NCBI GenBank assembly: GCA_016791425.1
Contig: JAEUMQ010000001.1
Span: 1 to 33,137, forward strand
DNA: 33,137 nt
Source: Hyphomonadaceae bacterium
Lineage (GTDB): Bacteria; Pseudomonadota; Alphaproteobacteria; Caulobacterales; Aquidulcibacteraceae
Direction of reading: 5' to 3'
Shown: piece after piece, positions 1 through 33,137 of the stretch
Position numbering within the stretch: the first letter of the stretch is position 1
Layout: each line of letters begins with the position of its first letter
The notes under the pieces: generated by a model
The model's database searches: none
What the model was told of the DNA's origin: nothing
What the model saw: the letters and a program-made list of their open reading frames with translations, nothing else
Made by a program: the position numbers and the translations under genes

Positions 1-1
1 C

Positions 2-316
2 GAGACCTGGCGCGTCGCCTTCAAGCTGCTGCCGCCGCCGAGCCGCCGCGGCGCCGGCGCGCGCGGCTATTTCACGCCCTCGATCAATCAGCGCCCGCTG
101 GCCGCGCGCCTGGAAGCGCTGATCCGCGTCGTGCTCGATCCGGCGCGCCACGCCAAGCGCCTGGCGCGGCGCCTCGAACACCGCGCCCGCTTCCTCGCCA
201 AGGCCATCGCGCGCGTCTTCGATACGCCGCGCACGGACAAAAACCCGCTGCTGCGCATCGTCGAAGGCGCGCTCCACCTCGCCTGGCCCGCAAAACTCCG
301 CTTCGACAGCGGCTGA
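2..316 (+). CDS. C-terminal part of an unrecognised protein (5' end outside the window)
   Basis: An open frame enters from the left edge and runs 104 codons to TGA at 314-316. I do not recognise the product. The visible part is strongly basic and rich in Arg, Ala and Leu, with a likely helical stretch RHAKRLARRLEHRARFLAKA and the ending AKLRFDSG. No membrane segment, signal peptide or catalytic motif is visible. A GTG at 131 could be read as a start, but the frame is open upstream with similar composition (for example GYFTPSINQRPLAARLEAL), so truncation by the window edge is more likely than a 61-residue gene. A 78-bp gap follows before the next gene on the same strand. Confidence 0.55.
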   Translation, partial: ETWRVAFKLLPPPSRRGAGARGYFTPSINQRPLAARLEALIRVVLDPARHAKRLARRLEHRARFLAKAIARVFDTPRTDKNPLLRIVEGALHLAWPAKLRFDSG

Positions 317-394
317 CCATCGCCCGGCCGCCGCGACCGCTCAAACTTTTGATCCGCATCCGCGCCTCGCGCGTACTCCCCTGAGGAGACCCGC

Positions 395-1042
395 ATGCGC
401 GCCCTCATTTTCGCCATCGCCCTTCTCGCGCCCACCAGCGCCTTTGCCGCGAGCACGCCCGGCCGCGTCGCCTTCGACGTCTTCCGCAACGGCCAGCCCT
501 TCGGCACGCACGTCGTCGAAGTCACCGCCCGCGACGGCCGCCTGGAAGTCGCCAGCCGCGCCGAGCTGCGTGCCGGCTTGGGCCCGCTCACCGTCTTCCA
601 TTACGAGCACGTGTGCCGCGAAGCCTGGACCGGCGGCGCCCTCGTCGCGCTCGAATGCTCCACCCTGCGCAATGGCAAGCGCGTTCGCGTCGAAGCCCGG
701 CGTGAGAACGGAGTCCTCAAGGTCGCCAACGGCGCCGGCGAAGTGCAGTTCCCCGCGAGCGCGCTCCCGACCAGCTGGTGGACCAAGCCGCCCACCTCCC
801 TCACATCCATGATCGACACCGAGACCGGCCTGCGCCGTCCGTTGCGCGTCGTCGATCTCGGCAGGGGCCCTATCGATGTCGGCGGCCGCCGCATCGAGGC
901 CCAGCGCATCCGCATCGAAGGCGCGCTTGCCGCCGATCTCTGGTACGATGACGCCGGCCGCTGGATCGGCTGCGCCTTCACCGCCCGCGGCCAGCGGATC
1001 GAATACCGTCTCGTCAGCCCGCTGCAGTCGGCGCCAAGATGA
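395..1042 (+). CDS. Secreted DUF6134-like protein
   Basis: The 215-residue product starts with a typical Sec signal peptide (residues 1-19, cleavage after AFA), so it is exported to the periplasm. The mature part is predicted to be beta-rich, with a repeated pattern of short strands (VAFDVFRNGQPFGTHVVEV, HYEHVCREAW, RIRIEGALAADLWYDDAGRW). This resembles the alphaproteobacterial DUF6134 family of unknown function. The assignment is from memory of the family pattern and is moderate. Two cysteines in the early mature part (in HVCREAW and ALECSTL) could form a disulfide. The ATG at 395 has a GAGGAG ribosome site about 8 bases upstream. The gene stops exactly one base before the stop codon of the convergent Rieske gene, leaving no intergenic space. 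Confidence 0.75.
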   Translation: MRALIFAIALLAPTSAFAASTPGRVAFDVFRNGQPFGTHVVEVTARDGRLEVASRAELRAGLGPLTVFHYEHVCREAWTGGALVALECSTLRNGKRVRVEARRENGVLKVANGAGEVQFPASALPTSWWTKPPTSLTSMIDTETGLRRPLRVVDLGRGPIDVGGRRIEAQRIRIEGALAADLWYDDAGRWIGCAFTARGQRIEYRLVSPLQSAPR

Positions 1043-2065
1043 TCAATCGAGACGATCGAGCGCGGCGCGCACCATCGCCTGGAAGGCGCCCACGCCGCTC
1101 TCGTGCTTCGGCGACAGCCGCCCCCTCGCATAGACGCCGGCGTTGAGATTTTCCTGCACCCGCTCGACGATCCACTTGTCCTCGTTCGCCACCGCATCGG
1201 AAAGCGCCAGCGTCTCGACGGAAAGCTCATGGCCCGGCGGCATGAGATAAAGATAGTCGAGCCGCGTGCCTTCGCCCCCGATCGGACTCATCCGCTCGAT
1301 CATCAGCCCCGTCTGATAGACGTTGAACGCGATGTTCGGCCACACCCAGGCGAAGAACCCGCCATAGATCGCATCCTTCACTTTCGCCGGCGCATCGTTC
1401 CAGATCACCCGCCCTTCGACCCGGACCGAATAGCGCGGCGTATCCAGCTCCGCATCGAGCCCCGGATGCAGAATGGGAATGTGATACCCTTCGAGATAGT
1501 TCTCGACATAGGTCTTCCAGTTGCACTTCAGATGATGCCGCCGCGTTCCCGCGATATGATGCCCGCTCCAATCGCTCTCCCCAAGCGCCCGATCGAGCGG
1601 CGCCAGCAGATCCCCGAGGGCGCCCGCCTTCTCGTCCAGCGCCGCGAACACGAGCCCGCGCCAGCTCTCCACGCGCACCGGGAAGAGCGAAAAATCCCGC
1701 ACGTCGAAATCGCCCGCCGCACCGAAATCGCGCGCAGTCTTCAAGCGACCGTCGAGCGCATAGCGCCAGCCATGATAGCGGCAAACGAGCTCGCTCTTTT
1801 CGCAAACGCCGGAAGCCGTGTCCGTCAGCGGCCCGGCGCGATGGCGGCAGACATTGTGGAAGCCGCGAAACCCGCCCGAACCATCGCGCACGACCACGAT
1901 CGGATAGCCCGCCAGCGTCTCCGCCACGTATGAAGACGGCCCGGGCCACGCGCTCGCATGCCCCAGAAAATGCCAGCTGCGCGCGAACACGCCCGCGCGC
2001 TCTTGCCGCCATCGGCTCTCGCCGCTGTACCAATCCGCCGGCGCGGTCTGCGAGGTCTCGCCCAT
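1043..2065 (-). CDS. Rieske non-haem iron oxygenase, alpha subunit type
   Basis: This 340-residue protein should hydroxylate or demethylate a small organic substrate, using electrons passed from its Rieske cluster to a mononuclear iron. The N-terminal Rieske domain has CRHRAGPL (Cys73, His75) and CRYHGW (Cys95, His98), the ligands of a 2Fe-2S centre. The catalytic domain has the iron-binding pair His195 and His200 in NYLEGYHIPILHPGLD. The family tail ERVQENLNAGVYARGRLSP is also present. Size and layout fit the carnitine/choline-monooxygenase-like and aromatic-ring-hydroxylating group, but the substrate cannot be read from sequence. It needs a separate reductase, and none is nearby. It is divergent from matB across a 62-bp gap holding an inverted repeat, so the two may be regulated together. 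Confidence 0.88.
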   Translation of the reverse strand: MGETSQTAPADWYSGESRWRQERAGVFARSWHFLGHASAWPGPSSYVAETLAGYPIVVVRDGSGGFRGFHNVCRHRAGPLTDTASGVCEKSELVCRYHGWRYALDGRLKTARDFGAAGDFDVRDFSLFPVRVESWRGLVFAALDEKAGALGDLLAPLDRALGESDWSGHHIAGTRRHHLKCNWKTYVENYLEGYHIPILHPGLDAELDTPRYSVRVEGRVIWNDAPAKVKDAIYGGFFAWVWPNIAFNVYQTGLMIERMSPIGGEGTRLDYLYLMPPGHELSVETLALSDAVANEDKWIVERVQENLNAGVYARGRLSPKHESGVGAFQAMVRAALDRLD

Positions 2066-2089
2066 CGGCCCATTGTGATACGAGCCAAT

Positions 2090-2120
2090 CCTGGCTTAGG
2101 GAAGTCGCCCGCAAGCCAGG
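2090..2120. promoter_or_regulatory. Inverted repeat between Rieske oxygenase and matB
   Basis: CCTGGCTT at 2090-2097 is matched perfectly by AAGCCAGG at 2113-2120, with 15 bases between. It fills most of the 62-bp gap between two divergent genes. The right arm contains the AGG that is the only ribosome-site candidate for matB (ATG at 2128). It could be an operator for an unseen regulator, or an RNA hairpin that hides the matB ribosome site. Function is inference. Confidence 0.45.
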
Positions 2121-2127
2121 TCCCCCG

Positions 2128-3612
2128 ATGAGCCACAACCTCTACGCACTCTTCCGCGCCCGCTTCGCCGCGCGCCTCCAAGCGCCCTGCTTTCTCGGCG
2201 CGGACGGCGCGGTCTTCAGCTTCGCCGCGCTCGACGATCTGTCCGCCCGCTTCGCCGCGCTCCTGCGCGCGCGCGGCGCTCGGCCCGGCGAGCGCGTTCT
2301 GGTGCAGGCGGAGAAGTCCATCGGCGCGGTCGCGCTCTATCTTGCGTGCCTGCGCGTCGGCGCCGTCTACACGCCCCTCAACCCCGCCTACACCGACGCC
2401 GAAGTCGATTACTTCATCTCCGATTGCGAGCCGGTTCTCGCGGTGCTCGCCAGGCCGCGCGAAACGAAGGCGCCGGCCGTCGAGTGTCTGGGTACGGACG
2501 AAGCCTCGCCCTTCTGGCGCGCCGCCCTCGCCGCCGACCCCGACCACGCGCTCGCCGACCGCGCCAGCGACGACATCGCTGCGATCCTTTACACCTCCGG
2601 CACCACCGGCCGCTCCAAGGGCGCGATGCTCTCCATCGGCAACCTCGCCTCGAACGCGCTCACGCTGCACGAGCTCTGGGGCTTCCGCCCCGACGACATC
2701 CTCATCCACGCGCTGCCCATATTCCACGTGCACGGATTGTTCGTGGCGCTGCATTGCCAGCTCCTCAACGCGACGCCTGCGATCTTCCTCGCCAAGTTCG
2801 ACGCCGCCGAGATCCGCGCGCTTCTCCCGCGCGCAACCATGCTCATGGGCGTGCCGACCTTCTACACCCGCCTCCTCTCGCTGCCCGGCTTCGGCCGCGC
2901 CGATTGCGCCTCGATGCGCCTCTTCATCTCCGGGTCCGCGCCGCTGCTCGCCGAGACCCATCGCGAATTCGAGGCGCGCACCGGCCATCGCATCCTCGAG
3001 CGTTACGGCATGACCGAAGCCGGCATGATCACTTCCAATCCGCTCGACGGCGAGCGCATCCCGGGCACCGTCGGCTATCCGTTGCCCGGCGTTTCCATCC
3101 GCAGCGTCGATGAGGCCGGCCGCACGGTCCCTGCGGGCGAGCCCGGCGTGATCGAGATCGCCGGCCCGAACGTCTTCCAGGGCTATTGGCGCATGCCGGA
3201 AAAGACCGCGTCTGAATTCCGCGACGGCTTCTTCGTCACCGGCGATGTCGGAACCATCGCTGAGGACGGACGCGTCGCGATCGTCGGCCGCGCCAAGGAC
3301 CTGATCATCTCCGGCGGCTTCAACATCTACCCCAAGGAGATCGAGGACGTGCTCGACGCCTGCGACGGCGTTTCAGAATCCGCGGTGATCGGCGTTCCGC
3401 ATCCTGATTTCGGCGAGGCCGTCGTCGCGCTGGTCGTGAAAAGGCCCAACGCCTCCCCTCGCATGCAGAGTCTGGAATCCGCCGTCGCCGAGAAGCTCGC
3501 CCGCTTCAAGCATCCCCGCGCCATCCTCATCCTGGAGGATCTCCCCCGCAACGCCATGGGCAAGGTCCAGAAGAACGTGCTCCGCGAGACGTACCGCGAC
3601 ATTCTGAAGTGA
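2128..3612 (+). CDS. matB: Malonyl-CoA synthetase (acyl-CoA synthetase/AMP-ligase family)
   Basis: The enzyme should activate malonate with ATP and CoA to malonyl-CoA in the cytoplasm by way of a malonyl-adenylate. The 494-residue protein matches MatB in length and in many signature blocks: EKSIGAVALYLACLRVGAVY near residue 55, the phosphate-binding YTSGTTGRSKG at 155-165, HALPIFHVHGLFVAL, TMLMGVPTFYTRLL, LFISGSAPLLAETH, ERYGMTEAGM, GYWRMPEKTASEF, and the C-terminal hinge and lysine region (SGGFNIYPKEIED, PRNAMGKVQKNVLRE). The start at 2128 was chosen because similarity to MatB begins there; the open frame extends upstream into the divergent gene. No malonate decarboxylase or transporter is next to it, so its role is probably salvage of free malonate. 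It converges on dnaE2 across a shared hairpin. Confidence 0.9.
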   Translation: MSHNLYALFRARFAARLQAPCFLGADGAVFSFAALDDLSARFAALLRARGARPGERVLVQAEKSIGAVALYLACLRVGAVYTPLNPAYTDAEVDYFISDCEPVLAVLARPRETKAPAVECLGTDEASPFWRAALAADPDHALADRASDDIAAILYTSGTTGRSKGAMLSIGNLASNALTLHELWGFRPDDILIHALPIFHVHGLFVALHCQLLNATPAIFLAKFDAAEIRALLPRATMLMGVPTFYTRLLSLPGFGRADCASMRLFISGSAPLLAETHREFEARTGHRILERYGMTEAGMITSNPLDGERIPGTVGYPLPGVSIRSVDEAGRTVPAGEPGVIEIAGPNVFQGYWRMPEKTASEFRDGFFVTGDVGTIAEDGRVAIVGRAKDLIISGGFNIYPKEIEDVLDACDGVSESAVIGVPHPDFGEAVVALVVKRPNASPRMQSLESAVAEKLARFKHPRAILILEDLPRNAMGKVQKNVLRETYRDILK

Positions 3613-3616
3613 AGCG

Positions 3617-3648
3617 CTTCTCTCTCCCGCCGGCGCGGGAGCGAGAAG
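3617..3648. terminator. Bidirectional hairpin between matB and dnaE2
   Basis: The 36-bp gap between the two convergent genes is almost entirely a hairpin. The arms at 3617-3630 and 3635-3648 are 14 bases each with a single mismatch, around the loop CGGC. It can end transcription from either side. There is no T-run, so it may act only as a roadblock or an mRNA 3'-end stabiliser. Confidence 0.65.
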
Positions 3649-6600
3649 TCAGTGGAAGTTCCGCCCCTTCGGCATCACGCTTTCCGCGCGGAGATCATGG
3701 CGGATCTTTCGCGGATGCTGCCGCGCATCGCTCCCCGGCCGCCGCACTTCATCCGCCCGCGCCGGAACATTGGCGAAATCCGCAACCGACAGCTTCGCCA
3801 AGAGCGGCGTGAAATCGATCAGCCGCTCGGCGACCACATGCACGACCCCATTGGCGTTCTGCACGATCCCATCGACCGCGCAGAGCCTCGCCCCCAGCAC
3901 TTGCGCGCGGAATTGCTCGAACACTTTCGGCCACACGATGATGTTGGCGATGTGCGCTTCATCCTGCAGCGTCATGAAGATCACTCCCGACGCCGTCCCC
4001 GGCCGCTGCCGCACGAGCACGAGCCCCGCCGCCCGCACGCGCGCATCGTTCGCCAGATCCGGCAGCCCATCGGCTCTGGTCACGCCGCGCGCCTCCAGCT
4101 CCGCGCGCAGCAGCGCCGCCGGATGCGCCTTCAGCGAAAGCCCGATCGTGCGATAATCCTCCACCACATGCTCCCCCATAAGCATCGACGGCAGCGGATA
4201 ATCCGGCTCCAGCGTGGGGGCCGCGCTTTGCACGAAGAGCGGCAGGTCTTCCTGCCCCCCCACCCGGTTCAGCCCCCGCGCAGCCCAAAGCGCATCGCGC
4301 CGATCCAGGCCCAGCGACCGGAACGCATCGGCCTCCGCCAATTTCTCGATCGTCGCCGGCGACAGCCCCGCGCGCAGCCACACATCCCGCACGGAATCAT
4401 AGCCGCGCCCGCGCCGCTCCACGAGCCGCTTCAATTCCTCCTCCGCCAATCCGCTGATCTGGCGAAATCCCATCCGCACCGCATGCGTGGACTTGACGTC
4501 TCCGCGCATGTCTTCGTGGCGTTCGTGCAGATGGTCCCGCGCGCACCTTTCACGCTCCTGTTCCAGACTGTTGTCCCAGTCCGAGCAATTCACATCCGGC
4601 GCGCGCGCTTCCACCCCATGCTCGATCGCATCGAGCACGATTTCCGACGGCGCATAAAATCCCATCGGTTGCGCGTTCAGCAGCGCCGCAGCGAACACAT
4701 CGGGAAAATAGCATTTGAGCCACGACGAAGCATACACAAGCAGCGCGAAGCTGGCCGCATGGCTTTCGGGAAACCCGTACTCGCCGAAGCCTTCGATCTG
4801 CGCGAAGCTCGCTTCGGCGAACGCGCGTTCGTAACCGTTGCCGATCATCCCGTTGATGAACTTTTCCTTCAATTGCCCGATCGTCCCGACGCGCCTGAAT
4901 GTCGCCATCGCACGCCGCAGCTTATCGGCTTCCGGGGGCGAGAACCCCGCCGCGACGATCGCGATCTGCATCGCCTGCTCCTGGAAGAGCGGCACGCCCA
5001 AGGTCCGCTTCAACACCTCGCGCAACGCTTCGGACGGATAGCTGACCTCCTCGATCCCCTGCCTGCGCTTCAGGTACGGATGCACCATTCCGCCCTGGAT
5101 CGGCCCCGGCCGCACGATCGCCACCTCGATGACGAGATCGTAGAAGCACTCCGGCCTGAGCCGCGGCAGCATCGACATCTGCGCTCGGCTCTCCACCTGG
5201 AAGACGCCGATCGAATCCGCCCGCTTCAGCATCGCATAGACGCGCGGATCCTCCTTCGGCAGCGAGCTGATCGTGAGCGTAATGAGCGCCCCCCCCCCCC
5301 CTTGCGGGGAGGGGGTAGGGGGTGGGGGGCGATCCGCTAGGCCAAACGCTTCAGAATCAACGCAACGACGTTCGCTCAATTCCGCAGGCGCTTGCACGCT
5401 TGCACGCCCCCCACCCCCTACCCCCTCCCCGCAAGGGGGAGGGGAAGCCTCTTCCTGCGGCGTCAGCCGCGCCCAATTCGGATAATGCGCGTTGACGAGA
5501 TCGAACGCCTTCTTGATGCACGTGAGCATCCCGAGGCCCAAGAGATCGACCTTCAGGATCTTCAGTTCCTCCAGATCGTCCTTGTCCCATTCCACGACCG
5601 TGCGGTCCTCCATCGCCGCGTTCTGGATCGGCACGATATCGTCGAGCTGCTCGCGCGTGATCACGAACCCGCCCACGTGCTGCGACAGATGCCGTGGAAA
5701 GCCGCGCAGCTCCTGCACCAACCGCAAGCATGTCATCAGCCGCCCGTCGCGCGGATCGAGCCCCAGCTCTTTGAGGTCGATCTCCGCGACCGCTTTGCTC
5801 CACCATTGCTGCGTCTTGGAGAGCGCCGCGATCCGATCCTCCGAATACCCGAACGCCTTGCACACCTCGCGGATCGCGCTCCGCCCCCGATAGCAGATCA
5901 GCGTCGCCGCCAGCGCGGCCCGATGGCGCCCGTATTTCTTGTAGACGTACTGGATCACCTCCTCGCGCCGCTCGTGCTCGAAATCGACGTCGATGTCCGG
6001 CGGCTCGTTACGCTCGGTGGAGACGAAGCGGTCGAAGAGGAGATCGAAGCGCGCGGGATCGACTTCCGTGACCCCGAGGCAATAGCAGACCGTCGAATTC
6101 GCCGCTGATCCGCGCCCCTGGCACAGGATCGGCTCTTTCGGATTGCCGTCCTTGTCATAGGGCGAGCGCGCGAACTTCACGATGTCCTGCACGGTGAGAA
6201 AGTAAGGCGCGTACTTGAGCTGCGCGATGATCCCGAGTTCGCGGACCAGAAGATCGCGCACCTTCTGCGGCACGCCGTTCGGATAGCGCGTCTCGGCGCC
6301 CTTCCACGCCAGCGCCTCGAGCGCCGTTTGCGCGTCGGGATAGCCATCGATCACTTCATCCGGGTACTGATAGGAAAGCTCGTCGAGCGAGAACGCGATC
6401 CCGTCGAGGAACGCCGCCGTCTCCGCCACAACCTCCGGCGCATCCCGATAAAGCCGCGCCATCTCCTCCGGCGCCTTCAGATGCCGCTCGCCATTCGCCG
6501 CCAGCAGCGTTCCGGCAGCGTCGAGCGTCGTCTTCTCGCGGATGCAGGTGAGCACATCCAGCAGCGCGCGCCGTTCGGGAACATGATGCAGCGGCTCGCT

Positions 6601-7158
6601 CGTCGCGATGAGCCTGGCGCCCGTCTCCTGCGCCAATTGCTTCAGCACCCGCAGCCGCCGGCGATCCTCGCCGTCGAACACGAAGCGCGCCGCAAGCCAC
6701 GCCTCCCCCGCGCGTTCACGAACGGCCTTGAGACACGCGCGCAAGCTCTCATCCGGCGCCGATCCCGCGGCCAGAACCGGCGCCACGATCGCCTGCAATC
6801 CATCGCAATGATCGATGAGATCGCGAAGATCGAGCCAGCACGCGCCTTTCGGCGCGCGCCTGTTTCCGAGCGTCAGCAGCCGCGTGAGCCGCGCATAGGC
6901 GGCCCGATCTTTCGGAAAGACGAGAATGTCCGGCGTTCCGTCTTGAAAAACCAATCGCGCGCCGACCGCGAGCTTGAGCTTCGCCTCCTTCGCCGCCGCA
7001 TGCGCACGCACGATGCCTGCAAGCGAATTGCGGTCCGCGACCCCGAGCCCTTTGAGGCCCAGCGCCTTGGCCTGCATGACGAGCTCCTCCCCGTGCGAAG
7101 CCCCGCGCAGAAAGGAGAAGTTCGTCGTCGCGCACAGCTCCGCGAACGCCACGCTCAT
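3649..7158 (-). CDS. dnaE2: Error-prone DNA polymerase III alpha subunit (DnaE2/ImuC), carrying an in-frame palindromic repeat
   Basis: This is the catalytic polymerase of the SOS mutasome, which copies past DNA lesions with low fidelity. It has an N-terminal PHP domain (start VAFAELCATTNFSFLRGASH), a C-family polymerase core with the catalytic aspartates in PDIDVDFE at 387-394, the block ADSIGVFQVESRAQMSMLPR, and a C-terminal OB fold. The ATG at 7158 was chosen because GGAGG stands six bases before it and family similarity begins there. At 1169 residues it is longer than the roughly 1,050-1,100 usual for DnaE2. Much of the excess is residues 572-623, a Pro/Gly-rich insert encoded by a 154-bp palindromic element, placed just before the conserved LPKEDPRVYAML block. 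The frame stays open through it. A 13-C run lies at one end of the insert. Confidence 0.95.
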   Translation of the reverse strand: MSVAFAELCATTNFSFLRGASHGEELVMQAKALGLKGLGVADRNSLAGIVRAHAAAKEAKLKLAVGARLVFQDGTPDILVFPKDRAAYARLTRLLTLGNRRAPKGACWLDLRDLIDHCDGLQAIVAPVLAAGSAPDESLRACLKAVRERAGEAWLAARFVFDGEDRRRLRVLKQLAQETGARLIATSEPLHHVPERRALLDVLTCIREKTTLDAAGTLLAANGERHLKAPEEMARLYRDAPEVVAETAAFLDGIAFSLDELSYQYPDEVIDGYPDAQTALEALAWKGAETRYPNGVPQKVRDLLVRELGIIAQLKYAPYFLTVQDIVKFARSPYDKDGNPKEPILCQGRGSAANSTVCYCLGVTEVDPARFDLLFDRFVSTERNEPPDIDVDFEHERREEVIQYVYKKYGRHRAALAATLICYRGRSAIREVCKAFGYSEDRIAALSKTQQWWSKAVAEIDLKELGLDPRDGRLMTCLRLVQELRGFPRHLSQHVGGFVITREQLDDIVPIQNAAMEDRTVVEWDKDDLEELKILKVDLLGLGMLTCIKKAFDLVNAHYPNWARLTPQEEASPPPCGEGVGGGGRASVQAPAELSERRCVDSEAFGLADRPPPPTPSPQGGGGALITLTISSLPKEDPRVYAMLKRADSIGVFQVESRAQMSMLPRLRPECFYDLVIEVAIVRPGPIQGGMVHPYLKRRQGIEEVSYPSEALREVLKRTLGVPLFQEQAMQIAIVAAGFSPPEADKLRRAMATFRRVGTIGQLKEKFINGMIGNGYERAFAEASFAQIEGFGEYGFPESHAASFALLVYASSWLKCYFPDVFAAALLNAQPMGFYAPSEIVLDAIEHGVEARAPDVNCSDWDNSLEQERERCARDHLHERHEDMRGDVKSTHAVRMGFRQISGLAEEELKRLVERRGRGYDSVRDVWLRAGLSPATIEKLAEADAFRSLGLDRRDALWAARGLNRVGGQEDLPLFVQSAAPTLEPDYPLPSMLMGEHVVEDYRTIGLSLKAHPAALLRAELEARGVTRADGLPDLANDARVRAAGLVLVRQRPGTASGVIFMTLQDEAHIANIIVWPKVFEQFRAQVLGARLCAVDGIVQNANGVVHVVAERLIDFTPLLAKLSVADFANVPARADEVRRPGSDARQHPRKIRHDLRAESVMPKGRNFH
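5289..5444. repeat. Family 1 palindromic repeat doublet inside dnaE2, with a 13-C run
   Basis: A perfect 34-bp inverted repeat (5297-5330 against 5406-5439) brackets a 75-bp centre. Each arm is itself a small hairpin of the type CCCCTCCCCGCAAGGGGAGG, so the unit looks like two REP-like sequences head to head (a REPIN). A run of 13 C residues fills 5289-5301. The G-runs (GGGGAGGGGGTAGGGGGTGG, 5307 onward) also fit a G-quadruplex pattern. The dnaE2 reading frame passes through without a stop. The related copy is at 7200-7350. Confidence 0.85.
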
Positions 7159-7199
7159 GACGCGCCTCCGCTGGCGCAAGCATCTCCAAGCACGCGCGG

Positions 7200-7350
7200 C
7201 CCCCTCCCCTTGAGGGGAGGGGGGAGGGGGTGGGGTGTTGCGCGACGATACAAAGCTAGGCGCGCGCTGGGCTGCTGTGGCTTGGTCAGCCAAAGCACTA
7301 ATTTCGGAGGCTCACCCCGCCCCCTGCCCCCTCCCCTCAAGGGGAGGGGG
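7200..7350. repeat. Family 1 palindromic repeat doublet between imuB and dnaE2
   Basis: The arms 7200-7237 and 7313-7350 are inverted copies of 38 bp with two mismatches, around a 75-bp centre. That spacing is the same as in the dnaE2 element, although the central sequences differ. It fills nearly all of the 208-bp gap between imuB (stop 7367) and dnaE2 (start 7158). In the imuB-dnaE2 transcript it would form a long hairpin and could lower dnaE2 expression relative to imuB. Each arm contains CCCCTCCCCTCAAGGGGAGG. Confidence 0.85.
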
Positions 7351-7366
7351 AGGCGTCCCAGCCTGA

Positions 7367-8932
7367 TCACGCGAACACTCCGTGCACGAACCATTGCGGC
7401 GCCGCGGCCTCATGATAGAGCCCGTCGCGATAGACCCAGTAGCGCCGCCCCTCCCTGTCCTCGAGCCGGTAATAGTCGCGCGTGAGCTGCGATCCCGCTT
7501 GCAGCCAATTCGCCGCGATCCGCTCCGGCCCTTCCGCGCGCACGACCTCGCGCAGCACCCGTCGCCAGCGGAAGCGCACGGGCGGCCCGTCCGGGACCGC
7601 CGCGATCGCCTCGATCGGCTGCGCCCGCGTAAACAATGTGAGCGGCCGCCGCATCACGTCGTCTTCGGGAGCTCCCCGCGACGCTTGCACGCTCCCCGGA
7701 CCCGGCGCAGCCGCGATCCGGGGCCCAAGGTCGTGCATTCTTCGGCTGTCGCTCGCACCTTCCGGCAGATGCGTATCTCTCACCGCCAGCGTTCCAACCG
7801 CGGACGACCCGAGCCGCGCGGCGAGCATGTCCAGCAGGCGCGCCTCCGCATCCGGATCGCACGCCGAAGCGGGCGCAAGATCGGTCGCATTGAGCACGAT
7901 CGGCGCAATCTCGCACGCATCGAGCCGCACCGCCTCGAAGCCGAACTCCGCGTCGAGCGTTTCCCCCAGCGCGGCAAGCCGCTCGCGGAAAAGCCGCAGG
8001 ATCGGTTTCCCATCGCGTTCCGGCCGCGCCATTCCAAGCGCAATGACGCGCGTCTTTGCATCCACCCCGAAGAGCACGAGCCTGAGCTTGAGCGCGCCCG
8101 CGCCGCGCCGCTCGAGCTTCGTGCAAAGATCCGCACAAAGATCTTCCGCGACATGCAGGATCGCCTCCTGCGTCACGATCGGCTCGGCGAGCTTTCTCTG
8201 CGCAAAGACCGGCGGCGGCGGACGCCGGGGAGAAAGCGCCGGCCGCGCGCGCCCGAGCGCTTCATCGAGCCGGAGCATCGCCTGCTGGCCCGCCCGCGCC
8301 GCGAACGGCTCGCGCGGGCCCTCCATGATCTGCCCGATCGTCTTGAGCCCGAGACGCTTCAGCAAACCCGCCGCCGCATCCTCCAGGCGCAACGCCGCCA
8401 CAGGCAAAGGCTTCAGCACGTCGCGCAAATCCGCATCCTGCACGACGAGCTTCTGTCCGTACCGCACGCACGCCCACGCCGCCGATGGATTGGGTGCGAT
8501 CGCCGCGCGCGAGATGAACCCTTGCGCCTTGAGCCGCGCAACCACCGTTGCACGAAGCATCTCTTCGCCGCCGAAGAGATGGCTTGAGCCGCCGACATCG
8601 AGAAAAAGCGCATCCGGCGCCGCCACGACCACGATCGGCGTGAAGCGCTCGCACCAGGCTGCGACATGATCGAGCAGGCGCGCATCGGCGCCCGCGTCGG
8701 CCTCGAAAGCGACGAGATCTGGCGCTATGGCGCGTGCATCGGCGAGCGGCATGTCCACGGCGAGGCCGGCGCGCTCGGCAAGCCGATCGACCGCACTCAG
8801 CGTGAAGGCGTTGCCGATCTTGGCGTAGACCGCAAACAATCCCTCAGGCGCTGAGCCGTCGCGGCGCAGCCGGTCGGTCGCCAGCCGCGGCAGCCAGATC
8901 GCCATCCATCGACTTGTTGAAAGTTCTCGCAT
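7367..8932 (-). CDS. imuB: ImuB, Y-family-like mutasome subunit
   Basis: ImuB is a catalytically inactive relative of Y-family polymerases that links ImuA and DnaE2 to the beta clamp. Residues 10-27 (MAIWLPRLATDRLRRDGS) are the family start. Other recognisable blocks are the palm-like APDALFLDVGGSSHLFGGE, the helix-hairpin-helix LLKRLGLKTIGQIM, and the C-terminal RDYYRLEDREGRRYWVYRDG and PQWFVHGVFA. The first ATG (8932) has GGA nearby; the ATG at 8905 fits the family start equally well. Both overlap the end of imuA (8844), so the two are translated together. Residues about 400-415 come from a palindromic repeat of family 2, inserted in a linker after RDTHLPEGASDSRR without breaking the frame. 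Confidence 0.93.
   Translation of the reverse strand: MRELSTSRWMAIWLPRLATDRLRRDGSAPEGLFAVYAKIGNAFTLSAVDRLAERAGLAVDMPLADARAIAPDLVAFEADAGADARLLDHVAAWCERFTPIVVVAAPDALFLDVGGSSHLFGGEEMLRATVVARLKAQGFISRAAIAPNPSAAWACVRYGQKLVVQDADLRDVLKPLPVAALRLEDAAAGLLKRLGLKTIGQIMEGPREPFAARAGQQAMLRLDEALGRARPALSPRRPPPPVFAQRKLAEPIVTQEAILHVAEDLCADLCTKLERRGAGALKLRLVLFGVDAKTRVIALGMARPERDGKPILRLFRERLAALGETLDAEFGFEAVRLDACEIAPIVLNATDLAPASACDPDAEARLLDMLAARLGSSAVGTLAVRDTHLPEGASDSRRMHDLGPRIAAAPGPGSVQASRGAPEDDVMRRPLTLFTRAQPIEAIAAVPDGPPVRFRWRRVLREVVRAEGPERIAANWLQAGSQLTRDYYRLEDREGRRYWVYRDGLYHEAAAPQWFVHGVFA
7690..7737. repeat. Family 2 palindromic repeat inside imuB
   Basis: The unit contains CGCTCCCCGGAC (7690), GATCCGGGGC (7715) and TCGTGCA (7731). 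On the minus strand from 12478 the same three blocks appear at the same offsets (0, 25 and 41 bases), so this is a true repeat. In the imuB frame it encodes roughly LGPRIAAAPGPGSVQAS, with no stop. Confidence 0.75.
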
Positions 8933-9563
8933 GCGCGTTCCAGACGAGCGAAGTGGAGAAGCCGGCCGGGCCGGCGCGATTGCGCAGAAGCTCGATATTG
9001 AATGCCGGCGCGCCCAGTTCGCGGTTGGCGCCCTTGCTTGGCGCCGCGCGCACCCGCCAGCGCGCCCACGCCGCGCTCGCCGCGCCCCCGTCGAAGCGCA
9101 GGAGCACGCAAGCCGTGCGATGCTTCTCCGCGATGAGAAGCAACCGGCGCGTGGCGGTGAGGCTCAGCGGCTTGCGCGTCTGCCAGATGGTGACGAGCGC
9201 CAGCGCCGCGGGAATTTTCAGCGTCTGCTCCGCGGCCCAGAGCGCATCGGCCTGGGAGCGCGCCCGCACCAGGAAAAGCCGCTCCAGCGCCAGCCCGTAT
9301 TGCGCAAGGCCCGGCGCATAAGGAACGCCCTCCTCCCCGAAGCTCGCCTCCGGCGCGGCCCAGACGATGAGCCCCCCATCGCGACCCCCATCGCGCCTTC
9401 CGGGCGAAAGCGCCTGGGCCCAGGCGAGCGCGAAACCGAGCGCCGCCGCGCCGTCCCCGGGCGCGGCGGGCAGGATCTCGCTCAGCGGCGGCCGCGATCC
9501 CAAGCCCGAGAGGCCCCCATGGAAAGCGGCCGGAAGCGGATCGGCTTGAGCTGATGCCGGCAC
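8844..9563 (-). CDS. imuA: ImuA, RecA-like mutasome protein
   Basis: The 239-residue product is the RecA/SulA-like partner that binds RecA and ImuB in SOS mutagenesis. Recognisable parts are LPAAFHGGLSGLGSRPPLSE at the start, a central region (ALGFALAWAQAL, GLIVWAAPEASFGEEG, YGLALERLFLVRARSQADAL, TRRLLLIAEKHRTACVLLRF), and a basic C-terminal tail. The start is GTG at 9563. No ATG lies nearby and there is no ribosome site, because the promoter lies immediately upstream; the mRNA is probably leaderless. It is the first gene of imuA-imuB-dnaE2 and its 3' end overlaps imuB. Confidence 0.9.
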   Translation of the reverse strand: MPASAQADPLPAAFHGGLSGLGSRPPLSEILPAAPGDGAAALGFALAWAQALSPGRRDGGRDGGLIVWAAPEASFGEEGVPYAPGLAQYGLALERLFLVRARSQADALWAAEQTLKIPAALALVTIWQTRKPLSLTATRRLLLIAEKHRTACVLLRFDGGAASAAWARWRVRAAPSKGANRELGAPAFNIELLRNRAGPAGFSTSLVWNAHARTFNKSMDGDLAAAAGDRPAAPRRLSA

Positions 9564-9569
9564 CGGAAC

Positions 9570-9598
9570 GACTTAGAACAAAACTAGAACATTGGCAA
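9570..9598 (-). promoter_or_regulatory. LexA-controlled promoter of imuA-imuB-dnaE2
   Basis: On the minus strand, TTGCCA (9598-9593) and TAAGTC (9575-9570) are 17 bases apart and fit -35 and -10 elements. The spacer holds GTTCTAGTTTTGTTC (9590-9576), a perfect alphaproteobacterial SOS box GTTC-N7-GTTC. LexA bound there would cover the promoter. The expected start point falls at or within a few bases of the imuA GTG (9563), which explains the missing ribosome site. A further GAAC at 9566-9569 has N6 spacing and is probably not a second box. Confidence 0.85.
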
Positions 9599-9712
9599 GC
9601 CCCCAAGGCGGGCCCACGGGGCGCCCTCCCCGGCCTGGAGGCTTCGTTCAAACCCGCGCGACCGCCGTCACACAATCCGTGCGCGCCCCGCGCTAGGCTG
9701 CTAGTGTCTTGC

Positions 9713-9732
9713 GAAATTCCTCACCGAATTTC
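9713..9732. promoter_or_regulatory. AT-rich inverted repeat before the TIR gene
   Basis: GAAATTC (9713-9719) and GAATTTC (9726-9732) form a perfect 7-bp inverted repeat around CTCACC. It ends 23 bases before the TIR start, just upstream of the GGAG ribosome site. Its AT content stands out. It could be an operator or a leader hairpin. I see no convincing sigma-70 promoter in the rest of 9599-9755. Confidence 0.4.
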
Positions 9733-9755
9733 CCGGGTGGACTTCGGAGAGTCCC

Positions 9756-11219
9756 ATGACCGACATCTTCATTTCCTACGCGCGCGCCGACCGCGACCGG
9801 GTGCGCAACATCGCGCTGGCGCTGACGGCGGAAGGCTTCGCTGTCTGGTGGGATCCTGACATCAAGCCGGGCAAGCAATGGAACGACGTGATCCGCAAGG
9901 CGCTCGACGACGCCGCCGCGGTCGTCGTCTGCTGGTCTCCGACCTCCGCGAAATCGAACTGGGTGGCCGCCGAAAGCAATCACGCCAACGCCCGCCGCGC
10001 GCTCGTGCCGGTCATGGTCAAGAGCTGCAATCCGCCGATCCCGTTCAACATGATCCAGTCGGCCGATCTCACCCGCTGGCGCGGCGATCCCGACCATGCC
10101 GAATGGGTGATGGCGCTGCGCGAGATCCGCCGCCTGGTCGAAGCCAAGCGGCGCGGGATCGCGGCCGCGCCGCCGCCTGGCGAAGCCGAAGGCGCGACGA
10201 TGTCCGGTTCAGGCGCCGGCGCCGGTTATGGCGCGGGCGCAGGCGTTGGGGGAAACATCCCCTATCAGCTTTCCCGCACGCGCGGCCGCATGGGCCCGCG
10301 TCTCAGCCAGATGCTCTTGAGCACGGTCGTGATCGGCGCGGTGCTTACCGCGGGCATCGTCGCGGCCTCCAACATCGACAAGATCTACCGGCCTCCGCCG
10401 GCCATCGCGACCCGCGTCGACGCCGCGCCCGAGCCCTCCACGCCGACCCCGACGAAAACCGCGGGGCTCGACAGGCCTTCTGCGCCGAAAGCGCCGCGGA
10501 TCGACCGTCCGGCGCCGCCAGAAACCGAGCCTGAGGTTGCGCAGGAGCCGGATCTTCCGCCCGAACCGGAGCGTCCCTCGATCGATGATCGCGCCGATGT
10601 GCCCGCGTTGGAGCAATGCATCGCGCGTCTCGCGGCCTCGTGTCCCGCCGCGAACGGATCGCCGGTCGGCTTCCACGCCAACAACAGCATCGACCCCGCC
10701 GAGCGCAGATTCCTCGCCGCGCTGGGCGTCTCGGTGGAGCCGCGCATCAACGCCTCGGCGAACAATTTCTGCAACAGCCGCCGGCCGAGCTCCCGGCCCG
10801 TCCGCGCCGCCTGCGACGAGATCTCCTTCCCCCGCGAAGAGCGCCCGAACGGCGGACGTCCCCCGCGCGAACAGACCCCGCGCGCCAACAACAACGGCAA
10901 TATCGGCGCGATCCTGGGCGGCATCCTGGGCGCGCTCGTCGTCGGCGCCGCAGTCAACGAAGCCAACAATCGCGACGACCATCGCAACGACGACAAGCCC
11001 CCGCCTTCGGGCGAAAGCAATCCGCCGCGTCCGCGCGACGAGGCGGCGCCGCGCGCCGATACCGCCAATCCCGGCAACGTCCAGCAACAGCCCGGCGGCG
11101 TGATCTACCGTCGCGGCGCAGCCCAGCGCGTGGACAATGCAAGCCTGCTCTGCGCGACCGCCGAATCCCGCGCCCGCAACCCGAACTCGTGCCCGCAGGA
11201 CGGCCCGATCGTGAAGTGA
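9756..11219 (+). CDS. Membrane-anchored TIR-domain protein
   Basis: Residues 1-130 form a TIR domain. It starts with TDIFISYARADRDRV, has AVWWDPDIKPGKQW, and carries SAKSNWVAAE, in which Glu73 sits where TIR NAD-cleaving enzymes have their catalytic glutamate. A Gly/Ala-rich linker follows. One clear membrane segment lies at about 185-206, then a Pro-rich stretch to about 285, then a tail with Cys288, Cys296, Cys339 and Cys353 and two more near the end, consistent with disulfides in the periplasm. A glycine-zipper segment (GAILGGILGALVVGAAV, about 384-400) could insert in a membrane. I infer TIR inside and tail outside. The substrate and trigger are unknown, and no classical defence partner gene is adjacent. 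GGAG precedes the ATG, and a strong terminator follows. Confidence 0.85.
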   Translation: MTDIFISYARADRDRVRNIALALTAEGFAVWWDPDIKPGKQWNDVIRKALDDAAAVVVCWSPTSAKSNWVAAESNHANARRALVPVMVKSCNPPIPFNMIQSADLTRWRGDPDHAEWVMALREIRRLVEAKRRGIAAAPPPGEAEGATMSGSGAGAGYGAGAGVGGNIPYQLSRTRGRMGPRLSQMLLSTVVIGAVLTAGIVAASNIDKIYRPPPAIATRVDAAPEPSTPTPTKTAGLDRPSAPKAPRIDRPAPPETEPEVAQEPDLPPEPERPSIDDRADVPALEQCIARLAASCPAANGSPVGFHANNSIDPAERRFLAALGVSVEPRINASANNFCNSRRPSSRPVRAACDEISFPREERPNGGRPPREQTPRANNNGNIGAILGGILGALVVGAAVNEANNRDDHRNDDKPPPSGESNPPRPRDEAAPRADTANPGNVQQQPGGVIYRRGAAQRVDNASLLCATAESRARNPNSCPQDGPIVK

Positions 11220-11226
11220 AGAGAAA

Positions 11227-11260
11227 GGCGCGGAGTTGGCTCGCTCCGCGCCCCTTTTTT
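11227..11260 (+). terminator. Rho-independent terminator of the TIR gene
   Basis: GGCGCGGAG (11227-11235) pairs perfectly with CTCCGCGCC (11244-11252) around an 8-base loop and is followed by six T residues (11255-11260). It starts 8 bases after the TIR stop codon. The last T residues are part of the TAA stop of the convergent patatin gene. Confidence 0.9.
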
Positions 11261-12347
11261 ATGCACGGCGCATGCGCGAAAATTCCGCAACCCGGTTGAT
11301 GCGGTAGCCGTCTAGCGCATCCTCCTCGCCCTGGAAGAGCATGCGGATGTCGATGCTGGAGCGCTCCCCGACAGCATCGTAATGCGCGCCGATCCAGCGC
11401 TCGGCGGCCGCGCGGCCCTTCATGAACAGCATGTCGATGAACGCCCGCTCCGCATTGAGCTTGGAGGAGGCCCCCAGCGCCGAGAGCGTCTTCTCGTCCT
11501 CGATCATGTGCACGAAGACGCGGCGATAGCCTGTGCCTTCAAGTCTTCCCTCTTCCAGCAGCCGCGTGACGAAATCGACCGCGCGCAGCTCCCGCAGCAG
11601 CGATGCGTTGAACGTGATCTCGTTGAGCCGGTTCTGGATCTCGCGGGCGGTGTCCGGCTTGCCCGGCCGCGTGAGCGGATTGATCTGGATGATGACGACA
11701 TCGTCCGCCGGCGAATGGTCGAACAGCGGCCAGAGCGGCGGATTGCCCATATAGCCGCCGTCCCAATAGGGCGCGCCGTCGATCTCGACCGCCTGGAACA
11801 TGAACGGCAGACACGCCGACGCCATCACATGATCGACGCCGACCACATCGTTGCTGAACACCTTGGTGCGCCCTGTCTCGACATTCGTGGCCGAAAGGAA
11901 GAGCTTGAGGCCGCTTTTGCGCACGCGCTCGAAATCGATGAGATCCTTCACCAGGTCCCGGAGCGGATTGATGTTGAGCGGATTGAGCTCGTAGGGGCTC
12001 GCCACGCGCGACAGCATGTCCATCCAGAGATAGGCCGGCGAATGATCGAGGCTCCAGCCGCCGAAGAAGGCGTCGAACGGCGTGCGTTTGAGCGGGCTGG
12101 CGCGCGCGGCCTCGCAGACGCCTTCCCAGAAGCGCCTGAGCGTCGTGCGCGCTTCTTCCGGACAGCACGAGCAGAGCCCGTCGGCGAGCGCGACCGCATT
12201 CATCGCGCCCGCGGACGCGCCGGTGACGGCCGCGATCTCGAAGCGGTCGTCTTCAAGCAGCCGATCAAGCACGCCCCAGGAGAACGCGCCGTGCGCGCCT
12301 CCGCCCTGCAGCGCCAGATTGATCTTCTTCTTTTCGAACTTGGGCAT
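11259..12347 (-). CDS. Patatin-like phospholipase (DUF3734-type)
   Basis: The 362-residue lipid acyl hydrolase has all patatin motifs: the oxyanion loop GGGAHG (15-20), the nucleophile elbow GASAG with Ser45, and the catalytic Asp196 in DGG (YWDGGYMGNPPLWPLF). The C-terminal part (INPLTRPGKPDTAREIQNRL, NEITFNASLLRELRAVDFV) resembles the DUF3734 region found in alphaproteobacterial patatins. No signal peptide is seen. The ATG at 12347 was chosen because GGGGAG lies just upstream and similarity starts at KKINLALQGGGAHG; an upstream in-frame ATG at 12401 lies within repeat sequence. The downstream neighbour bdhA is on the same strand, and I recall this pairing in other alphaproteobacteria. A role around polyhydroxybutyrate or membrane lipid turnover is plausible but not shown. 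Confidence 0.9.
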   Translation of the reverse strand: MPKFEKKKINLALQGGGAHGAFSWGVLDRLLEDDRFEIAAVTGASAGAMNAVALADGLCSCCPEEARTTLRRFWEGVCEAARASPLKRTPFDAFFGGWSLDHSPAYLWMDMLSRVASPYELNPLNINPLRDLVKDLIDFERVRKSGLKLFLSATNVETGRTKVFSNDVVGVDHVMASACLPFMFQAVEIDGAPYWDGGYMGNPPLWPLFDHSPADDVVIIQINPLTRPGKPDTAREIQNRLNEITFNASLLRELRAVDFVTRLLEEGRLEGTGYRRVFVHMIEDEKTLSALGASSKLNAERAFIDMLFMKGRAAAERWIGAHYDAVGERSSIDIRMLFQGEEDALDGYRINRVAEFSRMRRA

Positions 12348-12355
12348 GTGCTCCC

Positions 12356-12478
12356 CGCTCCCCGGCCGAGCGTGCACGAGCGCGCGGAGCGCCGGGTCCA
12401 AGGTTAGTTCGCCGCAGCGGACGAATGCGTTGCACGAAGCTGCGCCCCGGATCGCGACTTTGTCGCGTCCGGGGAGCG
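12356..12478. repeat. Family 2 palindromic repeat doublet
   Basis: CGCTCCCCGG at 12356-12365 is repeated inverted as CCGGGGAGCG at 12469-12478, giving a 123-bp element with 10-bp perfect ends. The right unit is a strong hairpin (12445-12458 with 12462-12474, one bulged base, loop TTT) just downstream of the bdhA stop, where it may also act as a terminator. The left unit overlaps the patatin gene's upstream region. The element fills the 132-bp gap between the two genes. Confidence 0.75.
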
Positions 12479-12479
12479 A

Positions 12480-13268
12480 TCAGTGCGCGGTCCAGCCGCC
12501 ATCGACCGGCAGCGCCGCGCCATTGATCTGCATCGCCGCCTCCGAACAGAGGAAGACCGCGAACGCCCCCAGTTGCGCCGTGGTGACGAATTGCTTCGTC
12601 GGCTGCGCGGCCAAGAGCACGTCGCGCTTCACGGCTTCCTCGCTGATCCCGCGCGCCTTGGCCTGATCGGGGATCTGCTTCTCAACGAGCGGCGTGAGCA
12701 CATAGCCAGGGCAGATCGCGTTGCAGGTGACGCCGAACTCCGCGCCCTCGAGCGCGACCGTCTTGGTGAGCCCGAGGACGCCGTGCTTGGCCGCGACATA
12801 AGCCGACTTGAACGGCGAAGCCACGAGGGCATGCGCGGACGCGATATTGATGATCCGCCCCCATTTCCGCGACTTCATATCGGCGAAGGTGTCGTGGATG
12901 AGATGGAACGCGCTGGAGAGATTGATGGCGATGATCGCGTCCCATTTCTGGCTCGGGAATTCCTCGATCGGCGAAACGTGCTGGATCCCGGCATTGTTGA
13001 CGACGATATCGACCTTGCCGAACGCCTGCTTGGCGGCCGCCGCGAGACCGGAAATCTCATCCGGCTTCGACATGTCCGCGCCGTTATAGATCACCTTGAC
13101 GCCGTAATCCTTCGCGAGCCGCGCGCGCTCGCGCTCGATCTCGTCGGCGGGCCCGAAGCCGTTGATGACGAGGTCCGCGCCTTCTGCGGCGAGCGCTTCG
13201 GCGACGCCGAGCCCGATGCCGCTGGTTGAGCCCGTGACGATAGCGCTTTTGCCTTTAAGCGACGGCAT
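12480..13268 (-). CDS. bdhA: D-3-hydroxybutyrate dehydrogenase (short-chain dehydrogenase)
   Basis: The enzyme interconverts 3-hydroxybutyrate and acetoacetate with NAD, a step in polyhydroxybutyrate use. The 262-residue protein has the Rossmann motif TGSTSGIG (12-19), NNAG (91-94), and the catalytic Ser144, Tyr157 and Lys161 in SAHALVASPFKSAYVAAKHG. The specific blocks CNAICPGYVLTPLVEKQIPD, QPTKQFVTTAQLGAFAVFLC and the ending VDGGWTAH are characteristic of BdhA rather than of other SDR enzymes. The start at 13268 has AGGAG seven bases upstream; the frame's upstream extension lies inside the MFS gene. It overlaps that MFS gene by 14 bp, so the two are co-transcribed and the transporter may serve the same pathway. 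Confidence 0.93.
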   Translation of the reverse strand: MPSLKGKSAIVTGSTSGIGLGVAEALAAEGADLVINGFGPADEIERERARLAKDYGVKVIYNGADMSKPDEISGLAAAAKQAFGKVDIVVNNAGIQHVSPIEEFPSQKWDAIIAINLSSAFHLIHDTFADMKSRKWGRIINIASAHALVASPFKSAYVAAKHGVLGLTKTVALEGAEFGVTCNAICPGYVLTPLVEKQIPDQAKARGISEEAVKRDVLLAAQPTKQFVTTAQLGAFAVFLCSEAAMQINGAALPVDGGWTAH

Positions 13269-14469
13269 GGATGGTCTCCTTCTTGATCTGCGGTGAGAGG
13301 GCGAACGTGGCGAGCGCTGCGATGAGGAGCGCCGCGCCGACCGTGACGACAACGCCGGTCCAGCCCGCCTGCATGTAGACGATGCCGAGCGAAAATCCGC
13401 CGACCAGGCCGCCGAGATAATAGGATGCCAGATAGAGCCCGCCCGCAGCGGCGCGGTCTTCCTTGGCGCGGCCGCTGACGAAGCCGGTAGCGGCGGCTTG
13501 CGCGAAGAACGTGCCGGCCCCGATCAGCGCCAGCCCCGCCAGCACCGCAGGCAGCGATGCCGAAAGCGTCAGCGCCGCGCCGATCGCGGCGGCGAAAAGC
13601 CCGCCCCAGATCGCGCGCCGCGCGCCGAACGCTTTCCCCGCCGCGCCGGCAAGCGGCGTGGTCACAAGCGCGGGCGCGAACACGAAATAGACGAGGCCAA
13701 GTTGCGCGGGCTTGAGCGAGAAGGGCGGGCCTGCAAGCACGAAGTTCACATAGGTGAAGACGCCCAGGAACACGAACAAGATGAGGAAGCCGAGCAAAAA
13801 GGCCGCAGGCAGGCCCGGCGTCGCGAAATGCGCCTTCCAGACGGCAAGCGGCGGCTTGGGCGCTTGCCCGCTGGTCATGCGGCGCATGGACGGACGGATG
13901 ACGAAGAACGCCAGAGCCGCGCCGAGGAGATTGAGGCCTGCGAACACCGTGAACGTCGTGGCCACGTCCGTTTCGCTCACCAAGGTGGCGGCGATGAGGC
14001 GTCCGAAGAGATTGCTCGCGACGTTGCCGGTGACATAGGCCGCCAGCGCTCCGGCGGCCTGCACGGGCGTGCATTCCTCTGCAAGATAGGCGAGCGTCAA
14101 CGTGAACGCCGCGGCCATGAAAACGCCCTGGACGACGCGCAAAGCCGCCAGCGCGGCGAGGTTGGGCGCGTGCGCCAGAAGCAATGTTGGGATCGCCAGG
14201 AGCGCGAGCGAGAGCCAGATGCCCATGCGCCGGTCGAGCTTGCGCGCCACGAGCGCGACCCCGAGGCCAGAGACGGCCATCCCGAACGTGCTCGCATTGA
14301 TCGCCGCGCCGATCTCGCCGGGCGTCACATCGTACATCGCCGCCAGCGACGGCAGGATCGCCTGCGCCGCGAAGAGATCGACGAGCGTGAGGAAGCTGAC
14401 GAGCCCGATGACGATCCCGCGCGTGAGATCGCCCTTGGCGTCGGCATGAATGGAATGAATGTCGGCCAT
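13255..14469 (-). CDS. MFS transporter
   Basis: The 404-residue protein has about 12 hydrophobic segments, beginning with IVIGLVSFLTLVDLFAAQAI and ending with VVVTVGAALLIAALATFAL. The conserved loop after helix 2 is seen as VARKLDRRMG. This fits a major facilitator in the inner membrane. The ATG at 14469 was chosen because the upstream extension is hydrophilic and crosses a hairpin, and GGGGG precedes this ATG. Substrate is unknown. Overlap with bdhA suggests a link to hydroxybutyrate or another organic acid, but it could be an efflux pump. Confidence 0.88.
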   Translation of the reverse strand: MADIHSIHADAKGDLTRGIVIGLVSFLTLVDLFAAQAILPSLAAMYDVTPGEIGAAINASTFGMAVSGLGVALVARKLDRRMGIWLSLALLAIPTLLLAHAPNLAALAALRVVQGVFMAAAFTLTLAYLAEECTPVQAAGALAAYVTGNVASNLFGRLIAATLVSETDVATTFTVFAGLNLLGAALAFFVIRPSMRRMTSGQAPKPPLAVWKAHFATPGLPAAFLLGFLILFVFLGVFTYVNFVLAGPPFSLKPAQLGLVYFVFAPALVTTPLAGAAGKAFGARRAIWGGLFAAAIGAALTLSASLPAVLAGLALIGAGTFFAQAAATGFVSGRAKEDRAAAGGLYLASYYLGGLVGGFSLGIVYMQAGWTGVVVTVGAALLIAALATFALSPQIKKETIHAVA

Positions 14470-14483
14470 GTGCGCCCCCGTGG

Positions 14484-14512
14484 GCCGGACGACGGCGGGG
14501 CCGTCGTCCGGC
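14484..14512. terminator. Perfect 13-bp hairpin between the cupin and MFS genes
   Basis: GCCGGACGACGGC (14484-14496) and its exact complement (14500-14512) enclose a three-base loop. It lies 7 bases after the cupin stop and 14 bases before the MFS start. It probably terminates or weakens read-through from the cupin gene. No T-run follows. Confidence 0.6.
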
Positions 14513-14519
14513 TTGGGTG

Positions 14520-14972
14520 TCAGTTCTGCGGCGGCAGGATGTCGGCGGAAAGCAGGATCGTTTGCCGACGCGAATTGTTGCGCCACCAATGCGAAGTCGC
14601 GCCCTGCTCGGCGACGACCTCCCCCTCGCGGTGCAGGATCGGATCCGCGCAGGTGCTGCGGTATTCGGTGACCTGGCCCTTCAGCACGTAGATGTTCGCG
14701 GGGCGATCCATGTGCGAATGCCAGGGCACGACGCCGCCCGGCTCGATCACGAGGCGACGAAGGCGCAATTGCCGGCCGGGGATGTTGTAATTGGCGAGAT
14801 CGACGGAGGAGATGACCGTATCGGTGACGCGCTCGGGCGCCGAGGGGCCCGGCTGCGTGACATCGACGCCGACCTTGTCAGCCGGGCATTCCCCGGCATA
14901 GGCGGGCGCCGCGGCGAAGGCGAGGGCGGCGAACGCGGCGGCGATGGAAAAGCGCTTGATCTTCACGAACAT
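14520..14972 (-). CDS. Secreted cupin-domain protein
   Basis: The 150-residue product has a signal peptide (FSIAAAFAALAFAAAPAYA, cleaved before GEC) and a single cupin barrel. Motif 1 is seen as PWHSHMDRPANIYVLKGQ, with two histidines suited to metal binding; motif 2 is weaker, with His in ATSHWWRN. Two cysteines (in GECPAD and STCADP) may form a disulfide. It is thus a small periplasmic metal-binding protein of unknown activity. The start at 14972 has AGGAG in front. The gene is divergent from the four-gene redox operon and has its own ECF-type promoter facing it, so it is likely to be induced together with that operon. Confidence 0.85.
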   Translation of the reverse strand: MFVKIKRFSIAAAFAALAFAAAPAYAGECPADKVGVDVTQPGPSAPERVTDTVISSVDLANYNIPGRQLRLRRLVIEPGGVVPWHSHMDRPANIYVLKGQVTEYRSTCADPILHREGEVVAEQGATSHWWRNNSRRQTILLSADILPPQN

Positions 14973-15011
14973 GTTGAACTCCTGATCTGCAACCTTGAGG
15001 TCCACCGCTCG

Positions 15012-15037
15012 TTCGCGCCGCGGCGCCCGGCGGTTAC
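15012..15037 (-). promoter_or_regulatory. ECF sigma-type promoter of the cupin gene
   Basis: On the minus strand, GTAACC (15037-15032) is followed after exactly 16 bases by CGAA (15015-15012). As I recall, GTAACC-N16-CGAA is the promoter pattern of the Caulobacter crescentus ECF factor sigma-F. The expected transcript starts near 15005, about 33 bases before the cupin ATG. Confidence 0.7.
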
Positions 15038-15073
15038 CGAATTCGGCTGTGTCGCGAAAGGGGCGCCCCGGCC

Positions 15074-15099
15074 GTAACCGGCGCGCGTTCGCGCGCGTC
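15074..15099 (+). promoter_or_regulatory. ECF sigma-type promoter of the redox operon
   Basis: GTAACC (15074-15079) is followed after exactly 16 bases by CGTC (15096-15099), a usual ECF -10 core. The expected start near 15106 gives a very short leader containing the GGGAGGAGG ribosome site before the ATG at 15120. It mirrors the minus-strand promoter at 15012-15037. Confidence 0.7.
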
Positions 15100-15119
15100 T
15101 CACGTGGGAGGAGGCGCCC

Positions 15120-15335
15120 ATGAGCATCGCGGCCGCTGAAATTCTCTGGACGCTGGCCGCCCTCTATCTTGGCGCGGGGCTTCTCGTCGCGATCCCGCTC
15201 CTCTTCGGCGGCGCGATCGGCCGCTTCGACCGCCAGGCCGCGTCCGCGCCGCTGCACGTCAAGCTCCTGCTTGCGCCCGGGCTCATCGCGCTCTGGCCGC
15301 TGATGCTTCAGAAGGCCAGGGCGGACCGGCCGTGA
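15120..15335 (+). CDS. Small two-helix membrane protein, first gene of the redox operon
   Basis: The 71-residue product has two hydrophobic segments (ILWTLAALYLGAGLLVAIPLL and LLLAPGLIALWPLML) joined by a basic loop with a conserved-looking GRFDRQAA. I do not recognise a named family. A strong ribosome site (GGGAGGAGG) precedes the ATG. Its stop overlaps the next start (GTGA), so the genes are translationally coupled. Position and size suggest an accessory subunit of the haem/Rieske membrane protein encoded downstream. Confidence 0.8.
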   Translation: MSIAAAEILWTLAALYLGAGLLVAIPLLFGGAIGRFDRQAASAPLHVKLLLAPGLIALWPLMLQKARADRP

Positions 15336-15469
15336 TCCGCACTCAACGCTCCCTGCACGCGCTGATCTGGAGCGCGCTCGCGATCGCGCTGGCGATGATC
15401 GTCATCGGCGCCCTGGTTGCGCGCGAGGGCGCGGTCGACGCCGCGCGCGCGATCGTCAGGGGCCGCTGA
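15332..15469 (+). CDS. 45-residue single-helix membrane protein
   Basis: A GTG at 15332 overlaps the preceding stop by 4 bases (GTGA), and the frame ends with TGA at 15467-15469, sharing one base with the next ATG. The product has one membrane helix (LHALIWSALAIALAMIVIGA) and a short basic tail ending in VRGR. It is too short for common gene-length cut-offs. Precise coupling on both sides and a membrane helix in keeping with its neighbours argue that it is real. Function is unknown; a small stabilising subunit is the natural guess. Confidence 0.75.
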   Translation: MIRTQRSLHALIWSALAIALAMIVIGALVAREGAVDAARAIVRGR

Positions 15470-16533
15470 TGGCGCACGGATACCGCGCCGTCCAATGGAA
15501 CGCATTCAAGCGAATGTACGACCTCGCGCTGGTCGCGGGCGCAGCGACCTATGTCATCGTGTTCACGTTGGCGACGCTGAGCGTCGCGCCGCCCGGCGAG
15601 AGCTACTCAGAGATCCAGGTGCTGATCCGCGCCTTCGGCGGCGCCGCGTTCGGCCTTCTGCATCTCATCCTGATGATCGGACCGTTGGCGCGCCTGACGC
15701 CGCGCGCGAAGCCGCTGCTCTACAATCGCCGCCACATGGGCGTGCTGTGCTTTGCGCTCGCCCTTATCCACGCGTCGCTGGTCTTGCTCTGGTATCACGG
15801 CTTTTCCGACCTCAACCCGCTCGTCTCCCTGCTGGTCTCCAATCCGCGCTACGCGTCCATCGGCGGCTTCCCGTTCGAATCCCTGGGGCTCCTCGCGCTG
15901 GCGATCCTCTTCCTCATGGCCGCCACCAGCCACGATTTCTGGAACGCCAACCTCGGCCCTGTGGTCTGGAAAAGCCTCCACATGGCGGTCTATGCCGCCT
16001 ATGCGCTTCTGGTCGCGCACGTGATGCTCGGAGTCGTGCAATACGAGCGCAGCTTGATCTATCCCATGCTGGTGAGCGCCGGCGCCACGGCGCTTGTGGG
16101 CCTGCATCTCACGGTCGGCTGGCGCGAATGGGCGAAGGATCGCGCCGCCTTCGAGATGGATCGCGAAGGCTGGCTCCGCATCGCGCCCGTTTCCGAGCTG
16201 ATCGACGGCCGCGCGAAAATCATCGCGCCGCCGCACGGCGAGCGCATCGCCATCTTCCGCAACGGCGACCGCGTGCTGGCGCTCTCCAATGTGTGCCGCC
16301 ACCAGGGCGGCCCGCTGGGCGAGGGACGCATTATCGACGGCTGCGTTGTGTGCCCCTGGCACGGCTTCCAGTACCTGCCTGAAACCGGCCGCTCTCCGCC
16401 GCCATTTGTCGAGCGCGTCGATACCTTCCGCACCCGGATCGTCGATGGAATCGTCTATGTCCATCCCGCGCCCTGCCCCGCCGATGCGCCCGCCGCGCCG
16501 AGCCTGATCCGCGAGAGCGCGCATGTCGGATGA
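15469..16533 (+). CDS. Ferric-reductase-like haem membrane protein fused to a Rieske 2Fe-2S domain
   Basis: Residues 1-220 contain about six membrane helices with histidines placed as in haem-b membrane reductases: His65, His89 (RRHMG), His101, His171 (KSLHMAVYAAY), His184 and His213. Residues 230-345 are a Rieske domain with CRHQGGPLGEG (Cys276, His278) and CPWHGFQYLPETG (Cys295, His298). The fusion should move electrons between membrane haem and a soluble iron-sulfur head. Which side of the membrane the Rieske head faces is not certain; an even helix number would put it in the cytoplasm with the N-terminus. The start ATG shares a base with the preceding stop, and the 3' end overlaps the next gene by 11 bp. 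Electron donor and acceptor are not visible in the window. Confidence 0.87.
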   Translation: MAHGYRAVQWNAFKRMYDLALVAGAATYVIVFTLATLSVAPPGESYSEIQVLIRAFGGAAFGLLHLILMIGPLARLTPRAKPLLYNRRHMGVLCFALALIHASLVLLWYHGFSDLNPLVSLLVSNPRYASIGGFPFESLGLLALAILFLMAATSHDFWNANLGPVVWKSLHMAVYAAYALLVAHVMLGVVQYERSLIYPMLVSAGATALVGLHLTVGWREWAKDRAAFEMDREGWLRIAPVSELIDGRAKIIAPPHGERIAIFRNGDRVLALSNVCRHQGGPLGEGRIIDGCVVCPWHGFQYLPETGRSPPPFVERVDTFRTRIVDGIVYVHPAPCPADAPAAPSLIRESAHVG

Positions 16534-17272
16534 TTTCTTCATCGGCTGGGCGCCCACGCCTGAGCCGGACCGCCGCTTCCTCCTGCGCGCCGCGCTCGGG
16601 CTGGTCGCGATCGGCGCCGGCGCCGGCGGCCTGCTGGCTTCCCAACAGGCGCCGCCCGGACCGGGACAATGGAAGCAGGGCGAAGTCCGCACATGGCGCG
16701 GACTGCTCGTGCGCGAGCCCTACCCCGCCTTGCGCACGCTCGATCTGGACGGTTCGCCGCGCACGGCCTTTCTCGCCACGTCGGGCAAGCTCGGCGTGCA
16801 GGGCCGTCTGACGAACGAGATGTGCGGCGCCGTCGCCGTGCGCGGCAGCCTGATCGCGCGCGGCCGTCACGCGATGATCGCCGTCCCCGACGGCGATGAC
16901 TGGATCACGCTCGCCTCGGCGAGCGAACCGGACCTGGCCGAGATGCGCGAAGAAGACCTCGGCGAGGTTTTGCTCGTCGGCGAGATCCTTGACTCCAAAT
17001 GCTGGTTCGGCGCCATGCGTCCGGGCCAAGGCAAGCCCCACAAATCCTGCGCATCGCTCTGCCTGCGCGGCGGCTTGCCCGCAGCGTTCTGCGCGGGGCC
17101 GAATTGCGGTGAGGGATCAGAGGCGCCGCTCTTCCTCGACGCTCAAGGTCGCGCGCACGGACATGAGCTCTTGTCTCTTGCCGCCGATCCCGTCCGCGCG
17201 CTTGGCCGCCTCGTGCGCGTCGGCGACGTCACCCAATTCCGCGCCGATCTTTCAAACGTGGCACGCCTTTAG
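16523..17272 (+). CDS. Membrane-anchored six-cysteine protein of the redox operon
   Basis: The 249-residue product has a short cytoplasmic start, RR at 17-18, and a hydrophobic segment (FLLRAALGLVAIGAGAGGLL, 19-38) that anchors or exports it; the arginine pair is Tat-like but not the full motif. The rest is probably periplasmic. It holds Cys101 and the striking block DSKCWFGAMRPG (158-169) then KPHKSCASLCLRGG (171-184), then Cys190 and Cys195. Clustered Cys and His suggest a metal or cofactor site. I recall similar DxKC...HxxCAxxCxxGG blocks in unnamed bacterial proteins but can assign no function. It is the last gene of the operon, and its stop overlaps the convergent antitoxin stop by 3 bases. 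Confidence 0.8.
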   Translation: MSDDFFIGWAPTPEPDRRFLLRAALGLVAIGAGAGGLLASQQAPPGPGQWKQGEVRTWRGLLVREPYPALRTLDLDGSPRTAFLATSGKLGVQGRLTNEMCGAVAVRGSLIARGRHAMIAVPDGDDWITLASASEPDLAEMREEDLGEVLLVGEILDSKCWFGAMRPGQGKPHKSCASLCLRGGLPAAFCAGPNCGEGSEAPLFLDAQGRAHGHELLSLAADPVRALGRLVRVGDVTQFRADLSNVARL

Positions 17273-17559
17273 GCAGGTTCGGTAACCGTGAGTCGCAGAC
17301 CGATGGCCTTCAACACCTCGAGAGTCGTGCTGAGCGTTGGATTCCCATTCGCGCTGAGCGCGCGGTAGAGACTCTCGCGAGACAAGCCGGTCGCTTGAGC
17401 GATCTCGCTCATTCCCCGGGACCGCGCGACCGCGCCGATGGCCTCCGCAATGACGCCCGTGTCGCCATCTTCGAACGCAGCCTCCAGAAGGAGAAAAGCA
17501 TCCTCCGGCGTATCGACATAGTTCGCAGCATCGTACGGACGGGTGTTTATCTTAGCCAT
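17269..17559 (-). CDS. HI1420-type antitoxin (HTH)
   Basis: The 96-residue protein matches the addiction-module antidote family of the HI1420 type. It begins KINTRPYDAANYVDTPEDA, has ALLEAAFEDGD-like central helices and IAEAIGAVARSRGMSEIAQ, then a helix-turn-helix ATGLSRESLYRALSANGNPT and the ending LEVLKAIGLRLTV. It should neutralise the upstream toxin and repress the operon. The ATG at 17559 lies 8 bases inside the toxin's 3' end, so the two are coupled, with the toxin first, which is the usual order in this family. The longer upstream frame is only toxin sequence in another phase. Confidence 0.9.
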   Translation of the reverse strand: MAKINTRPYDAANYVDTPEDAFLLLEAAFEDGDTGVIAEAIGAVARSRGMSEIAQATGLSRESLYRALSANGNPTLSTTLEVLKAIGLRLTVTEPA

Positions 17560-17860
17560 CCTGCTCTTCCTTCCATCCCCGCCAGAGCGTCTTCGCCTTC
17601 TCGATATCGCGTGCTTGGGTGCTCTTGTCGCCGCCCGCGAGCAGCAGAATGAGCTCCTCGCCGCGCTGCGCGAAATAGACACGATAGCCTGGACCGAACA
17701 TGAGCCGGAGCTCGCTTACTCCGTCTCCGACCGGCGAAACGTCCCCCGGATTGCCAAGCCTCAGTCGGATAATTCGCGCGTTGATGCGCGCCACGGCCTT
17801 CCGGTCGCGAAGCGCCCCCAGCCACTCGCCGAACGTCTCGGTCTCAATGGCTGGGATCAC
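17552..17860 (-). CDS. HI1419/RelE-type toxin
   Basis: The 102-residue protein is of the RelE/HigB-like phage-derived toxin family paired with HI1420 antitoxins. Typical parts are FGEWLGALRDRKAVARINAR, IRLRLGNPGDVSPVGDGVSE, LRLMFGPGYRVYFAQRGEEL and LLLAGGDKSTQARDIEKAK. It is expected to cleave mRNA at the ribosome when free of antitoxin. The start is GTG at 17860; an in-frame stop lies just upstream and no ATG is available. GGAG and AAGG precede it. The promoter region carries a perfect palindrome. Confidence 0.9.
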   Translation of the reverse strand: MIPAIETETFGEWLGALRDRKAVARINARIIRLRLGNPGDVSPVGDGVSELRLMFGPGYRVYFAQRGEELILLLAGGDKSTQARDIEKAKTLWRGWKEEQDG

Positions 17861-17876
17861 CGACCTTCTTCTCCAT

Positions 17877-17903
17877 GTAGCTTATAAGCTACAGTACGTC
17901 AAG
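17877..17903 (-). promoter_or_regulatory. Operator palindrome and promoter of the toxin-antitoxin pair
   Basis: GTAGCTTATAAGCTAC (17877-17892) is a perfect 16-bp palindrome. On the minus strand it lies between TTGACG (17903-17898) and TACATG (17880-17875), which are 17 bases apart and could be -35 and -10. The antitoxin's helix-turn-helix probably binds here to shut off its own operon. Start of transcription would be within about 10 bases of the toxin GTG. Confidence 0.7.
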
Positions 17904-17907
17904 GAGA

Positions 17908-19122
17908 TTAACGGCCCGTCGGCAGGTCCTTGAACGCGACGTCCTTGTCCGCGCGCGGATCCTGCGGCAGCCCGAGCACGCGCTCGGCGATGATGTTCTT
18001 CAGGATCTCGTCCGAACCGCCCGCGATGCGAAGCCCCGGCGCCCAGAGATAAGCGTCGCCGAACACCCCGTCGGGTCCATCCTGCGCGACGATGCCGTAA
18101 TGATCCTGCGCCTCGATCGCGGCGTTGGTGATGTCCTGCAGCCGGTTGGCGTTGATGATCTTGCCGATGGAGGATTCAGGTCCCGGCACTCCGCCTTTGG
18201 AGAGCGCCGTCATCGTGCGGAAGCGTCCGAGCTTGTAGCCCTCCGCGCTCACGTACCAGTCCGCGAGCTTTTGCCGGAAGGCCGGATCCTGCAACAGCGC
18301 GCCCTGCCCGCTCGGGCCGGAGAGCCGCCGCGCCAGCTCCAGGATCTCCGCATAGTCCGGCCCCGGAGAACCGCCAACCGCGAGCCGCTCGTTCATCAGC
18401 GTGACGAGCGCGACCTTCCACCCCTCGCCCACTCCCCCGACGCGCATCGCGTCCGCGATGCGCACGTCGGTGAAATAGACTTCGTTGAAGTTCGAGCCGC
18501 CCGACATCTGGTGGATCGGCCGCACCTCCACGCCCGGGTCCTTCATGTTCACGATGAACATGGTGAGGCCCTTGTGCTTGGGCAGCTCCGGATCGGTGCG
18601 CACCAGCAGCAGGCCCCAATCGGAAATGTGCGCGCCGGAGGTCCAGACCTTCTGGCCGTTGACGATCCAATCCTCGCCGTCCTTCACCGCGCGCGTGCGC
18701 GCCGCCGCCACGTCGGAGCCGGCGGAAGGCTCCGAGAAGAGCTGGCACCAGATCTCCTCGCCGTTGAGCGCCTTCGCCACGAAGCGCTCCCTCTGCGCGT
18801 CCGTGCCCATCGAGATGATCGTCGGCACGCACATGCCCAAGCCGATGATGAAGGGCCCCCCGAGCGGCTCGTACTTGCCTTCTTCCTGCCCGAAGATGAC
18901 CTGGAAGATCGCCGGCAGTCCGCGCCCGCCATGCTCCTTCGGCCAGGTGATGCCGGAGAACCCAGCATCGGCTTTCTTCTTCTGGTAGGCCTTCGAGCGC
19001 GCAAGCTCATCCCCGCCGCCGCCCGGCTCGCGCCCGCGCAGCTTGGGCTTCAGGTTGGCGTCGAGGAACGCGCGCGCTTCGCTGCGGAACTTGGCTTCCT
19101 CGGGCGTGTCGTTGAAATCCAT
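17908..19122 (-). CDS. Acyl-CoA dehydrogenase, large-subunit type
   Basis: The 404-residue flavoenzyme should oxidise an acyl-CoA to the enoyl-CoA. Conserved blocks are GITWPKEHGGRGLPAIFQVI, EEIWCQLFSEPSAGSDVAAA (FAD and substrate region), DWIVNGQKVWTSGAHISDWG, QMSGGSNFNEVYFTDVRI and the C-terminal GGSDEILKNIIAERVLGLPQ. The ATG at 19122 was chosen because family similarity begins there (DFNDTPEEAKFRSEARAFLD). The pattern resembles the larger partner of two-subunit dehydrogenases (FadE29 or PimC type), and a shorter, more divergent partner lies upstream in the same direction. It follows the membrane protein gene by 4 bp, so it is in the same operon. The natural substrate is unknown. Confidence 0.9.
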   Translation of the reverse strand: MDFNDTPEEAKFRSEARAFLDANLKPKLRGREPGGGGDELARSKAYQKKKADAGFSGITWPKEHGGRGLPAIFQVIFGQEEGKYEPLGGPFIIGLGMCVPTIISMGTDAQRERFVAKALNGEEIWCQLFSEPSAGSDVAAARTRAVKDGEDWIVNGQKVWTSGAHISDWGLLLVRTDPELPKHKGLTMFIVNMKDPGVEVRPIHQMSGGSNFNEVYFTDVRIADAMRVGGVGEGWKVALVTLMNERLAVGGSPGPDYAEILELARRLSGPSGQGALLQDPAFRQKLADWYVSAEGYKLGRFRTMTALSKGGVPGPESSIGKIINANRLQDITNAAIEAQDHYGIVAQDGPDGVFGDAYLWAPGLRIAGGSDEILKNIIAERVLGLPQDPRADKDVAFKDLPTGR

Positions 19123-19126
19123 GACC

Positions 19127-19495
19127 TCACCTCGATCTGAACGGAATGAGAAGACTGAACACGAAACCCGCGACCGCCACGGCGAACGCTGCGCCGACGA
19201 GAACGGTGAGCAGGCCAAGCGGAAAATTGCCCGCATTCTGCGTCTGCGGCTCGAACACCTTCCCGAAGAAGCTGCCATAGAGCAGGCCCGCCGCGACGCC
19301 CCACGCACCAGTGAAGAACGCGCGCCGCGCCGGCGTCTCCTGACGCAGCGCCAGCGCCGAGCCGATCAGCAGTGCGCCGGCGAACATGTCGTCGAGCCAG
19401 AGCGGCGCGGGCCGTCCCGCGCCCCACGAGCGATAGGCCTCCCCGATCATCAGCGAGAGCGCGAGCAGGATCGCGACGAGGCGCAGCGCGCTCAT
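19127..19495 (-). CDS. Small four-helix membrane protein
   Basis: The 122-residue product has about four hydrophobic segments (LRLVAILLALSLMIGEAY, DDMFAGALLIGSALAL, FFTGAWGVAAGLLYGSFF, LTVLVGAAFAVAVAGFVFSL). I recognise no motif. The ATG at 19495 overlaps the VOC-family stop by 4 bases (ATGA), and the stop is 4 bp from the dehydrogenase start. The upstream in-frame extension is VOC sequence in another phase. It is therefore a coupled member of the acyl-CoA dehydrogenase operon with unknown role. Confidence 0.8.
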   Translation of the reverse strand: MSALRLVAILLALSLMIGEAYRSWGAGRPAPLWLDDMFAGALLIGSALALRQETPARRAFFTGAWGVAAGLLYGSFFGKVFEPQTQNAGNFPLGLLTVLVGAAFAVAVAGFVFSLLIPFRSR

Positions 19496-19872
19496 GCCTG
19501 GCGTCCGTCGATGCGCCAGGGCGGAAAGCGGCGGTTCTTGCCCGCGTGATAAAGGCAGATCTCGTTGCCGAAGGGATCGCGCATGCGCGCTTCGCGCCAG
19601 AGCCAGCTCTCGTCCTTCGGATCGGAGATGAAGGCGATGCCGGAACTCTTCAGCCGCGCGACAGTCGCATCGAGATCGTCGCATTCGAGATAGACGACCG
19701 TTCCGCCGACCGCACCCTGATCAAGCGCGATGGAGAAGGTCGCATCGCCTTCCGGCGCCTCGAAGCGCGCATAATGCGCCGCCGCCACGATCTGCCTGAA
19801 GCCGAGCGTCTTGTAGAATGCGGCGGAGGCTGCGATGTCGCCGGCCGGCACGGTGATCTGGTTCAGCCTCAC
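19492..19872 (-). CDS. VOC-superfamily (glyoxalase/bleomycin-resistance-like) protein
   Basis: The 126-residue protein fits a single VOC domain: NQITVPAGDIAASAAFYKTL at the start, GFRQIVAAAHYARFEAP, TVVYLECDDLDATVARLKSS, and the C-terminal WREARMRDPFGNEICLYHAG, where Glu is the usual metal ligand. The exact reaction (lyase, isomerase or binding protein) is unclear. The start is taken as GTG at 19872, since family similarity begins at RLNQITVP and GGGAG stands 8 bases upstream. The ATG at 19941 would add residues encoded by a palindromic repeat. The stop overlaps the next start, so it is co-translated with the membrane protein. Confidence 0.85.
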   Translation of the reverse strand: MRLNQITVPAGDIAASAAFYKTLGFRQIVAAAHYARFEAPEGDATFSIALDQGAVGGTVVYLECDDLDATVARLKSSGIAFISDPKDESWLWREARMRDPFGNEICLYHAGKNRRFPPWRIDGRQA

Positions 19873-19878
19873 CCTCCA

Positions 19879-19997
19879 CGCTCCCCGGACACGAGCGCAG
19901 CGGGCCCCAACCGGATGGCGTGCGCAAGCGCCGCCGAGCATTGCGCCGTGTTAGGCCCCGGCTCTTCGCGGGCTTCGCCCGCTGCGGCCGGGGAGCG
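19879..19997. repeat. Family 2 palindromic repeat doublet
   Basis: CGCTCCCCGG at 19879-19888 is inverted as CCGGGGAGCG at 19988-19997, giving a 119-bp element nearly the same size as the one at 12356-12478. An inner hairpin GCGGGC-TTC-GCCCGC lies at 19968-19982. It fills most of the 145-bp gap between the second dehydrogenase gene and the VOC gene, and it supplies the GGGAG ribosome site of the latter. Confidence 0.7.
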
Positions 19998-20017
19998 CGC
20001 GAGGACTATGCCCCGCT

Positions 20018-21148
20018 TCACGCCGCGTTCTTCGCTTCGAGCTGCCGCACGAGCTTCTCTTTCCAAACCGCCGGCGCGCCGGCCTGCACCGCGAGCAGCT
20101 TCGCGCGCCGATAAAAGAGATGGCAGTCCACTTCCCACGTGAAGCCGATGCCGCCATGCGTCTGTACGTTTTCCTTCGCCGCGAAATGATAGGCCTCGCA
20201 CGCCGCCACACGCGCCGCCGCCGCCGCCAGCTTCAGCTCCGGCGCTTCGGTTGAGAGCGCCCACGCCGCATAATAGGCGTTCGAGCGCGCTACCTCGATG
20301 TTCACGTACATGTCCGCGAGCTTGTGCTTGATGCCCTGGAAGGAGCCGATCGGCCGCGAGAAGGCGTAGCGGTTCTTCGCGTAATCGACCGCCATCTCCA
20401 GGCACGCCTGCGCGCCGCCCACCTGCTCGAACGCCAGAAGCGTCGCCGCCCGATCGAGCACGGCCTCCGCGAGCTCCCAGCCGCGCCCGGCCTCGCCGAT
20501 GCGCTCGGCCTTCGTGTTCTTGAACGTCAGCGCCGCGTGTCCGCGCGTCGGCTCGAGCGTCTTGAGACTTTCGCGCGCAACACCCTCCAGCGGTGCGAGG
20601 AAAAGCGACAGCCCCGATCCCTCCTTCGCCAGCACGATCGCGGCGTCCGCGACGTCTCCGTCGGTGACCGGCGTCTTCACGCCATTGAGTGCGCCGTTCT
20701 CGTAGCTGCAGCGTATGGCGCTCGCCGAAACCGCGCCAGGCCCTTCCGAGATCGCAAAGCAGCCGATCGCGTCGCCTTGCGCGATCTTCGGCAGCCACGC
20801 GGCCTTCTGCGCATCGCTGCCCGCCAGCAGCAAAGCCTCGGCGAAGAAATACACCGTCGATGAGAACGGAACCGCCGCAAGCGAGCGCCCGATCTCCTCG
20901 GCGAGCACGCAAAGCTCGAGCCGTCCAAGCCCGAGGCCGCCATGCGCTTCCGGGATCGCCGCGCCGAGCCATCCCATCTCCGCCACGCCCTTCCAGAGCG
21001 TCTTGTCGTAGGAGGCGCCGGCCTTTCCATCGAGCCCGGATTGTCCATCAAGAATCTTGCGCAGCGCCGACTTGGAGGCCTTGTCGGCAAGGAAGCGCCG
21101 CGCTTCGTCCTTCAATTGCTTTTGCTCGTCTGAGAAATCGAAGTTCAC
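20018..21148 (-). CDS. Acyl-CoA dehydrogenase, small/divergent-subunit type
   Basis: The 376-residue protein has the acyl-CoA dehydrogenase fold: FDFSDEQKQLKDEARRFLAD, GWLGAAIPEAHGGLGLGRLE, a shortened middle domain (CFAISEGPGAVSAS), and the C-terminal YAFSRPIGSFQGIKHKLADM and QTHGGIGFTWEVDCHLFYRR. The middle domain is less conserved than in the large partner (17908-19122), as expected for the second subunit of FadE28/FadE29-like or PimD/PimC-like heteromers. GTG at 21148 was chosen as start because GGGAG lies six bases upstream, whereas the ATG at 21175 has no ribosome site. The 148-bp gap to the divergent gene at 21297 probably holds promoters for both sides; I see an imperfect repeat near 21230-21248 (CTAAACCC and CGGGTTAG) but no clear promoter. 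Confidence 0.9.
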   Translation of the reverse strand: MNFDFSDEQKQLKDEARRFLADKASKSALRKILDGQSGLDGKAGASYDKTLWKGVAEMGWLGAAIPEAHGGLGLGRLELCVLAEEIGRSLAAVPFSSTVYFFAEALLLAGSDAQKAAWLPKIAQGDAIGCFAISEGPGAVSASAIRCSYENGALNGVKTPVTDGDVADAAIVLAKEGSGLSLFLAPLEGVARESLKTLEPTRGHAALTFKNTKAERIGEAGRGWELAEAVLDRAATLLAFEQVGGAQACLEMAVDYAKNRYAFSRPIGSFQGIKHKLADMYVNIEVARSNAYYAAWALSTEAPELKLAAAAARVAACEAYHFAAKENVQTHGGIGFTWEVDCHLFYRRAKLLAVQAGAPAVWKEKLVRQLEAKNAA

Positions 21149-21296
21149 AACGCTCTCCCAATCGCGCCCGGACAATAGCAGCCACGCGACGGCGCGAAAG
21201 GCGCCGTTAGGGCGCCTGATGAACGAAGCCTAAACCCTGCCCGGGTTAGAAGCTCAAACCTTACGAAAATTCTCCAGTCTCGGGGCAGGCGCGAAC

Positions 21297-21851
21297 ATGG
21301 CTAAGGCGGTCTTTCACAAGGGTCAGCGGGTGTTCGTGAAGCCCGTCGGCACCTGGGCGCTCATCGAGACGGTGATGCCGCAATGGGTGAAGGGCGTGGA
21401 AGAGCCCCTGAAGGTCACCTACGAGTGCGGGCTCGGCCGTGACTTCCAGGCCCACGAGCTGGTCGCCGAAGAGACCGAATCCAAGGCGACCGATCTGGTC
21501 GAGACCGAGAAGTGGCGCATCCTGCGTGCGCCCAATCGCTGGCGCCAGGGCGGCGACGTGCGCCTTGGGGCGACCGGCACCTTCCCTATCGTCGTCACCG
21601 ACGAGCAGGATTGGGGCGGCTGGCGCGTGCCGACCGCAGAATACGATCGCGATCCCGGGCGCATCGAGCTGCAGGCCAAGGTGATCGCCAACGCGCAGAA
21701 GATGATGCGCGTCTGCCGCGAGCTGACCCACATCGCCGCCGACCACGCGATGGAATGCCCGCCCGCGCTGCTGGAGCTCGCCGCGCAGGCCGACGCGGTC
21801 CTCGCCTCGATCTACGAAGCCAACGACAGCGCCCCCATCGCGGCGGAATAG
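21297..21851 (+). CDS. Conserved protein of unknown function
   Basis: The 184-residue protein begins AKAVFHKGQRVFVKPVGTWA and looks cytoplasmic, with no signal or membrane segment. The first third is beta-rich (ALIETVMPQWVKGVEEPLKV, TYECGLGRDFQAHEL), like a small SH3-like barrel. The middle has EKWRILRAPNRWRQ and FPIVVTDEQDWGGWRVPTAE, and the last third is helical (KVIANAQKMMRVCRELTHIA). It seems familiar as a conserved alphaproteobacterial hypothetical, but I can give it no function. It is a single gene between the dehydrogenase operon and pepN, followed by a small GC hairpin (21851-21868). Confidence 0.8.
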   Translation: MAKAVFHKGQRVFVKPVGTWALIETVMPQWVKGVEEPLKVTYECGLGRDFQAHELVAEETESKATDLVETEKWRILRAPNRWRQGGDVRLGATGTFPIVVTDEQDWGGWRVPTAEYDRDPGRIELQAKVIANAQKMMRVCRELTHIAADHAMECPPALLELAAQADAVLASIYEANDSAPIAAE

Positions 21852-21872
21852 GGCGCGCCGAGGCGCCCGATT

Positions 21873-21898
21873 GATCCGGGGCCGGGAGCGTGCAAAGC
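21873..21898. repeat. Partial family 2 repeat before pepN
   Basis: GATCCGGGG followed by CCGGGAGCGTGCAAAGC matches the ends of family 2 units read on the minus strand (compare GCTTGCACGCTCCCCGG at 7684-7700 in imuB). It is a single degenerate unit with no inverted partner nearby. Confidence 0.5.
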
Positions 21899-21919
21899 AC
21901 CTCGGTTCCGGAGACTCCC

Positions 21920-24511
21920 ATGTCCGAAGCGGCGCCCGTCCGCCTGGCCGATTACCGGCCGCCCGATTACCTGATCGACGAGGTCTCGCTCGCCTTCGAG
22001 CTCGATCCGCACGCGACGCTGGTGCGCGCCAGATCCACCCTGCGCAGGAACGGCCAAGGCCCCCGCCCGCTCGTGCTCGACGGCGAGCGCGCCGAGCTTG
22101 TCTCCATCGCCATCGACGGCGCGCTCCTTGGCCCCGACGCCTACGAGAAGCGCCCCGGCGGCCTCATGGTGAAGGCGCCGCTGCCGGACCGCTTCACGCT
22201 GGAGATCGTCACCCGCCTTGATCCGGCCAACAACACCGCGCTTGAAGGCCTTTACGTCTCCGGCGGCCGCTTCTGCACGCAATGCGAGGCCGAAGGCTTC
22301 CGCACCATCACCTATTTCCTCGACCGCCCGGACGTGATGGCGCGCTACGAAGTGCGCATCGAAGCGGAAAAGGCGGCCAATCCGACGCTGCTCGCCAACG
22401 GCAACCTCGTGGAAGGGGGCGATCTGCCGAACGGGCGCCGCTATGCGGTCTGGCGCGATCCCTTCCCGAAGCCCTGCTATCTCTTCGCGCTCGTCGCCGG
22501 CGAGTTCGACATCCTCGCCGACAGCTTCACCACCATGTCCGGCCGGGTCGTGCGCCTCGCCATCCATGTCGATCCCGGCGAGCGCGAGCGCGCGCATTTC
22601 GCGATGGATTCCCTGAAGCGCGCGATGCGCTGGGACGAGGAGAAGTTCGGCCGCGAATACGATCTGGACGTCTTCAACATCGTCGCCGTGCGCGATTTCA
22701 ATTTCGGCGCCATGGAGAACAAGGGCCTCAACATCTTCAACTCGGCCTATGTGCTCGCCGATCCCGAGACCGCCACCGACGCCGATTACGAAGCCATCGA
22801 GGCCATCGTCGCGCACGAATACTTCCACAACTGGACCGGCAACCGCATCACCTGCCGCGACTGGTTCCAGCTCTCGCTGAAGGAAGGCCTCACCGTCTTC
22901 CGCGACCAGGAATTCTCCGCCGACCAGCGCTCGCGCCCCGTGCAGCGGATCAAGGACGTGAAGCGCCTGCGCGCGCGGCAATTCCCCGAGGACGCCGGCC
23001 CGCTCGCCCATCCCGTGCGCCCGTCGAACTACATGAAGATCGACAATTTCTACACCGCGACGGTCTACGAGAAGGGGGCCGAGCTCATCCGCATGCTGAA
23101 GACGCTGCTCGGCGCAGACGATTTCAAACGCGGCATGGATCTCTATTTCGAGCGCCGCGACGGCACCGCCTCCACGGTGGAGGATTTCATCGCCTGCTTC
23201 GCGGAAGCCTCCAGCCGCGACCTCACGCACTTCATGCAATGGTACGGTCAGGCCGGCGCGCCGATGCTCGAGATCACGAGCGCCTACGACGCCGCCGCGA
23301 AAGCCTACGAGCTTGCCGTGCGCCAGCACACGCCCGCGACGCCGGGACAGCCGACCAAAGAGCCGATGCTCATTCCGCTGCGCGTCGGCCTCCTCGCGAA
23401 GGACGGACGGCAATTGTCCGAGCGCGCGCTCGTGCTCGACAGCGCGCAGAAATCATTCCGCTTCGAAGGTATCGACGAAAAGCCGATCCCAACGCTGCTG
23501 CGCGGCTTCTCCGCGCCGGTGAAGATATCCGACGGCCTCACGCCCGAAGAGCGCCTCGTGCAGATGGCGCACGATTCCGATCCCTTCACGCGCTGGGAGG
23601 CGGGCCAGACGTTGGCGCGCCAGGAGATGCTCGCGCGCGCCGATGCGCTCATGCGCCAGGGAGCGCCGCCCGCGCCGATCGGGTTGGCCGAAGCGCTCGG
23701 CCGCGAGCTCGACCGCGCGGCGACGGACGCCGCCTTCGCCGCGCTCGCGCTGCGCCTGCCGGAGCTGTCCGAGCTCATCCAATACGCCGAAGCGCCGGAT
23801 CCGGACGGTCTCTTCCAGGCCCGCGAGGAAACCCGTCGCGCGATCGCCGGCGCGCTCAAGGACAAGCTGATCGCCATCGCCGAGGCGCCCGCGGAGAAGG
23901 ATTATTCCATCGACGCTGGCGCCGCCGGCAAGCGCGCGCTCAAAGCCGCCGCGCTCGACCTCCTCGCTTCGCTGGGCCCGGAAACCGAACAGGTTCTTTG
24001 GAGCGCGTTCGACCGCGCCCGCGCCATGACCGAATGGATGGCGGCCCTGAATGCGCTCGGCGCCTCGGGCTCGGCGCGCTTCGACGATGCGCTCGCGCGC
24101 TTCTACGAGAAGTGGCGCCATCGCCCGCTGGTGATGGACAAATGGTTCGCCGTGCAGGCCGCCGCGCCGCGCCGCGATGCGCTCGCGCGCGTGGAGAAGC
24201 TGCGCGCGCATCCCGACTTCGACCTGAAGAACCCGAACCGCGTGCGCTCCGTGGCCGCGACATTCTCGATGAGCAACCTGCTCGCCTTCCACGCCGCCGA
24301 CGGCGCCGGCTACCGCTTCCTCTCCGACATCGTCGGCGAAGCGGACGGCCTCAATCCCGCGCTCGCAGCCCGGCTCTTGACCGCGTTCGAAAGCTGGAAG
24401 CGATTCGATTCCGGGCGTCAGGCGCACGCGCGCCGCGCGCTCGAAGGCCTGAGCGAGCGCGCGAATCTCTCCCGCAACGCGCGCGAAGTCGTCGCCCGCA
24501 CGCTTGGCTAG
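21920..24511 (+). CDS. pepN: Aminopeptidase N (M1 family zinc metallopeptidase)
   Basis: The 863-residue cytoplasmic enzyme removes N-terminal residues from peptides. It has the exopeptidase motif GAMEN (263-267), the zinc site HEYFH (299-303) and the third ligand Glu322 in SLKEGLT. Other PepN-type blocks are EGLYVSGGRFCTQCEAEGFR, TYFLDRPDVMARYEVRIEA and KIDNFYTATVYEKGAELIRM. The helical C-terminal domain (to NAREVVARTLG) gives the full length of the E. coli-type enzyme. The ATG at 21920 was chosen for its GGAG ribosome site; the earlier in-frame GTG at 21890 lies in repeat sequence. The next gene, the PleC-like kinase, follows on the same strand after 109 bp. Confidence 0.95.
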   Translation: MSEAAPVRLADYRPPDYLIDEVSLAFELDPHATLVRARSTLRRNGQGPRPLVLDGERAELVSIAIDGALLGPDAYEKRPGGLMVKAPLPDRFTLEIVTRLDPANNTALEGLYVSGGRFCTQCEAEGFRTITYFLDRPDVMARYEVRIEAEKAANPTLLANGNLVEGGDLPNGRRYAVWRDPFPKPCYLFALVAGEFDILADSFTTMSGRVVRLAIHVDPGERERAHFAMDSLKRAMRWDEEKFGREYDLDVFNIVAVRDFNFGAMENKGLNIFNSAYVLADPETATDADYEAIEAIVAHEYFHNWTGNRITCRDWFQLSLKEGLTVFRDQEFSADQRSRPVQRIKDVKRLRARQFPEDAGPLAHPVRPSNYMKIDNFYTATVYEKGAELIRMLKTLLGADDFKRGMDLYFERRDGTASTVEDFIACFAEASSRDLTHFMQWYGQAGAPMLEITSAYDAAAKAYELAVRQHTPATPGQPTKEPMLIPLRVGLLAKDGRQLSERALVLDSAQKSFRFEGIDEKPIPTLLRGFSAPVKISDGLTPEERLVQMAHDSDPFTRWEAGQTLARQEMLARADALMRQGAPPAPIGLAEALGRELDRAATDAAFAALALRLPELSELIQYAEAPDPDGLFQAREETRRAIAGALKDKLIAIAEAPAEKDYSIDAGAAGKRALKAAALDLLASLGPETEQVLWSAFDRARAMTEWMAALNALGASGSARFDDALARFYEKWRHRPLVMDKWFAVQAAAPRRDALARVEKLRAHPDFDLKNPNRVRSVAATFSMSNLLAFHAADGAGYRFLSDIVGEADGLNPALAARLLTAFESWKRFDSGRQAHARRALEGLSERANLSRNAREVVARTLG

Positions 24512-24620
24512 CCTCGCCCCCGCTTTTTCTGGGGACTGATTCCCTCCCCCGCCTCGACCCCTTTGTGACGCAAAGGTAAATTTCGAGGTTCGGCGATTCT
24601 TTCGCCGCGGGGTTGGGGTT

Positions 24621-27155
<2,535 letters not shown>

Positions 27156-27176
27156 CCCGCGTTTGCGCGGCGACGC

Positions 27177-27764
27177 TCAGGGCGGAGGCGGAGGCCCAGG
27201 CGGTCCTGGCGGTGCGTCGTCCTCCAGGCGCCCATCGCGGAACTGCTTCATCCGCTCGCGCGCGCCTTCGCCCATCGGGCCGCCGAGCGCGCGGCGCCGC
27301 TCGCGCACCAGCGCCTTCACTGCCTCCTGGCGCTCCTCGGGCTTGAGGTCCACAAGCGCCCGCGCCATTGCGTCGTGCCACGCCGCCTGCAGCGCAGCAT
27401 CCGCCGCACGCTGCCGCGCGAGCGCCGCGCGCACCGCCTCCGCATCGTAGGTCGCGGCCGTCGCGACACGCTCCACGTCCTGACGCGCCGCGCGCGCCGC
27501 GGCGCGCAATTCCTGCGTCTGTCCCCACGCGCCGCGAAGCTCGCGCCGGATCGCTTCGCGCGATGCCTCATCCAGCGCGCGCATGAAGCCGCCCCCGCCG
27601 GGACCGACGTCCGGGCGCGGACCTCTGCCGTCGCGATGATCGCGCTCGGGACCGGGCCGGTCGAGCCGGACGCCGGCGACATAGGCGCCCACGCCGCCGC
27701 CGATCAGCAGCAGGTTCACCGCCAGCGACGCGATCAGCAACGTCTTGAGACGTCCTTCGCTCAT
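27177..27764 (-). CDS. Periplasmic heavy-metal-sensor-like protein (CnrX/Spy/CpxP-like)
   Basis: The 195-residue protein has an N-terminal anchor (LLIASLAVNLLLIGGGVGAYVAG) and a periplasmic, almost all-helical domain rich in Arg, Ala and Glu. It contains ALDEASREAIRRELRGAWGQ and a degenerate LTxxQ-like LKPEERQEAVKAL, as in the Metal_resist/Spy group, and a proline-rich end. Few His, Cys or Met are present, so direct metal binding is uncertain. Its ATG overlaps the stop of the preceding gene (ATGA), making it the third member of a sigma / anti-sigma / sensor set like CnrH-CnrY-CnrX. It converges on the kinase gene, with 21 bp between the stop codons. Confidence 0.8.
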   Translation of the reverse strand: MSEGRLKTLLIASLAVNLLLIGGGVGAYVAGVRLDRPGPERDHRDGRGPRPDVGPGGGGFMRALDEASREAIRRELRGAWGQTQELRAAARAARQDVERVATAATYDAEAVRAALARQRAADAALQAAWHDAMARALVDLKPEERQEAVKALVRERRRALGGPMGEGARERMKQFRDGRLEDDAPPGPPGPPPPP

Positions 27765-28195
27765 CCTTCTTCTCCAAGCCATGCGAGCTCGTCCGGCGTC
27801 TCGCTCTGGAACGTCGCGGCGATGATCGTGTCGGAAGCCTCGTCCGCGCCGCTGGTCGGGAACGCGCGCGAGCCGGCGAAGCCGACGACGAGCCCGAACA
27901 CCGCGCACGCCGCCAGCGCATAGACCGACCGCCGATCTCCCGGCGCGAAGACGCGCGCTTCACCTTTCGGCGCGTGCTTGAGGATGCGCGCAGCCAGAAG
28001 CTCGCTCGGGTCCGCAACGTCGCGCTCGCTCGCCGCGATCGCAAGGTCGAGCGCGCCTTCCTCGGCCAGCAATCCCGACACGGCCGCCGCATTGCCCGCC
28101 GCGAACGCCTGCGCCTGCGCGCGCTCGGCCTCCGGCCAGCGCTGCGGATCCGCGCCGTACGCCTCCACGATCGCGCTGAAACGGTTCAAGTCCAT
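27761..28195 (-). CDS. Probable membrane anti-sigma factor
   Basis: The 144-residue protein has a cytoplasmic N-terminal half (MDLNRFSAIVEAYGADPQRW, with repeated Ala-rich helices), one membrane helix (SVYALAACAVFGLVVGFAG, about 90-108) and a short periplasmic tail. No zinc anti-sigma motif is seen. Function is inferred from its place between an ECF sigma gene and a periplasmic sensor gene, with coupled translation on both sides. The ATG at 28195 has GGGAGG seven bases upstream and overlaps the sigma stop; a GTG one codon earlier is also possible. Confidence 0.75.
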   Translation of the reverse strand: MDLNRFSAIVEAYGADPQRWPEAERAQAQAFAAGNAAAVSGLLAEEGALDLAIAASERDVADPSELLAARILKHAPKGEARVFAPGDRRSVYALAACAVFGLVVGFAGSRAFPTSGADEASDTIIAATFQSETPDELAWLGEEG

Positions 28196-28791
28196 CACAC
28201 CGCCTCCCCCTCTCCCAACGGGCCCATCAGATCCCCCGCAACATCCGCAAGCGCCGCCTTGAGCGCCCGCCGCCCGCGCGACAGCAAGGATTCCAGCGCC
28301 TCGACGCTGACCTCCAGCGCCGCGGCTGCATCGATATTGCTCATCTCCTGCAGATGGCAGAGCGTGATGGCGGCGCGCTGGCGTTCAGGCAATTTGCGCA
28401 TCGCCTCGCTCACCCGAGCGGCCCGCTGCCGCGCCAGCCACGCCTCGTCCGCGCCTTGCGCGGGGTCCGCGACCATGAGCCCGGCCTCCGCGTCCGGCGT
28501 CTCGCGCCGCCGCCGCAGGCGGTCGTAGCAGAGATTGAGCGCCACCCGATGCATCCACGTCTCGAACTTCGCCTGACCCGGTTTCCATTTCGGCGCCTCG
28601 CGCCATGCGCGCAGGAACACTTCCTGCGCCACATCCTCGGCCTCGGCGGGGTCGCCCAGCATGCGCTGCGCGACCCCCTTGATCCGCCCCAGATGCTTGC
28701 GCACCAGCGCGGTCGCCGCGCCGCGATCGCCCGCGCCGGCCTGCCGGACGAGCTCTCCGTCCGGATCGTAGGTCTCGATGTTCCGGTTCAC
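28195..28791 (-). CDS. ECF-type RNA polymerase sigma factor
   Basis: The 198-residue protein has region 2 (ALVRKHLGRIKGVAQRMLGD, AEDVAQEVFLRAWR, WMHRVALNLCYDRLRR) and region 4 (AMRKLPERQRAAITLCHLQE, SNIDAAAALEVSVEALESLL, SRGRRALKAAL), with no region 1 or 3, as in ECF factors. It should redirect RNA polymerase once released by the downstream anti-sigma. The start is GTG at 28791. No strong ribosome site is seen; it may rely on coupling with the EF-hand gene 21 bp upstream. Whether it reads the GTAACC-type promoters at 15 kb is unknown; no such promoter precedes its own operon. Confidence 0.9.
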   Translation of the reverse strand: MNRNIETYDPDGELVRQAGAGDRGAATALVRKHLGRIKGVAQRMLGDPAEAEDVAQEVFLRAWREAPKWKPGQAKFETWMHRVALNLCYDRLRRRRETPDAEAGLMVADPAQGADEAWLARQRAARVSEAMRKLPERQRAAITLCHLQEMSNIDAAAALEVSVEALESLLSRGRRALKAALADVAGDLMGPLGEGEAV

Positions 28792-28812
28792 GCGCGATCG
28801 GCATAGTCTTCC

Positions 28813-29265
28813 TTACTTCGCGTGTCTCTCCTCGTGTCGGGCGCGCCGCTCGGCCCGCGCAGCGTCGAGCTCGGCGCGCTCCAGCACGCCGTTATGGTTG
28901 GCGTCGATGCGATCGAAGCCAGGATGCGGCGCGGCGTTGAACTCCGCCTGGCTCACCTTGCCGTCGCGATTGGCGTCCATCCGCGCGAAGCGTTCGGCGC
29001 GCCGCTGCTCGGCCGCCTGCCGGCGCGCGTCCCGGTCGGCCTCCGAAATGAACCCGTCGCCATTGGCGTCGAGCCGCGCGAACATTCGCGCCCGCGCCGC
29101 GTTCGCCTCCTCTCGGGTGATCTGCCCGTCGCCGTTGGAATCGGCCCGGGCGAGGCCCATTCCGCCGCCCATGCGCGGCCCCTCGCCGCCCGGCTGGGCG
29201 TGTGCAACCGCGGCGCCCAGCGCAACCGCCAGACAGGCGCCGAGCGCCAGCAATGATTTTCTCAT
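28813..29265 (-). CDS. Secreted EF-hand calcium-binding protein
   Basis: The 150-residue product has a signal peptide (LLALGACLAVALGAAVAHA) and four EF-hand loops: DSNGDGQITREE, DANGDGFISEAD, DANRDGKVSQAE and DANHNGVLERAE. The first three have the usual Asp/Asn/Gly spacing; the fourth has Asn for the central Asp. It should bind calcium in the periplasm. The ATG at 29265 has GGAG 8 bases upstream. It lies 29 bp after glnE and 21 bp before the sigma gene on the same strand, so it may be read with either. The link to the sigma operon suggests a calcium- or envelope-stress signal, which is inference. Confidence 0.9.
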   Translation of the reverse strand: MRKSLLALGACLAVALGAAVAHAQPGGEGPRMGGGMGLARADSNGDGQITREEANAARARMFARLDANGDGFISEADRDARRQAAEQRRAERFARMDANRDGKVSQAEFNAAPHPGFDRIDANHNGVLERAELDAARAERRARHEERHAK

Positions 29266-29294
29266 GCGATGTCTCCAATCCCGTCGCTCCCCCT

Positions 29295-32159
29295 TCAACG
29301 GGCGGGGGGCGCGCTTCCGTCGGAGACGAACTGCACGAACGCGGCGCGCACCTGGCCCTGGAGGGCGCCCAGACGCGCCTCGAGGGCGGCGAAGTCCGCC
29401 GCGCCCCCGAGCCGGGCCAACAGCGACTTGGCGCCTTCCGACGCCGTCGCGGGGTCGAAATCGCCGCGGATGCAGATGCGCAGGCCTTGGTTGAGGTCGC
29501 TATAGAGGCCCCACGCCTCGCCGAGCAGCTGCGCCAGCGCCTCCGGGATGACCTGCGCCTTCCCCAGCCGCGCGATCGCCTCGCCGGAATTGGCCGAGAG
29601 CGCGTCCCCATGCGCGGCGCCCGCAACGAGCTGCGCCGCCTGCGCGATGAACTCGATATCGACGAAGCCGCCCGGCGCGAGCTTCAGATCCCACACGCTC
29701 TTGCCTGGTCGCTCCTTGTCCATGCGTGCGCGCATGTCGGCGACGTCGGCGAGGATCTTCGCGCGATCGTGCGGCCGCAGCATCGCTGCGCGCGCCGCCT
29801 GCGTCGTGCGCGCCCCGACATCCGCATCGCCCGCCACGAACCTGAGCCGGGTGAGCGCCAGAAGCTCCCACGTCCACGCCTCTTCCCCGTAATAGCGCTC
29901 GAACGAGGACAGCCGCACCGCCACCGGCCCCTTCGAGCCGGACGGGCGCAATTGCATGTCGATCTCGTAGAGCGCGCCCTCCTCGGTCGGCGCAGAGAGC
30001 GCGATGATCATGCGCGAGGTGACGCGCGCGTAGAAATCCGCGGCGCCGAGCGCGTTCGCGCCGCCCGACTGGGCGCCGTCTGCGGCGTCATAGACGAGCA
30101 TGATGTCGAGGTCAGACCCTTCCGAGAGCTCGCGCCCGCCGAACTTCCCAAGCGCCATCACCGCGAAGCGTCCAGGCTGGGCGCCGAACACCCGCTCCAC
30201 TTCCTCAAGCGCGACCTGCGCCAGCGCCTCGATCATCGCCTCGGCGAGATCGGCATAGGCCGCGCCGGCCGCCTGCGCGCTCGCCCGCCCGGCCAGCACC
30301 TGCATGCCGATGCGGAACGCCTCCTCGCGCTTCAGCCGCCGCGCCGCATTGAGCGCGCGCTCGAAATCGAGCCCGGCGACGGCCTCGTCGGCGAGCTTGC
30401 GCCGCTCGCCGGCGCGATCCTCCGCCAACGGACGATCGAACCGGGCCTCGATCATCGCGTCGAGCAGCGCGGGTTGCGCGCCGAGCGCATCGGCAAGCCG
30501 CGGCGCGAGCGCCAGCGCGCGCACGATCTCGTCGAGGAATTTCGGTTGGCCGCGGAAGAGCGAAAGCACCTGCACGCCTGCGGGAAGATCGGCGAAGAAT
30601 TTGGAGAAACGCCGGAACGTCTCCTGCGGCTCCCCCGCCGCGGCGATGGCGCGCAGCAGCCCCGGCGTGAGCGCGGTCAGCAGCTCCCGCGCCCGCTCCG
30701 AGCGCATCGCGCGCACGCGGCCATGATGCCAGCCGCGGATGGTCTCCGCGATCTGGGCCGGATCGGAGAAGCCGAGCTTGGCGAGCGTCTCCAGCGTGCC
30801 CGGATCGTTCTCCACGCCGGTGAAGATGAGGCTGCCGAGCGGGTCCGCCAGGCTCTCGAAGCGCCCGAAGAGCGCGTGGTCGGCCTCCGCCACGATGGAG
30901 CGGCGCGCAACGAGCGCGCGCTCCCACGCTTCCCGATCGGCGATGCCGCAGAGCGCCGCCAGATGCGCGCGCGCTTCCGGGCTCGGCGGGATTTTCTGCG
31001 TCTGCGCATCGTCGATCATCTGCAGCCGGTGCTCGACTTCGCGGTAGAACACGTACGCCTCCGCCAGCGCCTCCGCCGCGCCCGCGCCGATCCGCTCTGC
31101 GCGCGCAAGCGCGGCCAGCGCCGGCAGCGTCTGCGGCGCGTGCAGGAGCCGGTTGCGCCCTCCGAAGATGAGCTGCTGCGTCTGCGCGTGGAGCTCGATG
31201 TCGCGGATGCCCCCGCGCCCGAGCTTGAGATCGAACACCGGATCGGAGAGCTCCGCGCTCTTGTGCGCCGAGATGATCTGCCGCTTGATCGAGAGCACGT
31301 CCGTGACTGCCGCGAAATCGAGATGCCTGCGCCAGACGAAGCCTTCGATCGCCTGCAGGAATTCCGCGCCAAGCGCGATGTCCCCGGCCGCCGGGCGCGC
31401 CTTGATATAGACGCAGCGCTCCCAGTTCTGCCCGAGGCTCTGGTAATAGTTTTCCGCCATCCCAATCGTGACCGCCGGCGGCGTGGAGCCTGGATCGGGA
31501 CGCAGGCGCAGATCCGTGCGGAAGACGTAGCCGTCCGCTGTGATCTCCTCCATCGCCTTGACGATAAGCTGCACGAGCTTGAGCGCGGTCTGCCGCGGCT
31601 CGAAGGCCTTCTTCAACCGCAGCCTCGAAGGCTCGTAGAACACCGAGAAATCGATGTCGGAGGAATAATTGAGCTCGCGCGCGCCCATCTTGCCGAGCGC
31701 GATGAGCGTGAACCCCGGGACCGGCCCTTCGGGGCCTTCGCTGCGCTCGATGTCGCCGCGCAGCGCGAGATCCTCCGCCGCGAGCGCCAGCGCCGCGCGC
31801 AAGGACGCGTCGGCGAAATCGGTGAGCGCGCCGGTGACGCGCTCCAGCGGCCAGGCGCGGGCAAGATCAGCGAGCGCGACGGAGAGATGCAGCGCGGCCT
31901 TCGCGTTGCGCAGGCGCGCCATGCCCTCCCCCAGCGCCGGCGGCTGCAGCGCGATCGCCTGCGCCGCCTCGATCGCCGCCCGGCTGGTGCGCTCCGGCCA
32001 GTCCGCATCGATGCTTTTAAGCAGATGCGCATGCCGCGTCATGAGCCGCGCCAGATAGGGCGAATGCGCCCCCGCCGCGCGCGCCGCTTCGCGCAGCGGA
32101 TCGGGGCTGGCGCCGCCCTCGGGCGCGAGCGCGGCTGAAACGGTCGCGAGGCTCGTCAT
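29295..32159 (-). CDS. glnE: Bifunctional glutamine synthetase adenylyltransferase/deadenylase
   Basis: GlnE adds AMP to, or removes it from, glutamine synthetase in response to nitrogen status through PII. The 954-residue protein is full length, with two nucleotidyltransferase domains. The N-terminal one (deadenylase) has GKMGARELNYSSDIDFSVFY at 156-175, and the C-terminal one (adenylylase) has GKFGGRELSEGSDLDIMLVY near 670-690; both carry the catalytic DxD. Linker helices such as LGRGGIRDIELHAQTQQLIF are also typical. The start ATG overlaps the stop of the upstream histidine kinase gene by 4 bases (ATGA), an unusual coupling of nitrogen control with an envelope-type kinase. Confidence 0.95.
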   Translation of the reverse strand: MTSLATVSAALAPEGGASPDPLREAARAAGAHSPYLARLMTRHAHLLKSIDADWPERTSRAAIEAAQAIALQPPALGEGMARLRNAKAALHLSVALADLARAWPLERVTGALTDFADASLRAALALAAEDLALRGDIERSEGPEGPVPGFTLIALGKMGARELNYSSDIDFSVFYEPSRLRLKKAFEPRQTALKLVQLIVKAMEEITADGYVFRTDLRLRPDPGSTPPAVTIGMAENYYQSLGQNWERCVYIKARPAAGDIALGAEFLQAIEGFVWRRHLDFAAVTDVLSIKRQIISAHKSAELSDPVFDLKLGRGGIRDIELHAQTQQLIFGGRNRLLHAPQTLPALAALARAERIGAGAAEALAEAYVFYREVEHRLQMIDDAQTQKIPPSPEARAHLAALCGIADREAWERALVARRSIVAEADHALFGRFESLADPLGSLIFTGVENDPGTLETLAKLGFSDPAQIAETIRGWHHGRVRAMRSERARELLTALTPGLLRAIAAAGEPQETFRRFSKFFADLPAGVQVLSLFRGQPKFLDEIVRALALAPRLADALGAQPALLDAMIEARFDRPLAEDRAGERRKLADEAVAGLDFERALNAARRLKREEAFRIGMQVLAGRASAQAAGAAYADLAEAMIEALAQVALEEVERVFGAQPGRFAVMALGKFGGRELSEGSDLDIMLVYDAADGAQSGGANALGAADFYARVTSRMIIALSAPTEEGALYEIDMQLRPSGSKGPVAVRLSSFERYYGEEAWTWELLALTRLRFVAGDADVGARTTQAARAAMLRPHDRAKILADVADMRARMDKERPGKSVWDLKLAPGGFVDIEFIAQAAQLVAGAAHGDALSANSGEAIARLGKAQVIPEALAQLLGEAWGLYSDLNQGLRICIRGDFDPATASEGAKSLLARLGGAADFAALEARLGALQGQVRAAFVQFVSDGSAPPAR

Positions 32160-33136
32160 CCCGTCGTGGGCAGCACGAGCGCGGCGCGAAGTCCAGGCCG
32201 TTCGGTTCCGCCAAGCCCGTCGCCGAGCGCCAGCACGCCTTTGTGCAGCCGCGCGACCGCCTGCACGAGCGATAGGCCAAGGCCCGTGCCGGGCGTCGAG
32301 CGCGCCGATTCCAGCCGCACGAAGCGCTCGGTGACGCGGTCGCGGTCCTGCTTGGGCACGCCGGGCCCATCGTCGAGCACCGCCAGCTCGAGCTTGCCGT
32401 CGGCGCGCATCTCGGCGCGGATCTCCACCCGCCCGCCGCGCGGCGTGTACTTGAGCGCATTCTCGATCAGGTTGGAGAGCGCCTGGGTGATGAGCTGCGG
32501 CTCGCCCTTGAGCGCGAGGCCGTCGGTGACGAAGGCGGAGAGCTCGATGCCCGCCTCTTCTGCGGCCGGCACGTAGAATTCCACCAGCTCGCGCACGATC
32601 TCGGAGAGATTGAGCTTGTCGAAGCGCCAGTTCGCGACGCTTTCGATGCGCGAGACGCGCAGCACCGCCTGGAAGGTGTCGAGCAGACGATCGACTTCAT
32701 CGACCGCCTTGCGCAGCGCCGTGCGCTCGCCTTCCGAATCCGGCTTCGCTTCGAGCGCCTCGTCGAGGCGCTGGCGCAACCGCGTGAGCGGCGAGCGCAA
32801 ATCGTGCGCGATGGAATCGCCGGCCGTGCGCGTGGTGTTCACCAGCCGCTCCAGCCGGTCGAGCATGGCGTTCACGTCGCGCGCGAGGATGTCGAACTCG
32901 TCGCCGATCCCGGCCTCCGGCACGCGGCGCGTAAGATCCCCGGCCATCACGTCGCGCGCGGTGTGCGAGAGCGCCTCGGCCCGCCGCGCCGCCTGCCGGC
33001 TGGCCACCAGCCCGCCGACGATGGAGAGCACGAGCCCGATGACCGCGACCGTCCAGAGGACGCTCGTGATGCGTCCCGCGATCGCCGCCGCGCCGCCCAG
33101 ATCGCGCGCCACCAGCAGCACCGGACCGCCGATCAG
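32156..33136 (-). CDS. Sensor histidine kinase with HAMP domain (5' end outside the window)
   Basis: The frame is open to the right edge, so the N-terminus is missing. Visible parts are a membrane helix (SVLWTVAVIGLVLSIVGGLV), a HAMP domain (SHTARDVMAGDLTRRVPEAG, IGDEFDILARDVNAMLDRLE), a HisKA domain with the phospho-acceptor in SIAHDLRSPLTRLRQRLDEA, and an ATPase domain with LSNLIENALKYTPRGG, LDDGPGVP and TPGTGLGLSLVQAVARLHKG. The histidine box matches OmpR-partner kinases, so a response-regulator gene is expected just beyond the edge. The stimulus is unknown. Its stop overlaps the glnE start by 4 bases. Confidence 0.9.
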   Translation of the reverse strand: MIGGPVLLVARDLGGAAAIAGRITSVLWTVAVIGLVLSIVGGLVASRQAARRAEALSHTARDVMAGDLTRRVPEAGIGDEFDILARDVNAMLDRLERLVNTTRTAGDSIAHDLRSPLTRLRQRLDEALEAKPDSEGERTALRKAVDEVDRLLDTFQAVLRVSRIESVANWRFDKLNLSEIVRELVEFYVPAAEEAGIELSAFVTDGLALKGEPQLITQALSNLIENALKYTPRGGRVEIRAEMRADGKLELAVLDDGPGVPKQDRDRVTERFVRLESARSTPGTGLGLSLVQAVARLHKGVLALGDGLGGTERPGLRAALVLPTTG

Positions 33137-33137
33137 C

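Follow-up and report, generated by a model that had tools for sequence, protein, structure and literature searches.

Do five neighbouring genes on an alphaproteobacterial contig make up one membrane redox system, and if so, in which direction would electrons run through it? The window that raises this question is the whole stretch of DNA analysed, 33,137 nt of contig JAEUMQ010000001.1 from a Hyphomonadaceae bacterium (GCA_016791425.1). Its five ORFs lie as the initial annotation described them: a cupin gene is divergent from four genes (p71, p45, the FRD-Rieske fusion and p249), which overlap by 4 nt (p71/p45), 1 nt (p45/fusion) and 11 nt (fusion/p249) according to the ORF coordinates.

Table 1. 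Features of the locus (positions are those of the window)
Feature	Coordinates	Strand	Basis
Secreted cupin, divergent from the four-gene set, regional neighbour	14520..14972	-	Cupin_2; signal-peptide-like start (by eye)
Purine-rich Shine-Dalgarno-like stretch GGGAGGAGG, 5 nt 5' of the p71 ATG	15106..15114	+	Read from sequence
p71, two-helix membrane protein, 71 aa	15120..15335	+	ORF; profile match in relatives
p45, one-helix protein, 45 aa, GTG start	15332..15469	+	ORF; profile match in relatives
FRD-Rieske fusion, 354 aa, MsrQ-like six-helix haem domain plus C-terminal Rieske [2Fe-2S]	15469..16533	+	Pfam, conserved ligands, AF2
Six-helix membrane region of the fusion, residues 12-226	15502..16146	+	AF2 helices, conservation, MsrQ alignment
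Rieske ferredoxin-type domain, C276-x-H278 + C295-x2-H298, predicted cytoplasmic	16171..16482	+	Pfam, conservation, Foldseek, positive-inside count
p249, two OB-like barrels behind an N-terminal membrane anchor, predicted to face outward, unmatched in Pfam	16523..17272	+	
p249 invariant block C160-x12-H173-x2-C176-x3-C180	17000..17062	+	Same spacing across relatives

The genes p71, p45, fusion and p249 are a real unit, and the cupin gene is excluded from it. Among 385 genomes of the class, the window's included, all 16 with full-length p249 carry the fusion, and 16 of the 18 with the fusion carry p249 (Fisher test for co-occurrence 2e-26, genomes not being independent). The p249 search gave 19 genomes; weak partial matches in three of them (G081, G165 and G196) were not counted as p249. 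In the window, and in each of the 15 class loci that p249 retrieved, the two genes adjoin, and they share the same plasmid record in five cases out of five. Our 61 relatives comprise 38 of the 40 true fusion-match loci (L026 and L043, with the gene cut at the contig end, were set aside) and 23 of 29 others, six duplicates (L112-L115, L117 and L119) having been dropped; most loci are MAG contigs. p249 is present in 59 of the 61; L036 lacks it, as does L041, whose contig runs out at that point. This count is partly a matter of construction, L097-L111 having been found by p249, whereas 16/18 and 16/16 are not. The four-gene set occurs in several bacterial groups, and the distribution of the fusion is patchy (full length in 14 of 61 near relatives).

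The two small genes belong to the same set. Of the 61 relatives, 58 gave a p71 profile match upstream of the fusion and 57 a p45 match there; with the window, which seeded both profiles, and two plasmid loci added, p71 lies just 5' of the fusion in 61 and p45 in 60 of 64 loci. The same profiles matched none of 64 antisense and none of 62 downstream control stretches, and no Pfam family matches either protein at E<=1. In L098, L102 and L118 the profile search found p71 and p45 as a single ORF, and by eye they are joined also in L107 and L108; in L038 the fusion and p249 form one ORF of 623 aa. The overlaps together with these natural fusions make a complex of the four proteins plausible; the initial annotation had argued for a stoichiometric one. 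Over 55 loci, the pairwise identities of the fusion track those of p249 with a correlation of 0.87 (the maximum of 200 permutations was 0.175), which shows shared history, not contact.

There are exceptions to the linkage. p249 has no match in L036, G216 or G382, and the motif C-x12-H-x2-C-x3-C was searched for in L036, L144 and L146 and found in none of them. In L144 (genome G216) a gene for a Rieske plus FMN-reductase protein follows the fusion in place of p249. The fusion can therefore work without p249.

All five genes had been expected to keep together; genome counts and controls bear this out for four of them and exclude the cupin (Cupin_2, 31.2 bits; cut-off 27.2), which is near the fusion in only 2 of 61 relatives. 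An SDR gene was likewise rejected as a fifth member, with a related SDR only at L004, L016, L019, L020, L197 and L199. As a separate observation, a patatin-bdhA-MFS block with a possible link to PHB is whole in the window, L039 and L121, and present in part in L019 and L098.

The description of the third gene as a fusion of a membrane haem domain with a Rieske domain was borne out, with both Pfam families above cut-off: Ferric_reduct PF01794 (48.4 bits; cut-off 28) and Rieske PF00355 (47.8 bits; cut-off 20.3). The AF2 model has a mean pLDDT of 91.7. His89, His101, His171 and His184 are kept in 60 of 60 fusion rows together with the four Rieske ligands (C-x-H plus C-x2-H); the membrane region also holds His155 and Arg87-Arg88. 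In an alignment with Escherichia coli MsrQ, histidines are matched at 101, 171 and 184 and the Arg pair at 87-88. As to the canonical four haem histidines, the TM5 pair and the outer TM3 histidine are present in all 60 rows, the first position is Arg87, and His89 stands two residues on; Arg87 precedes His101 by 14 residues (compare NOX2, 101/115). In the YedZ/MsrQ/STEAP branch, according to the abstract of PMC3591440, Arg replaces the first haem-spanning His. Judged by residue position and the MsrQ alignment, the fusion has this feature, and it may hold one haem rather than two, since Arg87 sits at the first haem-His position. Foldseek matched the Rieske domain to Rieske ferredoxins of dioxygenases; the 50 matches listed for the fusion are all Rieske proteins, with no FRD structure among them.

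Six hydropathy peaks, the charge bias and the AF2 helices fit a predicted arrangement of six TM helices with both termini inside. Net charge is positive for the N-terminus (+2.48) and loop 2 (+4.02) and negative for loops 1 (-0.90), 3 (-0.75) and 5 (-0.40), so that the Rieske domain is predicted to lie on the cytoplasmic side; loop 4 and the C-terminal segment have only weak net charge (+0.30 and +0.40). An outward-facing iron-sulfur head, as first proposed, does not agree with this charge bias, and electron flow from membrane haem to that head more likely runs the other way, from Rieske through haem to p249.

p249 has a single N-terminal helix followed by a soluble part. It is predicted to be anchored and outward facing, with two OB-like barrels; the outside location is suggested by L038, where a hydrophobic stretch separates the Rieske and p249 parts of the single ORF. 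The six cysteines first noted are there (101, 160, 176, 180, 190 and 195), although they do not make a six-cysteine site, only three being conserved. Cys160, Cys176, Cys180, His173 and Met165 are kept in 58 of 59 p249 rows, and with D157 and K159, invariant like M165, the block reads D-x-K-C-x12-H-x2-C-x3-C; the sole exception is an N-terminal fragment. The 59 rows omit L022, L033 and L038, all three of which have the motif, and in L042 the p249 gene is broken into two ORFs, with the motif in the second. The three cysteines and the histidine could be a zinc site, or a disulfide plus a thiol. A CuA-like site was rejected; the order of residues does not match the CuA motif.

No family in Pfam or NCBIfam and no PDB sequence matches p249 at E<=1. 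The fold search with Foldseek gave nothing at E<=0.001, its weak matches being mostly OB-folds (SSB, LysRS, RPA), and PHROGs gave two matches with E of 0.17 and 0.24. The C-terminal domain, on the other hand, is similar to stand-alone proteins (hhalign 98.2%, E 3e-14, five sequences), which by eye appear exported and four of which have the C-x12-H-x2-C-x3-C block. Downstream of the stand-alone relative in Phycisphaera are genes for a DUF2231 membrane protein and then a Rieske protein, the latter seemingly exported (weak Tat-signal matches), unlike the predicted cytoplasmic Rieske domain of the window.

The analysis computed how the genes are linked and conserved and which topology and folds are predicted; complex formation, haem binding and number, electron direction, the p249 cofactor and the substrate are inferred. 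We think it probable, with considerable room for doubt, that p71, p45, the fusion and p249 assemble into a single complex that conducts electrons across the inner membrane. A cytoplasmic reductase or dehydrogenase would reduce the fusion's C-terminal Rieske cluster, a ferredoxin-type [2Fe-2S] centre; from there the electron would cross to the outer face via the b haem(s) of the MsrQ-like six-helix core and be received there by the C/H/C/C site of p249, which may be the terminal reductase or a carrier to one. p71 and p45 would be small subunits with a structural role. The cytoplasmic partners in some genomes would be pyruvate-oxidase-like (TPP) and glutamate-synthase-like (FMN) enzymes, both fused to Rieske domains. 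Against this, a search of the window's genome for both partners found neither, and the Rieske-TPP enzyme, counted from matches beginning in its Rieske portion (13 of 15), occurs without the fusion in 7 of 13 class genomes; by the same rule the Rieske-glutamate-synthase enzyme is counted in 8 of the 78 genomes listed. A wider reading, which we think less likely than not, is that p249 and its stand-alone relatives, with C-x12-H-x2-C-x3-C on an OB-like barrel, are an undescribed extracytoplasmic redox class pairing with a Rieske cluster and a membrane protein. On that reading the four-gene complex would serve as a respiratory or reductive line across the membrane, supplied by cytoplasmic enzymes that bear a Rieske tag, the Rieske domain being the common plug.

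The likeliest alternative is itself a form of the conduit, so that the two overlap: p249 would bind or reduce copper or iron, or reduce disulfides, and the fusion would be an assimilatory metal or thiol reductase. We give it a serious, if minority, chance. The invariant p249 site bears Cys, His and Met, and relatives of the FRE and STEAP types reduce metals (PMC3591440). The Phycisphaera stand-alone relative also lies near genes for a four-helix copper-binding protein, a metal-sensitive regulator and RND/TolC efflux, but this copper context comes from a single record, and in the listed neighbour clusters that recur over 66 loci nothing was recognised as a metal transporter or receptor (judged from sequence, the clusters being only partly annotated).

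Electrons might instead run inward, a periplasmic substrate being oxidised and passing them via p249 and the haem core to Rieske and on to cytoplasmic Rieske-fused enzymes. At least one such enzyme, TPP (pyruvate-oxidase-like) and/or glutamate-synthase-like (FMN), is added in 27 of 61 relatives; these partners have Rieske domains of their own, and glutamate-synthase-type enzymes usually accept electrons. The pyruvate-oxidase-like partner, however, is more naturally a donor, and the window's genome has neither of the two. FRE and NOX, moreover, send electrons outward (abstract of PMC3591440), and we consider the inward direction unlikely.

More doubtful still is a protein-repair role like that of MsrPQ, in which the fusion would substitute for MsrQ and p249 for MsrP in reducing oxidised periplasmic proteins. 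The homology of the fusion to MsrQ, seen in the alignment, speaks for it, as does a twin-Arg within the first 45 residues in 33 of 59 p249 rows, as for a Tat-exported partner. Yet the score against the MsrQ equivalog NF003831 (NCBIfam) is 45.2 bits, below the curated cut-off of 130; the twin-Arg is absent in 26 of the 59 rows (two of them fragments); and p249, unlike MsrP, has no molybdoenzyme match in Pfam or NCBIfam. That the genes are chance neighbours with no joint function has a negligible probability for the four, where linkage, controls, fusions and co-variation refute it, although the genome is GC-rich with tightly packed genes and the explanation holds for the cupin, like the patatin-bdhA-MFS block only a regional neighbour.

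If the conduit reading is right, the complex would be a new bacterial inner-membrane electron route, entered on the cytoplasmic side via a Rieske cluster and not a flavin, and it would add a protein family with no model in Pfam or NCBIfam, no relative by sequence in the PDB and no cofactor assigned to it. With a gene set that is almost fixed, natural fusions and a ligand spacing that does not vary, the system lends itself to direct tests, also in culturable hosts such as those of the Rhizobium plasmid copies.

The initial annotation knew no named equivalent for this membrane redox unit; we found none either, and literature searches returned no paper on the four-gene set or p249. The FRD + Rieske combination itself is already published as model M4 of Zhang et al. 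2013 (PMC3591440, figure legend); by that legend's description the domain combination is the same as in our fusion, and the sections of the paper covered here mention no operon, p249 or small subunits alongside it. As described there, NOX/FRE and bacterial NOX share the FRD core with the fusion, and their last helix is likewise followed by a cytoplasmic redox domain supplying electrons to haem. The fusion differs from them in having Rieske instead of FAD/NADPH domains (by Pfam, only Rieske follows the last helix), Arg at the first haem-His position and a linked p249.

In the MsrQ-like flavinylated extracytosolic systems (PMC8238504), an MsrQ-like membrane protein likewise feeds an outer redox protein. 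The defining genes of those clusters serve flavinylation (FMN-binding domain, ApbE); no FMN-binding domain was matched by Pfam in the five window proteins, and the word Rieske has 0 occurrences in the main text of that paper. A relation to cytochrome bc1/b6f was rejected, there being no cytochrome b family match in Pfam and the Rieske domain being predicted inside, not outward.

MsrQ (YedZ) of MsrPQ shares with the fusion the six-helix PF01794 core, three haem-His positions and the Arg pair, and both have a periplasmic partner encoded alongside, whereas the C-terminal Rieske domain, the extra invariant His89 and His155 and the two small membrane proteins are particular to the four-gene set. 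The Rieske ferredoxins of aromatic dioxygenases (CarAc, BphA3) are alike in Rieske domain sequence and fold; unlike them, the Rieske domain described here is joined to a membrane haem domain.

The five ORFs of the initial annotation, a cupin gene divergent from four overlapping genes, are present in the window, with 147 nt between the cupin gene and p71 (encoding a 71-aa two-helix protein). The p71/p45, p45/fusion and fusion/p249 overlaps are 4, 1 and 11 nt; p45 denotes a 45-aa one-helix protein, the fusion a 354-aa protein with a ferric reductase domain (FRD) and a Rieske domain, and p249 a 249-aa anchored protein. A Pfam search of p71, p45 and p249 matched no family, and matches in an NCBIfam search were all under its cut-offs. 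Elsewhere in the window, the three minus-strand genes in a row form what we take to resemble the imuA-imuB-dnaE2 mutagenesis cassette.

Features in the window and in loci with stand-alone p249 relatives
Feature	Position	Strand	Pfam or other basis
Rieske oxygenase alpha subunit, ring-hydroxylating type	1043-2065	minus	
DNA polymerase III alpha-type gene, Y-family (impB/mucB/samB) gene, 239-aa gene, in a row	3649-9563	minus	239-aa gene: no Pfam match
487-aa protein	9756-11219	plus	N-terminal TIR domain
Cupin, secreted	14520-14972	minus	Cupin_2 (Pfam)
p71	15120-15335	plus	ORF; Pfam: none
p45	15332-15469	plus	ORF; Pfam: none
FRD-Rieske fusion	15469-16533	plus	Ferric_reduct + Rieske (Pfam)
p249	16523-17272	plus	ORF; Pfam: none
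Toxin-antitoxin-like pair (HI1420-type antidote protein, Gp49-like protein), directly after p249	17269-17860	minus	
Stand-alone relatives of p249 C-terminal domain	L213 2192-2641; L214 2089-2535; L215 6345-6782; L200 5890-6375		

All five genes had been suggested to form one redox system, with co-occurrence as the test. Linkage holds for the four overlapping genes but not for the cupin gene, which lies near the fusion in just two of 61 relatives (loci with the fusion outside the window). Within 900 nt 5' of the fusion gene, iterated profiles matched p71 in 58 and p45 in 57 of the 61 relatives; they matched no control stretch (0/64 antisense, 0/62 downstream). The two small genes share a single ORF in L098, L102 and L118 (by profile) and in L107 and L108 (by eye). 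A p45-like protein of ~150 aa with an additional C-terminal part is seen upstream of the fusion in L031, L032, L033 and L036.

Among 385 genomes of the window's class, the fusion occurs in 18 (E<=1e-30) and full-length p249 in 16, each of which has the fusion; the two genes adjoin in all 15 class loci retrieved with p249. The p249 motif was not found in the fetched loci of the two fusion-bearing class genomes without p249 (G216 and G382); in G216, a Rieske + NADPH-dependent FMN reductase fusion takes its place after the FRD-Rieske gene (L144, 2554-3681). Nor was p249 found in L036 (Bacteroidia), where the fusion is present, while in L038 the fusion and p249 make a single 623-aa protein. Both occur in the identical five Rhizobium plasmid records, and two Rhizobium plasmid gene tables show hypothetical proteins flanking a 'Rieske 2Fe-2S domain-containing protein'. 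With the fusion as query, genome contigs yielded 44 loci, 40 with an FRD-Rieske relative (partial in L026 and L041-L043) and four Rieske-only; locus titles, nearly all of MAGs unscreened for contamination, include Alpha-, Beta- and Gammaproteobacteria, Acidobacteria, Verrucomicrobiales, Gemmatimonadetes, Phycisphaerales and Bacteroidota. The distribution is patchy, since of 61 near relatives (a set distinct from the 61 loci above) only 14 have a full-length fusion. Pairwise identities of the fusion and p249 correlate at 0.87 across 55 loci (permuted maximum 0.175, 200 permutations), which shows common history rather than contact.

The AF2 model of the fusion is confident (mean pLDDT 91.7) and shows a core of helices followed by a beta domain at the C-terminus; its top PDB matches are dioxygenase Rieske ferredoxins, and no FRD structure is among the 50 listed. 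Loop 4 and the tail are only weakly positive; loop charges place both ends inside, and the Rieske domain is therefore predicted to be cytoplasmic. Invariant over 60 fusion sequences are the Rieske ligands (C276, H278, C295 and H298) and His89, His101, His155, His171 and His184. Alignment with E. coli MsrQ reveals three His and an Arg pair in common; compared with MsrQ, His89 (two residues beyond the first haem-His position) and His155 are additions of the FRD-Rieske family. In PMC3591440, the YedZ/STEAP signature is an Arg in the first haem-His position. Given this Arg and the extra His89 and His155, one haem, at His101/His184, is likely and a second possible.

The AF2 model of p249 (mean pLDDT 92.1) has a single N-terminal helix and two beta barrels; it had no PDB match at E<=0.001, the weak matches being mostly to OB-fold proteins. 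Common to 56 p249 sequences are K89, G153, D157, K159, C160, G163, M165, P167, H173, C176 and C180. The spacing C-x12-H-x2-C-x3-C is constant in 58 of 59 aligned rows (the exception is the N-terminal fragment of L042) and is present in three further loci. In the model, C176 and C180 lie on helix 174-182 with H173 directly ahead, and C160 on helix 158-164, an arrangement that would suit a metal or thiol site. A twin-Arg within the first 45 residues is found in 33 of the 59 rows, so Tat export may hold for part only. Stand-alone proteins, 145-161 aa long and with a signal-like N-terminus, also carry the motif (hhalign 98.2%); three of the four tabulated were scanned with no Pfam match. A gamma-glutamyltransferase-like gene (named by eye) adjoins the relative in L213-L215. 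In Phycisphaera mikurensis (one record), next after the stand-alone relative come a DUF2231 membrane protein and then a Rieske protein that, in contrast to the predicted cytoplasmic domain of the window, is seemingly exported (weak Tat-signal matches).

We read p71-p45-fusion-p249 as an electron conduit. A cytoplasmic donor would reduce the Rieske cluster, which would pass electrons to the haem(s) and, through p249, to a periplasmic acceptor. Its topology and components come from computation; for the outward direction we rely on what is usual in the FRD superfamily and on the pyruvate-oxidase-like partner, and flow in reverse is a live rival. So is a role as a metal or thiol reductase; this reading overlaps with the conduit, and our confidences therefore do not sum to one.

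Candidate cytoplasmic partners among the relatives are a Rieske + glutamate-synthase-like gene (24/61) and a Rieske + TPP-enzyme gene (22/61), with either in 27 and both in 19. Within the class, the former, Rieske part included, occurs in eight of 385 genomes, seven with the fusion, and the latter in 13, six with the fusion and seven without. A search of the window's own genome found neither, so such partners are optional. Ten of the 61 relatives, all with the Rieske-TPP gene, also have a DUF1622 membrane protein (e.g. L013, 1420-1866).

A literature search, with most subscription papers outside its coverage, turned up no report of the four-gene set; p249 has no name that could serve as a search term. 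By their membership criteria, the system falls outside the MsrQ equivalog, NOX and bc1. The FRD-Rieske domain architecture is already on record in a figure legend of PMC3591440, and the fusion retains the Arg signature of YedZ/MsrQ.
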